From contig JAPOVQ010000001.1 of NCBI GenBank assembly GCA_026708035.1, positions 62,001 to 126,000 on the forward strand: 64,000 bases of DNA, read 5' to 3'. The position numbers and the translations under genes are program-made. Below, one piece after another: positions 1-64,000 of this stretch (position 1 is the first letter of the stretch; each line of letters begins with the position of its first letter). The notes below the pieces were generated by a model. It worked only from the letters and a program-made list of their open reading frames with translations. It was not told the origin of the DNA and searched no databases. This stretch comes from Chloroflexota bacterium (GTDB lineage Bacteria; Chloroflexota; UBA11872).

Positions 1-187
1 AGGGACCGGACGCGTCCGCCCCGCATACCCCGCGCTCCAATCCACGATCTCCGCTCACCCGTAGCCATTTCCCCACGCGCCACGGTCGATGCTCCGCTAC
101 ACTGCGCGCCGAATAGCGGCGAAGGGGGGTGGAGTTGCAGCGGTGGCCGTAGTTGCTCACCCGGGAAACCGAGGGAGCGTAGGAGGC

Positions 188-283
188 ATGCCGTTGGCAG
201 TCGAAGCCATTCTTGGTCTAGTAGCCTTTCTAGGCCTCTTCCTGATGTGGGCCGTAGTTCCGGCCCAAATCCGAAAGCGATAG
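188..283 (+). CDS. possible 31-residue single-pass membrane peptide
   Basis: A short frame encodes MPLAVEAILGLVAFLGLF followed by a few more hydrophobic residues and a basic end (QIRKR). That is one membrane helix with a positive C-terminus, so the N-terminus would lie outside by the positive-inside rule. An AGGAGG lies at 181-186 but is only one base from the ATG, which is too close for an ordinary ribosome site. A GTG-free longer frame from 89 exists but its first 33 residues look like non-coding translation. There is no recognised family. It could be a real small membrane protein or a chance hydrophobic frame. Confidence 0.33.
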   Translation: MPLAVEAILGLVAFLGLFLMWAVVPAQIRKR

Positions 284-445
284 CCGAACCGGGCACTTCC
301 CCGTAGAAGCAGGCGCCGCACTGACGCGCGTTGGGCAAAGCTTGCCCAAGCCAGCTCGATGGCACAGAGCCTGGTGGTCGCCCCGCGACTCCACGCCCCC
401 GCCGCATTCAAAGCCCCGGACGACAAGCCCGGCGCCGTTTGTGCG

Positions 446-763
446 TCAGCGCTCGGCCGTTACGTGCAGCCGGACGCCTTCGTGTCGCTGGATCTGGTTG
501 ATGACCTCGAAGAGGTTGCGGGCCTGCGGGTTGCCGGAGGGACCGAACATGCGCATCAGGCTCTTGGATGATTTGCCGGTGAGACGGCCCAATTCATCGA
601 ACCCGACCGTAGCGTTGATGTAGTCGCGCAGCAGAGCCTTGCCAACATCCACCTCACCGTTCAGCAGCGCCCCGATTCCTTCGTTCAACAGCCCTTCCCG
701 GAATTCCGGATCGCGCCGCGCGCGGGCCATCACCGTTTCTCTGAAGTCGCGCGTGAGCGGCAT
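446..763 (-). CDS. HigA/HTH-type antitoxin (COG3636-like addiction module antidote)
   Basis: A 105-residue protein of the family annotated as addiction-module antidote or putative transcriptional regulator. Recognisable family blocks are LTRDFRETV at the start, the mid-protein ALLRDYINATVGFDELG, and the conserved C-terminal SKSLMRMFGPSGNPQARNLFE, which forms the helix-turn-helix region. It is expected to bind and neutralise the toxin encoded just upstream (767-1102) and to repress the pair. The order is toxin first, antitoxin second, with only three bases between toxin stop and antitoxin ATG, so the genes should be translationally coupled. Family assignment is from recalled sequence pattern. 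The reversed gene order is common for this RelE/HigB type. Confidence 0.82.
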   Translation of the reverse strand: MPLTRDFRETVMARARRDPEFREGLLNEGIGALLNGEVDVGKALLRDYINATVGFDELGRLTGKSSKSLMRMFGPSGNPQARNLFEVINQIQRHEGVRLHVTAER

Positions 764-766
764 TCC

Positions 767-1102
767 CTAGCTCTCCTCGCGCTTGCGCCGTAGGTAGTCC
801 GCCCAACGATGCCGGGCGGCCGCAATATCCGCCGACTGGCGCCGCTTGGTTCCTCCGCCGAGCAGAATGATCACGGTGTCGCCATCTCGTCCGAAGTAGA
901 TCCGGTAGCCGGGTCCTGAGTGCATGCGGTACTCCAGCACTCCGCCGCCGACAGCTTTGATGCCTGACAGATACCCGGCCCCAATGCGCTCAACGACCAG
1001 TCGCACCCTGGCCGCGACCCGACCGTCGAGTCGATTGAACCAGTCGGCAAACGGGCTGCGGCCCCTGTGATCGATGTACTCGTGGACCTCGATCTCGAGC
1101 AG
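767..1102 (-). CDS. RelE/ParE-family toxin (COG3657-like), no standard start codon
   Basis: The family pattern is clear: HEYIDHRGRSPFADWFNRLD near the N-terminus, then GGGVLEYRMHSGPGYRIYFG and VILLGGGTKRRQ. It is predicted to be a small ribosome-dependent or related endoribonuclease-fold toxin. The usual N-terminal block lies upstream of the first GTG (1006), so that GTG is too late. Reading back, the frame reaches CTG at 1102-1100, preceded directly by TAA (1105-1103). An ATG lies three codons before that TAA, at 1114. Either translation begins at the CTG (or another rare start), or the gene originally began at ATG 1114 and now has a nonsense codon at position 4. No clear ribosome site is visible. 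Confidence 0.7.
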   Translation of the reverse strand: MLEIEVHEYIDHRGRSPFADWFNRLDGRVAARVRLVVERIGAGYLSGIKAVGGGVLEYRMHSGPGYRIYFGRDGDTVIILLGGGTKRRQSADIAAARHRWADYLRRKREES

Positions 1103-1197
1103 TTAGTAACACATATGGCACCATCAGGCAAGTGCATGGTTTTTCCCCCGCCTACGCGTCCGCGCGAGTCAAGGGGGCGTTACGAGAATCAGGGCGT

Positions 1198-1788
1198 CTA
1201 ATCGCCGCTGGTCTCCGCGTCCGGTTCATCCGGGGCATTTGCAGCAGCCTCCACGGCGCCCCATCGGCGGTCGGCGAGGAGGGCGCCGGCGAGGGCCAGG
1301 ACGGCGATGACGGCGCCGATGGGGGCGGTGAGGAGGACGACGGCGGCGACGATGCCGCTGGTGAGGTCGGCGTAGGCGCCGAGGACGAGGCGACCGAAGC
1401 CGAGCATGCGCCATTGCAGGCGGCGGCGCAGGTGGAGGCGCAGGCCGTGGATGGCGGCAGCGGCCACGGCGCCGAGCACGAGCCCGCCGATGATCGCGGC
1501 CGGGTGGTCCGGCATGACCGCGGCGCCGGCCAAGCCGCCGGCCACGGGCCGGAGCACCCAGCCCACGCGGTCCATGAGGCCGCCGCTGCCGGGGAACTTG
1601 TCGGCGAAGAGGTCGATTGGCAGGAGCAGGAGGGCAATCAGGAACACGGCGCTGGTGCCGACGAACTCGAATGCGGGGTTGGGTGTGACGAAGTCGGAGC
1701 GCCAGGCGAAGAGCGCGGTGAGCGCCACGGTGACGTAAGGGTTGAGGCCGGCGGCGACGCCGAGGACGGGCGCTTGGAGGAACTCCAC
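1198..1788 (-). CDS. DUF4126-like integral membrane protein
   Basis: A 196-residue protein with about five hydrophobic segments. It starts MEFLQAPVLGVAAGLNPYVTV, and the GLNPY-type N-terminus and the following F-VGT-AVF and LFADKFPG-LMDRVG blocks resemble the DUF4126 family, whose function is unknown. The C-terminus is polar and acidic (APDEPDAETSGD). The gene stands alone, facing the toxin-antitoxin pair in the same direction with about 95 bases between them. No operon partner is obvious, and repeat-rich DNA lies upstream. Confidence 0.72.
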   Translation of the reverse strand: MEFLQAPVLGVAAGLNPYVTVALTALFAWRSDFVTPNPAFEFVGTSAVFLIALLLLPIDLFADKFPGSGGLMDRVGWVLRPVAGGLAGAAVMPDHPAAIIGGLVLGAVAAAAIHGLRLHLRRRLQWRMLGFGRLVLGAYADLTSGIVAAVVLLTAPIGAVIAVLALAGALLADRRWGAVEAAANAPDEPDAETSGD

Positions 1789-1833
1789 CTAGGGGGTCCT
1801 ACTGCCGATGCGGCGTCGGGTGCCGCCGGTGGT

Positions 1834-1902
1834 GCGGCCAGCGCGGTGCCTGTTGACCCTCTCCCTAGCCCTCTCCCTCGGTGGGGAGAGGGGACCGGAC
1901 CG
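1834..1902. repeat. direct-repeat copy 1, containing a CCCTCTCCC/GGGGAGAGGGG palindrome
   Basis: The segment beginning GTGCGGCCAGCGCGGTGCCT reads through TGTTGACCCTCTCCCTAG into an inverted repeat ending GGGGAGAGGGGACCGGAC. An almost identical copy starts about 150 bases downstream, so this is a local duplication of one member of the dispersed family. Confidence 0.85.
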
Positions 1903-1982
1903 CGGATGCGGGGTCGTTGTGGCGTGGAGCCGGTCGGCGGGGATGAACTCCCGCCTCCGCGGGGATGACGGAGGTCGGGTCG

Positions 1983-2050
1983 TGCGGCCAGCGCGGTGCC
2001 TGTTGACCCTCTCCCTAGCCCTCTCCCTTCCAGGGAGAGGGGACCGGACG
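1983..2050. repeat. direct-repeat copy 2 of the same palindromic element
   Basis: It matches the copy at 1834-1902 over the first ~47 bases and then the inverted arm (CAGGGAGAGGGGACCGGAC). The loop sequence differs (TTCC versus TCGGTG). The spacer between copies contains a GGGGATGACGGAGG element. Confidence 0.85.
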
Positions 2051-2136
2051 GGCGCGGGGCAGGCCCTTTGCGGGAATGACGGAGGGGTGGGTCCGAGACT
2101 CGCCCGACGCCTGGCAATTGGCGCGCCTCCAGATTC

Positions 2137-2200
2137 GACCGGACTGGATTCCGGCCCCGTATCGAGTACGGGGCAGGCTCTCCGCCAGAATGACGAAGGG
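2137..2200. repeat. GGATTCCGG...AATGACG dispersed element
   Basis: GACCGGACTGGATTCCGGCC is followed by an imperfect inverted arm and CCGCCAGAATGACGAAGG. In protein frame this gives the familiar PDWIPA...MT repeat translation. Other copies are at 22435, 39496 and 49287. Confidence 0.8.
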
Positions 2201-2429
2201 GGTGGGCACGATGTACGACTACGCAAGGGTCGCCTCATGCCGATTCCGTAGGTTTACCTGCTGAATGGGTCAGCCTACCGATTTACGGTCCGCATGGTGC
2301 GCGTCGATCGGACGCGTCGGCGCGCCTCGACGGTGTAGGGTTGGCGCCGCCGCGGGGCCGCGCAGGCATGCAAAGCGGCCAGGCAGACCGCAGCGACTTC
2401 GACCGCGAGTAGACAGAAGGAGCAGTGAG

Positions 2430-2795
2430 ATGGCGAACAGCGTGGTGCATTGGGAAATCAACGCCAAAGACGGACCGGCGATGCAGAAGTTCTACGGCGA
2501 TCTCTTTGACTGGGAGGTCACGGCCGACAACCCCATGGGCTACGGGGTGGTGAGCGCGCCGAGCGATGGTCCGGGCATCGGCGGCGGGATCATGGGCATG
2601 GGGGACGTTGAGCCGCCCACCCGGGTGACGTTCTACGTGGGCGTGGACGACGTGACCGAATACCTGGAAAAGGCCGCGAGCATGGGCGGCAGCGTGGTGA
2701 TGCCGGAGATGGAAGTGATGGAGGACGTGGTGATTGGGATCTTCGCCGACCCCGAGGGTCACGTGATCGGCCTGGTCAAGAACATCCCGATGTAG
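2430..2795 (+). CDS. VOC-superfamily (glyoxalase/bleomycin-resistance fold) protein
   Basis: A 121-residue protein. It starts MANSVVHWEINAKDGPAMQKFYGDLFDWEV, the usual first beta-alpha-beta module of the single-domain VOC family (W-E-I...FYGDLFDW). A second module follows with VTFYVGVDDVTEYLEKAASMGG and ends IFADPEGHVIGLVK. The ATG at 2430 is chosen because AGAAGGA lies about eight bases upstream and because the family starts here; a longer upstream frame is unrelated sequence. The metal ligands typical of glyoxalases (H7-like and the E of the second module) are plausible but the substrate cannot be told. The gene stands alone. Confidence 0.85.
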   Translation: MANSVVHWEINAKDGPAMQKFYGDLFDWEVTADNPMGYGVVSAPSDGPGIGGGIMGMGDVEPPTRVTFYVGVDDVTEYLEKAASMGGSVVMPEMEVMEDVVIGIFADPEGHVIGLVKNIPM

Positions 2796-2802
2796 CCCGG
2801 CG

Positions 2803-3132
2803 CTATTTCGGCGGCAGCGAGCGGGCGAACGACGCGCCCAACTCCAGCCAGCTGGCCAGGTCGGCGTCGTCCGCCGTTCCCTCGGGCGTGACAAGCACCC
2901 AGCCGTTCATGGGCCGCCCACTCAGGTCGAAGATGCGCGCATGGGGACGCGCCAGCGCCGCGTCGAACCGATCAGGCCCCGCGCGCACCATCAGCTCGTC
3001 GCCCGAGACGCCGACGGCCATATTGCCGTCCAGCATGAAGGCGACGCCGCCGAACATGCGCCGCTCGGTGAGCCCGCCTTCGTCCGCCAGGGCCTCGCGC
3101 AAACGCTGCGCCAGTCCTTCGTCGTAGGCCAT
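2803..3132 (-). CDS. TfoX N-terminal domain protein
   Basis: A 109-residue protein. It matches the TfoX-N domain pattern: LRE-AL---GGLTERRMFGGVAFMLDGNMAVGV, followed by LMVRAGPDRFDAAL and GRPMNGWVLV. In Proteobacteria TfoX/Sxy regulates competence, but stand-alone TfoX-N proteins elsewhere have no established function. The C-terminal TfoX domain is absent, which is normal for this short form. It is convergent with the VOC gene, with a gap of only seven bases between their ends. Confidence 0.85.
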   Translation of the reverse strand: MAYDEGLAQRLREALADEGGLTERRMFGGVAFMLDGNMAVGVSGDELMVRAGPDRFDAALARPHARIFDLSGRPMNGWVLVTPEGTADDADLASWLELGASFARSLPPK

Positions 3133-3246
3133 GGGTCCTCGTCCTCTGCTTTCAACTCTGCGTCATTTTGCACGCGGCGCGCGCCGCACGCGGTGAGACC
3201 GCGTGGTTGCTGTCCTCGAGTGCGGCCCAGGCATGCGGGGCGGCCC

Positions 3247-3285
3247 CTCACCCCAACCCTCTCCCCATGGAGAGGGAGCCGGACC
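3247..3285. repeat. dispersed CCCTCTCCC palindrome, degenerate copy
   Basis: CTCACCCCAACCCTCTCCCC, then ATGG, then AGAGGGAGCCGGACCC. The right arm has drifted from the consensus GGGAGAGGGGACCGGA. It lies in the 296-base gap between the TfoX-N and GYD genes. Confidence 0.8.
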
Positions 3286-3428
3286 CGATTCTCACCAGAG
3301 GAGCGAAGGCCAGGCTCTGCCGGAGGATTGTGAGAGCACCGGACGACGCCAAACGCGACCCGGTGCCTGGCCGCATGGGACGGGTGCGATACTTCACTGG
3401 CTAAACGCATCGTTTGCCAGGAGATCCC

Positions 3429-3728
3429 ATGGCCACGTTTATCGCTCTGCTCACCCTGCCCAACGAGTCCGCCGAGGAGGGCTCCCTCGCCCACAAATTG
3501 GAAGAAGGAGCGCCCGAGACGCGCCAGGTCCTGGAGGCGCACGGCGGGAAGCTGCTTTCCATCTACTTGACCATGGGGCAGTTCGACGGCGTGGCGGTCA
3601 TGGAGTTCCCCAACACCGTGGCCTGCGCGCAGGCGATGATGGCGTTCCGAGAGCGGTTCGGCGGCGGCACGCAGACGATGGAGGCGTTCCCCGAGGACCA
3701 GTGGGCGGAGCTGGCCGCGGGAATTTGA
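3429..3728 (+). CDS. GYD domain-containing protein
   Basis: A 99-residue protein resembling the GYD family (starting MATFIALLTLPNESAEEG, with the central GGKLLSIYLTMGQFDGVAVMEFPN block and a final AFPEDQWAELA). These small alpha/beta ferredoxin-like proteins have no firmly assigned function. The ATG at 3429 is preferred over an in-frame ATG at 3414 because GGAG lies five to six bases upstream of it and the family begins at this point. Flanked on both sides by dispersed repeats; no operon. Confidence 0.82.
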   Translation: MATFIALLTLPNESAEEGSLAHKLEEGAPETRQVLEAHGGKLLSIYLTMGQFDGVAVMEFPNTVACAQAMMAFRERFGGGTQTMEAFPEDQWAELAAGI

Positions 3729-3830
3729 GGCGTCCGCCACGCGGATGCCGACGACACCGCGCTCGGCATTGCCGGTTGTTGGCCATTCTGAATCCTCCGG
3801 CAGGCGCCGGGTGAAGCCAATTTTCACCGG

Positions 3831-3874
3831 CACCCTCACCCCAGCCCTCTCCCATCGAGGGAGAGGGGGGCGGA
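3831..3874. repeat. dispersed CCCTCTCCC palindrome
   Basis: CACCCTCACCCCAGCCCTCT, CCC, ATCGA and then GGGAGAGGGGGGCGGA. The nine-base arms CCCTCTCCC/GGGAGAGGG are perfect around a five-base loop. Confidence 0.88.
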
Positions 3875-3958
3875 ACGCAGCCAGGACGCACCGACGCCGA
3901 GCGGCGTGACCCGCTGCCCGGTTGCGCATGGCACGGCGCGCGGGCCTATCATGCGGCC

Positions 3959-5146
3959 ATGCGCGGAGAGTCGGCACCGACTGAACGGGACGCGATCGAG
4001 CTTCTGACGGACTTGGTCAGCACGCCGAGCGTGTCGCCCGAGATTCCCGGAGGCACCGGCGAGGCGGCCATGGCGGCCAAGGTCGCGGCCTATGCCGAAG
4101 CGTGCGGCGCGGACGTGATCTTCCAGGAGGCGCTGCCTGGCCGCTCGAACGTGGTGGGGACGCTCGAAGGGGACGCCGGGGCACCGGTCCTGATGCTGGA
4201 AGCGCACATGGACACGGTGGCCCTGGGCGCCATGACGCGCGGGCATGAGCCGTGGCTGGATGACGCCGGCCTGCTGCACGGTCGCGGCGCCTGCGACACC
4301 AAGGGCTCGCTGGCGGCCATGTTGCTCACGCTGCGCCGCGTATCGCGTGAATCGGTGCGACCGTGCACGCTGGTGCTAGCGGCGACAGTGGACGAAGAGA
4401 CGGGAAGCACCGGGGCCGACACGCTGGCGGCCTCGGCGGTGACCGCGGACGGCGCGATCGTGGGCGAACCGACGAGCCTGGAGATCGTGCGCGCGCATCG
4501 CGGCGGACGTTTCTGGAAGATCACCACTGCCGGCAAGTCGGCCCACAGCTCGCGTCCAGACCTGGGCGTCAACGCCATCTACCACATGTCAGACCTCATC
4601 CAGGTGCTGCGCGAGGAGTTCACGCGGCGTTTGGCCGGGCGCTGGCATCCGTTGTGCGAAGACTCCACATTTTCCGCGGGAACAATCCGCGCAGGCACGT
4701 CGTTCAACGTCGTGCCGGACCACTGCGAGCTGGTCTTCGACCGGCGCTTCCTGCCGGACGAGCCGCTGGAGGCCGTGGACGCCGAGCTTGACGAGGTGCT
4801 CGACATCGCGCGCCAAAGATTTCCCGGTTTGCAGGTAGAGGCCGAGCCGGAAGTCGTGGCGGGCTCCCTGGATACACCGGAAGACGCCGGCGTGGTGCAG
4901 TCGCTCATGGCGGCGTGCGAGGGAGTGACCGGACGGGCAGTCATTACGGGGGCGCCCTACGGCTCGGACGCGGCGTCGCTGGCGGCAGTCGGGATTCCAA
5001 GCGTGCTATGCGGGCCGGGCGACATTGCCGTGGCGCACAGCGAGGACGAGTGGGTGCCGGTCGCGGAGGTGGTGCAGGCGTCCGAGGTGTACTACTGCGC
5101 CTGGCGCCATTTCGCCGACATCCAGGCGAACGGACCCGCGAGCTAA
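3959..5146 (+). CDS. M20-family metallopeptidase (ArgE/DapE type)
   Basis: A 395-residue protein with the features of zinc-dependent M20 peptidases and deacylases. The first metal motif is MLEAHMDTV (about residues 78-87) and the next is GRGACDTKGSLAAML (about 107-121). The catalytic and metal-bridging glutamates are in VDEETGS (about 145-151). The dimerisation (lid) domain opens with AHRGGRFWKITTAGKSAHSSRP, and the last metal-ligand histidine is probably in VAHSEDEWVPV near the C-terminus. It could be an acetylornithine deacetylase, a succinyl-diaminopimelate desuccinylase or a general aminoacylase; the sequence does not decide. No ribosome site is obvious before the ATG. An M29 aminopeptidase follows after 73 bases, so the two may form a peptide-degrading unit. 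Confidence 0.93.
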   Translation: MRGESAPTERDAIELLTDLVSTPSVSPEIPGGTGEAAMAAKVAAYAEACGADVIFQEALPGRSNVVGTLEGDAGAPVLMLEAHMDTVALGAMTRGHEPWLDDAGLLHGRGACDTKGSLAAMLLTLRRVSRESVRPCTLVLAATVDEETGSTGADTLAASAVTADGAIVGEPTSLEIVRAHRGGRFWKITTAGKSAHSSRPDLGVNAIYHMSDLIQVLREEFTRRLAGRWHPLCEDSTFSAGTIRAGTSFNVVPDHCELVFDRRFLPDEPLEAVDAELDEVLDIARQRFPGLQVEAEPEVVAGSLDTPEDAGVVQSLMAACEGVTGRAVITGAPYGSDAASLAAVGIPSVLCGPGDIAVAHSEDEWVPVAEVVQASEVYYCAWRHFADIQANGPAS

Positions 5147-5219
5147 GGGCGCACAGGCAGCGCGGCGTCCAGCTTTGCCGGTGCTAGTCTGGCCCGTGCC
5201 GCGCCCAGGCTGAGGCGAC

Positions 5220-6290
5220 ATGCTCAACGACCCGCGAATCGACCGTCTGGCCGAGATCCTGGTGCATCACTCGACCAAGCTGCAGGCTGGCGAGCTGGTG
5301 GCGATCATGGGGCCGGCCGAGGCCAAGCCATTGATGCTGACCTGCTATCGCCTCGCGCTCGAGGCGGGCGCCCATCCGCGCATGAGCGTGACGTTTGAGG
5401 AGACCGAGGGGCTCTTTCTGCGCCATGCCTCCGATGAGCAGCTGAGCCACCTGGACCCGGTGCGCAAGTTCGAGGCCGACACCATCGACGCCGCCATCCG
5501 CCTCCGGGCCGCCAGCAACACGCGGGCGCTCACCAGCAGCGACACGAGCAAGATCGGCAAGGTCATGACCGCCTCGCGTCCGGTGATGAACCAGATCATC
5601 GAAAACGTGCGCTGGGTGCTGTGCGACTACCCCACCAACGCCTTCGCTCAAGAGGCCGAGATGGCGCTGGATGAATACGCCGACTTTCTCTTTGGCGCCA
5701 CCAACATCGACTGGACGGCCATGGAAGCCGATCTGACCCGCATCAAGGCGCGGCTGGAAGCAGGCAGTGAGATTCGCATCGTGGGACCGGAGACGGACCT
5801 GACGCTGCGCGTGGAGGGGCGAATCTGGGAGCCGGCGGCCGGCACGCACAACATGCCGGACGGCGAAATCTTCACCGCGCCGATCGAGGATGCCACGGCG
5901 GGGCACATTCGCTACGAGTTTCCGGCCATCTACCAAGGGCGCGAGGTGCAGGGCATCCGGCTCGAGTTCGCCGGCGGCAAGATCGTGACCGCCACGGCGG
6001 ACAAGGGCGAGGAGTTCCTCACGGACATTCTCGACACCGATCCTGGCGCGCGTCGACTCGGTGAGATCGGCATTGGCACCAACTTCGGCATCCAGCGCCA
6101 CACCAAGAACATCCTGTTCGATGAAAAGATGGGCGGCACGGTGCACCTGGCCATTGGCCGTGCCTACGAGTTCACGGGCGGACGCAATGAGTCGGCGGTG
6201 CACTGGGACATGATCAAGGATCTGCGTCAGGACGGCGCACTGTATCTGGATGGCGAGTTGATTCAGCAAGATGGGCGATTCTTGATTTAG
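5220..6290 (+). CDS. M29-family aminopeptidase (thermophilic metalloprotease type)
   Basis: A 356-residue protein of the AmpS/AmpT family of cobalt- or zinc-dependent aminopeptidases. Family marks are the N-terminal LVHHSTKLQAGELVAI and MALDEYADFLFGATNIDW. In the C-terminal catalytic half, likely metal ligands are the glutamates in MPDGEIFTAP and LGEIGIGTN, the histidine in FDEKMGGTVHLAIG, and the histidine and aspartate in AVHWDMIKDLR. A GAGG ribosome site is four bases before the ATG. It follows the M20 peptidase gene in the same direction, suggesting joint peptide turnover in the cytoplasm. Confidence 0.94.
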   Translation: MLNDPRIDRLAEILVHHSTKLQAGELVAIMGPAEAKPLMLTCYRLALEAGAHPRMSVTFEETEGLFLRHASDEQLSHLDPVRKFEADTIDAAIRLRAASNTRALTSSDTSKIGKVMTASRPVMNQIIENVRWVLCDYPTNAFAQEAEMALDEYADFLFGATNIDWTAMEADLTRIKARLEAGSEIRIVGPETDLTLRVEGRIWEPAAGTHNMPDGEIFTAPIEDATAGHIRYEFPAIYQGREVQGIRLEFAGGKIVTATADKGEEFLTDILDTDPGARRLGEIGIGTNFGIQRHTKNILFDEKMGGTVHLAIGRAYEFTGGRNESAVHWDMIKDLRQDGALYLDGELIQQDGRFLI

Positions 6291-8514
<2,224 letters not shown>

Positions 8515-8528
8515 GCGGAGGTAGCGCG

Positions 8529-9539
8529 CTGCATCTTGTAGCTCCCCGAATCGCGCTCGATGCGATGGGCGGCGACTACGCCCCGGCGGAGACCGTGCGC
8601 GGCGCGCTGGTGGCACAACGCGAGGCCGGAGTGACGCCACTTCTGGTGGGCGACGAAGCCGCGCTCCGGGCCCAGTTGGACGCCGAAGGCGTCGAGGCGG
8701 CGCCCTGGCAGATCGTGCACGTCCCGGAGGCCGTGGCTATGGACGAGCACGCCGTCGAGGCGGTGCGCTCGCGGCGGCCGACGTCGATCCGCAAAGCGGC
8801 CGAGATGCTGAGCGCGGACGAAGTCGACGCCGTCGTGACGATGGGCCACACCGGAGCAGCTGTCGCGGCCGGCGTGCTGATCGTAGGGCGCCTGCCGGAC
8901 GTCGAGCGCCCAGGGTTGGGCGTGCTGCTGCCGGCACACGATCCGCGCCCGCTCCTGATCGACGTGGGCGCCAACGCCGAGGCGCGTCCCCGGCACCTGG
9001 TGCAATTTGCCGTGATGGGTCGCGTCTACCAGGAACGCCTGCAAGGCCTTGCGAATCCCCGGGTGGGGCTGCTGAGCATCGGTGAGGAGGAGTCCAAGGG
9101 GAACACGCTGGTGCATGAGGCTTCGGCCATGCTGGCGTCAAGCAACCTGAACTACATCGGACACCTGGACCCGGCCCACATCTTCCACGGTGAGGCCGAC
9201 GTGATCGTGTGCGACGGGTTCACCGGCAACGTGGTGATCAAAACGGCGGAAGCCACGGCCGAATACGCCTTTGGCGAGTTGCGGGTCGAGATTCTGCGGC
9301 GCCGGCTGGCGAAGCTCGCGGCGCTTGGCCTGCGGCCGGCGTTTCGCGCGCTGCGGCGGCGAATCGACTATGCCGAGATCGGCGCCACGCCACTCCTCGG
9401 ACTCAAGGGCCTGCTGCTGATCGGCCATGGCCGGTCCAAGGCGCCCGCCGTGACCAACGCGCTGCTGGCGGCCGATCGCGCGGTGCGCGCGCAACTGGTG
9501 CCGACCATCGCATCCGGACTGGAAGCCGCGACCGCCTAG
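8529..9539 (+). CDS. plsX: phosphate acyltransferase PlsX, apparent CTG start
   Basis: PlsX makes acyl-phosphate from acyl-ACP for phospholipid synthesis. Homologues begin with a strand reading RIALDAMGGDYAP. Here the only ATG in reach (8565) falls inside that motif, at MGGDYAP. Upstream in frame is HLVAPRIALDA, starting at CTG 8529-8531. A strong GGAGGT (8517-8522) sits six bases before this CTG, and no ATG, GTG or TTG occurs in frame between. The start is therefore taken as CTG, giving 336 residues. Further family marks are TMGHTGAAVAAG, LIDVGANAEARP, VGLLSIGEEESKGN and DGFTGNVVIKT. It follows gyrB by 14 bases. Confidence 0.93.
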   Translation: MHLVAPRIALDAMGGDYAPAETVRGALVAQREAGVTPLLVGDEAALRAQLDAEGVEAAPWQIVHVPEAVAMDEHAVEAVRSRRPTSIRKAAEMLSADEVDAVVTMGHTGAAVAAGVLIVGRLPDVERPGLGVLLPAHDPRPLLIDVGANAEARPRHLVQFAVMGRVYQERLQGLANPRVGLLSIGEEESKGNTLVHEASAMLASSNLNYIGHLDPAHIFHGEADVIVCDGFTGNVVIKTAEATAEYAFGELRVEILRRRLAKLAALGLRPAFRALRRRIDYAEIGATPLLGLKGLLLIGHGRSKAPAVTNALLAADRAVRAQLVPTIASGLEAATA

Positions 9540-9717
9540 CGCCTCGGGTCGACCGTCGGCGGGCGGTGATCCCGTACTGCCCGATGTGTCGCCTTGCCCA
9601 CGGCAACCGAACCGTTCACATGCCACGATGGGGGCCACCGATGTGCCCGGTTGCTCGCCGAGTTCGCCAAGTCCGGCGGCAGCCGCTGACGTCACGGCGC
9701 CGCATGGTGCACGTTCA

Positions 9718-10710
9718 ATGAGACCCATGACTCGCTCGAATGACCAACACTCCTTGCCGTCATTCCGGCTTTCGCGACGCCGTCTGCTGCGGGGCGGCGG
9801 CCTGGCATTGGCAGCCGGCACCGCGCAGGCCTGCGACGCGTGGTCGGTGGTGGGCAACGCCGACGACCGGTATCCGGGCGGATCGCCGTTCGCCATCGAG
9901 GCGCTGCGCGCGCGGGACTACCGCGCCGGCGACATCCGCTTGCACCGCACGCTCAACCAGCGCCCCCGCTATACGACCTACGCCATGACGTACCGCTCAG
10001 ACGAACTGCTGCTCACCGGGGTGGCCACGATCCCGAATTCAGCCGGTCCGCACCCCGTCGTCGTGCTGAACCACGGGTTCACGCTTCCCGTGCAGTACCG
10101 GAGCGGGGACGGCACGCGCGCCTTGGCCACCGAGCTGACGCCGAGAGGTTTCATCACGCTGGCCAGCGACTATCGGGGCCTTGGCGGCTCCGAGGACGAT
10201 TCGCGCATGAACCTCGGCGCACGGCTGGACTTCGCGATCGACGTGCTCAACCTTGTCGCCTCGATCCCCTCGCTGCCGGACGCCCAGCACGAGCGCGTGG
10301 GCATGTGGGGCCACAGCCTGGGATGCGATCTGGCGCTGCGCGCCGCCGAGGTGGACGCACGCGTGCAGCCGGTGGGCATGTGGGCGCCGCTGAGCGCGTG
10401 GGCCGAGGACTTGGTCGACTACTACCGGCTGCCCACGCTGTCGTCGTCGGAAGACCTGCGTCACGCCCTATCGCCGGGCAATTTTCTGGAATACCTGGTG
10501 GGGCCGGTGACCATCCACCAGGGTGCGGCAGACCTGGCCGTCAAGCCGCGCTGGGCGGAACGGCTGCACGAGGCGCTCGAAGAGGCGGGCGTGGCGAGCG
10601 AGCTGACCATTCATCCCGGCGTCGGGCACTACCTGACCCGGAACGCGCGCCGGGCAGTGACGGCAACGGCGGACTTCTTCGAGCGCGAGCTCCTGCAGGA
10701 CGCCCAGTGA
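9718..10710 (+). CDS. Tat-exported alpha/beta hydrolase
   Basis: A protein of about 330 residues with a twin-arginine signal (SRRRLLRGGGLALAAGTAQA, then CDAW). It looks exported by Tat and cut near AQA, or possibly lipid-modified at the cysteine although the lipobox is poor. The mature part is an alpha/beta hydrolase: VVLNHGF oxyanion region, nucleophile elbow GMWGHSLGCDLAL, acid in HQGAADLAV and histidine in GVGHYLT. It resembles the dienelactone-hydrolase/prolyl-oligopeptidase-like group, with unknown substrate. Start is ATG 9718 or ATG 9727; neither has a good ribosome site, and the 44 codons upstream of 9718 look non-coding. Its stop overlaps the GTG of the next gene. Confidence 0.86.
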   Translation: MRPMTRSNDQHSLPSFRLSRRRLLRGGGLALAAGTAQACDAWSVVGNADDRYPGGSPFAIEALRARDYRAGDIRLHRTLNQRPRYTTYAMTYRSDELLLTGVATIPNSAGPHPVVVLNHGFTLPVQYRSGDGTRALATELTPRGFITLASDYRGLGGSEDDSRMNLGARLDFAIDVLNLVASIPSLPDAQHERVGMWGHSLGCDLALRAAEVDARVQPVGMWAPLSAWAEDLVDYYRLPTLSSSEDLRHALSPGNFLEYLVGPVTIHQGAADLAVKPRWAERLHEALEEAGVASELTIHPGVGHYLTRNARRAVTATADFFERELLQDAQ

Positions 10711-11246
10711 CGACGCACCACGGCGACCACGGCGAAACGAGCCTGTTCGACGGCACCCGTGTGGAGAAGGTCGATGCGCGGATCGAGGCGCTGGGCGCGG
10801 TGGACGAGCTCAACTCGTGGCTGGGATTCGCTGCGGCGCAGCCGGACGTCGCCGGAGTGGGCGACCGGCTGCGCTGGGTCCAGGAGCGGCTGCTGGAGGT
10901 CGGCGCCGACCTGGCAAATCCCGGCGGCCGCGCTCGCAGCACCTCACTGTCAACAGGGTCCCTGCAGGAGTTGGATGGCTGGCTCGCCGAATACCGCGAC
11001 GCGCTGCCGCCGCTGCGGCATTTCATCCTGCCCGGCGGGCACCCGCTGGCCGCCGCGCTGCAAGTGGCCCGCTCGGTGTGCCGCCGCGCCGAGCGCGGCG
11101 TGTGGCGCGTGGTGACGGATCCCGCGCCGGACGGCTCGCCGGTGTTTCTCAACCGATTGTCCGACGTGCTCTTCGAGATGGCCCGCGCCGCCAACGCCGC
11201 CTCGGGCACCCAAGACCCGCAGTGGCGCGGACGGACGGACAGCTAG
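10707..11246 (+). CDS. PduO-type ATP:cob(I)alamin adenosyltransferase
   Basis: A 179-residue enzyme that transfers the adenosyl group from ATP to cob(I)alamin to make coenzyme B12. The ATP-binding N-terminus reads GETSLFDGTRVEKVDARIEA followed by LGAVDELNSWLG, matching the PduO family. The conserved C-terminal helices carry FILPGGHPLAAALQVARSVCRRAER and FLNRLSDVLFEMAR. The GTG start overlaps the stop of the hydrolase gene (GTGA), indicating translational coupling. A much longer upstream frame (from 9840) is the shadow of the hydrolase. CobA and EutT are separate families and do not match. Confidence 0.92.
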   Translation: MTTHHGDHGETSLFDGTRVEKVDARIEALGAVDELNSWLGFAAAQPDVAGVGDRLRWVQERLLEVGADLANPGGRARSTSLSTGSLQELDGWLAEYRDALPPLRHFILPGGHPLAAALQVARSVCRRAERGVWRVVTDPAPDGSPVFLNRLSDVLFEMARAANAASGTQDPQWRGRTDS

Positions 11247-11546
11247 AGAGTCTGCCTTCCTCCGACATCGATGAGCGTTCTTAAGGAGGGGCGTGCGAGA
11301 CTCCCTGCCGCCCACCTTGCTGACGTCTGCTGAGAATCGCCCTCTTGCCCTGCTCGTCGATTGGTCCGGGAGACCCCCGCCCACCAGGCGCCGCCATGGG
11401 GCCGCAGTCGTCGAGGCTATCTGAGTTGCATCGACGCCTGAACGCGCCGAGCCTGATCGCTGGTTGAGAGCGGCAGCGGCGGTGTGTACCATCCGAAAGT
11501 CTCTAATTGAGACTATATCTCAACAAAATCCGAGAGAGGGTCCTGT
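11247..11546. other. 300-base gap carrying the cobW operator
   Basis: No gene is seen. The only clear element is the 17-bp palindrome at 11507-11523, close to the cobW start. The rest shows no repeats of the dispersed families. Confidence 0.55.
11507..11523. promoter_or_regulatory. 17-bp palindromic operator upstream of cobW
   Basis: TTGAGACTATATCTCAA: half-sites TTGAGA/TCTCAA around five bases, or TTGAGAY-N3-ATCTCAA in the longer alignment. It ends 23 bases before the cobW ATG. The same half-sites with the same spacing occur 23 bases before the ABC transporter's first gene (17807-17823). Size and layout (TGAGAT-N3-ATCTCA core, 15 bp) resemble operators of the Fur/Zur superfamily, but the regulator is not in the window. 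The embedded TATATC could be a -10 element, so binding would repress. Confidence 0.75.
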
Positions 11547-12893
11547 ATGTACACGGAGAGCAAAGTACCGGTCACCATCCTCACCGGCTTCCTCGGCTCG
11601 GGTAAGACGACCCTGCTCAATCGGATCTTGACTGAGGAGCACGGCAAGCGCATCGCCGTGGTCGAGAACGAGTTCGGGGAGGTGGGCATCGATCAGGCGC
11701 TCGTCATCAACGCTGACGAGGAAATTTTCGAGATGTCGAACGGTTGCATCTGCTGCACGGTGCGCGGAGACCTGATTCGGGTTCTCGGCAATCTCAATAA
11801 GCGCCGCGACAAATTCGACTATGTGCTGGTGGAGACCACGGGGCTGGCCGATCCCGGTCCAGTCGCTCAGACGTTCTTCATGGACGACGAGATAGATGCG
11901 GCGTACTCGCTTGACGGGATCGTCACGCTGGTCGATGCCGCCCACATCGAGCAGCAACTCGGCCGAAGCGACGAAAGCACGGAGCAAATCGCGTTTGCAG
12001 ACGTCCTGGTGCTCAACAAGACGGACCTGGTCAACGGCGAGGCGCTCGACGGGCTCGAGACTCGGCTCCGAGACATGAATCGAATGGCGCGAGTCGTGCG
12101 CAGTGAGCGGGCGGACGTTTCCGTCGACACTGTCCTCAACCTCGGCGCCTTCGACCTGGATCAGGTGCTCGAGCGTCGTCCCACCTTTCTCGAGCCGGAG
12201 TATCCGTTCGAGTGGACCGGCGTCTATTCGCTCGATGTCGGCCGCTACGAACTCTGCCTCGCCGATGGACCCGATCCGGAGATGTCGCTCGTCGTCGTGT
12301 CCGAGCAGGGCACGGATGACGCCACTCTCCGTGAGCGCGCGGAGTGGTGTGTGCGGCGATACGCCGAACCCGCGGAGCTCATTCGCCCAGGCGAAGAGAT
12401 TCCTTTCGGAAAGCACGCGAACCTCCGGCTCGATTCCCCAGGGTGCAAGTCGTTCGTCTTGGAAGTCGATTCGCCAATGCGGGTTGGCCTCTACGCCCAG
12501 CACCTCGCGGAGGAGTTCGATCTCCGACTGACAAACGCGGATCGCGCGGCGGTCCCCGCCGAGGTCGAGCGAATCTGGGTCGCACAGCATGAGCACGACG
12601 ACGAAGTGGGCTCGATCGCGATCGAGATTGAGGGCGACGTCGATCCCGACCGGCTCAACCTGTGGCTTGGCGAGCTGCTCCGTGAACGCGGGGTGGACAT
12701 CTTCCGCATGAAGGGCTTCATCAGCCTCGCGGGTGAGTCGCGTCGCTTCGTCTTCCAAGGGGTTCACATGCTCTTTGACGGCCAGCCGGATCGCGAATGG
12801 GGCGAGGCGCCCCGCCGCAATCAACTCGTATTCATCGGCCGCAACCTCGATGGGCAGAGCATGCGCCAGGGATTCGAGGCTTGTCTGGTTTGA
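11547..12893 (+). CDS. COG0523/CobW-family GTPase, candidate metal chaperone
   Basis: A 448-residue G3E GTPase. Walker A is [13 protein letters not shown] (about 13-25), the diagnostic metal-binding CxCC motif is in [13 protein letters not shown] (about 68-72), and the guanine-specificity motif is NKTDLV (about 157). The C-terminal CobW-C domain includes a short metal-ligand-like stretch [18 protein letters not shown] (from about 347) and is longer than in many relatives. Members of this family act as zinc chaperones or as nickel, cobalt or iron-site activators. A GAGAGAGGG ribosome site precedes the ATG. A WD40 gene overlaps its stop. The palindrome just upstream suggests control by a metal-responsive repressor. 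Confidence 0.93.
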
Positions 12894-13924
12894 ACGTCGA
12901 CGGCCCGAGGGGTGATCTTCGCCCGGGCTGGACCGCGGGGGTCGGTGACTACGCCATCGCCGGGGGCTGGACCGTTCGCGGTGAGGCGCTGGTGGTCGGT
13001 GATGCCGCGGGTGGCGTCTTCGCGTTCGACGGCAAGTCTGGCGCGACCATCTGGGCGCAGCCTGATGTCCACCAAGGCGGAGTGCTCGCGCTGGCAATCC
13101 ACCCAAGCAGACCCGCGTTCGCTACGGCGGGTCAGGACGGCCGAGTCCTCGTCTGGAGCGCCGCCGATGGTCAGGTCAACCAGGCGATCGTCGTCGGAAG
13201 CGATTGGGTTGAAAACGTGGCATGGTCGCCGGACGGTCGGTGGTTGGCGGCCTCCTGCTCCCGGCAGGTTTGCACCTACGGTGCGGATGGCGTGCAAACC
13301 TGGCGGTCTCCTGATCATCCCAGCACCGTCAGCGCAATCGCGTGGTCCGGCGCCGACGAGTTGGCGACGGCCTGCTACGGCCGGGTGACGTTCTTGGACG
13401 CGTCCACTGGGGAGCTTCGCCAGCAGCTGGAGTGGATGGGCTCCCTGGTGTCGATGGTATTGAGCCCGGACGGAGATATCGTGGCCTGCGGCAGCCAGGA
13501 CAACTCGGTGCACTTCTAGCGTCGCTCGACGGAGCAGGACTCCATGATGTCGGGATATCCGGCCAAGCCGTCGGCCCTGGCATTCGATGACACCGGCACC
13601 CTGTTGGCCACCGGCGGCGGGGAGGAAGTGACGGTGTGGAGCTTCCAGGGACAGGGGCCCGAAGGCACCCGGCCCGGCGTTCTGGACCTTCATGTTGAAC
13701 CCGTCACGACGCTTGCCTTCGCTCCGGGCGTGAGGCGCCTGGCATCGGGGGACCGCGATGGCGCCGTGGTTGTGTGGTCGCTGCAGAAAGATGGACAAGG
13801 CGGCCCGATAGGGGCTGCGGACTTGGCGGGCGAAGTGGCGGACGTCTACTGGCGGCCAGACGGGCGCGCGCTTGCGGCGCTCGACGCGCGGGGCGGCGTG
13901 ACAGCCTGGCGAATAGGACGATAG
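12890..13924 (+). pseudogene. WD40 beta-propeller protein interrupted by an in-frame TAG
   Basis: The reading frame starts at TTG 12890, overlapping the cobW stop, and encodes WD40-like blades (GQDGRVLVWS, WSPDGRWLAA, SPDGDIVACGSQDNSVHF). A TAG at 13517-13519 (codon 210 of 345) then interrupts it. The same frame continues without shift as RRSTEQDSMMSGYPAKPSAL, with further blades (LATGGGEEVTVWSFQG, LASGDRDGAVVVWSLQ, YWRPDGRALAALD) to 13924. One base change, TGG to TAG, would explain the break, since an aromatic residue fits the SVHF-(W)-RRS position. An ATG at 13544 could restart the second part. TAG ends other genes here (for example gyrB), so general recoding is unlikely. It is either a pseudogene, a split gene or a sequencing error. 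Confidence 0.85.
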
Positions 13925-13944
13925 GAGGGCCGCATGGCCCGCGT

Positions 13945-13962
13945 CCGCGCAGGTCTGCGCGG
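13945..13962. terminator. weak hairpin between the convergent cobW-WD40 and ABC transporter units
   Basis: CCGCGCA-GGTC-TGCGCGG forms a perfect seven-base stem with a four-base loop about 20 bases after the WD40 stop. There is no T-run on either side, so it is at most a candidate transcription-ending structure. Confidence 0.25.
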
Positions 13963-14142
13963 CGATGCGGGCATCGACTTATCACGCACCAACGCAGCTG
14001 AACCGTGTCCCACCGACGATCACGAACGCGAGCCCAAGCCAGTCCTCGCTGGCAATGTGCCTTGCCGCAACGAACGCAAGCAGCACTGAGACTCTGGGCC
14101 GGCCTGAACCGGCTAGCCCCAATGCACCTTCATCCTCGTCGG

Positions 14143-15048
14143 TCAGTCCCCTAGGCGTCGGATGCGGGGGTCCAACAGGTCCCGCAGGCCGTCACCCAGC
14201 AGATTGAACCCCAACACCGCCACAAAGATGGCCGCTCCCGGCAGCAGCAGGAGATGCGGCGCGGTTTGCAGGTGCGGGCGGGCGTCGCTGAGCATGGCGC
14301 CCCACTCCGGTGTGGGCGGCTGCGCCCCCAGCCCCAGGAAGCTGAGACCGGCGATTCCCAGGATGATCCAGCCGACATCCAGGGAGGCGAGCACGACGAT
14401 TGGGCCGACGATGTTTGGCGCGATGTGCCGGAGGATGATGCGCGGGTTACTGGCCCCAGCGGCCCGTGCCGCCGTCACGTACCCCATTTGTCGCTCCCCC
14501 AGGGTGATCCCGCGAATAATGCGGGCGTGGCCCACCCACCACACGGCGCCAACTGCCAGCAGCAGGTTGAGCAGACCGGGACCCAAGACTCCCGCCACGG
14601 CCAGCGCCAAGATCAGCGAAGGAAAGGCCAACAGCAGGTCCACGACCCCCATCAGCGCCGTGTCCGGCCAGCCGCCGTAGTATCCGGACAGCATGCCCAC
14701 GGTCACGGCGACGGTCATGCTGAGGATCAGGGTTGCCGCGGCAGCCAGCAGCGTGGTGCGCGCGCCGTGGATCATTCGGCTGAAGGTGTCCCGACCCAGA
14801 TGATCGGTGCCCAACGGGTGCTCCGGCGACGGAGCGAGCAACCGTTTGGGCAGGTTGATTTCGGTTGGATCAGCCAGCGGGCTCCAGGGCGCCAACAATC
14901 CCGCCGTCAGCAGGGACACCACCAGAAAAAGCCCCAGGGCGGTCCCCGGCTCCCGCAGCAGCGAAATCCACTGTCTGCGGCGGCGCGGACCGGTGATGGC
15001 CGGCCGGTGGGGAAGTCGTACCCCAGCGCGTCCAGCATTCGTCGTCAT
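14143..15048 (-). CDS. ABC transporter permease, NikC/DppC type
   Basis: A 301-residue inner-membrane permease of the peptide/nickel importer family. It has an N-terminal membrane helix (LGLFLVVSLLTAGLLAPW), then the family block HPLGTDHLGRDTFSRMIHGARTTL and four to five further helices. The EAA loop reads YVTAARAAGASNPRIILRHIAPN, where the ATPase docks, and is followed by GIAGLSFLGLGAQPPTPEWGAML. Sequence style is closer to NikC than to oligopeptide permeases. Its start lies six bases after the stop of the partner permease gene. It is the last gene of the unit: no ATPase gene follows, because the WD40 gene ends convergently about 220 bases away. Confidence 0.92.
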   Translation of the reverse strand: MTTNAGRAGVRLPHRPAITGPRRRRQWISLLREPGTALGLFLVVSLLTAGLLAPWSPLADPTEINLPKRLLAPSPEHPLGTDHLGRDTFSRMIHGARTTLLAAAATLILSMTVAVTVGMLSGYYGGWPDTALMGVVDLLLAFPSLILALAVAGVLGPGLLNLLLAVGAVWWVGHARIIRGITLGERQMGYVTAARAAGASNPRIILRHIAPNIVGPIVVLASLDVGWIILGIAGLSFLGLGAQPPTPEWGAMLSDARPHLQTAPHLLLLPGAAIFVAVLGFNLLGDGLRDLLDPRIRRLGD

Positions 15049-15054
15049 CGGCCG

Positions 15055-16002
15055 CTACGCATTGCCCCGTTCGAAGCGCAGGCGCGGGTTCGCGAGGCGC
15101 AGGGCAATGTCAGCCGCAAGGTTGGCCAGCAGCACTACTACGGCAAGGTAGGTTACGAACCCCTGTACCACCGGGTAGTCCCGGGTCAGGGCCGCGCCCA
15201 CGATCAACTGCCCCAAGCCCGGCCAGGTGAATATCGTCTCAATGATGACGGCGCCGCCGAGAAGGTGCGCCACCATTACCCCAGTCGCTCCAATGGCCGG
15301 CAGCAGCGCGTTGCGCAGGGCATGCCCCACGATTACGGCCTGTTCAGACAGCCCCTTGGCCCGCGCCGTGCGGATGTAGTCCTGCCCCAGGACTTCCAGA
15401 ATGCTGGCGCGTATCAGCCGCGTCAGCTGAGCCATCGGGGCTAGCGACAGGGCGATGGCCGGAAGCACGATTTGAGCAGCCGAACCGTAGCCCACGGCGG
15501 GCAACCAGGACAGTTTCACCGCGAACAGAATGATCAGCCCGAAGGCCAAGGCGTAGGACGGCGCCGCCGCGCCCACCAGCGCCGCCAAGCGTACGATGAC
15601 ATCCAGGGCGCCGCCCCGTCGCCGGGCGGACAGAACGCCCATGGGCACGGCGAGCAGGAGCGCCAGGCCCAAAGCAGCCGCCGTGAGCAAGGCCGTTGGG
15701 ACCGTGCAGCGCGCCAACTGGGCGGCCACGGGCTGTTCCGTCAGGTAGGAGCGGCCCATGTCGCCCCCTAGCGCCCGGGACATCCAGCTAACGTATTGCG
15801 CCGGGAGGGGAGCGTCGAGACCAAGTTCGGCACGCATGGCAGACACGGCGGCCGGGCTGGGCATCTGGCCGGGGTTGCGCTGGTGCAGCACGGTCTCGGC
15901 AGGATCGCCCGGCGCCAGATTCAGCAGCGCGAAGCTGACCGCCGAGATTCCGAGGAGCAGCAGCGGCAGCGTGACCAACCGTCGGGCCACGTATGCTCCC
16001 AT
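15055..16002 (-). CDS. ABC transporter permease, NikB/DppB type
   Basis: A 315-residue permease with the typical first helix (VARRLVTLPLLLLGISAVSF), the LNLAPGDPAE block, and ELGLDAPLPAQYVSWMSRALGGDMGRSY in the large external loop. The EAA loop is IRTARAKGLSEQAVIVGHALRNALLP. GGAVIIETIFTWPGLGQL closes the family signature. It would form the heterodimeric channel with the 14143-15048 permease. About 40 bases separate it from the binding-protein gene, so the three are one transcription unit starting at the 17807 operator. Confidence 0.92.
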   Translation of the reverse strand: MGAYVARRLVTLPLLLLGISAVSFALLNLAPGDPAETVLHQRNPGQMPSPAAVSAMRAELGLDAPLPAQYVSWMSRALGGDMGRSYLTEQPVAAQLARCTVPTALLTAAALGLALLLAVPMGVLSARRRGGALDVIVRLAALVGAAAPSYALAFGLIILFAVKLSWLPAVGYGSAAQIVLPAIALSLAPMAQLTRLIRASILEVLGQDYIRTARAKGLSEQAVIVGHALRNALLPAIGATGVMVAHLLGGAVIIETIFTWPGLGQLIVGAALTRDYPVVQGFVTYLAVVVLLANLAADIALRLANPRLRFERGNA

Positions 16003-16044
16003 GCCGGAGAGGCTCTTGGCGCCCCCGCTATCCCGCTACCTCGC

Positions 16045-17784
16045 TCACGCTTTCAGACCGATGCGATGGTCGAAGAAATAGAGATTGGCCGGGTGCGGCT
16101 CGAAATCGGTGACCCGCTTGCTGACACCGTAGACCAGGTAGGGGTGCGCCACCGGCAGGAGCGCGGTTTCGGATGCAACAACATCCAGCGCCCGGCAGGC
16201 AATTTCCTGGCGTTGCTGGGTGTCGGCCACGCTCGATGCGCTGCTGATGATGTTCTCCAGCTCGGCGCTGTGGAAGTGGCCGTAGTTGTTGGCGCCGCTA
16301 CCGGAGGCGTCGGCGCTGACCCCGACAAACTTGCCGATGTTCTGGATGGGGTCTCCAGCCTCCACCACGTTGTTGTACCACCCGAAGAGATCCCAGCCGG
16401 GATCCTTCACAACCGACCATTCGGTGATCAGCACCTCGGCCTTGATGCCCACGTCGGCCAGCATGGCCTGGGCGGCTTCGGCCATGACGGGCAGCTGGAA
16501 CCGCTCGGGGTAACCGCCGATGACGATTTCCAGAGGACTGCCGTCTTTGTCCACAAACCCGTCGTCGTCGGTGTCGACGTAGCCGGCCTCGGTCAGTAGT
16601 TCGCGGGCCTGAGCAGGGTCGAAACCCGGGGTGGTGACGCCGGGGCAGGACGCGAGGGCATCGGGCAACAGGAAGTCGGCAAATGACCCGGATCCGGCAG
16701 GCGCAATCAGCCCCGCGATGCTCTCGCGATCAATGGCAAGGCTCACCGCCCGGCGCACCAGAGGATCGGACAGCGCCGGCCGCTCGAAGTTGACCCACCA
16801 GATCACCGCCGCGGCGCCTATTCCGGCGGTACGACTCTCCAATTCGGGATGGGCGTCTATAGTCTGGGCCCCTTCCGGGGATATGTTGACGGCAACGTCG
16901 ATGTCGCCGGCCTGCAGGGCCAGTTCCCTGCTGTTGGTGTCCGGAATGGCGAAGTGTTCGATGCCGGCCAGCGGCGGAGCACCGCCCCAGTAATCGTCAT
17001 TGGCAACGCTGCTGAGGCGTTCCTTCTGGATGTACTCGGTGGGAATGTAAGGCCCCGTCAGGGCGCGGGCCTGCAGAAAGTTGTCCTCGCCGGCGGCGTC
17101 GGCAGCCGCGGCATCGGTAATGGCCACCGCCGGATTGGTCAGCAGGCCGGGCAGCGTGGGTCGAGGCTCCAGCGTGGTGATGGTGATGGTCTGCTCGTCG
17201 TTCACCGCGATGCTCTCGATCCCCAGCGCGTTCGCGGACGCTTCCGATAGCCGGATCGTTCGTTCCAGCGACGCCTTCACCGCTTCCGCATCCATCACCG
17301 CGCCGTTGTGGAACCTCACGCCGGACCGCAGGTCGATTCGCCAAGCTAACGGGTCCACGTCCGTGGCTGCCGTCGCCAGCCATGGCACCGGCCTGAAATT
17401 GGTGGGAGACAGGCGGAAGAGGTTTTCGGACATCCCGGATTGACTGGCAACCCAACCGCCCCGCACCGGGTCCAGCGGGCTGTCAAGCCAGATGACGCCG
17501 GCCTTCAGGGTGGGACGTGCCGCATCGACGCTGGCGCCCACCGAAGCTTCTTCGGCCTTGGCGGTCGGAGCTGTCGGCTGTCGAGCTGTTTCGGCTGCTG
17601 GAGAAGGCTTGTGCGGAGCCGTGGTTGCTGCCGGGGGCGGCGGCGCTGCCGTCGGCGAGGTGGCCGCGGAAGTCACGGGCGCCGATGTTGCAGCCGCTGC
17701 CGGACTGTCGGCGGTCTCCCCGCAGGCCACGGCCAGTGGCAGAGCCAGAGCCGCCACGAGCGTAAGCGCCATTCGTCGAATCAT
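16045..17784 (-). CDS. ABC transporter substrate-binding lipoprotein, SBP family 5 (NikA/DppA-like)
   Basis: A 579-residue exported lipoprotein. The signal peptide ends LPLAVAC with the acylated cysteine about residue 21, followed by a long Ala/Pro/Thr linker. Family 5 marks include WRIDLRSGVRFHNGAVMDAEAVKASLERTI and DPLVRRAVSLAIDRESIAG. A loop DTDDDGFVDKDGSPLEI looks like a calcium-binding EF-hand-type segment, as found in some members. Substrates of this family are peptides, nickel or metal-chelate complexes. The shared operator with the CobW gene favours a metal or metallophore here, but this is an inference. The ATG at 17784 lies 23 bases from the palindrome. Confidence 0.9.
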   Translation of the reverse strand: MIRRMALTLVAALALPLAVACGETADSPAAAATSAPVTSAATSPTAAPPPPAATTAPHKPSPAAETARQPTAPTAKAEEASVGASVDAARPTLKAGVIWLDSPLDPVRGGWVASQSGMSENLFRLSPTNFRPVPWLATAATDVDPLAWRIDLRSGVRFHNGAVMDAEAVKASLERTIRLSEASANALGIESIAVNDEQTITITTLEPRPTLPGLLTNPAVAITDAAAADAAGEDNFLQARALTGPYIPTEYIQKERLSSVANDDYWGGAPPLAGIEHFAIPDTNSRELALQAGDIDVAVNISPEGAQTIDAHPELESRTAGIGAAAVIWWVNFERPALSDPLVRRAVSLAIDRESIAGLIAPAGSGSFADFLLPDALASCPGVTTPGFDPAQARELLTEAGYVDTDDDGFVDKDGSPLEIVIGGYPERFQLPVMAEAAQAMLADVGIKAEVLITEWSVVKDPGWDLFGWYNNVVEAGDPIQNIGKFVGVSADASGSGANNYGHFHSAELENIISSASSVADTQQRQEIACRALDVVASETALLPVAHPYLVYGVSKRVTDFEPHPANLYFFDHRIGLKA

Positions 17785-17806
17785 CTCCTACTCACCCTTC
17801 GTGTTA

Positions 17807-17823
17807 TTGAGATGTTATCTCAA
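17807..17823. promoter_or_regulatory. 17-bp palindromic operator upstream of the ABC transporter
   Basis: TTGAGATGTTATCTCAA, a perfect 7-3-7 palindrome (TTGAGAT-GTT-ATCTCAA), lies 23 bases before the start of the binding-protein gene (minus strand). It matches the cobW operator at 11507-11523 in every half-site base except one and at an identical distance from the start codon. It is therefore predicted to bind the same repressor. Confidence 0.8.
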
Positions 17824-18295
17824 TAAGGAGCCTGTCACACGGGGAGGGTCGGCGCAAGTCACTGTGGCAAGTGAGCCGGTGCAGCTATGAGAGCAGTCTC
17901 ACCAGGAACGGCGAGCGCCCCTCGTTCTGTCAGCCGGCGTTCGCCAGCTTGGAGTTCACGGAGAAGAGTTAGGAAGACCCGGCGCGAGGCGCGCTCGTCC
18001 AGCGCGTGGCCTTGCCGGCGCCCTGAGCCAGTGGCGCCCCGTGCCGGACGTTGCCATGCTTCAGGCGCTCGGCCTCTCTTGGTGCAACGTCACGGCGGCG
18101 GACGCGGCCTTCTCCGCGCACATCACGCCGGGGTCGCCCCATCCCGCCAGTTCAACCCCGGAGCGCGCCGACTATTCCAACTGCTTGATCGGCTGGCGAC
18201 GCGCCAGAGGTTGCCGGTTCGGTGTGCCGCCACAGCGCCGAATGTGAACCGATGTATGATCTCGGCCTAAATGCGCAGGAGGCGAGGCTCAACCA
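17824..18295. other. about 470 bases without a recognisable gene
   Basis: Short frames exist but none shows family resemblance, a ribosome site or consistent codon use. The last 25 bases carry AGGAGG and CGAGG, which serve the DUF4395 gene. No dispersed repeat copies were seen here. Confidence 0.5.
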
Positions 18296-18817
18296 GTGAT
18301 TACGCAGCGCCTAGACGAACATATTCCACATTGGCTTCGCAATATCTTCAGCTTTCCGAATCCGGTCAACGAAGTAGCTGCAAGAATCGTAGCCGGAATG
18401 GTAGTCATCCTGTCCATTGCTGTATTGGTAACCGGTCAGTGGTGGCTGATGTTCATTCTTGCGTATGGCTTTCTGGCGAGAGTAGCCACCGGCCCTACGC
18501 TTAGCCCAATGGGCCTGCTGGCGACCAGGGTGATCGCGCCGCGGATCGCCAAAGAGCGGCTAGTCCCCGGGCCGCCCAAGCGCTTTGCGCAAACGGTGGG
18601 GCTTATTTTCTCCATCACCGCGCTGGTGCTGCACTTCGCCGCCGGATTGTCGGTGGCGGCCGGCGCCGTATTGGCCGTGCTGACCGTGTTTGCCGCGCTT
18701 GAGTCATTTCTGGGTTTCTGCGCCGGATGCTTTGTGTTCAACTACATGATTCGCTGGGGGTTGGTGCCGAAGTCGGTCTGCGAGGAATGCCTCAAGTTTG
18801 ACTCGACGCGGACATAG
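18296..18817 (+). CDS. DUF4395 membrane protein with CxxC-type cysteine pairs
   Basis: A 173-residue protein with about four membrane helices. It matches the DUF4395 pattern: FPNPVNEVAARIVAG near the start, then YGFLARVATGPTLSPMGLLATRVIAPR, PGPPKRFAQTVGLIFS, ESFLGFCAGCFVFNYMIRWGLVP and a final CEECLKF. The two cysteine pairs (FCAGC and CEEC) suggest a thiol role, and relatives often lie near thioredoxin-like or sulfurtransferase genes, but no such partner is adjacent here. Start is GTG 18296, with CGAGG eight bases upstream and AGGAGG further up. Base composition at the start is lower in GC than that of its neighbours. Confidence 0.85.
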   Translation: MITQRLDEHIPHWLRNIFSFPNPVNEVAARIVAGMVVILSIAVLVTGQWWLMFILAYGFLARVATGPTLSPMGLLATRVIAPRIAKERLVPGPPKRFAQTVGLIFSITALVLHFAAGLSVAAGAVLAVLTVFAALESFLGFCAGCFVFNYMIRWGLVPKSVCEECLKFDSTRT

Positions 18818-19024
18818 GCGGCTCTTCGACCACCGGCTCACTCGCTCCGTATCGCACGAGCATTGGCGGGGCGCATCGCGGTTTGACAGCCTAAATCGAT
18901 CCGCGCTGCCCTTCGGCGTGACCGAGCTCCTCGAGCAACGGCCGCGGCGGGAAGAGGCAGGTGACGTCGGTGGCCTGTCGTTGAGGCCAGGGCTGTTCAG
19001 CTTCTACCGCCGCAAGACTTTCGT

Positions 19025-19423
19025 CTAGAGGCGTTGCGCCCCGGAGAGGGAAGCCATACTGCGATCCAACGTCAGGGTCTCCAAGCCGGCTTGGGAATAG
19101 TCATTGACGATCAGTCGGTCGAAGAGGCCGGGATCGCCCGTCGCCGAGAGGGCTTCGAGCACGGCTGGGCCGTTCAGGGGAGCGACGAGACCGCTGGTCA
19201 GCGCATCCAGAAGCCCGGATCGGGCGTCGGCACTGGCGACGCCGTAGTGGTGCATGAGTGCCGCGAAGGCCTCGCCGATGGCCTGATTGGATGCGAAGAC
19301 CTCACATCCCCGCTCCTCAATCAGGCCGCCAAGCCGGCTCACGCAGCGCTCGAAGTCCTCTTGCGGTTCTCTCGCGACCAACCTGACCAAGATCGAAGTG
19401 TCAACTCCGGAGCGAAGGGCCAT
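19025..19423 (-). CDS. vapC: VapC-like PIN-domain toxin
   Basis: A 132-residue PIN-fold ribonuclease, the toxin of a type II system. The first acidic residue is in GVDTSILVRL, the second in NQAIGEAFAAL, and the last ones in FDRLIVNDYSQAGLETLTLD. Together they form the usual three to four acidic metal-binding residues. VapC enzymes typically cut tRNA or ribosomal RNA. Its start overlaps the end of the antitoxin gene by 23 bases, the standard vapBC coupling. A tRNA-Glu gene lies about 190 bases upstream of the pair. Confidence 0.87.
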   Translation of the reverse strand: MALRSGVDTSILVRLVAREPQEDFERCVSRLGGLIEERGCEVFASNQAIGEAFAALMHHYGVASADARSGLLDALTSGLVAPLNGPAVLEALSATGDPGLFDRLIVNDYSQAGLETLTLDRSMASLSGAQRL

Positions 19424-19652
19424 GCCCTTGCTCCCTTTGGTCCCTGAACTTGCGGATATCGAAGGGCGGAGTTCCGGGCTTTATCTTGTCGCTGAGGGTT
19501 CCTAGCTTGGAATAGTCGATCCGTTTTGGGCGTAGGGTGAACCCATCGGGTCCCTCCAGCAGCTCCAGCCGGTCCCCTGGCCCCACGCCAAGTTCGTCCA
19601 GTACGCGCTTGGGAAAGGTGACCTGACGCTTCGAGGTGATCTTGACGAGCAT
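19401..19652 (-). CDS. vapB: AbrB/SpoVT-type antitoxin (VapB)
   Basis: An 83-residue protein. It starts MLVKITSKRQVTFPKRVLDELGVGPGD, the swapped-hairpin AbrB DNA-binding fold (consensus T-KGQVT-PK-VR--LG---GD), followed by a C-terminal tail that would wrap the toxin. The start at 19652 is set by AAGGAGG five to six bases upstream; a longer frame from 19853 is rejected because it runs over the tRNA end and has no similarity. It neutralises the VapC encoded immediately downstream and probably autoregulates the pair. Confidence 0.88.
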   Translation of the reverse strand: MLVKITSKRQVTFPKRVLDELGVGPGDRLELLEGPDGFTLRPKRIDYSKLGTLSDKIKPGTPPFDIRKFRDQREQGHGPSLRS

Positions 19653-19842
19653 GGCAGCCTCCTTACGTTCATGATATTCGGGTAAGGCAGGCGGGGCAAC
19701 TGGCGTAATCGTGCGGGGCGTCCACGTTGAACAACCCGGGCGCGCAGGTGATCTGCGGCGCCTGCGCCCAGCGGCGGCGTCCGGCAGGTCGGCGACGGCT
19801 TTCTTCAACCGCGGAGGCGTACTCGTCGCATGACTCGATGAC

Positions 19843-19919
19843 TGGTAGGGCATGCGGGATTCGAACCCGCGATCTCCGCCTTGAGAGGGCGGTGTCCTAG
19901 GCCGCTAGACGAATGCCCC
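19843..19919 (-). tRNA. tRNA-Glu (anticodon CTC)
   Basis: Read on the minus strand, the acceptor arm is GGGGCAT paired with ATGCCCT (one G-U at the end). The anticodon stem-loop is CCGCC-CTCTCAA-GGCGG with anticodon CTC, and the T-arm is GCGGG-TTCGAAT-CCCGC. The 3' CCA is encoded (19843-19845). GAG codons are very common here, so a CTC isoacceptor is expected. Confidence 0.95.
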
Positions 19920-20018
19920 ATGCGGCGTTGCGCCGCCCGCCATGCTACCGAAACGGCAATGCACGGTGCAGCCGCGTAGAATCGACGGACGTAGGTCACC
20001 GTGCTTGCTGGGGCCTGC

Positions 20019-20063
20019 ACCCTCACCCTAACCCTCTCCCGTCAAGGGAGAGGGGATCGGACC
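20019..20063. repeat. dispersed CCCTCTCCC palindrome
   Basis: CACCCTCACCCTAACCCTCT, CCC, then GTCAA and GGGAGAGGGGATCGGACC: perfect nine-base arms around a five-base loop. Between the tRNA and ffh. Confidence 0.9.
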
Positions 20064-20134
20064 AAATTCGCTAGCCTCATCAGCAGCGGCCGGGATTCGC
20101 AGGAGGACCGCCACGCCTAGCCAGACGAGCACAG

Positions 20135-21472
20135 ATGTTTGACACGCTGACCGAGCGGTTGGGGGGCGTGTTTGAGCGCCTGGGGCGCCGCGGGCGGCTT
20201 TCCGAGAAGGATGTCACCGCCGCCCTGCGCGAGGTGCGCATGGCGCTGCTCGAGGCCGACGTCAACTTCAAGGTGGCGCGGGATCTGGTGGCGGGCATCC
20301 GCGAGCGCGCCGTGGGCGCCGAGGTCCTCGAGAGCGTCACGCCCGCGCAGCAGGTCATCAAGATCGTCAACGATCAGCTGGTCGAGCTTCTGGGCACCGA
20401 AGCGGTGCCGCTGGCGACCGCCTCGACCCCGCCCACGGTCGTGATGCTGGTGGGTCTGCAGGGATCGGGCAAGACCACGACGGCGGCCAAGCTGGCGCTG
20501 GGCGCCAAGGGACGCGGCGGCACGCCGCTGCTGGTGGCCGCGGACACGCAGCGTCCCGCCGCGATTGACCAGCTCGTCACGCTGGCTGGGCAGGTTGATC
20601 TGCCGGTCCACGAGGAGGGCACCCGGCCCGCGCCGCTGGATATCGCCGTCAACGGCGTGACTCGCGCGCAAGCCGAAGGCCACAGTCACGTGATCCTCGA
20701 CACCGCCGGCCGCCTGCAGGTGGACGACGCGCTGATGGACGAGATCGGGCGCATCTCGAAGCGCATCAAGCCCGACGAGACGCTGTTGGTCGCCGACTCC
20801 ACCACGGGCCAGGAGGCGGTGGCCGTGGCCGAGGCATTCCATGCCCGCAGCCCGCTCACGGGACTGATCCTGACGAAGCTCGACGGCGACGCGAGGGGCG
20901 GCGCGGCGCTGTCAGTGCGAGCCGTGACCGGTGTGCCGATCAAGTTCGTCGGCACGGGTGAGGCCATCGAACCGCTGGAGACGTTCCATCCCGACCGCAT
21001 GGCCTCACGAATCCTGGGGATGGGCGACGTGCTGTCGCTGGTCGAGCGGGCCGAGCAGGTCATCGACGAGCGCCAGGCCAAGGAGATGCAGCGCAAGATG
21101 CGCGAGGCCTCCTTTGGGCTGGACGATTTCCTGGATCAGCTGGAGCAGGTGAAGAAGATGGGGTCGCTGAGCCAGGTGATGAGCATGCTGCCGGGCATGA
21201 GCGGCGCGCTGAACGATCCGGAGGTTCGGCAGGCGGTTGAGGGCGAGGGACTGCGCCGATTCGAGGCGATCATCCTCTCCATGACGCCCCAGGAACGCGC
21301 GTCGCCGGACATCATCACGGGCCGTCGGCGGCGGCGCATCGCGGCTGGCAGCGGCACGTCGGTGCAGGACGTGAACCAGCTGCTCAAGCAGTTCAAGCAA
21401 GCCCGCCAGATGATGCAGATGATGAGCAGCGGCAAGATGCCGGCCGGTCTCAAGGGGTTGTTTGGAGGCTAG
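20135..21472 (+). CDS. ffh: signal recognition particle protein Ffh
   Basis: A 445-residue SRP54-type GTPase that binds signal sequences and 4.5S/6S SRP RNA and delivers ribosomes to FtsY. The N domain is MFDTLTERLGGVFERLGRRG through the ALREVRMALLEADVNFKVAR helix. In the G domain are GLQGSGKTTTAAKLA (about 107-121), DTQRPAAIDQL, ILDTAGRLQ and TKLDGDARGGAALS. The methionine-rich M domain ends with RRRRIAAGSGTSVQDVNQLLKQF and MMQMMSSGKMP. Length is normal. No strong ribosome site is seen before the ATG. The next gene ends head-on, overlapping its last codons by four bases. Confidence 0.97.
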   Translation: MFDTLTERLGGVFERLGRRGRLSEKDVTAALREVRMALLEADVNFKVARDLVAGIRERAVGAEVLESVTPAQQVIKIVNDQLVELLGTEAVPLATASTPPTVVMLVGLQGSGKTTTAAKLALGAKGRGGTPLLVAADTQRPAAIDQLVTLAGQVDLPVHEEGTRPAPLDIAVNGVTRAQAEGHSHVILDTAGRLQVDDALMDEIGRISKRIKPDETLLVADSTTGQEAVAVAEAFHARSPLTGLILTKLDGDARGGAALSVRAVTGVPIKFVGTGEAIEPLETFHPDRMASRILGMGDVLSLVERAEQVIDERQAKEMQRKMREASFGLDDFLDQLEQVKKMGSLSQVMSMLPGMSGALNDPEVRQAVEGEGLRRFEAIILSMTPQERASPDIITGRRRRRIAAGSGTSVQDVNQLLKQFKQARQMMQMMSSGKMPAGLKGLFGG

Positions 21473-22281
21473 GCGAGCGCCGGCGCGTCGCCGGCAAGCT
21501 CGTGGTCGCGCCAGTCGGTCACGAACATGTGGCCGGGGGCATGGGTGATCATCAGTGGCGGACGCGAGGCCTGCGCCACGGCCTGGGGCGTGACGCCGCA
21601 CGCCCAGAAGACCGGCACTTCGTCTCGGCGCATCTCGACCGGATCGCCCCAATCCGGCGCCGCGATATCGGCAATACCCAGCGCCGCTGGGTCACCGGCG
21701 TGCACGGGCGCCCCGTGCACGCGCGGGTAGCGGGCCGAGATTTCGTGGGCTTCGTCCACTCGATCGGCCGGGATGGGGCGCATGCTCACGACCATGGGAC
21801 CGGCGAACGGTCCGACGGGCGTGCAGTCGACCGAGGTGCGGAACATCGGCACGATCACATCCTGCTCAAGGTGGCGTAGAGGGATTCCGGCGTCATGCAG
21901 CGCGGCCTCGAACGTGAAGCTGCAGCCGAGCAGAAACCCCACCAAGTCGTCGCGCCAGTGCGCCAGCGAATCGGTGGGCTCCCCGCCGCGCGCCTCTCCG
22001 TCAACGTATACGCGGTAGCGCGGGGCGTCGCGGCGGATGTCGGCACCGGGAGCGAATCGAAGCGGCTCGGCATCGCCAACCGCGGTGCGCTCCAGCAGCG
22101 GGCACGGTTGTGGATTGGCGATGCAAAAGGCCTCGAAGTCGTCGGCCAGTGCCGCCGGCAGCATGACCAGGTTGGCCTGGACGTAGCCCGGGGCCAGACC
22201 GGCGGTGGTCGCGGTCCACGAGCCATCGCGGCACGCCGCCCGCACGGCCGCGCCGGTTTCGAGTCGTTCCGTGATCGCCAT
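21469..22281 (-). CDS. DUF1445 / D-glutamate cyclase-family putative hydro-lyase
   Basis: About 270 residues matching the DUF1445 family: LAPGYVQANLVMLP, FCIANPQPCPLLE, APGADIRRDAPRYRVYVDG, WRDDLVGFLLGCSFTFE, MVVSMRPIP, VHGAPVHAGDP and PVFWACGVTPQAVA...ITHAPGHMFVTDW. In the mammalian mitochondrial D-glutamate cyclase (DGLUCY) this domain is joined to a DUF4392-type domain, and here the neighbouring upstream gene encodes exactly that second domain. The pair may convert D-glutamate to 5-oxo-D-proline. The start is placed at ATG 22281 because an earlier ATG (22311) lies inside a dispersed repeat. Confidence 0.87.
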   Translation of the reverse strand: MAITERLETGAAVRAACRDGSWTATTAGLAPGYVQANLVMLPAALADDFEAFCIANPQPCPLLERTAVGDAEPLRFAPGADIRRDAPRYRVYVDGEARGGEPTDSLAHWRDDLVGFLLGCSFTFEAALHDAGIPLRHLEQDVIVPMFRTSVDCTPVGPFAGPMVVSMRPIPADRVDEAHEISARYPRVHGAPVHAGDPAALGIADIAAPDWGDPVEMRRDEVPVFWACGVTPQAVAQASRPPLMITHAPGHMFVTDWRDHELAGDAPALA

Positions 22282-22303
22282 GCCCGCGTCCGTGGCCGAT
22301 TTC

Positions 22304-22348
22304 CCCCTCATCCTAACCTTCTCCCACCAGGGGAGAAGGGACCGGACC
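22304..22348. repeat. dispersed palindrome, TTCTCCC variant
   Basis: CCCTCATCCTAACCTTCTCC, CACCAG and GGGAGAAGGGACCGGACC. The arms carry a compensatory change (CCTTCTCCC/GGGAGAAGG), which suggests that the hairpin is being preserved. Confidence 0.87.
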
Positions 22349-22434
22349 GCCCCTACCTGCGGCCTATTGCAATCGACGGGACCGGGTCTAAGGTTCTGCG
22401 CGATGCCAAGCCTCGAGCGCGCCGATGGCTTCGT

Positions 22435-22470
22435 GCGGACTGGATTCCGGCTTCCGCCGGAATGACGGAG
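22435..22470. repeat. GGATTCCGG...CCGGAATGACGG dispersed element
   Basis: GGACTGGATTCCGGCTTCCG followed by CCGGAATGACGGAG. The inverted arms ATTCCGGC/GCCGGAAT are separated by TTCC. It lies about 90 bases from the preceding palindrome in the same gap. Confidence 0.88.
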
Positions 22471-22549
22471 GAGTCACGCGAAGGCCTCGCGACGTGAGAC
22501 GGGACTGGACGCTCCTCGCACGTTGGTGAAAACGGTCGACGGGACCGGG

Positions 22550-23437
22550 TTATGCCGCGCCTGAGGCTCCTCGGCAGCGTTCGACGATCTCCCGCAGCCG
22601 ATCAAGCATCTGCGCGTTGACCTGGTGCGAGTGGCCGTCGACCATGGCGGAGTTCGAGCGGGACATGCCGTCCACCGCGCCGGCCGCCACCAGCCGCTCG
22701 ATCCAGGCCGCCTCGGTGGCGCCGTCGGGCAGCGTGTCGCGCCCGGTCACGATATCCAGCATGGCGACGAGGCCGTAGGCGCCCCAGTTGCTGACCTCGG
22801 CCAGCAGCAGGTGCGACGCGCGGGTCACGCTGACGCCGGGAATGAGGCCTTTGGCCTGGAGGTAGGGCGCGATGGCGCCCATGCCGATCTCGTTGCCGCC
22901 GTCGCCGACCGCCACCGAGAGTGGCGCGCGCATCAGCGGGTCCAGCGCGGCGGCGATGCCGGTAATGTCCTCGCCGCGCATGGTCAATCGACGCCCGTCC
23001 GCCGTGGTACCCGGCCGCTCGATCGCCACCACCAGATCGGGCGCGTACTCACGGCGCAACGCTTCGCATGCCTCCTCGGCGCCGCGTTCGGTGCACGGGG
23101 CGGCAATGACCGGGCCGACATCGGCAAGCAGCGCATCCACCACGGGTACCGTGGTGTCGCAGGCCACCGTGACCACGTCCCACCCCAGCGCGGAAAGCGT
23201 CAGGCCGACCGCCATCGCTCCGGGAGGTCCGTCGGTCTCTCCAATCCCGCCGACTGGAAATCCGGTCAGGAGCATGGCCTGGGCGGGCGGGCGATCCGCG
23301 ATGGCTACGGCTGCCCGGGCATAGGCGTCCTCCGGAAGAAGGCCACGACAAGCGCCTAGTCCACGGCTGTCCGTCGGGAAAACAGCATCGGCGATTTCAA
23401 CGGCAACAGCGGCACGGCGATTCTGGCTCGTCGTCAT
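22550..23437 (-). CDS. DUF4392 / glutamate cyclase-domain protein
   Basis: A 295-residue cytoplasmic protein. Recognisable blocks are LLTGFPVGGIGETDGPPGAMAVG near residue 57, VIAIERPG-type VVAIERPGTTADGRRLTMRG, VAVGDGGNEIGMG and SNWGAYGLVAML. These match the C-terminal domain of DGLUCY-type D-glutamate cyclases (DUF4392). The DUF1445 partner follows in the same direction, separated by about 270 bases that hold two dispersed repeats. D-glutamate turnover would connect with peptidoglycan precursor pools, but no direct evidence for this lies in the window. Confidence 0.83.
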   Translation of the reverse strand: MTTSQNRRAAVAVEIADAVFPTDSRGLGACRGLLPEDAYARAAVAIADRPPAQAMLLTGFPVGGIGETDGPPGAMAVGLTLSALGWDVVTVACDTTVPVVDALLADVGPVIAAPCTERGAEEACEALRREYAPDLVVAIERPGTTADGRRLTMRGEDITGIAAALDPLMRAPLSVAVGDGGNEIGMGAIAPYLQAKGLIPGVSVTRASHLLLAEVSNWGAYGLVAMLDIVTGRDTLPDGATEAAWIERLVAAGAVDGMSRSNSAMVDGHSHQVNAQMLDRLREIVERCRGASGAA

Positions 23438-23507
23438 TCAGGTGGATTCTCAATCGTCGGTCCGGGGAGCATACGCGACGCGGGTTGGCGTTTGGCGACG
23501 CACTTTT

Positions 23508-24209
23508 TCAGGTTCCGCCAATGACGCCGAACGCGGCCAAGCCGCCGAGGAAGAGCACGGTGCCGGAAAGCGCCACGAGAGCCTCGGTGCGGGCGATCCC
23601 CCGAGGCAGCAGGGCCATGACCCCCATGTTCACCGCCGCATGTATGGGTATGAGGGCGATCACCAGCAGCGGCCACCGCGCGACGAGCAGCGTGAAGCCA
23701 ATGTGCGCGGCGCCGGCGAACAGCCGCTCGACGACGCCCCAGGCGGGCGCGATCTCGCGGTCGAGACCCATCGCGGCGAGCTCTTGTCGCGCCTCCAGCG
23801 CCTTGGGGTCGTCACGCCGCAGGAGCGCGAGCCGGACGAATCCGACCTGGATCCCGTAGACGGCCTCGATCGCCGCCCAGCCGGCCCCGACGGCGTAGGC
23901 CGTCGCGAAATCCTGGCTGGCCGCGAGCACGACGCCCAGCCGCACCAACTCTTCGGTCGGCCCCGCCAGTGCGGGCGTCCAGCGGCGCATGACGTCCACG
24001 CCGGCGCCGAGTCTCCGCAGACCCAGGACGACCGGCAGGCGCAGCACCAGCGCCAGCACCCATCCCAGCGCCCCTGCTCCGAACCAGCCCCACGGCACGT
24101 CATAGCCCAGCCAGACAGGAACAGAGACCAGCGCGGCGGTTGCGGCGAGGGCGCCTGCGCCGCCCGCCGCGTGCCCCAGAATCCCCCGCAACGGCGTCCG
24201 GCTTGTCAT
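23508..24209 (-). CDS. YhfC-like intramembrane protease-family protein
   Basis: A 233-residue protein with about six hydrophobic helices. The motifs GPTEELVRLGVVL (paired glutamate), VVERLFAGAAHIGFTLLV and IPIHAAVNMGVMAL (histidines in membrane segments) resemble the YhfC/CPBP type of putative glutamic intramembrane proteases. The substrate is unknown. It lies 70 bases after the DUF4392 gene start and 57 bases from the oxidoreductase gene; all are on the minus strand, so they could share transcripts, though no functional connection is evident. Confidence 0.65.
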   Translation of the reverse strand: MTSRTPLRGILGHAAGGAGALAATAALVSVPVWLGYDVPWGWFGAGALGWVLALVLRLPVVLGLRRLGAGVDVMRRWTPALAGPTEELVRLGVVLAASQDFATAYAVGAGWAAIEAVYGIQVGFVRLALLRRDDPKALEARQELAAMGLDREIAPAWGVVERLFAGAAHIGFTLLVARWPLLVIALIPIHAAVNMGVMALLPRGIARTEALVALSGTVLFLGGLAAFGVIGGT

Positions 24210-24266
24210 GCGCGCGGCCCGCGAGCGGAGTCCTCGTCTGCTGACCAGTTCAGTCGGGCCGCCGCA

Positions 24267-25301
24267 CTACAGATCGAGGTTCACCGGCTCCCACTGGCGC
24301 GACTTGGCGCTGCGGTAGGCCGCGTCGATCACCATGTTGGCGATATAGCCGTCGACGAAGTCCTCGTCGGACGGCTTGCCCCGGCTCAGGGCCTCGACGA
24401 AGTGGAACATCTGGCCGTGGTAGCCGTACTGCCATGCTTCATCGGCCTGCGGGAAGGTCCAGCCGGTGTCGGAGTCGGCCTTTTCCTGCACGTAGCCGAT
24501 GGAGTTGAGGCTGAAGGCCCGAATCGGCGTGCCGTGGGTGGAGTTGATGTGGATCAGCCCGTCGGTGCCGTAGACCTCCGTGCGCACGTCCATGCCGCCG
24601 TGATTGCTCCAGCCGGCCTCGACCTGGCCGAGGCTGTCGTTCTCGAAGCGGACAAGCGCGATGGCGTTGTCCTCGAAGGGCACGTCGTGTTCCAGGGTGT
24701 CGGCCCAGCAGAACACCTCCTTCGGCATCACGTCCTTGCCGACGAAGATGCGGCACGCGGCCACGGCGTGAATGCCCATGCCCAGGAGCGGGCCGCCGCC
24801 GCTCTTTTCCACGTCCCAGGCATAGCTGGCGTGGGAGCCCGTGTGGGCCTCGCGCGCGCGGACGATGAGCACCTTGCCGATGGCGCCATCCTCCACCGCC
24901 TGCCGCGCCCGCAGCACGTCGGGCATGAAAGCCTCGGTCTCGGCGTAGCCATGCCACACGCCGTGCTCGCGCACCGCGTCGAGGATGGTCTTGGCCTCGG
25001 GCCCGTTGCGACCGAGCGGCTTGGTGCAGACGACGGCCTTGCCAGCTTCAGCGGCGGCAATGCAGGCGGGCGCGTGGGCGTCGTTCGGCAAACCGACCGC
25101 GACCAGGTCGACGTCGTCACGCGCGACGGCCGCATGCATGTCGGTGGTCCACTCGGGAATGCCCCACTCGCCCGCAAACTTCGAGGCCCGCGCCTCACTG
25201 CGCGAGAAGTTCACCACGACCTCTTGGCCCGGCACGTAGCGCAGCGCGCGCATGAAGAAGTCACACACGAAGCCGCTGCCGAGCATGGCGATGCGAATCA
25301 T
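24267..25301 (-). CDS. Gfo/Idh/MocA-family oxidoreductase
   Basis: A 344-residue NAD(P)-dependent sugar or inositol dehydrogenase relative. The Rossmann start is IRIAMLGSGFVCDFFMRAL. The conserved cofactor-domain motif is VVCTKPLGRNGPEA, where the lysine of the usual EKP is kept as TKP. The C-terminal domain has GGGPLLGMGIHAVAACRIFVG, with the GxHxxD-like motif partly altered (GIHAVA). The substrate cannot be inferred. A GAGGGA ribosome site precedes the ATG. A dispersed repeat separates it from the SLC13 permease gene upstream. Confidence 0.92.
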   Translation of the reverse strand: MIRIAMLGSGFVCDFFMRALRYVPGQEVVVNFSRSEARASKFAGEWGIPEWTTDMHAAVARDDVDLVAVGLPNDAHAPACIAAAEAGKAVVCTKPLGRNGPEAKTILDAVREHGVWHGYAETEAFMPDVLRARQAVEDGAIGKVLIVRAREAHTGSHASYAWDVEKSGGGPLLGMGIHAVAACRIFVGKDVMPKEVFCWADTLEHDVPFEDNAIALVRFENDSLGQVEAGWSNHGGMDVRTEVYGTDGLIHINSTHGTPIRAFSLNSIGYVQEKADSDTGWTFPQADEAWQYGYHGQMFHFVEALSRGKPSDEDFVDGYIANMVIDAAYRSAKSRQWEPVNLDL

Positions 25302-25367
25302 TTGGACGCTCCCTCTTTTGGAAACCTTTGCATGAGTGGTCGATGTCCCGCGCGCAAGCCTCGGATG

Positions 25368-25413
25368 ACCCTCACCCTAACCCTCTCCCTTCAAGGGAGA
25401 GGGGACCGGACCG
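25368..25413. repeat. dispersed CCCTCTCCC palindrome, full-length copy
   Basis: ACCCTCACCCTAACCCTCTC, CC, TTCAA and GGGAGAGGGGACCGGACC: the clearest consensus copy in the window. It lies between the oxidoreductase and permease genes. Confidence 0.92.
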
Positions 25414-25462
25414 GCTCTCCGAATCTCCGCTGGAGTGATTGCGCATCGGTCCCCCTTTGGGT

Positions 25463-27280
25463 TTATGAACCTCCGGCGCCAAACATCAGCGCCAGCATGC
25501 CGAAGTCGACGAGCAATACAAGCAGGGCAATGGGAATGCCGGCGCGCGCGTAGTCACGCGGGCGAAAGTTCCCCGGTCCCATGACGAGCAGATTGACCGG
25601 GTGCGCGTAGGCGGTGATAAATCCCGTTGAGGCCGCCAGCGCCACACCCATGGCAAACATGCGGTGGTCGGCGCCGACAAGGGCCGCGGCGCTGAGCGCC
25701 ACCGGCGCCATCAGCACCGCGGTGACGTGGTTCCCGAGCACGTGGGTGAACATGGCGGTAAGCAAGAGCATGCTGGCGAGCAGCATCCAGGGACCGCCGT
25801 CGCCGAGCGACTCGGCCAGCGACTCCCCGACCAGCGCCGCGGCGCCGCTCTGTCGCATGGCCTCGGCCAGGGTCAGCATGCCGCCGATGACCACGATCGC
25901 GCGCCAGTCGACGGCGGCCAGCGTCTCCCGGCCGCGAACGCAGCCGGTGGCGACCATGGCCACCGCCGCCGCCAGCGCCACGATGGCCACCGGCGCGAGT
26001 TGCAACATGAGCGCGGCGGCGAATCCGGCCACGATGGCGATCGCAATGGGCGCCTGTCGCGGACGCAGCGTAAGGCCCACGCGCTCGGTCACGACTACGA
26101 AGTCTGGGTCGTCGCTTAGCTCCGCGATTCGCGGCAGCGGTCCGAGCACCAGCAACGCATCGCCGACGCGCAACGGCATGTCATGGAGGTGGGTGCGCCG
26201 GGGCGCCCCGTCTCGCCAGATGCCCACGACGCTCAATCCGTAGCGATCCCGGAAGTTGAGCGAGGGCACCGTCTCACCCACCAGGGTGCTGCGCGGGGCC
26301 AGCGACGCCTCGGCAAACTCCACGTTTTCAGTCTGCAGCGCGGCGGCGCCCAGGGTCGATGGGCGTGGCTCGGGCAGCGCGAAACGCTCGCGCAGCCGGA
26401 CGATGTCACGGTTGCGGGCGCTCATGACCAGTACGTCGCGCGCGTTCAGCGTCATTTCAGGCGCCGGCGCGATGTCCGTGCGGCCCTGCCGCTGGATGGC
26501 CACGATGGAGATGCCGAAGTCGGTGCGGATGCCGCTCTCGCGCAAGGTGAGCCCCACGAGCGGGCTGGCGGGCGGAATGGCAACTTCGTATAGGCGTTCT
26601 TCGAGCCGATAGGGCACGTGGTCTTCGCGCGCCCGCGGAAGCAATGCATCACCGGCGGCGCCTGACGCATGCCGCGGCAATATCCGGTGCCGCCCGAACA
26701 CCAGCGCCAGAATTCCGGCAACCAAAATCGCCGCTCCGAACGGCGTGAAATCCAGCAGGCCGAACGGCTCGATCCCTTCCTGGACGACCACGCTGTTCAC
26801 CAGCAGATTCGACGGCGTTCCCACCAGGGTGAGCACGCTGCCAAGCAGGGTGGCGTATGACAGCGGTAGCAATACGCGGGAAATCGGGATCTTGAGCTCG
26901 CGCGCGGCGGCCACCGCGGCTGGCAGGAGCACGCCGCCTGCGGCAATCGCGTTCATGAAGCCCGAGAGCAGGGCGGCGGCGAGCACCGTGAAGGCGATCA
27001 GCCGCGCCTCGCTGTTCCCGGCGAGCCGCCCGATCAAACGTCCCATCCAGTGCGCCACGCCGGTGTTCGCGAGGCCGGCGCTCATCACCATCACCGCGCC
27101 GATCGTCACGACCGCGCTGTTGGAGAACCCGCGCAGGGCCGCCTCCAAGTCGATTGCGCGACCAAGGAACAGGACCAGCAGCACGCCGATGGCCGTCACT
27201 TCGAACGGCACGCGTCCGCTGGCCAGGGCCACCACCGCAATAGCCACGACCACCAGCACGAACACGATCTCGCCGGTCAT
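25463..27280 (-). CDS. SLC13-family permease with two RCK_C (TrkA-C) domains
   Basis: A 605-residue anion transporter of the SLC13/DASS type. N-terminal helices lead to the family motif LVGTPSNLLVNSVV (about residue 150). A cytoplasmic block of two TrkA-C domains (about 215-405) follows, with EVAIPPASPLVGLTLRESGI and LAPRSTLVGETVPSLNFRDR. A second half of helices includes LGNHVTAVLMAP and ITAYAHPVNLLVMGPG. Proteins of this layout are often annotated as sulfate or dicarboxylate sodium symporters; the substrate is not determinable. The epimerase-like gene lies upstream, 27 bases away, in the same direction. Confidence 0.93.
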   Translation of the reverse strand: MTGEIVFVLVVVAIAVVALASGRVPFEVTAIGVLLVLFLGRAIDLEAALRGFSNSAVVTIGAVMVMSAGLANTGVAHWMGRLIGRLAGNSEARLIAFTVLAAALLSGFMNAIAAGGVLLPAAVAAARELKIPISRVLLPLSYATLLGSVLTLVGTPSNLLVNSVVVQEGIEPFGLLDFTPFGAAILVAGILALVFGRHRILPRHASGAAGDALLPRAREDHVPYRLEERLYEVAIPPASPLVGLTLRESGIRTDFGISIVAIQRQGRTDIAPAPEMTLNARDVLVMSARNRDIVRLRERFALPEPRPSTLGAAALQTENVEFAEASLAPRSTLVGETVPSLNFRDRYGLSVVGIWRDGAPRRTHLHDMPLRVGDALLVLGPLPRIAELSDDPDFVVVTERVGLTLRPRQAPIAIAIVAGFAAALMLQLAPVAIVALAAAVAMVATGCVRGRETLAAVDWRAIVVIGGMLTLAEAMRQSGAAALVGESLAESLGDGGPWMLLASMLLLTAMFTHVLGNHVTAVLMAPVALSAAALVGADHRMFAMGVALAASTGFITAYAHPVNLLVMGPGNFRPRDYARAGIPIALLVLLVDFGMLALMFGAGGS

Positions 27281-27307
27281 CCGAATGCCGCGCGCCGCAT
27301 CCGGTGG

Positions 27308-28261
27308 CTAGCCCTCGTCCTCTTCCGGTGGGAGCAGCGTGGCGGCTCCCTCAACGTAGGTCGGATAGCGCAGCTCGACGCCAAGCTCCTCGCGCACCTT
27401 GGCGTTCGAGGTTGGGTAGGAGCCGGTCACCAGGCCGAACAGGCTGGAGGAGATCGAGGCCTTGGTGCGCGTCAGGCGAGTGAAGCCCTCGTGCAGCTTC
27501 ACCAAACCCTGCACCAAGTGCTTGGGCGACGACCGCGGCGGACGCGCTCCGGATTGCGCGGCCAGGTAGCGCAGATACTCGCCGGCCGGGGCCGGGTGGT
27601 CGTCCACCGCCAGGTACACCTCGCCGGAGCGCCCCCGGAGCGCGACGGCCTCGAGAATCGCGGCAGCGTCCTCCACGTGGATGCGGCTGGTCGGGTGCTT
27701 GCCGCCGCCGATGAGCCGCAGGTTGCCGCCCCGTAGCGACTCAAGGGTTCCACCGTCAGGGCCATACACCGTCCCCGCCCGCACGACGCGCGCCGGAAGC
27801 CCCTCCGTTTCGTGCTGTTCCTGGAGGTATTGCTCCGTTTCGAGATTGAGCCGCCCCAGCACGGTATTTGGCGCCGGTGGCGATGTTTCGGTCAGCGTGT
27901 CCCGAGACCCTGCGCCAAACACGGCCATGGTGCTGCCGTAAACGAACGACGCGATATCGGTTCCACTCAGGGCCTCGACGACGTTCATCACGCCGCGGAT
28001 GGTGCGCCGCTCCATGTCGTCCTCGCTGTCCGAGACACTGCGCATCACGTAGAAGACGTGATCGCCGTCCCGGCCGAGGTCTTCCAGCTCGTCCGGGTCG
28101 CCCACGTCGGCGAGCTCGATCGTGACGCCAAGTTCATCGAGCTCGGGGGCCGCGTCTTCGTGCTCGTCGATGCCGCGGACATCCCATCCCGCAGCCGCCA
28201 GCCGGCGCGCCAGGGCGCTGCCGGTGAAGCCGGTGATGCCGATGATGAGCCCGTTGGGCAT
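27308..28261 (-). CDS. extended SDR / NAD-dependent epimerase-like protein lacking YxxxK
   Basis: A 317-residue protein with the extended-SDR Rossmann motif ITGFTGSALARRLAAAGWDVRGID, the acidic DVGDPDEL segment and the strand SFVYGSTMAVFG. In ordinary epimerases the active site reads YxxSK at the position that here reads VLGRLNLETE, so tyrosine and lysine are replaced by leucine and asparagine. The VRAGTVYGPDG and SRIHVEDAAAIL blocks are kept. It may therefore be a non-catalytic NAD-binding protein or use other residues. It is divergent from ddl (87 bases) and 27 bases upstream of the SLC13 gene. Confidence 0.87.
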   Translation of the reverse strand: MPNGLIIGITGFTGSALARRLAAAGWDVRGIDEHEDAAPELDELGVTIELADVGDPDELEDLGRDGDHVFYVMRSVSDSEDDMERRTIRGVMNVVEALSGTDIASFVYGSTMAVFGAGSRDTLTETSPPAPNTVLGRLNLETEQYLQEQHETEGLPARVVRAGTVYGPDGGTLESLRGGNLRLIGGGKHPTSRIHVEDAAAILEAVALRGRSGEVYLAVDDHPAPAGEYLRYLAAQSGARPPRSSPKHLVQGLVKLHEGFTRLTRTKASISSSLFGLVTGSYPTSNAKVREELGVELRYPTYVEGAATLLPPEEDEG

Positions 28262-28348
28262 GCGTTGCGACCGGGTGGTCAGGGCGTCTACATCGTGACG
28301 CTACGCCTCGCGCCCGTGCAAGCCACGCGGAGTCGCTAGGCTATTGCT

Positions 28349-29446
28349 ATGGAATTCCCCTCCGGCCGCCTGAGCATTGGCGTGATATTCGGCGGACGCT
28401 CCGGCGAGCATGAGGTGTCGCTGCGGTCGGCGGCCTTTGTGATGGATTCCCTCGACCGCGCCAAGTACGACGTGGTGCCAATCGGCATTGGCAAACAGGG
28501 CGAGTGGCTGCTAGACGCCGATCCAATGCGCCAGCTCAGCGCGGCGCCCGCCGCCGACTCCGGCGCGTCGCTGCCGGTCACGCTGCCGACGGCGCATCTC
28601 CCCGCCTCGGGACGGGCGTCGGTTGGGGCGCTCGACGTGGTGTTTCCGGTACTTCACGGCACCTACGGTGAAGACGGCACGGTGCAGGGGCTGCTGGAGC
28701 TTGCCGACCTGCCCTACGTGGGCTCGGGCGTCACGGGCTCGGCCGTGGCGATGGACAAGGGCGTGGCGAAGGCGGTCTTGCGTGACCACGGTCTCTCGGT
28801 GGGTCTCTGGCACGTCGTGACCGTGTCGGCGTGGCGGGCCGACCCAGCGGCCGTGCGGGCGGAGATCGAGGCGCAGCTGACCTATCCGCTCTTCACCAAG
28901 CCCTGCAACCTGGGGAGCAGCGTGGGCGTGTCCAAGGTCCACAACGCCGGTGAACTCGACGACGCCATGGCCGCCGCGGCCGAATTCGACCGCCGCATCA
29001 TCATCGAGCAGGGCGTCCCGAACGCGCGTGAGATCGAGGTCAGCATCCTCGGCAACGATCAACCCGAGGCGTCGGTATGCGGGGAAATCGTCCCGGCGAC
29101 CGAGTTTTACGACTACGCCGCGAAGTACGAGGACGACCGGTCACAGGCCATCGTCCCGGCCGAGCTGCCACCGCAGCTGGCCGATCGCATTCGCGGGGAC
29201 GCCGTGCGGGCGTTTCGCGCCCTGGACTGCGCCGGCTATGCGCGGGTGGATTTTCTGGTCGACGCCGAGACGCTGGCGCCGACCATAGGCGAGATCAACA
29301 CCATTCCCGGCTTCACCGAGATCAGCATGTATCCCAAGCTATGGGAAGCCAGCGGCGTGCCCGCGCGGGAGCTCATGGACCGGCTGATCCGGCTGGCGCT
29401 CGAGCGCCACCAGGAACGTCGAAGCCTGCGGACGTCCTACACGTAG
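28349..29446 (+). CDS. ddl: D-alanine--D-alanine ligase
   Basis: A 365-residue ATP-grasp enzyme that makes D-Ala-D-Ala for peptidoglycan. The start reads [19 protein letters not shown], then [37 protein letters not shown] and the metal/ATP loop [16 protein letters not shown]. It ends with [32 protein letters not shown]. All expected motifs are present and the length is usual. Its presence indicates a peptidoglycan cell wall. The gene is alone on its strand, divergent from the SDR gene and convergent with the RraA-like gene 10 bases downstream. Confidence 0.96.
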
Positions 29447-29456
29447 GCGGTCGGGG

Positions 29457-30143
29457 CTAGAGGCCGGTCTTCTCGCGCAGCTTGGCCACCGTAAAGCCCG
29501 GCTGCTGCGCAAATTCCTTGCGCCCGGCCTCGTAGTCCAGCACATTGCGCGCCGCTTCCGCGAGCTCGCCCGCCACTTCGTCCGGGATGACCACCACGCC
29601 GTTTTCATCGGCGTGTACGAGATCGCCCATCTTGATGGGCGTGCCGTCGATGATCACCGGATCGCCCGGCTCCAAGCTCACCGAGGTGCCGTGCGACACG
29701 GTGACGCCGCGGGCGAAGTATTGGACGCCAATCTCGCGCACCTCGGAGAGGTCGCGCACGCACCCATCGGTGACGACGGCCACGCCGCCCAGCGCCTTGA
29801 AAATGGTGGCCATGACGTCGCCGAAATGGCAGGACTTGGCCGGGTTGTTTCCCGAGTCCTGGATCACCAGGATCGTTGGGCTCGGTGAGCGCTCCACCAG
29901 CTCCCACAGATCCATCTGCCCCGACGGATTGCGGCGGCGTCCGTGGGTCGTGCTATCGCCCTTCACGGTCACCGCGTAGCCCACCACGGCCTCGCCGATC
30001 TCCGGGAATAGGCAACGCACGTCGCTGCCGAGGTATCCCTCGGTCCGGTCGCGGACGTTGAACTCTTCGATCGCGTTGGCGATCGTGGCTGAATCGATCT
30101 GGCGCAGCTCTTCGAGCTGTTCGGGCGTCAAGTTGACGGCCAA
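29457..30143 (-). CDS. RraA-like protein (HMG/CHA aldolase or RNase E regulator fold)
   Basis: A 228-residue protein of the RraA superfamily. Blocks seen are IDSATIANAIEEF near the start, VGYAVTVKG, the active-site region HFGDVMATIFKALGGVAVVTDGCVRD and LVHADENGVVVIP. Relatives are divalent-metal-dependent 4-hydroxy-4-methyl-2-oxoglutarate aldolases or oxaloacetate decarboxylases, while the E. coli protein inhibits RNase E. The G-D-V and R-D residues of the aldolase active site are present, so an aldolase-like role is possible. The start is TTG at 30143, with GAGGTGA three to four bases upstream. Confidence 0.88.
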   Translation of the reverse strand: MAVNLTPEQLEELRQIDSATIANAIEEFNVRDRTEGYLGSDVRCLFPEIGEAVVGYAVTVKGDSTTHGRRRNPSGQMDLWELVERSPSPTILVIQDSGNNPAKSCHFGDVMATIFKALGGVAVVTDGCVRDLSEVREIGVQYFARGVTVSHGTSVSLEPGDPVIIDGTPIKMGDLVHADENGVVVIPDEVAGELAEAARNVLDYEAGRKEFAQQPGFTVAKLREKTGL

Positions 30144-30211
30144 GGCTCACCTCGTGGCGTCCTTCACACACGCGGGGCAAACCGTAGCACGGTGTAGCCA
30201 AGGACCTGACC

Positions 30212-30277
30212 CGTTCGTGGTGAGCCCTTCGGCAGGCTCAGTCGAACCACGCCCTTCGACAAGGTCAGGGCGAACGG
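30212..30277. repeat. dispersed element: TTCGTGGTGAGCCCTTCGGC type
   Basis: TTCGTGGTGAGCCCTTCGGC, AGGCTCAGTCGAACCACG and then CCCTTCGACAAGGTCAGGGC form nested inverted arms (CGTGGT/ACCACG, CCCTTCG/CGAAC). This is a well-known style of intergenic repeat in several high-GC bacteria. It is the only copy seen in this window. Confidence 0.8.
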
Positions 30278-30344
30278 AACCATGGCGGTCGCCGGGGAAA
30301 GTGACAGTGCTCCCGACGCATGTCCACGACCCGTGTGAGTGCGC

Positions 30345-31148
30345 TCAGCCGAGCTCCTGCGATCGGCGGTAGGCCGCGGTCACGGCGGCGAGGAACGCCG
30401 CGCGCAGGTCTCGCTCCTCGAATGCGTCGAGCGCGGCGGCCGTGGTGCCGCCGGGCGAGGTGACGGCATGCCGCAGGGCCTCGGCGCTCATGTCGCCGGC
30501 GTTCCACAGCTCGGCGGATCCGATGAGGGTTTCCCGAACGAGCGTTGTGGCGATCTCCCGGTCGAGCCCGACGGCGACGGCGGCGTCGACCCACGCCTCG
30601 GCGACCAGGTAGACATAGGCGGGGCCGCTGCCGTGCACCGCCGTCGCGGCGTCCAGCATGTCTTCGGCGTGGACCTCGATCTCGGCGCCAAACGATCCCA
30701 GGATCTGTCGGGTGCGACGGCGGTCGGCGTCGTCAACGCCGCTGCCCGCCATCCAGACCGTCATGCCGCGGCCGATCTGGGCCGGCGTGTTGGGCATCGC
30801 GCGAACGAGGCGCGAGGCGCCCAGCGCGGATTCCATGGTTTCCAGGCGCACCCCGGCCATGATCGAAATCACCAATTGCAACGGCGCCAGCGCGGGGGCG
30901 AGGACAGCCGCCACCGTGGCGAAGGACTGCGGCTTCACGGCGAGAACCAGCGCCTGCGCGCCCGTCACGTCGTGCGGCAATCCCTCGCCAGCGGTTGCGC
31001 CGGTCGCCGCGACGACGGCATCGCGGCGCGCGTCGTCAATCTCGCTCACGACGATCGACGCGGCGGGAACCGCGCCGCTGGCGGCCAGGGCGGATACCAC
31101 CGCACCGCCCATTGCCCCGGCGCCGATGACGGTGACGCGCTCGCTCAC
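30345..31148 (-). CDS. proC: pyrroline-5-carboxylate reductase
   Basis: About 267 residues. It catalyses the last step of proline synthesis, NAD(P)H-dependent reduction of pyrroline-5-carboxylate. The nucleotide-binding start is VTVIGAGAMGGAVVSAL, with ALVLAVKPQ, ISIMAGV, LVRAMPNTPAQIGRGMT and the family block AVHGSGPAYVYLVAEAWVDAAV, then ETLIGSAEL and VTSPGGTTAAAL. Start is set at GTG 31148 because the Rossmann fold begins four residues later; the longer frame from 31208 adds 20 residues with no similarity. It lies next to comEC, whose stop is about 60 bases upstream. Confidence 0.94.
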   Translation of the reverse strand: MSERVTVIGAGAMGGAVVSALAASGAVPAASIVVSEIDDARRDAVVAATGATAGEGLPHDVTGAQALVLAVKPQSFATVAAVLAPALAPLQLVISIMAGVRLETMESALGASRLVRAMPNTPAQIGRGMTVWMAGSGVDDADRRRTRQILGSFGAEIEVHAEDMLDAATAVHGSGPAYVYLVAEAWVDAAVAVGLDREIATTLVRETLIGSAELWNAGDMSAEALRHAVTSPGGTTAAALDAFEERDLRAAFLAAVTAAYRRSQELG

Positions 31149-31211
31149 GGGTCGCGACCTCAAGGAAGAACCGACGTTGGCGATCCTACCTGCTGATTGG
31201 CCGGGCAAGGC

Positions 31212-33440
31212 TCAGCGCCGCACCTCGATGGTTCCCCGGTCGGCGCGGAGCCAGGCGCTGCCGACAAGCCGTGGGGTGTCGAGTGTGGGCTCCGGAACGA
31301 CGATTTGGCCATCCTCATTCACGGCTCGCGCGACGATTTCGGGAAGTCGAGGGTGCGGGGCAATTACGACTGCGACGCCCGAGTCCCGCAGGGCGGACGC
31401 GGGCATGGCTCCGAGCGTCGTGGACCGGCCGAGCACCAGCACGTCCGCGCGCAGGTCCGCTGGCAGCGCCGGCTGCGACACGGTCGGCGGGGCGACGGCG
31501 AACACCGCGTCGCTTGACCTCACCAACACCCAGGCGCGGCCTTCTGCCGGGACTAGCTGCGTTTCCAGGGCGCCGGTAGTCCGGCTCGCGTCCACGACGA
31601 CGGGCGCGCGGCCGGCACGGTTGGGCGCTACCAGGTGCGCCCCCAACGCATGGGTGGGAGGCGCTTGCACTACGGCTACGTCTCGGGCGCCAACGAGGTC
31701 GAGGGCCATGTGCGAGAGATTGCCGCCCGACGAGGCAACGGCCAGGTTGTCGACCTGGAGGTCCCAGCGCGGCAGCGCGCGGTCAAGCAGCAACCGGTCC
31801 AGGCGGCTTCCCGCGACGACCACCCGGTCATCGCCCTTCCTGACGTAGACGGTGGGAGCACGGCCCGAGAGGTCGACGGTGGCCACCGTGGCGCCGTCGT
31901 CGAAGACGCGTGGCATTCCCGCGACCGCCATCGCCGGCGGCGCGATCAAGGCGACCAACGCCACGCCGTAGACGGCGCGTCGGGGAAGCACGATCGACCC
32001 GACGCGTGAGCGAACGAGACGCGGCGGCGGACGGCCAAGCAGGACCAGCGCCGCGCCTATGCAGAGATATGAGACCAGCGCCTGGGGCAAGTCGAACCCG
32101 CTGGTCGCGAGCGAGGCCCCTGGCAACTGCGCGGCGAGCCGCCCGGCCTGAATCAAGTACTCAAGCGGAAGCCAGGCGGCCCACCCGACCACGTCGGCCG
32201 CCGGCCACCCGGCGGACGCCCAGATGGCGACGGGTGCGCCGGTGGCCATGATGGCGGCTGGCGCCGCGAGGGCCAGCAGATTGGCCGGCACCGCCATGAG
32301 CTGAAAGCGCTCGAACGTGTGGGCGATGATCGGGGTCACCATCAGACTGGCGGCCGTGGTGGTGGCGATCAGCTCGGCGCTCCACCGGGGAAAGCGGATG
32401 CGTTCGGTGAGCACGGCCGACACGCGCGGCGCAATCACGATCAGGCCCAGCGTTCCCGCGAACGACAGTTGAAATCCGACGTCGCCCAGCGCCTGGGGCT
32501 GTACCAGCGCCATTCCAGCTCCGGCCAGCGCCAGCGCCGTGAGCGCATCGGCGTCCCGCCCGAGGATCCATGCCACGAGCACCAGGTCGCCCATGATGGC
32601 CGCCCGTATCACGCCCGGCTCGGCGCCGGCCAGCACCGCGTAGAGCGGCAGCAACACCGCGGCCAGGCCGACTCCATAGCGGCCAAGCCCCCAGCCGGCG
32701 AGCCGTCGCACCCAGAGCGCGATCAAGGTGATGTTGAAGCCCGAGATGGCGACGATATGAATCAAGCCCGACGTGAGAAAGTCATCTCGCAGCTCGTCGG
32801 GCAGTCGTTGACGAATGCCCACGAGCATGGCCGAGAGCAGCGAGGCATGGGGCTCGGGCAAGGCCGAGCGAATGCTGGCGTCGACATGGCGCCGCAGGCG
32901 CAGAAGCGCCGGAGGATCCGCGGCCGTGCCGGCCTCGATGACCCTAACCGTGGCGTCGCCCAGCGTCCCGGCCCAGGTGTCGGCGTTTCCGGCGAGGGAA
33001 TTCGTAGCCCGCGGGCTTGCGGGCACGAACACCCCGCTGACCGCCACTCGGGCGTTCGGCAGCGCCAGGGCCCGCGGAGCGAAGACTTGCACGCGACCTG
33101 CGGCCGGCCGCGACCCCTGGTCCTGTGCTCCGGCAACACCCACAACTTGGAGCGTTCGTCGCGGGCCCGGTACGTCGTCGACCACGGTTCCGATCACCGT
33201 CAGCGCCGCTCCTGCAGGCGCCTGCAGCAACGGCGTCTGCGAGGCGACGTGATGACCGCCGCGCGCCAGGCCAAGGGCCAGCGCGGCGAGAACCGCACCA
33301 ACCAGCAATAGGCGGCGGCCGGTTAGGGCAGCTGCCGCGCCTATGACGGCCAGCCCGATGACCGCCCAAGCCGGCGCTGGGCCCCACCAGGCGGCGAGCC
33401 CGATCCCCAGCAAGATCGCCGCGCCCAGCCAGGCCGTCAC
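31212..33440 (-). CDS. comEC: ComEC/Rec2-type DNA uptake channel with a degenerate metallo-beta-lactamase tail
   Basis: A 742-residue polytopic membrane protein. The N-terminal helices and DUF4131-like extracellular domain (about 75-180) lead to the Competence domain, whose start ASLLSAMLVGIRQRLPDELRDDFLTSGLIHIVAISGFNI is diagnostic. More helices follow (AVLAGAEPGVIRAAIMG, LSFAGTLGLIVIAPR). The C-terminal third should be a metallo-beta-lactamase-like nuclease domain, but the HxHxDH motif is absent: the expected site reads VASSGGNLSHMALDLV. It could still transport DNA, with strand degradation handled elsewhere. The comEA-like gene overlaps its start (ATGA), forming a competence pair. Confidence 0.92.
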   Translation of the reverse strand: MTAWLGAAILLGIGLAAWWGPAPAWAVIGLAVIGAAAALTGRRLLLVGAVLAALALGLARGGHHVASQTPLLQAPAGAALTVIGTVVDDVPGPRRTLQVVGVAGAQDQGSRPAAGRVQVFAPRALALPNARVAVSGVFVPASPRATNSLAGNADTWAGTLGDATVRVIEAGTAADPPALLRLRRHVDASIRSALPEPHASLLSAMLVGIRQRLPDELRDDFLTSGLIHIVAISGFNITLIALWVRRLAGWGLGRYGVGLAAVLLPLYAVLAGAEPGVIRAAIMGDLVLVAWILGRDADALTALALAGAGMALVQPQALGDVGFQLSFAGTLGLIVIAPRVSAVLTERIRFPRWSAELIATTTAASLMVTPIIAHTFERFQLMAVPANLLALAAPAAIMATGAPVAIWASAGWPAADVVGWAAWLPLEYLIQAGRLAAQLPGASLATSGFDLPQALVSYLCIGAALVLLGRPPPRLVRSRVGSIVLPRRAVYGVALVALIAPPAMAVAGMPRVFDDGATVATVDLSGRAPTVYVRKGDDRVVVAGSRLDRLLLDRALPRWDLQVDNLAVASSGGNLSHMALDLVGARDVAVVQAPPTHALGAHLVAPNRAGRAPVVVDASRTTGALETQLVPAEGRAWVLVRSSDAVFAVAPPTVSQPALPADLRADVLVLGRSTTLGAMPASALRDSGVAVVIAPHPRLPEIVARAVNEDGQIVVPEPTLDTPRLVGSAWLRADRGTIEVRR

Positions 33441-33841
33441 TGAGCTGAGGGCGCTTGAGCCGGGAGCCGCTGCACCACGCTCGCGGGGATTCCCAGATCG
33501 GTGAGCGTCCGAGACTCCGTGATGGAGCCAAACAGGCGGCGGTAGGTGGTAATCCGCTCGGCGTACAGGGGGCCGATGCCGGGCAGCTCATCGGCGAGCT
33601 CCTCGGCGGATGCCGCGTTGATCCACTGGAGCGTCGCGGCCGAAAGCTCGATCGCCGCGCTCGATTGCGCGACCTGAGGCGGAGCGGACTCCGGCAGGGC
33701 ACTGGGCGTAAGGATCGCCAGCGCCACCGCTGCAGGCGCGAGGAGGAGGCCGATCCAGCGATAGACCCTGAGGTGTGACGGGGAGTCGGCATTAGCGGCC
33801 CGCCCGCCCGCCGGCTGCGCTTGCTCCGGCGTATTGGCCAA
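33437..33841 (-). CDS. ComEA-like helix-hairpin-helix protein
   Basis: A 134-residue membrane-anchored protein. It has a short polar N-terminus, one membrane helix (IGLLLAPAAVALAILTPSAL), a linker, and the HhH DNA-binding domain INAASAEELADELPGIGPLYAERITTYRRLFG. It would bind incoming double-stranded DNA and hand it to ComEC, whose gene overlaps its stop by four bases. It lacks the SLBB-type domain of longer ComEA proteins, and the hairpin LPGIGP is intact. The next gene upstream, a MoeA fusion, ends one base before it. Confidence 0.87.
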   Translation of the reverse strand: MANTPEQAQPAGGRAANADSPSHLRVYRWIGLLLAPAAVALAILTPSALPESAPPQVAQSSAAIELSAATLQWINAASAEELADELPGIGPLYAERITTYRRLFGSITESRTLTDLGIPASVVQRLPAQAPSAQ

Positions 33842-33842
33842 G

Positions 33843-35852
33843 CTAGGTCGGCGTTTCGCCCGCCGGCGAGGCTGGAAGCTCGGCGGCCACCTGCCCCATC
33901 CGCGACGTGTCGTAGCCGCCCATGGCCTCGACCTCGCGCGCGAATGCCGAATCGCGCAACACGTCCAGAACGGGCTGCAGCACCGGCGATTCGTAGTGCT
34001 CGCGCGGGATGACGAGGTCGTAGCGCTCTTCGAGCAGCGGGACGAAGTCGAGATTCAGCGCCCGGGCGGCGGCCAGCACGCCGAGACCGGCGTCCGCGCC
34101 GCCGGCGGCCACGTCGGCGGCCACCGCGACGTGGGTGTACAGCTCGCGGTCATAGCCGCCTATTGCCGCGCCGGTGAGACCGCGGCGCTGCAACTCGTAG
34201 TCCAGCAGCATCCGGGTGCCCGAGCCTCGCTGCCGGTTCACGAAGACAACGTCGTCGCGCACCAGGTCATCAATTGCCTGGATGCCGCGCGGATTGCCGG
34301 GAGCGACCATGAGTCCCTGTTGGCGGTGCGCAAAGGTCACAAGGACGACATCGCGACCGGGAAGGATGCGTCGAACGTCGGCGACGTTGTAGGCGCCGGT
34401 GTCCGGGTCGATCAGGTGGCATCCGGCGGCATGTGCATTGTTCCGTCGCAGCGCCACGAGCCCGCTCTGACTGCCGACGTTGGTCGACGCCACCGCTGCC
34501 GGGGCGAAGCGCCGGTGGACCTCGTTGGCCAGAAGGTCGAGGGCGGGATCGTGGCTGCCGATGAGCACCGCGGTGTGGTCGACGGCATCCGGATCGGTGA
34601 GCAGATCCACGCCGACCGATGATCCCGCCGCGAGCCCTTCGGACATCCTGGGAATGCGGATGACGCCGTCGGCGCGCACCATCGAGGTGATCATCCCGGC
34701 CCCGCGCGCGAGCGGCGCGGCGATGGTGCGCTCCCCGACGCGCCCGACTTTCACGCGCACGAATTCGTCGTCTCCCATCGGCGACACCACGGCCCGCGGG
34801 ACCACCGCGCGCAGCGTTGGCCGGCGGCTTCGCCGCCGGCCGAGCCTGGCGTCGATGAGCGGGGCCACGAACAGCTCCATCGCCAACGCCGCGGACACCG
34901 GATACCCGGGAATGCCCACGACAGCGCGCCCGCGCGCGACGCCAAGGACCACCGGGTGACCCGGCCGGATCGCCACGCCGTGCACCAGCACCTCGCCGTG
35001 CGCGGCGATGACTCGCGCCGTGAAGTCTTCCGCGCCTGCCGACGAGCCGGCGTTGACGACCACGATGTCGGCGCGGTCGAGTGCCTCATCCACGGCCGCT
35101 CGCAGGCGCGGGAAGTCGTCGGGTATCGGCGGCAGACGCTCGGCGTCCGCGCCCCACTCCCGCGCGGTTGCGGCCAGCATGAGCGAGTTTGAGTCCACGA
35201 TCTGGCCCGGCTCGGCCTCGGCTCCCGGCGGCACCAGCTCCGAGCCGGTGGGAAGCACCGCCACACGTGGGGGCTGACGGATTTCGAGCGACGCGTGGCC
35301 GGCCGCGGCGGCGGCGGCGATGTCCACCGGACGCAGCGTGTGGCCGGCGGGAAGCACCAATTCGGTCGCCACGATGTCCTCGCCCAGCGGACGAACATGC
35401 TGCCAAGGCGCGACAGCCGCAAGGATCTCAACGCTGCCGTCGCCGACCTCGTGCAGGTCTTCCAGCATCACCACCGCATCCGTGCCTAAGGGCATGGCGT
35501 CGCCGGTGTCGACCCACACGGCGTCCCGGCCCACGCCAAGCCGCAGCGGCGACGTGGGCGACGCCCCGAGCGTCGTTTCCGCCGCGACCGCGACGCCATC
35601 CATGGCTGCGGCGTGGTAGTGGGGGTTTGACGAACGGGCCCAGACCGCCGAGGCCGTGACCCGTCCCACCGCCGCTTCGAGGGGCACGGAAACCGCCGGT
35701 CCGGGCGCCAGGGCGCCCGCACGGCGCAGCGCCTCGTCGAAACGCGCCCGCGCCTCGTCCAGCGGCACGTCCTGCAAATACGGCACGCGGTCGCCGCTCC
35801 CAGGTTGAGCGTCGTGGCTGGGTCGCTCGCCCGATCGGGAGGGCGCGGTCAT
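33843..35852 (-). CDS. MoeA-like domain fused to a periplasmic-binding-like domain
   Basis: About 669 residues. The N-terminal half (about 1-390) is a MoeA-type molybdopterin molybdotransferase domain: MDGVAVAAETT, LGEDIVATE, VAVLPTGSELVPPG and VNAGSSAGAEDFT. The canonical KPGKP and PGNPVS motifs are changed to RPGHP and PGYPVS. The C-terminal half (about 430-650) resembles a PBP/LysR-substrate domain (LIGSHDPALDLLANEV, VVLVTFAHRQQGLMV, FVNRQRGSGTRMLLDYELQ, DAGLGVLAAARALNLDFVPL). Such fusions are known and may sense molybdate, tungstate or a cofactor intermediate. The start at 35852 overlaps the stop of the first moeA (ATGA), so the two are coupled. Confidence 0.88.
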   Translation of the reverse strand: MTAPSRSGERPSHDAQPGSGDRVPYLQDVPLDEARARFDEALRRAGALAPGPAVSVPLEAAVGRVTASAVWARSSNPHYHAAAMDGVAVAAETTLGASPTSPLRLGVGRDAVWVDTGDAMPLGTDAVVMLEDLHEVGDGSVEILAAVAPWQHVRPLGEDIVATELVLPAGHTLRPVDIAAAAAAGHASLEIRQPPRVAVLPTGSELVPPGAEAEPGQIVDSNSLMLAATAREWGADAERLPPIPDDFPRLRAAVDEALDRADIVVVNAGSSAGAEDFTARVIAAHGEVLVHGVAIRPGHPVVLGVARGRAVVGIPGYPVSAALAMELFVAPLIDARLGRRRSRRPTLRAVVPRAVVSPMGDDEFVRVKVGRVGERTIAAPLARGAGMITSMVRADGVIRIPRMSEGLAAGSSVGVDLLTDPDAVDHTAVLIGSHDPALDLLANEVHRRFAPAAVASTNVGSQSGLVALRRNNAHAAGCHLIDPDTGAYNVADVRRILPGRDVVLVTFAHRQQGLMVAPGNPRGIQAIDDLVRDDVVFVNRQRGSGTRMLLDYELQRRGLTGAAIGGYDRELYTHVAVAADVAAGGADAGLGVLAAARALNLDFVPLLEERYDLVIPREHYESPVLQPVLDVLRDSAFAREVEAMGGYDTSRMGQVAAELPASPAGETPT

Positions 35853-37087
35853 GCCAGCGGGCGAATGTCGACGAACGCGCCGACTTGGAGGCCGTTCGCG
35901 TCGGCCGGTATCCGGATCAGCGCGTCGGCGCGCACGAGCGTGAAGATGAGATTGGATGCGCCGAATATGGGCTCCGCCCACATGCAGCCGTCACGCTCAG
36001 TGAGGCGCGCGGGGATGAAATCCAGGCGGCCCGCCGTGGATGCCACGTTGCGCGCCAGCCGGGCACGCAGCGGTGACGCGGCGGTGTCGGGCGGGGCGCC
36101 TTGCAACCGGCGAATCGTGGGCGTGACCAGCAGGTCGAACACCACGAGCGCAGACACCGGATTGCCGGGAAGGCCGAACACCGGCGTGCCGTCGGCGAGG
36201 CCCACGATCGACGGCTTGCCGGGCTTGAGGGCCAAACCGTGCGCCAAGACGCCGGGCGAGCCCAGCGACCCGATCACGTCCGCCGTGTGATCGCGCGTGC
36301 TGACTGAGCTTCCGGCGCTGATGACGACGATGTCGCACTCGCCCAGCGCGTCACGCGCCGCAGACTCCAGCGCCGAGCGGGTATCGGGCACGATGCCGTA
36401 GGTTCGCGCCGCACCGCCCGCGCGCTCAACCTCCACGCTGAGCGTGGTCGAGTTCACGTCCCGAACTTCGCCCGGTTCCGGCGTCTGGTGAGGCGGCACG
36501 ACCTCGTCGCCGGTCGCGATGAGCCCCACGACCGGAGCTTGGGCAATTGGGACCTGTGTCACGCCAAGCGCGGCGAGCCCGCCAAGATCCTGCGATCGAA
36601 ATCGCGCGCCCTGGGGGATGACCACCGCGCCCTCGGCGACGTCGTCGCCGCGCCGAATCACCGCATCCCGGGCCGCGACCGAACGCAGGACTTCGATCAT
36701 TCGGTCATCGATCCACTCGGTGTGTTCCACCATCACGACGGCGTCGCTGCCCGGCGGCAACATGCCGCCGGTGTGGATCACCATGGCCTCGCCGGGCGCA
36801 ATGCCCTGCGTCGGCGGCGCGCCCATCGGCACCTCGCCGATCACGGCGAGGGCGGCGGGCAACGACTCGGTCGCGCCGAAGGTGTCCGACGCGCGCACGG
36901 CGAATCCGTCCATCAAGGATCGGTCGAAGGACGGACTCGACTCGGGCGCTCGCACCGGGCGCGCCGAAACCCGGCCGGCGGCGGCCGACAACGGCACGGT
37001 TTCCACGCGCGGCTCGGGCAAGCCGGCTTCGAGCAGCCGTTCCAACGCCGTTTCGGGCGAAACGACTTCGAAAAGCTCAGTTGCCAT
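35849..37087 (-). CDS. moeA: molybdopterin molybdenumtransferase MoeA
   Basis: A 412-residue enzyme that inserts molybdate into adenylylated molybdopterin. Motifs are MDGFAVRASDT, GAPPTQGIAPGEAMVIHTGG, VVMVEHTE, IRRGDDVAEGAVV, GLIATGDEVVPP, VISAGSSVSTRDHT, LALKPGKPSIVG and GLPGNPVSALVVFDLL, all canonical. The frame begins earlier (37246), but MATELFEVVSPETAL at 37087 is the family start. The second, fused moeA follows with an ATGA overlap. No other cofactor genes (moaA, mobA, moeB) lie in the window. Together with the fusion protein it suggests molybdenum or tungsten enzymes in this organism. Confidence 0.93.
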   Translation of the reverse strand: MATELFEVVSPETALERLLEAGLPEPRVETVPLSAAAGRVSARPVRAPESSPSFDRSLMDGFAVRASDTFGATESLPAALAVIGEVPMGAPPTQGIAPGEAMVIHTGGMLPPGSDAVVMVEHTEWIDDRMIEVLRSVAARDAVIRRGDDVAEGAVVIPQGARFRSQDLGGLAALGVTQVPIAQAPVVGLIATGDEVVPPHQTPEPGEVRDVNSTTLSVEVERAGGAARTYGIVPDTRSALESAARDALGECDIVVISAGSSVSTRDHTADVIGSLGSPGVLAHGLALKPGKPSIVGLADGTPVFGLPGNPVSALVVFDLLVTPTIRRLQGAPPDTAASPLRARLARNVASTAGRLDFIPARLTERDGCMWAEPIFGASNLIFTLVRADALIRIPADANGLQVGAFVDIRPLA

Positions 37088-37200
37088 GCCCGCGACGCTC
37101 TTCAGATGACGGCGTGTGCTTGATTCTGTCGCGCGGGCGGCGCGGCGTCCACGCCGGCCGGCCCGATACACTTTGGCGCCGTTCAACCGTGTCAACGCCG

Positions 37201-37479
37201 ATGTGCGACGCACCGCAGTCTCGCGACGATCCCCGAGCGGCAACATCGCTCAATCTGGGCAGCGTCGAGGTCGAGGTCTCCGTGTGGCGCGGTGGTTCCA
37301 CATGGCGCGCCGCCGCGCAGGTTGGCCGGCGCGAGGTGATGGTCCTGAACGGCGCGAGCCGCGACGACGCCCTTGCCCGATTGCGCGAGAGCATGCTGGC
37401 CAATGCCGAGGTCGCGCGGGCCCTCGGGCTGGCGCCGGTGAGGCGGTGGTCGGCCAACCCTTACTGGAAAGGCCGGTAG
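37201..37479 (+). CDS. small protein of unknown function
   Basis: A 92-residue frame from ATG 37201 (an earlier ATG at 37081 overlaps moeA on the other strand and is not favoured). The sequence has a beta-rich start (LGSVEVEVSVWRGGSTWRAAAQ) and a helix DDALARLRESMLANAEVARAL, ending ANPYWKGR. The strand-helix pattern is faintly HicB-like but no family is recognised. No ribosome site is visible. It is divergent from moeA and upstream of the groEL promoter region. It could be real or chance. Confidence 0.42.
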   Translation: MCDAPQSRDDPRAATSLNLGSVEVEVSVWRGGSTWRAAAQVGRREVMVLNGASRDDALARLRESMLANAEVARALGLAPVRRWSANPYWKGR

Positions 37480-37515
37480 GCGCGCCGGCGGTCGATCGAA
37501 ATCCGGCGGCTCATT

Positions 37516-37545
37516 CTGTTGGGCTCGGAGACTCTGCGCTACAAT
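37516..37545 (+). promoter_or_regulatory. candidate groEL promoter
   Basis: TACAAT at 37540-37545 is a good -10. Upstream choices are CTGTTG (37516-37521, 18-base spacer) or TTGGGC (37519-37524, 15-base spacer). It lies about 100 bases before groEL. No CIRCE (TTAGCACTC-N9-GAGTGCTAA) palindrome was found around it. Confidence 0.4.
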
Positions 37546-37647
37546 TTGGCGCTAACGAAGCCAATCATCGGCTGACCCGCGCGCCGGGTCCCGCAATTCC
37601 CCGCGCGCCTTTCCCACACAGCTCACACATTCAGGAGGCTGCCGACT

Positions 37648-39285
37648 ATGCCTGGCAATCCCAAAGAGCTCCGATTCAGCGCCGAGGCCCGCAGCGCCCT
37701 GCTGCAGGGCGTGGACGCGGTCGCCAACGCCGTGCGCGTGACCCTGGGTCCCCGGGGACGCAATGTGGCGCTGGGCCGCAATTTCGGGGCTCCCGTGGTC
37801 ACCAACGACGGAGTGACGGTCGCCCGAGACATCGAGCTCGGAAGCAACTTCGCGAACATGGGCACCCAGCTCATCAAGGAAGCCGCCAGCAAGACCAACG
37901 ACATCGCCGGCGACGGCACAACGACCGCCACGGTCTTGGCGCAGGCCATGATTCACGGCGGCTTGCGGGCGATCGCCGCCGATTTGAATCCGATGATCCT
38001 CAAGCGCGGGATTCAAAAGGCGCTGAAGGCGGCCGACGACGCGATCGGCGAGCAGTCGCGCGAGGTGGACGATCCGCGCCAGATGGAATGGGTCGCGACG
38101 ATCTCTTCGGGCGATCCCGAGGTTGGTCGGATGATCGCCGAATCCCTTGACCGCGCGGGCAAGAACGGCGCGGTTTCGGTGGAAGAAGGCCGCACGAACG
38201 CGCTCGAGCTGGAGTTGGTGGACGGCATGCAGCTCGACCGCGGCTATATCTCGCCGTACCTGATCAGCAACACCGACCGCATGTCGGCGGAGCTGGAAGA
38301 CGCCAGCATCTTCGTGACGGACTGGCAGCTCAAGAGCGCCCAGGACATGCTGCCGTTCCTGGAGCGCCTGGTGCAGGGCGGACACCGCAACGTGCTGGTC
38401 ATTGCCGAGGATGTCGAAGGCGACATGCTGGCGACGCTGATCGTCAACAAGGCCCGCGGCCTTCTCAACTCGATCGCGATCAAGGCGCCGGCCTACGGCG
38501 ATCGGCGGAAGGCGATCCTGGAGGACATCGCGATCTTGGTCGACGCCACGGTGGTGGCGCGCGATCTGGGCGAGGACCTGAAGGACACGCCGCTGTCCGT
38601 GCTTGGCAAGGCTCGCCGCGTCCTGGTGACCAAGGACGAGACCACCATCGTCGAGGGCGCCGGATCGACGCGCGACATCAACACCCGCATCGAGCAGATT
38701 CGCGCGGAGATGGACAACACCGATTCGGCCTACGACCGCGAGAAGCTCCAGGAGCGCGCGGCCAAGCTGGCCGGCGGCGTGGCGGTGCTGCGCGTGGGCG
38801 CCCCGACCGAGGTGGAGCTCAAGGAGAAGAAGCACCGCGTGGAAGACGCCCTGTCGGCGACCCAGGCCGCGGTGGATGAGGGCATCGTGCCCGGCGCGGG
38901 GACGGCGTACGTCCGCGCAATGGCCGCGGTCGACCAAGTGCACAAAGAGCTTTCCGGCGACGAGGCGATCGGCGCCCGGATCGTGCGCGACGCCTTGCCG
39001 GTGCCCCTACGGCAGATTGCCGTCAACGCCGGCGAGACGGGCGATGTCATCGTTCAGCGCGTCGCCGACGCCGAAGGCCCGATGGGCTACAACGGAGCGG
39101 ACGGTCAGATCGCCGACCTCACCGAGGTTGGCGTGGTCGATCCGACGAAGGTGGTTCGGGCCGCGCTGCAGAACGCCGGCAGCGTGGCGATGATGATCCT
39201 CTCGACGGAGACGCTGATCGCGGACCTGCCGCCGAAGAAGAAGGCTTCGCCGATTCCGCCCGCGGGCGACCTCGGCATGATGTAG
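37648..39285 (+). CDS. groEL: chaperonin GroEL
   Basis: A 545-residue subunit of the double-ring folding chaperonin. It carries the ATP-site block [63 protein letters not shown], the apical-domain [10 protein letters not shown] and [17 protein letters not shown], and equatorial [29 protein letters not shown]. The C-terminus ends PPAGDLGMM instead of a repeated GGM tail. No groES precedes or follows it, so it may be one of several GroEL copies, with the groESL operon elsewhere. An AGGAGG lies upstream (about 37632-37637). A strong hairpin follows the stop. Confidence 0.97.
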
Positions 39286-39300
39286 CCGAAGGGCTGCCTA

Positions 39301-39335
39301 CACGACGCCCGGCGCCTTGTGCGCCGGGCGTCGTG
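39301..39335 (+). terminator. 15-bp perfect hairpin after groEL
   Basis: CACGACGCCCGGCGC, loop CTTGT, GCGCCGGGCGTCGTG: a perfect, GC-only-rich stem 16 bases after the stop. The T-run expected of an intrinsic terminator is missing (CGTTAAGG follows), so it may slow transcription or protect the messenger end instead of terminating alone. Confidence 0.7.
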
Positions 39336-39445
39336 CGTTAAGGCAGAGAGGCGGCGAAGGGATTGGGGCTGGAGTTTTTATACATGTTCGGGCATTTTCT
39401 TCGTGTGCGAAATATCTAGCAGCGGGGCACGCTGGGAACCGGAAA

Positions 39446-39470
39446 GGCGGGTCTGAGACCCGCCCCTACC
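39446..39470. repeat. GGCGGGTCTGAGACCCGCC element
   Basis: A nearly perfect palindrome GGCGGGTCTGAGACCCGCC followed by CCTAC. A second copy is at 49237. Confidence 0.9.
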
Positions 39471-39495
39471 CCGGACATTTGGCTTGCGGCCAGGT

Positions 39496-39560
39496 TCGTC
39501 CGGACTGGATTCCGGCTCCCCGCCTGCGCGGGGACAGGCTCCGCCGGAATGACGGAGGGG
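39496..39560. repeat. GGATTCCGG...CCGGAATGACGG dispersed element, long-loop copy
   Basis: TCGTCCGGACTGGATTCCGG and then, after an internal CCCCGC...GCGGGG hairpin, CCGCCGGAATGACGGAGGGG. The loop contains a second small inverted repeat, as also in the copy at 2137. Confidence 0.87.
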
Positions 39561-39596
39561 TGGCGCAAACGTCTCCTTGCCGGGGGAAGGGGTTGG

Positions 39597-39635
39597 ACCC
39601 TCATCCCGACCTTCCCCCTCGAAGGGGGAAAGAGT
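39597..39635. repeat. dispersed palindrome, CCTTCCCCC variant
   Basis: ACCCTCATCCCGACCTTCCC, CC, TCGAA and GGGGGAAAGAG. The inner arms (TTCCCCC/GGGGGAA) match perfectly although both depart from the usual sequence. Confidence 0.8.
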
Positions 39636-39652
39636 CGAATTGGAGGCGTCGT

Positions 39653-40765
39653 CTAGGCCAGGAAGTCCTTGAGGCGGCGGGCGAGGCGGGGATGGCGGAG
39701 CTTGCGGAGCGCCTGTGACTCGATCTGGCGGATGCGTTCGCGCGTCAAGCCGAACTCCTGGCCGACCTGATCCAGCGTGCGCGGCGTGTCGTCGTCAAGG
39801 CCGTAGCGCAGCCGCAGGATCTTCTGCTCGCGCGGATCCAGCATCTCCATCACGTTGTCGAGCTGCTCGGTGAGCAGCTGCCGCGTGGCGGCCTCCATGG
39901 GCTCCACTGCGTCGTCGTCGGGGATGAGGTGACCAATTTCGGTGTCGCCGTCCTCGCCGATGGGAGTTTCCAGCGAAATGGGCAGCCTGGCCGCCTGCTT
40001 GAGCTCGCCGATCTGGTCCTCCGACATCTCCATCTCACCGGCAATCTCGTCGTCGGTCGGCTCGCGTCCAAGCCGAAGCTGGAGGTCGCGCTGCACGCGG
40101 TAGGACTTGGTGAGCTTTTCGTGCACGTGGACGGGCAGGCGGATGGTTCGGCTCTGCTCGGCGATGGCGCGCGTGACGGCCTGCCGAATCCACCATGTGG
40201 CGTAGGTGCTGAACTTGTAGCCGCGGCGCCAGTCGAACTTCTCGGCCGCACGCATGAGCCCGGCGTTGCCTTCCTGGATGAGGTCCAGCAAAGGGATGCC
40301 GTGCCCGGTGTACTTCTTGGCCACGCTCACGACCAGGCGGAGATTGGCCGTGATCAGGTGCTCGCGGGCGCTTTCGTCGCCGCGCTCGATCCGCTGCGCG
40401 AGGTCCACCTCTTCCTTGGCGGTGAGCAGCAGGATGCGGCCAATCTCGTTGAGATAGCTGCGAACGGTGTCCTGGCTGGCCGACTCGAGTTCGAACTGCT
40501 CTTCGCGCTGACTGCGGGCCGTGGTGATGGGCGCGGGCTCTTCGGTGCGTTCCTCGGGCCGCTCGTCGCGCAGCTCGATTTCTTCCTCGGCGAGCCGATC
40601 GCGGAACCACTGCACGATGTCGTCGGGGATCTGCGTGGTGTCCGGCAGCACCCGGTTGATGGCGTCGCGATAGATGAATCCAGGCTCGGCGCCGAGCGCC
40701 ACCAGCTCGGCCAACCCGTTTTCAAGAGTCTCTTCGTCAAGGACTAGGGCAACTTCAAGCGTCAA
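39653..40765 (-). CDS. rpoD: primary RNA polymerase sigma factor (RpoD/SigA type)
   Basis: A 370-residue sigma-70 factor. Region 1.2 is [29 protein letters not shown]. Region 2 has the core-binding and -10 recognition sequence [60 protein letters not shown], which is the group 1 pattern. Region 3 is [17 protein letters not shown]. Region 4 ends [41 protein letters not shown]. The N-terminal region 1.1-like part is short, and an acidic linker ([20 protein letters not shown]) precedes region 1.2. Given the closeness of regions 2 and 4 to RpoD, it is probably the housekeeping factor. Confidence 0.95.
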
Positions 40766-41070
40766 CGACAGCCCACCTTTGTGTGCATCAGTGTCTCGAT
40801 CCCCAACCCTGCGCCAATGGCTCCAGTCCGAGGCCGACGCACGGCGCCAGCACCCGGCAATCGCGGAAGCTGCATCTGCCGATCCGGAGCAGAGGGGTCA
40901 GTTTAGACTTCGGGCGATCGCCCGCGAGGTCCGGTCGAGGCGTGGACGCAGCAACTCCATCCAGCGCAGGGATACCAATCTCCACGTAATTGTATACGCC
41001 CGCTCGCGGCCGGCGTAAGCGAGATTCGGAGGAATTTCATTTTCGTTGCACGGCGCGGGAGCGCGCTCCT
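40766..41070. other. 305-base gap between the sigma factor and the cupredoxin gene
   Basis: No gene or dispersed repeat is seen. It should hold the divergent promoters of the two genes. A slightly AT-richer spot lies at about 40985-41045, but no confident hexamers are identified. Confidence 0.45.
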
Positions 41071-41553
41071 ATGCTTGACGGTCGGCAAGCGGTTGCCGAC
41101 CAACTTCCGAGGCTTCACATCCCGATACCCGTGCGTCGCGCCATTTTCCCGCTGCTGCTGGTCGCGTCGTTCCTTCTCGCGGCCTGTGGCGAGGGGCTGG
41201 CGTATGTAGTGGCCGAGAATCCGCCGCCCGACTTCCTGACCACGCCGGCCACGAACTGCCTCGCGCCGTCATGCGAGGTGATCGACGTGATCATGTCGGA
41301 CTTCAAGATCGTGCCGTCGAGCATGACCACAAGCGCCTCGCGGGTTCGCTTCCGCATCACGAACGAGGGCACCTTCACCCACTCGCTCGAGCTTGCCGTG
41401 GATCGCGATCCCGTCACGTCGCCGAATATCGGACCGGGACAGACGGGGTATCTGGACGTCGACGTCCGTCCGGGGACGCGTACGCTGACGTGTCCGATCG
41501 AGGGACACGCGGTGCGGGGTCAGCGGGCGACGCTCGAAGTGAGCGGCGGGTAA
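41071..41553 (+). CDS. cupredoxin-domain lipoprotein
   Basis: About 160 residues. A signal peptide (VRRAIFPLLLVASFLLAAC) ends in a lipobox cysteine (39 if the ATG at 41071 is used; the GTG at 41131 would give a tighter signal). The mature domain is a cupredoxin: MSDFKIVPSSMTT, then FTHSLEL (His 104) and TCPIEGHAVRGQ (Cys 141, His 146). The fourth ligand position, usually Met in GHxxxGM, is Gln 151, as in stellacyanin-like sites. It probably binds one copper outside the membrane and may carry electrons or copper to the nearby caa3 oxidase, which is encoded convergently. Confidence 0.87.
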   Translation: MLDGRQAVADQLPRLHIPIPVRRAIFPLLLVASFLLAACGEGLAYVVAENPPPDFLTTPATNCLAPSCEVIDVIMSDFKIVPSSMTTSASRVRFRITNEGTFTHSLELAVDRDPVTSPNIGPGQTGYLDVDVRPGTRTLTCPIEGHAVRGQRATLEVSGG

Positions 41554-41572
41554 GCCCGAAGATTAGACGCTC

Positions 41573-41600
41573 GGGCGCCCACAAAGGGCGCCCCTACGGG
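41573..41600. repeat. GGGCGCCC...GGGCGCCCCTACGGG element
   Basis: GGGCGCCCACAAAGGGCGCCCCTACGGG: a repeated, self-complementary GGGCGCCC. Only one clear copy was seen in this window. Confidence 0.75.
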
Positions 41601-41658
41601 GGCGGCGGATTCCGCAATGCGGGAGGATCGCTGAATCCAACGCCCGAGCCGCGGAAGC

Positions 41659-41699
41659 CCTTACCCTAACCCTCGCCCTCAAGGAGAGGAAACAGGACG
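41659..41699. repeat. dispersed CCCTCTCCC-family palindrome, decayed copy
   Basis: CCTTACCCTAACCCTCGCCC, TCAA and GGAGAGGAAACAGGA. The arms no longer match well, so this is a decayed member. Confidence 0.75.
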
Positions 41700-41705
41700 T
41701 GCCCT

Positions 41706-42485
41706 CTAGTGCGGCGGGCGGGGTGACGCGGGATGGGCGTCGGGCCGTTGGTTGAGCCAGCGGATGAACTTGACGCTGAGGATGGTCCAGAGCACGAGGG
41801 TTCCGCCGAGCTTCATGATGAGACCGCCGATGCGCTGGTCGACGAGCGCCTCCGCTCCACGGGCAAGCTCGTAGGTCGGATACAGCGGGTCGTTGGCGAA
41901 GACGAAAATGGCGCTGAAGAATCCGGACGGGATGGACAGCAGCAGCAGGTAGAGCATCTGCATGGGCGGCACGGCCGCGGGCACCGCGCGCACCCGGCTG
42001 AGGACCGGCCACCACATCACGAGGCCGCCGACGATCATGGTGAGGTGCTCGAAGTCGTGGGCGATGCGGTCCTGCAGCGCCAGCTCGTAGAGCGGCGGCA
42101 TGTGCCAGATCCAGAAGGCGGTAGTGCTGAGCCCCAGCGCCACGGGCAAGCGCGTCGCCTGTTGCGCGACGAATCGCACCACGCGCACCCGAAAGATCGG
42201 CGCCAGCAGCCAGTCGGGCAGTCCAATGAGCAGCAGGGGCGTCGCCGCGAACACCAGCAGGCTGTGCTGCCACATGTGGACGCTGAAGTGCGTTGCCGCG
42301 AGCGTGTCGAACGGCGGGTGCAGCGTCACGAACAGCGTGACGGCGGCGGTGACGAACGCGGCGATCCTGGGCCATGCGACCGGTTCCACACGGTCCGGGT
42401 TGAGAGGGCTCACGGCGTAGAGATAGCCGCCGGTGAGCACCAGCAGCCCCAGCGTGATCTCCGGGATCAGATAGAAGGTCATCAC
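41706..42485 (-). CDS. ctaG: cytochrome c oxidase assembly factor CtaG
   Basis: A 259-residue membrane protein of the caa3_CtaG family, with about seven helices. Marks are FDTLAATHFSVHMWQHSLLVFAATPLLLIG, FWIWHMPPLYELAL and IAHDFEHLTMIVGGLVMWWPVL. The histidines in these helices are conserved in the family. It is thought to help copper insertion into the caa3 oxidase. It is the last gene of the cta cluster, about 105 bases after ctaF, with a dispersed repeat between them. This family is unrelated to the proteobacterial CtaG/Cox11 despite the shared name. Confidence 0.92.
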   Translation of the reverse strand: MMTFYLIPEITLGLLVLTGGYLYAVSPLNPDRVEPVAWPRIAAFVTAAVTLFVTLHPPFDTLAATHFSVHMWQHSLLVFAATPLLLIGLPDWLLAPIFRVRVVRFVAQQATRLPVALGLSTTAFWIWHMPPLYELALQDRIAHDFEHLTMIVGGLVMWWPVLSRVRAVPAAVPPMQMLYLLLLSIPSGFFSAIFVFANDPLYPTYELARGAEALVDQRIGGLIMKLGGTLVLWTILSVKFIRWLNQRPDAHPASPRPPH

Positions 42486-42542
42486 CGAAGTCTACGCAGG
42501 GCGGGGCGGGGATTCAGCCGACCGCGCCCAGACGGCGGATTC

Positions 42543-42582
42543 CCCTCACCCTCACCCTCTCCCTTAGGCGGAGGGAACCCGA
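42543..42582. repeat. dispersed CCCTCTCCC-family palindrome, partial
   Basis: CCCTCACCCTCACCCTCTCC, C, TTAGGCG and GAGGGAACC, between ctaG and ctaF. The right arm is shortened. Confidence 0.75.
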
Positions 42583-42590
42583 TATGCCTT

Positions 42591-42935
42591 CTAGGCAATC
42601 AGGCCGGTGAGCGTCCAGAAGAGGAACAGAATGATCACGATGGTGGTCGCGATCATGAACGGGAACATGAAGAGCGCGGTGAACAGGCGGTCGTCTTCCC
42701 GCAGGTGCATGTAGTACATGACCACGCCGGCGCCCTTGAGGAACGACAGGATGAGCAGCGACGTCGTCGTCCACACGGTGCCCAGCGCGTTACGGATGGC
42801 GTCGATGCTGGGAATCATGATCTCGACGATGGTGACGACCGTGAGAATGACCCCCACCACCACGTAGTGGGCGTAGCCGTGGCGCTCGTCGTGCTCCTCG
42901 GCGGCGTGGCCCTCGGGGGGATGCTCGGCTGACAT
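42591..42935 (-). CDS. ctaF: cytochrome c oxidase subunit IV (CtaF-like)
   Basis: A 114-residue protein with a histidine-rich hydrophilic start (EHPPEGHAAEEHDERHGYAH) and three membrane helices. GVVMYYMHLREDDRLF matches the prokaryotic COX4/CyoD pattern. It stabilises the oxidase complex and may assist assembly of subunits I and II. It begins 16 bases after the stop of ctaE and is part of the same unit. Confidence 0.9.
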   Translation of the reverse strand: MSAEHPPEGHAAEEHDERHGYAHYVVVGVILTVVTIVEIMIPSIDAIRNALGTVWTTTSLLILSFLKGAGVVMYYMHLREDDRLFTALFMFPFMIATTIVIILFLFWTLTGLIA

Positions 42936-42951
42936 CAGTGCGTCACTCGGT

Positions 42952-43569
42952 CTAGATCAGGTAGATGAGGGTGAAGATGGCCACCCAGACGAGGTCCACG
43001 AAGTGCCAGTACAGGCCGACCATTTCGACACCCCAAGTGTCGGCGGTCTGATACCGGCCGCGATAGGAGTAGTACACCACGGCGAGCAGCCACAAAATTC
43101 CAATGGCGACGTGCGCGCCGTGGAAGCCGACCAGCATGTAAAAGGACGCGCCGAAGAGATTGGTGGACGGTGTCAGCCCCTCGCGGACGAACGCCGTGAA
43201 CTCGTAGACCTGGCCGCCGAGAAAGATGGCCCCGAGTGCGACCACCGCCATCAGCCAAAAGCGGCCCCAATTCAGGCTGCGATTTCGGAACGCGGCCAGC
43301 GCGAGCACCATCGCCAGACTGCTGGTGAGCAGCACGAAGGTGGTGAACGACGTGAGCACGAGGTCGAGCATTCCCTGGCCGGCCTCGAACGTGTGGTCGC
43401 CGTGCCCAAGCATGACCCCGAGGGTGTTGTGCTTGTTGATCAGCATGACCAGGATCAGGCTGCCGAAGAACATGGTCTCCGAGCCCAGGAAGGCCCACAT
43501 GGCGACCTTGCGGCTGTCGAGGCCGGTGGAGGTGGGGTGCTCCTCGTGTGCGTGAGCGTCGATGGTCAT
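42952..43569 (-). CDS. ctaE: cytochrome c oxidase subunit III
   Basis: A 205-residue protein with five membrane helices, the short bacterial form of COX3. Family signatures are MWAFLGSETMFFGSL, LGAIFLGGQVYEF and FYMLVGFHGAHVAIGILWLL, and the last helix ends VGLYWHFVDLVWVAIF. It lacks catalytic metals and supports proton uptake stability of subunit I. Its start overlaps the stop of ctaD (ATGA), and ctaF follows after 16 bases. Confidence 0.95.
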   Translation of the reverse strand: MTIDAHAHEEHPTSTGLDSRKVAMWAFLGSETMFFGSLILVMLINKHNTLGVMLGHGDHTFEAGQGMLDLVLTSFTTFVLLTSSLAMVLALAAFRNRSLNWGRFWLMAVVALGAIFLGGQVYEFTAFVREGLTPSTNLFGASFYMLVGFHGAHVAIGILWLLAVVYYSYRGRYQTADTWGVEMVGLYWHFVDLVWVAIFTLIYLI

Positions 43570-45404
43570 CCGGGCGGTTCCTCGATCCAGCCGATCAGGG
43601 AGATGCCAAAGATCAATGCGCCGACCAAGATGAACACCTGGTGGAAGATCAGCCCACAGGCCGCGAGGACCATGCCGGCGGCCACCAGAATGGGCCAGTA
43701 CGACGGATTTGGCATGTGGATATGCGGTTCATCGTCCTCGTGCGCCGTCTCGGCGGCCGGAGGCTCCGCCACGGCGGCTCCAGTGTGGCCGCCACCGTGC
43801 TTCTCCTTCCACACGGGGTAGCGGTCGTCGACCACGGGCACTTCGGCGAAGTTGTAGACCGGCGGCGGCGACGACATGGCCCATTCCAGAGTGCCGCCGT
43901 CCCACGGGTCCGGTCCGGCGTCACGTCCGCTGCGCAGGGAGCGGATGGCGTTGATGGCGAAGATGAGCATCGAGAGCCCGATGGTCCACGCGCCCACGGT
44001 CGACATCAAATTCCACAGATCCCAGCCCATGTCGGCGCCGTAGGTGTGGATCCGCCGGGGCATGCCGTCGATGCCCAACTGGTGCTGCGGTCCGAACGCG
44101 AGGTTGAAGCCGATCATCATGAGCCAGAAGTGGACCTTGCCCCAGCCTTCATTGAGCATTCGGCCGGTCATCTTGGGGAACCAGAAGTAGATGCCGGCGA
44201 AGAGCCCGAAGATCGTGCCGCCGAACAGCACGTAGTGCAGGTGAGCCACCACGTAATAGGTGTCTTGCACCTGGGTGTCCACCGGCGGCGAGCCGAGGCT
44301 GACGCCGGTAAGACCGCCAAGGATGAACATGGCGATGAAGCCGATGGCGAACAGCATCGGCGTGCGCAAGCTAATCGAGCCGCCCCAGAGCGTGGCGATC
44401 CAGTTGAAGATCTTGACGCCGGTCGGGACGGCCACGGCCATCGTGGATATCGCGAAGGCGGTGTCGGCCACCGGACCCAGGCCGACGGTAAACATATGGT
44501 GCGTCCAGACGCCAAATCCGACCAGCGCGATCGCCGCGCCTGAGTAGGCCACCACCGCGTAGCCGAACAGCGGCTTGCGAGAGAAGGTGGGCAGGACGTC
44601 AGACACGATGCCCATCGCGGGCAGGATCAGGATGTAGACCTCGGGGTGGCCGAACACCCAGAACAGATGCTGCCACAGGACCGGGTCGCCGCCGCCCTGG
44701 TAGAGGAAGAAGCTGGTCCCGAGGTAGCGGTCGAAGAGCAGCAGCACGAGTCCGATGGTGATCACGGGGAAGGCGAAGATGATCAGGAACCCGGTGATCA
44801 GCGTCATCCAGACGAACATTGGCATGCGGTTGAACGTCATGCCGGGCGCCCGCATGTTGATGATCGTGACGATGAAGTTGATGGAGGCCAGGATCGACGA
44901 GACGCCGAGGATCTGGAGCCCAAATGCCCAGAAGTCGACGGCGTGCGTGTCGGCAAACTCCATGGCGGTCAGCGGCGCGTAGCCAAACCAGCCCATGGCC
45001 GGAGCGCCGCCGGCGATGAAGCTGATATTCAGGAAGATGCCGCCGAAGAGATAGACCCAATAGCTGAGCGCGTTCAGCCGCGGAAAGGCCACATCGCGCG
45101 CGCCGATCATGAGCGGCACCAGGAGGTTGAAGAACGCCGCCGACAGGGGCATCAGCGCCAGGAACACCATGGTCGTGCCGTGCATGGTGAAGAGCTCGGC
45201 GAAGCGATCGGGATGGACGAGATCGAGCTCGGGACGCGAAAGCTGCAACCGTATGAGGAGCGCCTCAAGGCCGCCGAGCGCAAAGAACGCCAGCGAGGTG
45301 ACGAAATAGAGCACGGCGATGCGCTTGTGGTCGACCGTGGTGATCCAACTCCACGCCGTCCCGGCGTAGGTGTTGGGCCGAACGCTGACCGTGGTGGTGG
45401 CCAT
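43566..45404 (-). CDS. ctaD: cytochrome c oxidase subunit I, A1-type
   Basis: A 612-residue catalytic subunit with heme a, heme a3 and CuB. It has 12 canonical helices plus two C-terminal hydrophobic segments (PSYWPILVAAGMVLAACGL and IFHQVFILVGALIFGISLIG) after a charged loop. The key motif is WVFGHPEVYILILP, with CuB histidine and cross-linked tyrosine and the XGHPEV form of A1 oxidases. VWTHHMFTVG gives the other CuB histidines and TYYVVAHLHYVLFGG the heme ligands. The start is put at MATTTVSVRPNTY (45404), with GGAG nine bases upstream, instead of 14 codons earlier. It overlaps ctaE and lies 46 bases after ctaC. Confidence 0.96.
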   Translation of the reverse strand: MATTTVSVRPNTYAGTAWSWITTVDHKRIAVLYFVTSLAFFALGGLEALLIRLQLSRPELDLVHPDRFAELFTMHGTTMVFLALMPLSAAFFNLLVPLMIGARDVAFPRLNALSYWVYLFGGIFLNISFIAGGAPAMGWFGYAPLTAMEFADTHAVDFWAFGLQILGVSSILASINFIVTIINMRAPGMTFNRMPMFVWMTLITGFLIIFAFPVITIGLVLLLFDRYLGTSFFLYQGGGDPVLWQHLFWVFGHPEVYILILPAMGIVSDVLPTFSRKPLFGYAVVAYSGAAIALVGFGVWTHHMFTVGLGPVADTAFAISTMAVAVPTGVKIFNWIATLWGGSISLRTPMLFAIGFIAMFILGGLTGVSLGSPPVDTQVQDTYYVVAHLHYVLFGGTIFGLFAGIYFWFPKMTGRMLNEGWGKVHFWLMMIGFNLAFGPQHQLGIDGMPRRIHTYGADMGWDLWNLMSTVGAWTIGLSMLIFAINAIRSLRSGRDAGPDPWDGGTLEWAMSSPPPVYNFAEVPVVDDRYPVWKEKHGGGHTGAAVAEPPAAETAHEDDEPHIHMPNPSYWPILVAAGMVLAACGLIFHQVFILVGALIFGISLIGWIEEPPG

Positions 45405-45450
45405 CAGAAACTGCTCCGCGGAGGCGCCGCCGCGACTCGGCCGCACCGTA

Positions 45451-46521
45451 TCACTTGAGACCCATCAGATATTCGGTGAGCGCGTCGATTTCGTCCTCGG
45501 TGAGCTCACGCGGCAAGATCATCAGATTGCCGGGCTTCATGCCCGTGGGATCGCGGAGCCAGTGCTCCAGGTCCGTCCGTGACATTCCCATCGTGTTGGC
45601 CGCAATGTGGGCGCGGCTCCCGACGTGGGTCAGATCCGGCCCGATGGTGCCGATGTCGGTGACGCCGCGAATCGTGTGGCACAGGGCGCAGCCGGCCGGT
45701 GTGAGGAGGGCTTCGCCGGCCTGCGCCAACTCGGTGGTCGGCGGCACGCGGTCGGTCAACTGATGGGCCGCCCAGGCGTCGAACTCTTCAGGCTCCTCCA
45801 CGACAACCGTGAAGCGCATGAGGGCGTGGGCGGTGCCGCAGAACTCGGCGCACTGGCCCGGGAAGGTACCGGTCTGCTCCGGGAAGATGCGGAACACGCT
45901 GGTGCGGCCCGGCACCATGTCCAACTTGCCGCGCAGGGCCGGCACCCAGAAGCTGTGCAGCACGTCCTCACTCTTGATGATGATCGCGGCCGGCCTGCCG
46001 ACCGGGAGGTGCAGCTCGTTGGCGGTCACGACGCCCAGATCCGGATAGCGAAACTCGAACCACCACTGGTGGCCGATGGCCTCGACCCGAATGGCGTCGT
46101 CCTCCGGCTGCTGGGCATTGGCGAAGATCACGGGCACCGTCAGCGCCGCCAGGAGGACGACGAGAATGGTTGGGGCGATGGTCCACCCGATCTCGAGCTT
46201 GAGATTGCCGTGGGTCTGCGCCGGCAGGGTGTCGCCGCGCCGCCGGCGATAGCGAAAGATCGTGTAGAGCAAGGCGCCCTCGACGACGACGAAGACGGCC
46301 AATCCGGCCCAAAAGACGACCAGGAAGAGCCAATGCGAGGCGCGCGCGGCCTCGGTGGTGGGCTCGAGGATGGTCTGCGGCGTCACGCCGCACGCCGCCA
46401 ACACGAGGGCGGCCAGCAGGAGGGCCGCGCCAAGGCCGGCCCGCCGAATGAGCCGCTGCGCCGCCCCGGTGGCGCTAGGCCTCAGGTGCGTGCCGTGCAT
46501 CAGGGCGCGCATGAGGCGCAC
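45451..46521 (-). CDS. ctaC: cytochrome c oxidase subunit II fused to cytochrome c (caa3 type)
   Basis: A 356-residue lipoprotein (lipobox LAAC, Cys about 44) with two membrane helices. The CuA domain has HSFWVPALRGKLDMVPG (His about 189) and GQCAEFCGTAHALM (Cys 224 and 228, His 232, Met 235). A C-terminal class I cytochrome c domain has CALCH (about 278-282) and a likely methionine ligand in GMKPGNLM. This fusion defines caa3 oxidases, which take electrons from a cytochrome c or copper protein without a soluble partner. It is the first gene of the ctaC-D-E-F-G cluster. Confidence 0.96.
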   Translation of the reverse strand: MRLMRALMHGTHLRPSATGAAQRLIRRAGLGAALLLAALVLAACGVTPQTILEPTTEAARASHWLFLVVFWAGLAVFVVVEGALLYTIFRYRRRRGDTLPAQTHGNLKLEIGWTIAPTILVVLLAALTVPVIFANAQQPEDDAIRVEAIGHQWWFEFRYPDLGVVTANELHLPVGRPAAIIIKSEDVLHSFWVPALRGKLDMVPGRTSVFRIFPEQTGTFPGQCAEFCGTAHALMRFTVVVEEPEEFDAWAAHQLTDRVPPTTELAQAGEALLTPAGCALCHTIRGVTDIGTIGPDLTHVGSRAHIAANTMGMSRTDLEHWLRDPTGMKPGNLMILPRELTEDEIDALTEYLMGLK

Positions 46522-47046
46522 CGGTTGTCCAATGGCAGTTGTGCGTTAGATGAGTAGGCTGGTGGACGCGCCAGATTACCATGAGGCAGCGGGTGAATTG
46601 GTGGCGTGACCGACCGACCATCGCGGCGCCGGTGGACATGGCTGGGACCAGCGGATCCCGAGACGGCGCGGCGTCCGGTTCATCACCCACATTGACACTC
46701 CAAACGTCGTGAAGCGCCCGCGGTCGGCGGGCCGCGCCCCTTGCCTTCGTGCGGCCGGACGTTGCCCGATGGAACCTGGAAGCCGTCGACGCGCGACGGA
46801 GCGGTCAGGTGTGAATCGGCAGTGGCGCTGGGCTTCTTGACATCGAATTTCGCGCGGTGCTAGCGTGATTCGAGCCGCCCGCATACTTGACGGCGGGCGC
46901 CCCCGGCAACGAACCGGGCCCGCGACTTCACCGCGTTCGCAATGGTTCGTTGTGCGTTTTGGACCTCGTAGGTACCCCATGCGCAAGCCATATCGCCGGC
47001 CTATGCCACCGTCCCAGGATTCACGCGCGGCGTTGGGGAGGAGCTG
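46522..47046. other. 525-base gap between the divergent ctaC and rho genes
   Basis: It must carry both promoters and has one candidate for rho at 46837. A frame of 60 codons on the plus strand (46865-47044) has no similarity or ribosome site. No dispersed repeats were seen. Confidence 0.5.
46837..46866 (+). promoter_or_regulatory. candidate rho promoter
   Basis: TTGACA (46837-46842) is a perfect -35. TAGCGT (46861-46866) is an 18-base-spaced, weaker -10. It would leave a leader of about 175 bases before the rho ATG, which fits the common autoregulation of rho through its leader. Confidence 0.45.
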
Positions 47047-48441
47047 ATGATGATGGACTCCGGCGGCGGTCGCGGCGGGTCGAATCGGCGCTCCCGGCGT
47101 CCCGGACGAGGCCGTCGCGGCGGCGGACACGGCCGGCAGCGGACCTATGAGCTCCAGGAAGACCCCGGCATCGAGTGGGCCGAGCTCGAGGCGCGCTCGA
47201 TGGACGAGCTTCAAGCCCTGGCGGCCGAACTGGGCATCCAGCCCAACGGCGAGGTCGACACGACCAAAGAGCTGCTGATCAATCTGATCGTCCAGGCGCG
47301 CAACGAGCGCGAGGGGTCCCTGTTCCTGGAAGGCGTGCTGGAGATCGTGGACGAGGGCTACGGATTCCTGCGGCGCGACGCGCACTGGATGCCGAGTCCC
47401 GAGGACGTGTATGTCTCGCAGTCGCAGATCCGCCGCTTCAGCCTGCGCACGGGCGACCTCGTCAGCGGCCAGGTCCGTCCGGCGCGCCAGAACGACCGCT
47501 ATCACGGGCTGGTGCGCGTGGTGGCCGTCAACGGCCTCGACCCCGAGCGCGCCCGCAACCGCCTGCTGTTCGAGAAGCTGGTGCCCGTCTTTCCCAATGA
47601 GCAACTGCGCCTCGAATACAACAAGTCCGAGCTGACGTCTCGCGTCATCGACATCGTGTCCCCCATCGGACGCGGCCAGCGGGGCCTGGTGCTCTCACCG
47701 CCCAAGGCCGGCAAGACGGAGCTGATGAAGCGCATCGCCCGCTCGGTGCTGCACAACTACAGCGACGTGCGGGTGATCGTGGCGTTGATTGGCGAGCGCC
47801 CGGAGGAAGTCACCGACTGGGCACGCACCGTTGAGGGCGCCGAGGTGATCAGCTCGACGTTTGACGAGCAGCCGCAGAGCCATACCCGCGTCGCGGAGAT
47901 GACGTCGGCACGCGCCAAGCGCCAGGTGGAGAGCGGCGAGGACGTGCTGATTCTGCTGGACAGCATCACGCGACTGACCCGGGCCTACAACCTGGTGCAA
48001 CCGTCGAGCGGGCGCACGCTTTCAGGAGGCATCGAACCGCAAGCCCTCTATCCGCCCAAGGGGTTCTTCGGCGCCGCGCGAAAGGTGGACGACGGCGGCA
48101 GCCTCACCATCATCGCGTCGTGTCTGATCGAGACGGGCAGCCGGATGGACGAGGTGATCTACGAGGAGTTCAAGGGCACGGGGAACTGGGAGCTGATGCT
48201 CGACCGGCGCCTGGCCGAGCGCGGCACCTTCCCAGCCGTGGACGTGCTGCGGTCCGGGACCCGACGCGTAGAGCTGCTGCTGGCCGACGACGAGCTGAAG
48301 TACTTCTGGCGCCTGCGGCGGATGCTCAACGCCATGGACTCGCACGATTCCTCGAATTCCACCGAACTGATGTTCGACCGCATGCGCCGCACGGAAAGCA
48401 ATGCGGCGTTCTTCAAGTCCCTCAGCGAGCAGGGCGGGTAG
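47047..48441 (+). CDS. rho: transcription termination factor Rho
   Basis: A 464-residue hexameric RNA helicase. After the start MMMDSGGG comes an RG-rich stretch ([19 protein letters not shown]). The Rho-N motif is [31 protein letters not shown], and the primary RNA-binding (cold-shock) fold has [43 protein letters not shown]. Walker A is [11 protein letters not shown] (about 217-227), Walker [16 protein letters not shown], then [36 protein letters not shown] lies just before three consecutive ATG codons. rplI starts 55 bases downstream. Confidence 0.97.
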
Positions 48442-48496
48442 ATTCGGCTTATGATCTACGCCGCTTCATATACCAGAAGCTTCGAGCAGTCCTGAC

Positions 48497-49051
48497 ATGC
48501 CAAGCGTCAAAGTCGTGCTGATCAAAGACGTGCCGAGTCTGGGCCAGATTGGCGACGTGGCCTCGGTCTCGGCGGGCTATGCGCGCAACTATTTGTTGCC
48601 GCGCGGCCTGGCGGTGACCGCGACCGCCAAACGGCTGGCGGACACGCACTTTCATGAGGAATTGGCCGACCGGCGCGAGGCGGCCGCGCGGGCCGAGGCG
48701 GAGGGCCTCGCCGCCGCCCTCCAGGGCCAGGCCATCACGATCGCGGTGGTCGTGGGCGACCAGGGACGCATGCACGGCCAGATCACCAACCAGGACGTCG
48801 CCACGGCGATTCGCGAGCAGCTTGGGGTGGAGATCGATCGTCACACGCTGCAGATCGACAGTCCGATCCGGTCGCTGGGCCGCTACCTGCTGCCGATTCG
48901 AGTCGCGGCGGGCGTTGAGGCGTCCATCACGCTCGAGGTAGTCGAATACGAGGAGCCGGCGGAAGAGCCCGAGGAGCCGGAGGAGCCGGAGGCGCCGGAG
49001 GAAGCCGAGCCAGGTGCCGTCGAAGTTGGGGAATACGACTTCTCGCGCTAG
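48497..49051 (+). CDS. rplI: 50S ribosomal protein L9 with an acidic C-terminal extension
   Basis: The first ~150 residues are normal L9: VKVVLIKDVPSLGQIGDVASVSAGYARNYLLPRGLAV, the central helix and the C-terminal RNA-binding domain QDVATAIREQLGVEIDRHTLQIDSPIRSLGRYLLPIRV. About 30 extra residues follow, in which EEP repeats (EEPAEEPEEPEEPEAPEEAE) form a strongly acidic tail ending GEYDFSR. Other L9 proteins mostly end near residue 148-150. The repeat GAGGAGCCG in the DNA could have grown by slippage. rho is 55 bases upstream, and dnaB follows after a repeat-rich gap, the usual rplI-dnaB order. Confidence 0.95.
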   Translation: MPSVKVVLIKDVPSLGQIGDVASVSAGYARNYLLPRGLAVTATAKRLADTHFHEELADRREAAARAEAEGLAAALQGQAITIAVVVGDQGRMHGQITNQDVATAIREQLGVEIDRHTLQIDSPIRSLGRYLLPIRVAAGVEASITLEVVEYEEPAEEPEEPEEPEAPEEAEPGAVEVGEYDFSR

Positions 49052-49162
49052 GGCTGGCCGTTCTTCTTCAAACGCACAGGTTCCTTCTGTAACTGTGGAT
49101 AGGGCAGTGGTAGGTCTCCCTGCTTCCTGAAGGATCGCGTCCGGCGCAAGCGTCTCCGAGTG

Positions 49163-49209
49163 CACCCTCACCCTAGCCCTCTCCCATCAAGGGAGAGGGG
49201 ACCGGACGG
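49163..49209. repeat. dispersed CCCTCTCCC palindrome
   Basis: CACCCTCACCCTAGCCCTCT, CCC, ATCAA and GGGAGAGGGGACCGGACG: intact arms. Confidence 0.9.
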
Positions 49210-49236
49210 CGATCCGACGAAGCGAGCAAGCTGCGC

Positions 49237-49261
49237 GGGCGGGTCTGAGACCCGCCCCTGC
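49237..49261. repeat. GGCGGGTCTGAGACCCGCC element, second copy
   Basis: GGGCGGGTCTGAGACCCGCC followed by CCTGCAAC. It matches the copy at 39446 and sits, as there, next to a GGATTCCGG element. Confidence 0.9.
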
Positions 49262-49286
49262 AACAGACACCCAGAGCGGCTGCCGG

Positions 49287-49326
49287 TTCGACCGGACTGG
49301 ATTCCGGCCTTCGCCGGATTGACGGA
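49287..49326. repeat. GGATTCCGG...CCGGATTGACGG dispersed element
   Basis: GTTCGACCGGACTGGATTCC, GGCC, TTCGCCGGATTGACGGAC. The right arm has one change (GGATT for GGAAT) compared with the 22435 copy. Confidence 0.85.
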
Positions 49327-49380
49327 CTCAGAGTGGACCGCGATCCACCCGCGCAAAAAGCGCGTTGTTCGTATTATGTC

Positions 49381-49389
49381 TGGTATAAT
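49381..49389 (+). promoter_or_regulatory. extended -10 promoter upstream of dnaB
   Basis: TGGTATAAT: consensus TATAAT (49384-49389) with the TGn extension. It stands in an AT-rich island unusual for this DNA. No good -35 is found 17 bases upstream, which extended -10 promoters tolerate. It lies about 200 bases before the dnaB start. Confidence 0.55.
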
Positions 49390-49587
49390 TGTCCCGCCTT
49401 ATCGTGGTCTGCTTTTCGAGGGCGTGGTTATCCCCACGGCATATTGGAGTCTTTCGGAAACAGCTGTGGATGGGGGGGCCCATGCTCGGGAGTCACGCGC
49501 GGCGATACAGCGCGCCGTGGCAAGGGCGCTCAAATGCCCCCTTAATGGCACGCCGCCATTGATCCCCGAACGGACGGTTTTGCCGCT

Positions 49588-50922
49588 GTGACGACCGAGA
49601 TCGAACGACTTCCGCCCCAGGACCTGGATGCCGAGCGCTCATTGCTGGGCAGCTTGCTGATCGACTCGGATGCCGTGAGCACGGTCAGCGGCAAAATCCA
49701 GCCCGACGACTTCTACCGCGAGCAGCACCGCGCCATCTTCGAGGCCGTCTCCAACATCGCCTCGCGCAACGAACGCTCGGACTCGGTGACGGTATCCGAC
49801 GAGCTGCGCCGGACGGAGAGCCTGGAGCTCGCTGGCGGCCCGCCGTATATCGCCGACTTGATCAACGCGGTGCCCACGGCGTTCCACGTGGAGCACTACG
49901 CCTCTATCGTGCGGCGGACGGGCATCCTGCGGCGGATCATCCAGGCGGCCACGCAAATGGCCGGCGCGTCCTATCGCGCGGGCGCCGATCCCGACGACGT
50001 GCTGGACCTGGCCGAGAGCCTCATCTTCAGCATCGCCAATGAGATGGGGACGCGCGACTTCGAGTCGCTGCGCGCGGTGATGCACGTGTTCGAAGAGCAG
50101 CTCATGTTCCGGCTGCAACATCGAGGCGTCCTGAGCGGCGTGGCAACCGGCATCGGCGAGCTGGATCGGTTGACGGGCGGCCTGCAGCGCTCCGACTTGA
50201 TCGTCCTGGCGGCGCGGCCCGGCATGGGGAAAACGGCGTTCGCCCTGCAACTGGCGCTGCACGCCGCCATGCACAACGACGTTCCAGTCGGCTTCTTCGC
50301 GCTGGAGATGCCGGGGCATCAGCTGGCGCAGCGGATCGTGGGCAGCCGCGCCCGGGTCGACTCCATGCGGATTCGAGACGGCGAGCTCAACGACGCGGAG
50401 ATTGCCAAGGCCGTGGCGGCGATGGCCGAGCTCGCCGAGTACCCGATCTTGATCGACGATTCGCCGTCGCTGACGGTGCTCGAGCTGCGGGGGAAGGCCC
50501 GGCGCATGCACCTGGAGCACACCATCGGGCTGCTCATCGTTGACTACTTGCAGCTAATGAGCTCCGCGACCTACCGCGACAATCGGGTGCAAGAGATCAC
50601 CGAGATCACCCGCTCGCTGAAGTCGCTGGCCCGTGAGCTCAACATCCCGGTCGTGGCCTGCGCCCAGCTCTCGCGCGCCGTCGAGCAGCGGCCAAACCCC
50701 ACGCCCCGGCTTTCGGACCTGCGCGAAAGCGGGTCCATCGAGCAGGACGCTGACGTCGTAGTCTTCCTGCACGAGCCCGAGCGCGACGACGAAGTGATTG
50801 GAAAGCCCGTGGACCTGCGCCTGACGATTGCCAAGCAACGCAACGGGCCGGTCGGTGAACTGGATCTGCGATTCATTCGCTCGCACGGGCGATTCGAGGA
50901 AGTCGCCGAGCGGTCGCTATAG
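49588..50922 (+). CDS. dnaB: replicative DNA helicase DnaB
   Basis: A 444-residue hexameric helicase. The N-terminal domain begins LPPQDLDAERSLLGSLLIDSDAV. The RecA-like motor has GIGELDRLTGGLQRSDLIVLAARPGMGKTAFALQLA (Walker A about 209-217), FFALEMPGHQLAQRI, LLIVDYLQLMSS (Walker B) and AQLSRAVEQRPNPTPRLSDLRESGSIEQDADVVVFL. The start is GTG 49588. No intein is present. The Fe-ADH gene follows after 20 bases in the same direction. Confidence 0.97.
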   Translation: MTTEIERLPPQDLDAERSLLGSLLIDSDAVSTVSGKIQPDDFYREQHRAIFEAVSNIASRNERSDSVTVSDELRRTESLELAGGPPYIADLINAVPTAFHVEHYASIVRRTGILRRIIQAATQMAGASYRAGADPDDVLDLAESLIFSIANEMGTRDFESLRAVMHVFEEQLMFRLQHRGVLSGVATGIGELDRLTGGLQRSDLIVLAARPGMGKTAFALQLALHAAMHNDVPVGFFALEMPGHQLAQRIVGSRARVDSMRIRDGELNDAEIAKAVAAMAELAEYPILIDDSPSLTVLELRGKARRMHLEHTIGLLIVDYLQLMSSATYRDNRVQEITEITRSLKSLARELNIPVVACAQLSRAVEQRPNPTPRLSDLRESGSIEQDADVVVFLHEPERDDEVIGKPVDLRLTIAKQRNGPVGELDLRFIRSHGRFEEVAERSL

Positions 50923-50942
50923 GGCCGCCAGAGGAGACCGTC

Positions 50943-52121
50943 ATGGCCGAAATGCCCCAGGGCCGAGACTTTCGCGTGCCGCCCGTGATTCACGTCGGCG
51001 AAGGCGCCCTGTCACGACTGCCGGAAACCCTGACCGACCTGGGCATCCAGCGCGCGGTGCTGGTGACGGATCGCGTGCTCGCCAGCGGGCCGTGGATGCC
51101 CGTCTTGCAGGCATATGCGGCCGAGGCCGAGGTCGAGCTGACGATCGACGATGCGCTGGCGGCAGAGCCGACGACGGACGACGTGGGCCGCGCGCTGGGG
51201 CGCATTCGCGCGAGCGACGCGGATGGCGTGATCGCGTTCGGCGGCGGCAGCGCCATCGATACGGCCAAGTCGGCGGCCGTGCTGGCGGGCAATCCGGGCG
51301 GGCTGCCCGACTACGAAGGGTACGAGCGGATTCCGCGTCCGGGGCTGCCGGTTATTGCGATTCCCACCACGGCCGGGACTGGCGCGGAGGTGACCCGCGG
51401 CGTGGCGGTCACCGATCCCGTACGCGACGTGAAGATGCTGCTGATGAGCGCGCAGCTGGTGCCGGCGGCGGCCATCGTCGACCCGGCGCCGACCGTGAGC
51501 ATGCCGCCGGGGGTGACGGCCTCCACCGGCCTCGACGCGCTGACGCACGCCATCGAGGCGTACGTTTCCCGCAAGAGCTATCCGCTTACCGACGCGCTGG
51601 CTATCGACGCCGTCAAGCGCATCGCCGGGTCGCTGGTGCGGGCCTATGAGTGCCCGGACGACTTGGAGGCCCGTGACGCGATGGCGCGGGGCTCGCTGCA
51701 CGCGGGCATGGCGTTCCACAACTCCTCGGTGGCGCTGGTGCACGGCATGTCGCGGCCCATCGGCGCGTTGTTCCACGTCCCGCACGGGCTCTCGAACGCC
51801 ATGCTGCTGCCCGCGGTGATGGCGTTCAGCATCCCTGGAGCCGTGGCGCGCTATGCCGACATTGGGCGAGCCATGGGCGCGGCCGGGGCCGGCGACACCG
51901 ACGAAGCGGCCGCCGCGAGCGGCATGCGGCTGGTCGAGGAGCTCTGCGCCCAGGTCGAGGTGCCGACGCTGGCCGCATGGGGCGTCGATCGCGAGGCGTT
52001 TCGGCGCGCCACGCCCAAGATGGCGCGCGACGCGCTGGCCAGCGGCAGTCCGGGCAACAATCCCCGGCTGGCCTCCGAGGCCGAGATCGTGGAGCTCTAC
52101 GAGCAGGTGATCAGCCTCTGA
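50943..52121 (+). CDS. iron-containing alcohol dehydrogenase-family protein
   Basis: A 392-residue member of the group III (Fe-ADH) family. The nucleotide-binding GFGGGSAID-type motif is IAFGGGSAIDTAKSAAV, followed by PTTAGTGAEVTRGVAVTDP. Metal ligands are expected at the aspartate and histidine of STGLDALTHAIEAYVS, and the histidines of SVALVHGMSRPIGALFHVPHGLSNAMLLP. Substrate could be 1,3-propanediol, lactaldehyde or another alcohol. AGAGGAG is six bases before the ATG. It follows dnaB directly, but a functional connection is not evident. Confidence 0.93.
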   Translation: MAEMPQGRDFRVPPVIHVGEGALSRLPETLTDLGIQRAVLVTDRVLASGPWMPVLQAYAAEAEVELTIDDALAAEPTTDDVGRALGRIRASDADGVIAFGGGSAIDTAKSAAVLAGNPGGLPDYEGYERIPRPGLPVIAIPTTAGTGAEVTRGVAVTDPVRDVKMLLMSAQLVPAAAIVDPAPTVSMPPGVTASTGLDALTHAIEAYVSRKSYPLTDALAIDAVKRIAGSLVRAYECPDDLEARDAMARGSLHAGMAFHNSSVALVHGMSRPIGALFHVPHGLSNAMLLPAVMAFSIPGAVARYADIGRAMGAAGAGDTDEAAAASGMRLVEELCAQVEVPTLAAWGVDREAFRRATPKMARDALASGSPGNNPRLASEAEIVELYEQVISL

Positions 52122-52220
52122 GTCACCGGGGTCGGGTTGGCGATGCCACGGTCAGGCGGCGAATCCGCCGATATACTCGACTGAAGTAGCGGCCGCGAGC
52201 GGCCGGACCATCTTTCTGCC

Positions 52221-54863
52221 ATGGCCCTGGGCATTCTCAAACACCTCGTCGGCGACGATGCCGAGCGCACTGCGCGACAGCTTCGACCTCGCGTGGCCGA
52301 GATCAACGACCTGGAACCCGAGACGCAGCGGCTCTCGGATCGGGAGCTGCTTGGCGTAACCGACGAGCTGCGCCAGCAGCTGGCGTCCGGCGAGTCGCTG
52401 GACGACCTGCTGCCGGAGGCCTTTGCCGCCGTGCGCGAGGCCGTGCGCCGGCACACGGGCGAGCGGCAGTTCGACGTGCAGCTGATGGGCGGGATGGTGC
52501 TGCACGACGGCGACATTGCCGAGATGCGCACCGGTGAGGGCAAGACGTCGGTGGCGGCATTGGCCGCCTATCTCAACGCGCTCGAAGGCCGCGGCGTGCA
52601 CATCGTGACGGTGAACGACTACCTGGCGGCGCGCGACGCCGGCTGGTACGGCCGCGCCCTCGTGGAGCGCTTGGGGCTGACCGCCGGCGTGATCCAGCAC
52701 GACTTGCCGCCCGACGATCGGCGCGCGGCCTATGCGGCCGACCTGACTTACGGCACGAACAACGAGTTCGGGTTCGACTACCTGCGCGACAACATGGTGC
52801 ACGACCTGGCGCACCGGGTGCAGCGCGGGCTCAACTACGCCATCGTGGACGAGGTCGACAACATCCTCATCGACGAGGCTCGGACGCCGCTCATCATCTC
52901 GGGGGCCGCCGAGGAGTCCACCGAGCACTACTACCAGTTTGCGGGGCTCGTGACGCGGCTGGATGCGGCCACGGACTTCACCGTCGATCTGAAGCTCCGC
53001 GCCGTATCACTGACGGAAGTGGGCATCTCGAAGATGGAGCGGCTGCTCAAGGTCGACAACCTGTACGACGAAAAGTCGTTCCAGCTCGTTCACTACCTGG
53101 AGCAGGCGCTGCGCGCGCAGGTGATGTACACGCGCGGCAAGGACTACGTGCTGTTTGCGAACGGCCAAGTCATCGATGGCCGCGATCGCCGGGCCGAGGT
53201 GGTGATCGTGGACGAGTTCACGGGCCGTCTGATGCACGGGCGGCGCTTCAGCGACGGCTTGCACCAGGCGATCGAGGCCAAGGAAAACGTCGCCGTGCAG
53301 CGCGAGAGCCAGACGATGGCCACGGTGACGTTCCAAAACTACTTCCGCATGTACGAGAAGCTCGCCGGCATGACGGGTACCGCCAAAACGGAAGAGCAAG
53401 AGTTTCAGACCATCTACGACCTCAACGTGCGGGTGATCCCGACGCATCGCGAGATGATCCGGGACGACGCCCCCGACCTCGTCTATGCCTCGGCCAAGGC
53501 TCGTGACCGGGCGGTGATCAGCGGCATCGTCGCGTCCTACCGCGAGCGGCGGCCCGTACTCGTCGGCACGACGTCGATCGAAAAGTCCGAGGAGCTGAGC
53601 GGCATGCTGCGGCGCGAGGGCGTGGTGCACAACGTGCTCAACGCCAAGTACCACGCGCAGGAGGCGCAGATCGTGGCCGAGGCGGGCCGGCTGGACGCGG
53701 TCACCATTGCCACGAACATGGCGGGCCGCGGCACGGACATCATCCTGGGCGGTCGGCCCGAGGGGCGCTCAGCCGCGCAGTGGCAGGCGGAGCACGACCA
53801 GGTCATCGAGCTTGGCGGGCTGCATGTCCTCGGCACCGAGCGGCACGACGCCCGCCGGATCGACAACCAGCTGCGCGGTCGTTCCGGCCGCCAGGGCGAC
53901 CCCGGCGCCAGCCAGTTCTTCGTGTCGCTGGAAGACGAGCTGATGCGGCGGTTCGGCTCGGATCGCATCCAGGGGCTGATGCAGCGGCTGGGCGTGGAAG
54001 AGGACCAGCCGATCGAGAGCGGCATGGTGACGAAGGCGCTTGAATCCGCCCAGACCAAGGTGGAGGCCCACAACTACGAGACGCGCAAGTACGTCATCGA
54101 GTTCGACAACGTGGTGAACCGGCAGCGCGGCGTGATCTACCAGCAGCGCGATCGCATCATCAAGGCCGAAGACCTGGTCGACATGGTGGACGAGATGCTC
54201 GAGCGCGAAGTCGACCACCTGGTGGACGCGCACGACATCTCCCCGCAAACGGAACCGGAGGAGCTGGAAGAGCTGGTGCAGTCATATCTGGCGATCAGCG
54301 GCGGACCCGCCCGCGGCCTGCGGGCGGACGATTTCGAAGGGCTGCGCGCGGACGACCTGCGCGAAGCGCTGCAAGCCCGCGCCCACGAGGATTGGCGTCG
54401 CAAGATCGACGAGCTGCCGGATGACGCCGTGCAGCCGCTGCTGCGCTGGATCATGCTCCAAAACACGGACTATCTCTGGGTACAGCATCTGACCGCCATC
54501 GAAGACGTGCGGCAGGGCATCGGGCTGCGCGCTTACGGGCAGCAGGACCCGCTGGTGGCCTTCAAGCGCGAAGGCTTTCAGATGTTCGAGCAGCTGATGA
54601 CCACCATGCAGTCCGACATCTTGCGGCGCGTGTTTCGCGCGCAGGTGCAGCAGCAGCTCCCGGCCAGCACCGTCCTTTCGCGGCACCGGGAGCAGGCCGC
54701 CGCGGCGACACCAGCGGCACCGGCGGCGGGCGCCAGCCGAGCCAACGGCAGCGGGGGCCAGGCGCCGCGGCTGACGCGGCGCGAGCGCCGACGCCGGGAA
54801 CGCGACGAGAAGAAGCGCGCCAAGCGCCAGGCGCGACGCGGCAAGAAAGTCCGGTCCGGCTAG
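52221..54863 (+). CDS. secA: protein translocase ATPase SecA
   Basis: An 880-residue motor that drives proteins through SecYEG. Marks are MRTGEGKTSVAALAAYLNAL (Walker A about 102-109), VNDYLAARDAGWYG, YGTNNEFGFDYLRDNMV, DEVDNILIDEARTPLIISG, the cross-linking domain, VTIATNMAGRGTDIILGG, LHVLGTERHDARRIDNQLRGRSGRQGDPG and the scaffold domain FDNVVNRQRGVIYQQRD. The C-terminal Ala/Gly-rich linker ends with a dense basic tail (RRERRRRERDEKKRAKRQAR) in place of the cysteine-rich zinc-binding motif of many SecA proteins. prfB starts 11 bases after its stop. Confidence 0.97.
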   Translation: MALGILKHLVGDDAERTARQLRPRVAEINDLEPETQRLSDRELLGVTDELRQQLASGESLDDLLPEAFAAVREAVRRHTGERQFDVQLMGGMVLHDGDIAEMRTGEGKTSVAALAAYLNALEGRGVHIVTVNDYLAARDAGWYGRALVERLGLTAGVIQHDLPPDDRRAAYAADLTYGTNNEFGFDYLRDNMVHDLAHRVQRGLNYAIVDEVDNILIDEARTPLIISGAAEESTEHYYQFAGLVTRLDAATDFTVDLKLRAVSLTEVGISKMERLLKVDNLYDEKSFQLVHYLEQALRAQVMYTRGKDYVLFANGQVIDGRDRRAEVVIVDEFTGRLMHGRRFSDGLHQAIEAKENVAVQRESQTMATVTFQNYFRMYEKLAGMTGTAKTEEQEFQTIYDLNVRVIPTHREMIRDDAPDLVYASAKARDRAVISGIVASYRERRPVLVGTTSIEKSEELSGMLRREGVVHNVLNAKYHAQEAQIVAEAGRLDAVTIATNMAGRGTDIILGGRPEGRSAAQWQAEHDQVIELGGLHVLGTERHDARRIDNQLRGRSGRQGDPGASQFFVSLEDELMRRFGSDRIQGLMQRLGVEEDQPIESGMVTKALESAQTKVEAHNYETRKYVIEFDNVVNRQRGVIYQQRDRIIKAEDLVDMVDEMLEREVDHLVDAHDISPQTEPEELEELVQSYLAISGGPARGLRADDFEGLRADDLREALQARAHEDWRRKIDELPDDAVQPLLRWIMLQNTDYLWVQHLTAIEDVRQGIGLRAYGQQDPLVAFKREGFQMFEQLMTTMQSDILRRVFRAQVQQQLPASTVLSRHREQAAAATPAAPAAGASRANGSGGQAPRLTRRERRRRERDEKKRAKRQARRGKKVRSG

Positions 54864-54874
54864 TCCGCCGCGCC

Positions 54875-56006
54875 ATGCCATCCGCTCTCGACTCCGCCGA
54901 CGTCTTGCAATCCGCTCGCTCACTGTGCGACCGGGTGCGCGACTTTCGGGGGCATCTTTGACCTTGCGTCCAACGCCGAGCGCCTGGCCGAGCTAGAGGC
55001 GCAAATCGCCGAGCCCGAGTTTTGGGGGGACCAAGTCCGGGCTCGCGACACCATGCGCGAAATCACGCGTCTGAAGTCGCAGATCGAGATCTGGGACGAG
55101 CTTGAAACGGCAGCCGCCGAGGTCTTGGAGCTCGCCGAGCTGGCGGACGCGGATGACGCCGACATGCTCGGCGACGTGGCAGCCGAAGCATCCGCGCTGA
55201 CACGCCGCCTCGATGCGCTCGAGACGCAGCTGCTGCTGGGCGGCGAATTCGACGCCCACGATGCCTTCCTCACGATCCAGTCCGGGGCGGGCGGCACGGA
55301 GAGCCAGGACTGGGCCGAGATGCTGCTGCGCATGTATTCGCGCTGGGCCGAGCGGCGCAAGTGCGACGCGACGGTGATCGAGGTATCGCCCGGCGAGGAA
55401 GCCGGCATCAAGAGCGCGACGGTGCAGATCGAGGGCGACTTCGCCTATGGCTATCTGAAGGCCGAGCGCGGCGTGCATCGGCTGGTGCGCCAGTCGCCGT
55501 TCGACGCCGGCAACCGGCGGCACACCTCATTCGCCCGCGTGGACGTGATTCCGGTGCTGGAAGAGGCCGGCGACATCGAGATCGACCCGGCCGACCTCCG
55601 CGTCGAGACCTTTCGGGCCGGCGGGCACGGCGGGCAATACGTCAACAAGACCGATTCGGCGGTGCGAATCACGCACCAGCCGTCGGGCATCGTGGTGAGC
55701 TCCCAAAACCAACGGTCGCAGCACCAGAACCGTGAGGTCGCCCTGCAGGTGCTGCGCGCACGGCTGCTGGAACGCGATATCGCCGCGCGAGAGGCTGAGC
55801 AGGTGCGGCTGCGGGGCGACTTGAAAGCCGTGGACTTCGGCAGCCAGATCCGCTCGTACGTCCTGCACCCCTACCGCATGGTCAAGGACGTGCGCACCGG
55901 CGTGGAGGTGGGCAACACGCAAGCGGTGCTGGACGGCGATCTCGATGTCTTCATCGACACCTACCTGCGGGCGACGGCGCCTTCAACCGTGGAGCGGCCC
56001 TCATGA
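54875..56006 (+). CDS. prfB: peptide chain release factor 2, with programmed +1 frameshift
   Basis: RF2 recognises UAA and UGA. A first frame starts at ATG 54875 and encodes MPSALDSADVLQSARSLCDR and then VRDFRGHL before TGA at 54959-54961. The context CGGGGGCAT-CTT-TGA-C reproduces the classical slippage site: a G-rich anti-ribosome element, CTT then TGA then C. Shifting +1 gives DLASNAERLAELEAQIAEPE and the rest of RF2, including the stop-codon recognition SPF (RQSPFDAGNRRH) and the catalytic GGQ (AGGHGGQYVNKT, about 250). Total is about 376 residues. The next gene overlaps its stop (ATGA). secA is immediately upstream. Confidence 0.96.
54947..54962 (+). promoter_or_regulatory. programmed +1 frameshift site of prfB
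   Basis: CGGGGGCATCTTTGAC: CGGGGG pairs with the ribosome's anti-Shine-Dalgarno, and CTT-TGA-C is the slippery stop. Low RF2 lets ribosomes slip from CTT to TTT and read GAC, so RF2 regulates its own synthesis. Confidence 0.93.
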
Positions 56007-57304
56007 GGCGGCGCGTCGTCCGAGCCCCGCTCGTCGCGATGCTGGTAGCCCTGGCGCTCGTGGGGGCCTGGACCACGTCGGCGGCAGCGGAGCTCGATTC
56101 GGCGGTGCTCACCACGGACGTGGAGTTTGGCACCGGCATCACCTTTCGCCTGGAAATGCCGCATGCGGCCGCGGAGCCTGCCAGCGTCGAGGTGCGTTAC
56201 GGGCTCCCGGACAGCATCGTGGTCCGCCGGTCGGCGGCGGAGTTTTCGGTGGCCGACGGGCTCCTGCGCGCCGCGTTCGCCTGGGAGCCTCGCGACCCGC
56301 TAGTGGTCGGCACCGAGGTCGAGTACCGGTTCGTTGTCCGTTCGGCCGATGGGTCGGAGACTCAAACCGCCCCGGCGGCCGTGAGCTATATCGACGCGAC
56401 GCTGCCTTGGACAACTGCCAGCGAAGGCCTGGTCGAGATTTGGTATTACGCGGGAGGCGAGGCGGTCGAGATGGACGCGCGGGCCGGCATTCGCGCGGCC
56501 CTGGACATCTTGCGCGACAGCTTCGGCGCCGAGCTGGAGCGACCGACGCGGCTGATGCTGTACGCCGACATCGCGCAGATGCGCCGGGACCTGGGGGGTG
56601 GTACGAGTGCCTGGGTCGGCGGCGCAGCGATCGCCGATTTGAACGTCACCGTGCTGCATGCCCCGGTGGTGAACCGCGACCCGCTCGACCTCCAGGCCAC
56701 AGTTGCGCACGAGATCACGCATATCGTCCTGGAACACCGCACGCACAACTCGTTTGGCGGTTTGCCGGCCTGGCTCCACGAGGGCCTGGCCACAACCGTG
56801 GAGGCGGAGATCAAGGAGCGATTTGCCTACGGCGACATCATGACAAGGCTCGTTGACGAGGACAATTTCGTTTCCCTACGCGGCATCACCGGCAGCTTTC
56901 CGGCGGACAGCCAGGCGGCCGTGAACGCGTATGCCCAGAGCAACTCGCTCGTGACGTACATCATCGAGACCTGGGGAAGAGAAGGCATTGCCGACCTGCT
57001 CGAGGCGTATGCGGGCGGCGTGTCCGACAACGAGGCGGTGCAGGCGGCGCTGGGCATCTCGCTCGACGAGCTTGATCGTGCGTGGCTGGGCACCCATGGG
57101 GTGGACAGCCCGACATTTTCGGCGCTGACGCAGCCCGAGATCGCCGGCGCGACGGCGCCACCGGACGGCGAAGGGACGCCACCCGCCCGGCCGGCGCCCG
57201 ACCCCGTCGTTGCCGCCGCGGCCGCGTTGGCCGTCATCGCGGCCGCGGCAACCGTGCTCCTCGTCCGGCGTGTACGCGTCGCGCGCGGATATGCTCGGTA
57301 CTAA
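56003..57304 (+). CDS. peptidase MA-like gluzincin, exported and C-terminally anchored
   Basis: A 433-residue protein with an N-terminal signal (VVRAPLVAMLVALALVGAWTTSAAA). A beta-rich domain of about 120 residues follows, and then a zinc-protease domain with ATVAHEITHIVLEH (HExxH about 235) and, 24 residues further, LPAWLHEGLATTVE with the third ligand glutamate, the peptidase MA/gluzincin arrangement. A Pro-rich linker leads to a C-terminal membrane helix (PVVAAAAALAVIAAAATVLL) and a basic end. It would act outside the cytoplasmic membrane. Its ATG overlaps the prfB stop. Substrates are unknown; cell-wall or envelope quality control is possible. Confidence 0.85.
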   Translation: MRRRVVRAPLVAMLVALALVGAWTTSAAAELDSAVLTTDVEFGTGITFRLEMPHAAAEPASVEVRYGLPDSIVVRRSAAEFSVADGLLRAAFAWEPRDPLVVGTEVEYRFVVRSADGSETQTAPAAVSYIDATLPWTTASEGLVEIWYYAGGEAVEMDARAGIRAALDILRDSFGAELERPTRLMLYADIAQMRRDLGGGTSAWVGGAAIADLNVTVLHAPVVNRDPLDLQATVAHEITHIVLEHRTHNSFGGLPAWLHEGLATTVEAEIKERFAYGDIMTRLVDEDNFVSLRGITGSFPADSQAAVNAYAQSNSLVTYIIETWGREGIADLLEAYAGGVSDNEAVQAALGISLDELDRAWLGTHGVDSPTFSALTQPEIAGATAPPDGEGTPPARPAPDPVVAAAAALAVIAAAATVLLVRRVRVARGYARY

Positions 57305-57370
57305 CGTGAGCCGGGACGGAATTCTCCAGCATCTCCGGGCACCGATCCGTGTGCGGCGCGGGCGACAGCC

Positions 57371-58051
57371 ATGATCGTCCTGGAGGACGTGCACAAGGTC
57401 TATCCCAACGGCACGCAAGCACTCAACGGCGTGAGCCTGGAGATTCCCGAACGCGACTTTGCCTTCCTGGTCGGTCCCAGCGGCGCGGGCAAGACGACCA
57501 TCATTCGGCTCATCAACCGCGACGAGACCGTGACTACTGGCAGCGTGTTCGTGGAAGCCACCGACGTGACCCGGCTGCGGCGCCGGGACGTGCCCCAGCT
57601 GCGGCGGCGCGTGGGAGTGATCTACCAGGACTACAAGCTGTTGCCCTCGCTGACGGTCCGGCAAAACGTGGAGTTCGTGCTGAAGGCCACCAACGAGTTC
57701 GATCACCTGTCCGACGGGCTGGTGGAGGAGACGCTCGCGACCGTGGGGCTTACCCGGCGGACCAACCACTACCCCCACCAGCTATCCGGCGGCGAGCAAC
57801 AACGGACGGCTATCGCGCGCGCGCTGGTGCGGCGGTGCCCGATATTGGTGGCCGACGAGCCGACGGGGAATCTCGATCAGGAGTCGGGCTGGGAAACCAT
57901 CCAACTTCTGGTCCAACTCAACGCGCGGGGCACCACGGTGGTGATCGCCACCCACAACCGGACGCTGGTCGACACGATGCGGCGGCGGGTGATTGAAATC
58001 GAGCGCGGGCGAGTGGTTCGGGACGAGCCCGAGGGTGGCTACTATGGCTAG
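57371..58051 (+). CDS. ftsE: cell division ABC ATPase FtsE
   Basis: A 226-residue ATPase with Walker [15 protein letters not shown] (about 36-49), Q-loop [14 protein letters not shown] (the family-typical YQD-KLL), signature [15 protein letters not shown], Walker [13 protein letters not shown] and H-loop VVIATHN. With FtsX it forms the complex that activates peptidoglycan hydrolases at the septum. Its last eight bases overlap the ftsX start, so the two are translationally coupled. A second FtsE-like gene follows ftsX. The gene begins at ATG 57371. Confidence 0.96.
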
Positions 58052-58934
58052 GCTGCACGTCGCGCGCTACCTGCTCGGCTCGGCGCTCACGGGCCTTTGG
58101 CGCAACCGCACCATGACGGGCGGCGCCATCGTCACCACGGCCATCATGCTCATCACGTTGGCCGGGTTTCTGGCCATCAACGACACCCTGAACCAGATGG
58201 TGACGGCGCTGGGACGCAAGAGCAACCTGATTGCCTATGTGCGCGACGAGGCGCGCCCCACGCAGGTGATGGCGATCATCGACGATCTGCGCACGCGGCC
58301 CGGCGTCGGCGAAGTCCAGTTCGTGTCCAAGGAGGACGCGCTGGCGATCTTCGAGTCGCGGTTCGTGGACCAGCGCGACATCCTGGACGTGTTGCAGAGC
58401 AATCCGCTGCCGGCCAGCGTGGAGCTTCGTCTGAACGATCCGTCCGTCGTCCCCGAGCTGGCGCAGGAGCTGCAAACGATGACCACGGTCTTCGACGACG
58501 TGGTGGTGCCGCTGGACGTGGTCGAAGAGGTGATTGGGATTTCCAACCTGGCCCGCGTGGCCGGCTCGGTGATCATCATTGCCCTGACCGGCGTGACGCT
58601 GTTCGTGATCGTGAACACGATTCGGATCGCCGTGTTCGCGCGGCGCCAAGAGATTGAAATCATGAAGCTGGTGGGTGCGACCGACTGGTTCGTGCGAGGT
58701 CCGTTCGTGGCGGAGGGCGCGATCATTGGCGGCGTTGGGGCCGGCATCGCGGCCATCGCGCTGGTGGTGCTCTACGCACAAGCCGCGCCGGTCGTCACGC
58801 GGATCGTGTCGTTCCTGCCGGTGTCGACTGACACCGATTTCGTGCGCAACCTGGCGGTCTTTACGCTGCTTGTGGGTCTGATCGTCGGCAGCCTGGGCAG
58901 CTATTTCTCGGTTCGCCGCTACCTTTCGGTGTAG
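58044..58934 (+). CDS. ftsX: cell division protein FtsX
   Basis: A 296-residue membrane protein with the FtsX pattern: cytoplasmic start ARYLLGSALTGLWRNRTMTGGAIVTTAIMLITLAGFLAI, then the extracellular domain (about 45-165) with LIAYVRDEARPTQVMAIIDDL and VEFVSKED-like VQFVSKEDALAIF. Three more helices contain VNTIRIAVFARRQEIEIMKLVGATDWFVRGPFVAEG, the conserved coupling segment. The ATG at 58044 overlaps the end of ftsE and is chosen over a start 17 codons upstream. The C-terminus is SYFSVRRYLSV. It should pair with FtsE and, potentially, with the second ATPase encoded 11 bases downstream. Confidence 0.96.
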   Translation: MARLHVARYLLGSALTGLWRNRTMTGGAIVTTAIMLITLAGFLAINDTLNQMVTALGRKSNLIAYVRDEARPTQVMAIIDDLRTRPGVGEVQFVSKEDALAIFESRFVDQRDILDVLQSNPLPASVELRLNDPSVVPELAQELQTMTTVFDDVVVPLDVVEEVIGISNLARVAGSVIIIALTGVTLFVIVNTIRIAVFARRQEIEIMKLVGATDWFVRGPFVAEGAIIGGVGAGIAAIALVVLYAQAAPVVTRIVSFLPVSTDTDFVRNLAVFTLLVGLIVGSLGSYFSVRRYLSV

Positions 58935-58945
58935 GGCGCGTCGGC

Positions 58946-59647
58946 GTGATCGTGCTGCAGTCGGTCACCAAGAGCTATGGCGACGTGCGGGCGGTAAACG
59001 GCGTCACGCTGGCGATCTCGCGAGGCGAGTTCGCCTTTCTGATGGGGACGAACGGCGCGGGCAAGACCACGCTGCTGCGCCTGATTTCCCGCGAGGAGCA
59101 GCCGGACACCGGCGTGGTCCTCGTCGGGGGCGGCAATACCGCCGAGCTGACCGGGCCGGGGCTGACGCGGCTGCGGCGGCGCATGGGCGTGGTCTACCAA
59201 GACACGCGCCTGCTGCCGAACGCCACGGTGGCCGAGAACGTGGCGCTGCCGCTCCGGGTGCGTGGCATGGGCGGTGCCGATCTGACGTCCGACGTGAAGG
59301 CGGTGCTCGAGCGGGTTCGACTAGCCGACAAAGAGTCGCGCTTTCCCCGGGAGCTGTCGGGCGGCGAGCAGCGGAAGGTGGCCATCGCGCGCGCGGTGGT
59401 CGCGAATCCCGAGATCCTGCTCTGCGATGAGCCGACGGAAAGCCTGAGCGCCGAGCGGGCGGCGGAAATCGTGGACCTGCTGCTGGACATCAACGCCGAC
59501 GGCGTGACCACGGTGGTCGCCACGCACGACACGGGCACGGTGAACCGTCTGCGCCGGCGCGTGATCCACATGGACGACGGCTGCGTGCAATCGGACACAT
59601 TGGTTGGCTCCGCGGCGCAGCCACAGCCCACGAACGGTCCAGGCTAG
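58946..59647 (+). CDS. second FtsE-like ABC ATPase
   Basis: A 233-residue ATPase with Walker A MGTNGAGKTTLLRL, Q-loop VVYQDTRLLPNATVAENVAL, signature LSGGEQRKVAIARAV, Walker B ILLCDEPTESLS and H-loop VVATHDTGTVN. The YQDTRLLPNATV stretch is FtsE-like, and the length matches. It is a paralogue of the ATPase encoded before ftsX, with 11 bases between ftsX and its GTG start. It may replace FtsE in the complex or serve another MacB/LolD-type partner. The C-terminal tail VGSAAQPQPTNGPG is polar and likely disordered. Confidence 0.93.
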   Translation: MIVLQSVTKSYGDVRAVNGVTLAISRGEFAFLMGTNGAGKTTLLRLISREEQPDTGVVLVGGGNTAELTGPGLTRLRRRMGVVYQDTRLLPNATVAENVALPLRVRGMGGADLTSDVKAVLERVRLADKESRFPRELSGGEQRKVAIARAVVANPEILLCDEPTESLSAERAAEIVDLLLDINADGVTTVVATHDTGTVNRLRRRVIHMDDGCVQSDTLVGSAAQPQPTNGPG

Positions 59648-59758
59648 GCCCGCACTGGCATACTGGCTCCCCCCCGGAGCGCCAGCGTGGGCTGCGCCAC
59701 TGACCCGCACGCAGCGCTGCGCTAGGGTTTTGGGGCGACATCGCCAAGGGCTCCTCGC

Positions 59759-61081
59759 ATGAATCGCAACCCGCGGACGGGCATGCTGCTTGCGGCCGCT
59801 GTCGTTGCCCTATGCGCGGTGTTCAGCGCGGGCTTCATTACCGGGACCATCGCCGGGGATCAGGGGACTCAGCCACGGGACCAGTTCGCCGGCGCCGTTG
59901 ACCCCGAACTGCCGGCTGACGTTGACGCAGACCAAGATCCTCGTCCGCTGGCCTTTCCGACCGCGGACGCTCGGCCCGAGACGCCCGCCGAGTTCGACGA
60001 CGTTGACTTCGCCCTGTTCTGGGAGGCCTGGACCGTCATTCAGGACCACTTCTACGGCGGTCCACTCGACCCGGAGATTCTGCGGGAAGGCGCGATTCGC
60101 GGGCTTGCCGAGGCGACCGAGGATCAACACACGGTCTATCAGAACTCCGAGGAAGCCGAGCGCTCTCGTGAGCGAATACGCGGCAGCTTCGTTGGCGTGG
60201 GCATCCGCATCGAGTTGCGCGACGAAACGCCGTTCGTGCTCACGCCGCTGCCAGACTCACCGGCCGAGCGTGCCGGGATTCGCGCCAATGAGTTCGTCGT
60301 CGCGGTGGACGGCGTGGCCACGCGCGGGATGTCGCTGGCTGAGTTCGGCAGGCTCGTGCGCGGCGAGGAGGGGACGTCGGTAGTCCTCACGATGCAGCCC
60401 GAGGGGAGCGAGGACACGCGCGACGTCAGCGTCGAGCGGGCGCGAGTTCTCGTGCCGTCGGTCACGAAGGATCGGTTCGACGAAATCGGCTACGTGCGCA
60501 TTGCCAATTTCGGCAGCCGCACGTCCGGCGAGCTGCGGCAGGCCCTGGACGATCTTGCGGCTAAAGACATTTCCGCCCTGGTGCTCGACCTTCGCAACAA
60601 CCCGGGCGGGCTGCTCGACGCGAGCGTGCGGGTCGCGGCCCAGTTCCTGGCCAAGGGCCAGACCATTCTGATCCAGGATCACCGCCATGAGGGTCGCACG
60701 CGCTGGCGCGTTCAGGACGAAGGGGGCGATACGACGACGCCCATGTTGGTGCTCGTGAACGGCGGATCGGCCAGCGCCTCCGAAATCGTGGCCGGCGCGC
60801 TCCAAGCGCACGGCCGCGCCCAGTTGATGGGCGACGAGACCTTCGGGAAGGGCTCGATGCAAGAGCTGCATCAGTTGTCGGACGAGTCCGTGATGCGAGT
60901 GACAAGCGGCATCTGGATCACGCCGAACGACGTGAATCTCAACGACTCGGGGCTTACACCGGACGTGCCGCACGAGTCCTCGGACGGGCCCTACGGCGGC
61001 GAGGATGACGAGCTCTTGCAGGAGGCGCTGCGCCGGCTTGGCGCCGACCGCATTCCGGACGTAGACCCAAAGCAGCCGTAA
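59759..61081 (+). CDS. C-terminal processing peptidase (S41/CtpA family)
   Basis: A 440-residue exported or membrane-anchored serine protease. An N-terminal hydrophobic segment (MLLAAAVVALCAVFSAGFITG) is followed by an acidic linker. The PDZ domain (about 140-230) has GVGIRIELRDETPFVLTPLPDSPAERAGI. The catalytic domain reads VLDLRNNPGGLLDASV, with the serine in VNGGSASASEIVAGAL and the lysine in ETFGKGSMQ, forming a Ser/Lys dyad. Family members trim or degrade envelope proteins. It lies 111 bases downstream of the second FtsE-like gene in the same direction. No specific substrate is evident. Confidence 0.94.
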   Translation: MNRNPRTGMLLAAAVVALCAVFSAGFITGTIAGDQGTQPRDQFAGAVDPELPADVDADQDPRPLAFPTADARPETPAEFDDVDFALFWEAWTVIQDHFYGGPLDPEILREGAIRGLAEATEDQHTVYQNSEEAERSRERIRGSFVGVGIRIELRDETPFVLTPLPDSPAERAGIRANEFVVAVDGVATRGMSLAEFGRLVRGEEGTSVVLTMQPEGSEDTRDVSVERARVLVPSVTKDRFDEIGYVRIANFGSRTSGELRQALDDLAAKDISALVLDLRNNPGGLLDASVRVAAQFLAKGQTILIQDHRHEGRTRWRVQDEGGDTTTPMLVLVNGGSASASEIVAGALQAHGRAQLMGDETFGKGSMQELHQLSDESVMRVTSGIWITPNDVNLNDSGLTPDVPHESSDGPYGGEDDELLQEALRRLGADRIPDVDPKQP

Positions 61082-61144
61082 GCACGGTAGGCGGCATACG
61101 TCGGGCGGGGCCGGGACACGCCTGCGCCGACCCAAAGCGGCCGG

Positions 61145-62299
61145 TTATCCGCTCGGCGGAACCGCCTGCACCTCGCCGGGTATCGCCACCGTGAGCCGCA
61201 CGCTGAACCCGCGGGGCACGCGCGCGCCGGCGCCGGGCTCCTGCTCCGTGACCTGCTCGTCGGCCACGCCCGCCGTGGGCAGCCGGGTGAGGGCGCCGAT
61301 GAATAAGCCGCGGTCGAGCAACTCGCGCTCGGCCGCCGCGGCCGGCAAGCCGCGCAGCTCCGGAACCTCGATCTCACCCACTCGCACAACGGTCAGCTCC
61401 ACCTCGCTTCCGCGGGCGAGCGACGCGCCAGATGGGGGATGCTGGGACTCGACCACCCCGTTCGGCACGCTGCCGGTCTCCTTGTAGACCACCTCGGCCA
61501 GCGCGAGACCGGCAAGCTCGACGGCGCGGCGCGCGTCGTCTTCGGAGCGTCCGGCGAGCGGCGGCACGGTGACGGTTTCGACGCCACGGCTGAGGTGCAG
61601 CACCACGGCCGAGCGCCGATTGATCACGCTGCCGGCGATCGGATCCTGTCGCAGCACATGGTCGGCCGGGACGTCGCGGCTGAACGCCGCGACCTCCAGC
61701 ACCTGGAAGCCACCAGCAGCGAGTCGGGCGCGTGCCTCCGTCGCGGCGAGACCCACCACGCTGGGAACGGCCGCCTGCGGCCTTCCCAGGCTCAGGGTGG
61801 CCCGCAGCGGCTCCCCGGTGCTTCGGAGGCTGCCCGCGTCCGGCGTTTGCCGGCTGACCAAACCCTCCGCGACGGTTTCGCTGAAGTCTTGGTCAAACAC
61901 GATGCGGAACTCGGCGGCGGCCGCGGCGGCCTCGGCGGCCGACCGGGTGAGCCCCAGCAATTCCGGCACGCTCGCTTGCGTGGCACGGCCGTCGTCGGCC
62001 CGCGGCACCAGCAATGCCTCGGGGTTCGCCGCCTCCGGCGCCGGGGCCAGGAGAAGCTGGGCCTCCCCTAGGATCTCGTCCACGCCTTCGACCGGGTTCC
62101 CGATGACCGCCAGGATGAGGGAAAACGCCACAGCTCCGGCCGCCGTGACTCCGAGCAGCAGCCAGGCGCGCGGAGAGGCCGTGCGGCTCTCGGGCGGCGG
62201 TCGACGGGCCACGGGCACGCGTCGGCGGCGTCCCATGGGACGCCGCGGCGTGCGGGCCAGCAGAGCAGCCCATCTCCGGCTCGGGCTACGCCCGGTCAT
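61145..62299 (-). CDS. membrane protein with four PASTA repeats
   Basis: A 384-residue protein. A basic cytoplasmic N-terminus (about 45 residues, rich in RRR) precedes one membrane helix (WLLLGVTAAGAVAFSLILAVIG). About four extracellular PASTA domains follow: ASVPELLGLTRSAAEAAAAAAEF, AVPSVVGLAATEARARLAAGGF, VTVPPLAGRSEDDARRAVELAGL and IEVPELRGLPAAAAERELLDRGL. PASTA domains bind peptidoglycan or muropeptides. Unlike PknB-type proteins it lacks a kinase domain, so it may be an envelope-sensing or cell-division scaffold. It lies between the CtpA-type gene (convergent) and smc (same strand, 17 bases). Confidence 0.92.
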   Translation of the reverse strand: MTGRSPSRRWAALLARTPRRPMGRRRRVPVARRPPPESRTASPRAWLLLGVTAAGAVAFSLILAVIGNPVEGVDEILGEAQLLLAPAPEAANPEALLVPRADDGRATQASVPELLGLTRSAAEAAAAAAEFRIVFDQDFSETVAEGLVSRQTPDAGSLRSTGEPLRATLSLGRPQAAVPSVVGLAATEARARLAAGGFQVLEVAAFSRDVPADHVLRQDPIAGSVINRRSAVVLHLSRGVETVTVPPLAGRSEDDARRAVELAGLALAEVVYKETGSVPNGVVESQHPPSGASLARGSEVELTVVRVGEIEVPELRGLPAAAAERELLDRGLFIGALTRLPTAGVADEQVTEQEPGAGARVPRGFSVRLTVAIPGEVQAVPPSG

Positions 62300-62316
62300 G
62301 TTCGTTCCTGCGCCGG

Positions 62317-64000
62317 CTAGGTGAGGGACGGCGCTTTCGCGGAGGCTGTCTGGCCATTCGCGGCATGGTGACCGTTCGCGGACTGCCGACCGTTCACGCC
62401 ATTTGCCGCGGCGCCGTTCAGCGACAGCGAGAGCAGGTCTGAAACGCCGTCCTCGTGCATGGTCACTCCGTAGATCGCAGCCGCCGACTCGACCGTGATG
62501 GCATTGTGCGTGATCACGAGGAGTTGGCTGTGATCGGCAAGCTTGTGGAGCTGCCGGCAGAAACGCGCGACGTTGGCATCGTCGAGCGCGGCGTCGACCT
62601 CGTCGAGCACGCAGAACGGACTCTGCCGCACATGCAGCAGGGCCATGATCAGCGCCGCGGCCACGAGGGCGCGCTCGCCGCCGGAGAGGGCGGCCAGCTC
62701 CTGCTTACGGCGGCCGGGGAGCTTGACGTGGAATTCAACGCCCGTGGTCTCGACGTCATCGGGGGTCGTGAGCGCCATGGTGGCCGAGCCGCCGCCGAAG
62801 AGCTCGCGGAAGAGGCGGCTGAAGTGGGCGTTGATTTCGTCGAAGGTCGTGACGAATTGACTGTGCAGCTCCCGCTGCAGGCGGGCCGTGAGGGCCCGCA
62901 GGTTCGCCTCGGCACCCTCGAGATCGGCGATCTGCGACCGCGCATCGTCGACGCGCGCCTGCTGCTCGCGATATGCCTCGGGCGCCAGCGGATTCAGCGG
63001 ACCCAGCTCCGCGAGGTCCCGCCGCAAGTCGGCGGCCCGCCGCTCGACGCGCCCGAGCGGCTCGTCGAGACGCTTCGGCGTCAGGTCCGCGAGACCCAGA
63101 TCGTCGCGAGCGGCGCGCCGCAACTCGGTCTGCCGCTCGGCCAGCCGCTCCGTCTCGCGCTGGGCCGCGGTGAGGTCCTCACCCACGCGCCGCTCTTCGT
63201 CCGCCCGCTGCGCGGCCTGCAGGTGGAGACGCTGCGCGGTCAGGCGGACCTCAAGCAGCTGACGCTCCGCGGCCCGCGAGGCCTCACGCGCGGCCTCGGC
63301 GGCCGCGACGGCTGCGTCGTGCTCGGCGCCAACCGCCTCGCGCTGCTGGCGCGTGGCGGTGCGGGTGGCGGCGATCTCGTCAGCGAGCGCCGTCACGTGC
63401 TCACGCTCGGCGGTCACTTCCTGCAGCGATGCGGCGCGCGTCACGCGCCGGGCGCGGAGCTCAGCCACGCGGGCCGTGTCGGCGCGCTGATCCGCGGCCG
63501 CCGCCGCGTGCTCGCGCTCCAATGCAGCGAGGTCGGGTTGGCCTTGAACCGCCAAGCTTGACTGCGTCGGCAGCGCGTCGCGCGCACGCTCGACATCCGC
63601 GCGCTCGTCCGCCAGGCGCTTGAGCTCGGCGTCCAGGGCGGCGAGACGCGCCGCAGCGTCGGCATGCCGCTCCGCCAGCGAGGCTGCCCGGGCCGAGAGG
63701 CGTTCCGTCGCCACCGCGGCCACGGTGAGCGCTTCGCGCGCCGCGGCGTGCGCGGCGGTTCGCTCTGCGCGGGATTTGCGCGCGGCATCGGCTCGCGCGA
63801 TGGCTGCCCGCGCCGCTTCCGATGCCGATTCCAGCGCCCGCGCCGACTGGTCGCGATCCCGGCCCGCTTGCGCGATGGCCTCGCCAATGCTCGCCAGCCG
63901 TTCGGCGATGGGATCGGCGGTGGCTTCCGTTGCGCCGATCCGAATTGACCCGTCCGCGTCGATGGCGGCGCCCGCGAGCGCGACGATCATGGGCAGCGGA
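62317..64000 (-). CDS. smc: chromosome partition protein SMC, C-terminal part (runs off the window)
   Basis: At least 561 residues, entered from the window edge; the N-terminal ATP-binding head and probably most of the hinge lie outside. The visible part starts near the hinge border (MIVALAGAAIDADGSIRIGA) and continues into a long Ala/Arg/Glu-rich coiled coil (about 25-350). The C-terminal head has ELGPLNPLAPEAYREQQ, FDEINAHFSRLFRELFGGG, signature LSGGERALVAAALIMALL and Walker B FCVLDEVDAALDDANVARF. A low-complexity Asn/Ala/His tail (ANGVNGRQSANGHHAANG) ends it. The ATG at 63990 is internal; the frame is open to the edge. Confidence 0.94.
   Translation of the reverse strand, partial: PLPMIVALAGAAIDADGSIRIGATEATADPIAERLASIGEAIAQAGRDRDQSARALESASEAARAAIARADAARKSRAERTAAHAAAREALTVAAVATERLSARAASLAERHADAAARLAALDAELKRLADERADVERARDALPTQSSLAVQGQPDLAALEREHAAAAADQRADTARVAELRARRVTRAASLQEVTAEREHVTALADEIAATRTATRQQREAVGAEHDAAVAAAEAAREASRAAERQLLEVRLTAQRLHLQAAQRADEERRVGEDLTAAQRETERLAERQTELRRAARDDLGLADLTPKRLDEPLGRVERRAADLRRDLAELGPLNPLAPEAYREQQARVDDARSQIADLEGAEANLRALTARLQRELHSQFVTTFDEINAHFSRLFRELFGGGSATMALTTPDDVETTGVEFHVKLPGRRKQELAALSGGERALVAAALIMALLHVRQSPFCVLDEVDAALDDANVARFCRQLHKLADHSQLLVITHNAITVESAAAIYGVTMHEDGVSDLLSLSLNGAAANGVNGRQSANGHHAANGQTASAKAPSLT

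Follow-up and report, generated by a model that had tools for sequence, protein, structure and literature searches.

The infC gene encodes IF3, which polices start codons and represses non-canonical starts, while plsX is a membrane-lipid gene encoding the phosphate acyltransferase PlsX. Non-canonical starts have been described for infC itself, with AUU in E. coli and AUA in S. aureus, where the gene is furthermore preceded by an extended Shine-Dalgarno sequence (PMC5472188, PMC13009471). In Streptomyces, PMC5472188 describes a GTC start for the regulatory gene sigR, which is kept in 32/34 species, is accompanied by a strong ribosome-binding site and has been shown by experiment to be repressed by IF3, with the product of this first gene being set low relative to its partner. 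Conserved non-canonical starts combined with strong Shine-Dalgarno sequences have likewise been identified through ribosome profiling in cvfC1 and ccpN of S. aureus (AUU and AUA), and the AUA and AUU starts of this species are reported to yield roughly 10% of the AUG output in poor medium (PMC13009471). Non-AUG starts have been found to associate with stronger Shine-Dalgarno motifs, and switches from an ancestral AUG to CUG number 2/61,358 in the study of Belinky et al. (2017; PMC5622118). The E. coli initiator tRNA is described as inefficient at CUG, with CUG complexes showing weak first-position pairing (PMC11497404).

The plsX gene of the uncultured Chloroflexota group analysed here very probably starts at CTG, assisted by a ribosome-binding site that is strong. 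It is located in a 64,000 nucleotide stretch of DNA, hereafter the window, which lies in genome G000 and was compared with the other members of a set of six genomes of its genus (G000-G005). The locus resembles infC of E. coli and S. aureus in combining a non-canonical start with an essential gene but differs from infC, which is autoregulated through IF3, in being a gene of lipid synthesis whose control by IF3 is putative. As in the case of sigR, the start is kept across the genus and the ribosome-binding site is strong, whereas sigR uses GTC, is a regulatory gene and has experimentally demonstrated IF3 repression; the low setting of the first gene product relative to its partner is a further likeness to the published account of sigR (PMC5472188), if PlsX output is as low as we infer. 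The conserved start and the strong Shine-Dalgarno are also shared with cvfC1 and ccpN, although the codons of these genes were recognized through ribosome profiling and the plsX CTG through genome comparison. The association of non-AUG starts with stronger Shine-Dalgarno motifs is mirrored by the sister genera compared here but, unlike the rare CUG switches of Belinky et al., the CTG is shared by each of the six congeneric genomes compared. Given the rarity of published CUG switches, a genus-wide CTG is unusual, which suggests selection on the expression level. No description of a CTG start at plsX was recognised among the open-access literature matches listed for plsX, CTG, near-cognate and infC starts and Chloroflexi. 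The pairing of a conserved non-canonical start with a strong Shine-Dalgarno is already known, and the novelty would lie in a genus-wide CTG at plsX with infC and a permease as companions.

Table. Features of the gyrB-plsX junction, with positions given as those of the window
Feature	Position	Strand	Remarks
gyrB	6628..8514	+	TIGR01059 gyrB, 922.2 bits (cut-off 882.4); ORF; stop TAG 8512-8514
Shine-Dalgarno GGAGGT	8517..8522	+	6 bases before CTG 8529; -10.8 kcal/mol
CTG, proposed plsX start codon	8529..8531	+	CTG in 6/6 genomes of the genus
plsX from CTG, 336 codons and stop	8529..9539	+	TIGR00182, 298.5 bits; PF02504
GTA, rival start position	8538..8540	+	GTG in the other five congeneric genomes
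ATC, other possible non-canonical start	8550..8552	+	without a Shine-Dalgarno
First in-frame ATG (324 amino acid ORF)	8565..8567	+	within the conserved motif DAMGGD

The gyrB gene is found directly upstream of plsX, and the two are probably carried on one transcript. GGAGGT begins two bases past the gyrB stop and is followed by a spacer of six bases (8523-8528) and the CTG, with 14 bases between the gyrB stop and the latter codon. The first-pass annotation, which had placed the CTG six bases after GGAGGT, is right to the base. Past the gyrB stop, the codons of the plsX frame read GGC GGA GGT AGC GCG CTG CAT CTT GTA GCT CCC CGA ATC GCG CTC GAT GCG ATG(8565), which bears out the accompanying claim that no in-frame ATG, GTG or TTG is available ahead of this ATG. 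The CTG had furthermore been put forward as the single plausible initiator, which holds with respect to these three codons, but ATC 8550 is also an in-frame start of translation table 11, though it is not preceded by a Shine-Dalgarno. Upstream, the plsX frame remains open to an in-frame stop 108 nt before the CTG, within gyrB, and the stretch between this stop and the CTG contains no ATG, GTG, TTG, CTG, ATT, ATC or ATA in this frame. Two copies of the arrangement GGAGGT-N6-CTG are present in the window (0.5 expected), and 5/100 shuffles reach this number; the motif alone is therefore weak proof, and its position and conservation bear the weight. The predicted mRNA structure at the start is unremarkable (fold of 8490-8570: z = 0.36; 122/200 shuffles fold at least as well).

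The 336 amino acid reading from the CTG matches the Pfam family PF02504 and, from residue 7, the NCBIfam model TIGR00182 plsX (cut-off: 243.4 bits), with the sequence RIALDAMGGD beginning at residues 7-8. An N-terminal motif, RIALDAMGGDYAP, is encoded in frame at 8547-8585, contains DAMGGD and aligns to 1u7n and 1vi1. The alignments of the solved PlsX structures 1u7n, 1vi1 and 6a1k begin at residues 5, 6 and 7 of the CTG reading, respectively, ahead of ATG 8565, so that RIALDA belongs to normal PlsX. The proposal that the conserved PlsX N-terminus needs translation upstream of this ATG is supported by TIGR00182 and by three structures, all of which include RIALDA.

All six congeneric genomes carry CTG at the plsX start position, and both this codon and the following CAT are invariant. 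Six variable sites are found among the 36 bases from the CTG to ATG 8565 in these genomes, all of them third-position and synonymous, a pattern with a chance, by position alone, of C(12,6)/C(36,6) = 0.00047. Both codons directly before the CTG carry amino acid changes. Codon +3 after the CTG is GTG in five of the six genomes and GTA in the window, the latter having been read from one assembly. A single variable site lies within CTG CAT CTY, so that one of the six precedes codon +3; the exact boundary consequently leans mainly on the Shine-Dalgarno fit and on the GTA of the window, and the substitution pattern alone cannot split the CTG from the GTG in the relatives. A plsX start at CTG 8529, as suggested by the first-pass annotation, is well supported by its 6/6 conservation, the protein-like substitutions and the best Shine-Dalgarno fit. 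An ATG or GTG at this position in orthologs, which had been named as the mark of a sequencing error, occurs in 0/6 genomes of the genus. Furthermore, 11/13 plsX loci of the sister genus have an ATG two codons ahead of the position that corresponds to the CTG, which argues that the CTG is the state of the genus and not a single-genome error.

Pairing was evaluated against the 3′ end of the 16S rRNA, GGATCACCTCCTTT, as read in the congeners G002, G004 and G005, the 16S of G000 being fragmentary. At working distance, the energies for the window are -10.8 kcal/mol (CTG), -6.9 kcal/mol (CTT 8535) and 0 (each of GTA 8538, ATC 8550 and ATG 8565). Four relatives were scored, with values of -10.0 to -10.8 kcal/mol for the CTG and 0 to -2.8 kcal/mol for the GTG, favouring the CTG as the codon served by the Shine-Dalgarno. 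Among G000 genes with ATG as the first canonical codon (n = 104) the median is -2.9 kcal/mol and 8/104 reach -9 kcal/mol, which places the plsX Shine-Dalgarno among the strongest. Across 181 genes from three G000 contigs, CTG with a strong Shine-Dalgarno ahead of it (4/143) shows no enrichment over other codons, such as ATG (12/148) and CCC (5/156), which counts against the CTG reading of plsX and indicates that CTG starts are rare in this genome.

The GTG at codon +3 could serve as a start in the five relatives, and the codon at 8538 might even be the true start of the genus, with the GTA of the window being either an artefact of sequencing or assembly or the outcome of a recent loss by which the start became poorer. 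The presence of GTG in five of six genomes is in keeping with this, but its pairing energies in the four relatives fall far short of those of the CTG, the CTG and CAT are invariant in all six genomes, and the window is without a GTG here, from which it follows that the GTG is dispensable. With its poor Shine-Dalgarno spacing and its absence from the window, the GTG was rejected as a general start, and we regard 8538 as a very unlikely start for the genus. Marginally less likely again is initiation at CTT 8535 or ATC 8550, or entry into the plsX frame by frameshifting from gyrB. The ATC is invariant in 6/6 genomes in addition to being a table 11 start, and the open plsX frame extends into gyrB. 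However, the ATC has no Shine-Dalgarno and that of the CTT is weaker, the CTT is replaced by CTC in three of the six genomes, the plsX-frame codons within the gyrB end carry amino acid changes, and no slippery run was seen by eye before the gyrB stop. Stop-codon readthrough from gyrB was rejected, as plsX lies in a different frame.

The least probable of these starts is ATG 8565, which would give a PlsX twelve residues shorter. Although it is the first in-frame ATG and the start given by a standard ORF caller, initiation at this codon would remove the RIALDA residues that are present in TIGR00182 and the three solved structures, the twelve codons ahead of it show synonymous variation only in the six genomes, and it has no Shine-Dalgarno of its own.

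Beyond the genus, plsX start regions were read at 204 loci (30+77+12+5+80, as counted once seven duplicates and two 3′ fragments had been dropped; some further overlap is possible). Three of the 204, namely those of the window, G046 and G052, are without an ATG, GTG or TTG in the region spanning codons -25 to -4 relative to the conserved Asp, a tally in which the five congeners with GTG at codon +3 count as having a canonical codon and from which L026 is left out because an ATG is present. The plsX gene of G046 also follows gyrB and has a Shine-Dalgarno preceding an ATC, so that a start at this ATC is possible, if tentative for a single genome. In G052, again tentatively and in a single genome, plsX has a CTG with a poor Shine-Dalgarno. 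No Shine-Dalgarno was found before the plsX ATG of the sister genus in nine of the 11 loci, those that were scored. In the genus of the window, a strong Shine-Dalgarno therefore accompanies a weak codon, whereas in the sister genus the codon is strong and the Shine-Dalgarno absent, and the pairing of CTG with a strong Shine-Dalgarno as such looks compensatory.

Translation of plsX in this genus from CTG 8529, by a ribosome placed through the Shine-Dalgarno, is considered highly likely. To the observed conservation, coding pattern and Shine-Dalgarno geometry, initiation at the CUG itself is added here as the reading that the genome sequences favour. Ribosomes would bind GGAGGT just past the gyrB stop and initiate at the CUG with fMet, the initiator tRNA reading this codon with a first-position mismatch, and ribosomes ending gyrB may help to load the plsX site through coupling. 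The weak codon should reduce the PlsX yield and render plsX sensitive to IF3. In view of the published work on other non-canonical starts, it is plausible that the CTG holds PlsX low relative to GyrB, an effect that may be counteracted in part by the strong Shine-Dalgarno. The inefficiency of the E. coli initiator tRNA at CUG counts against a CTG start and argues for a low plsX output or, alternatively, for unrecognised features of this lineage. A changed initiator tRNA was considered as the cause of the CTG start and rejected: the exact initiator tRNA arm, GGGCTCATAACCC, is present in 8/10 genomes searched, including G000 (it was not found in G003 and G046), and ARAGORN calls a tRNA-Met at this site in G000 and G002. 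With the arm intact in G000, the tRNA shows no sign of relaxed discrimination.

Further candidates for non-canonical initiation were sought by comparing 181 genes on three G000 contigs with those of congeners and looking for a protein-like pattern of conservation ahead of the first canonical start, a scan that is weak where a single relative aligned. Eight of the 181 were flagged, comprising plsX, a permease gene, prfB, infC, a gene on contig C20 that is cut by the contig end, and three genes on contig C1 of G000 (30907-32388, 75520-75924 and 142413-142694). The prfB (RF2) gene, at 54864-56006 of the window, harbors a typical programmed-frameshift site, GGGGGCATCTTTGAC, at 54948-54962; the known RF2 frameshift explains its flag, and prfB as such serves as the positive control of the scan.

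The infC gene appears to start at CTG in the family. GGAG, six bases and CTG are found in 19/19 family genomes (G000 copy, L270: contig C30, 16054-16644, minus strand), and GGAG is immediately followed by the codon TTG in 15, TCG in two, ATG in one and CTG in one of these. In G001, G002 and G016, the stretch from the in-frame stop to the N-terminal motif of IF3 is devoid of ATG, GTG and TTG. The scan had flagged infC upstream of a non-conserved TTG, and the CTG itself was found by reading the sequence. In the permease gene (Xan_ur_permease, PF00860; L329, G000:C1:165796), which is located on the same contig outside the window, GGAGGT is followed by four bases and CTG, and this CTG is conserved in 11/11 readable loci, five from the genus and six from the sister genus, a count that leaves out L334, L336 and L348 and the unreadable loci of G004 and G011. 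Eight of the 11 have no ATG, GTG or TTG upstream in the open frame examined, while that of G010 has an ATG eight and a TTG six codons upstream of the CTG. The conserved start of the permease gene thus looks like CTG, and among the flagged genes this is the clear case next to plsX. A more distant permease relative, with GTG, is carried by G006.

The plsX, infC and permease genes suggest that CTG starts form a small established class in the family. Gene finders limited to ATG, GTG and TTG would shorten PlsX by twelve residues and would probably also place the starts of infC and the permease gene wrongly. As infC, found in each of the six congeneric genomes, encodes IF3 and itself has a conserved CTG, a set of IF3-sensitive CTG genes is possible, and plsX with its CTG beside a CTG-started infC would be a concrete candidate for genes under IF3 control in organisms other than the usual models. 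More speculatively, and with a low probability on the gene comparisons made here, CTG may be a regular minor start codon of the family that defines an IF3-controlled set (infC, plsX, the permease gene and perhaps others), which would link both the synthesis of membrane lipids and the uptake of nucleobases to how abundant or how active IF3 is.

The IF3 proteins of all six genomes of the genus read FRARE (L267-L270, L272 and L273 among the infC loci), FRGRE stands in its place in G046 and in one of the G052 copies, and a pattern search for the IF3 motif gave no match in the sister genus. A second infC copy in G014 (L365) is different and lacks the family CTG, and could represent a paralogue or contamination of the G014 assembly. 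The comparison of the infC CTG further covered two of five outgroup loci that were readable. In the more distant Chloroflexota G046 (L024) and G052 (L275), infC may, by inspection, start at ATA.
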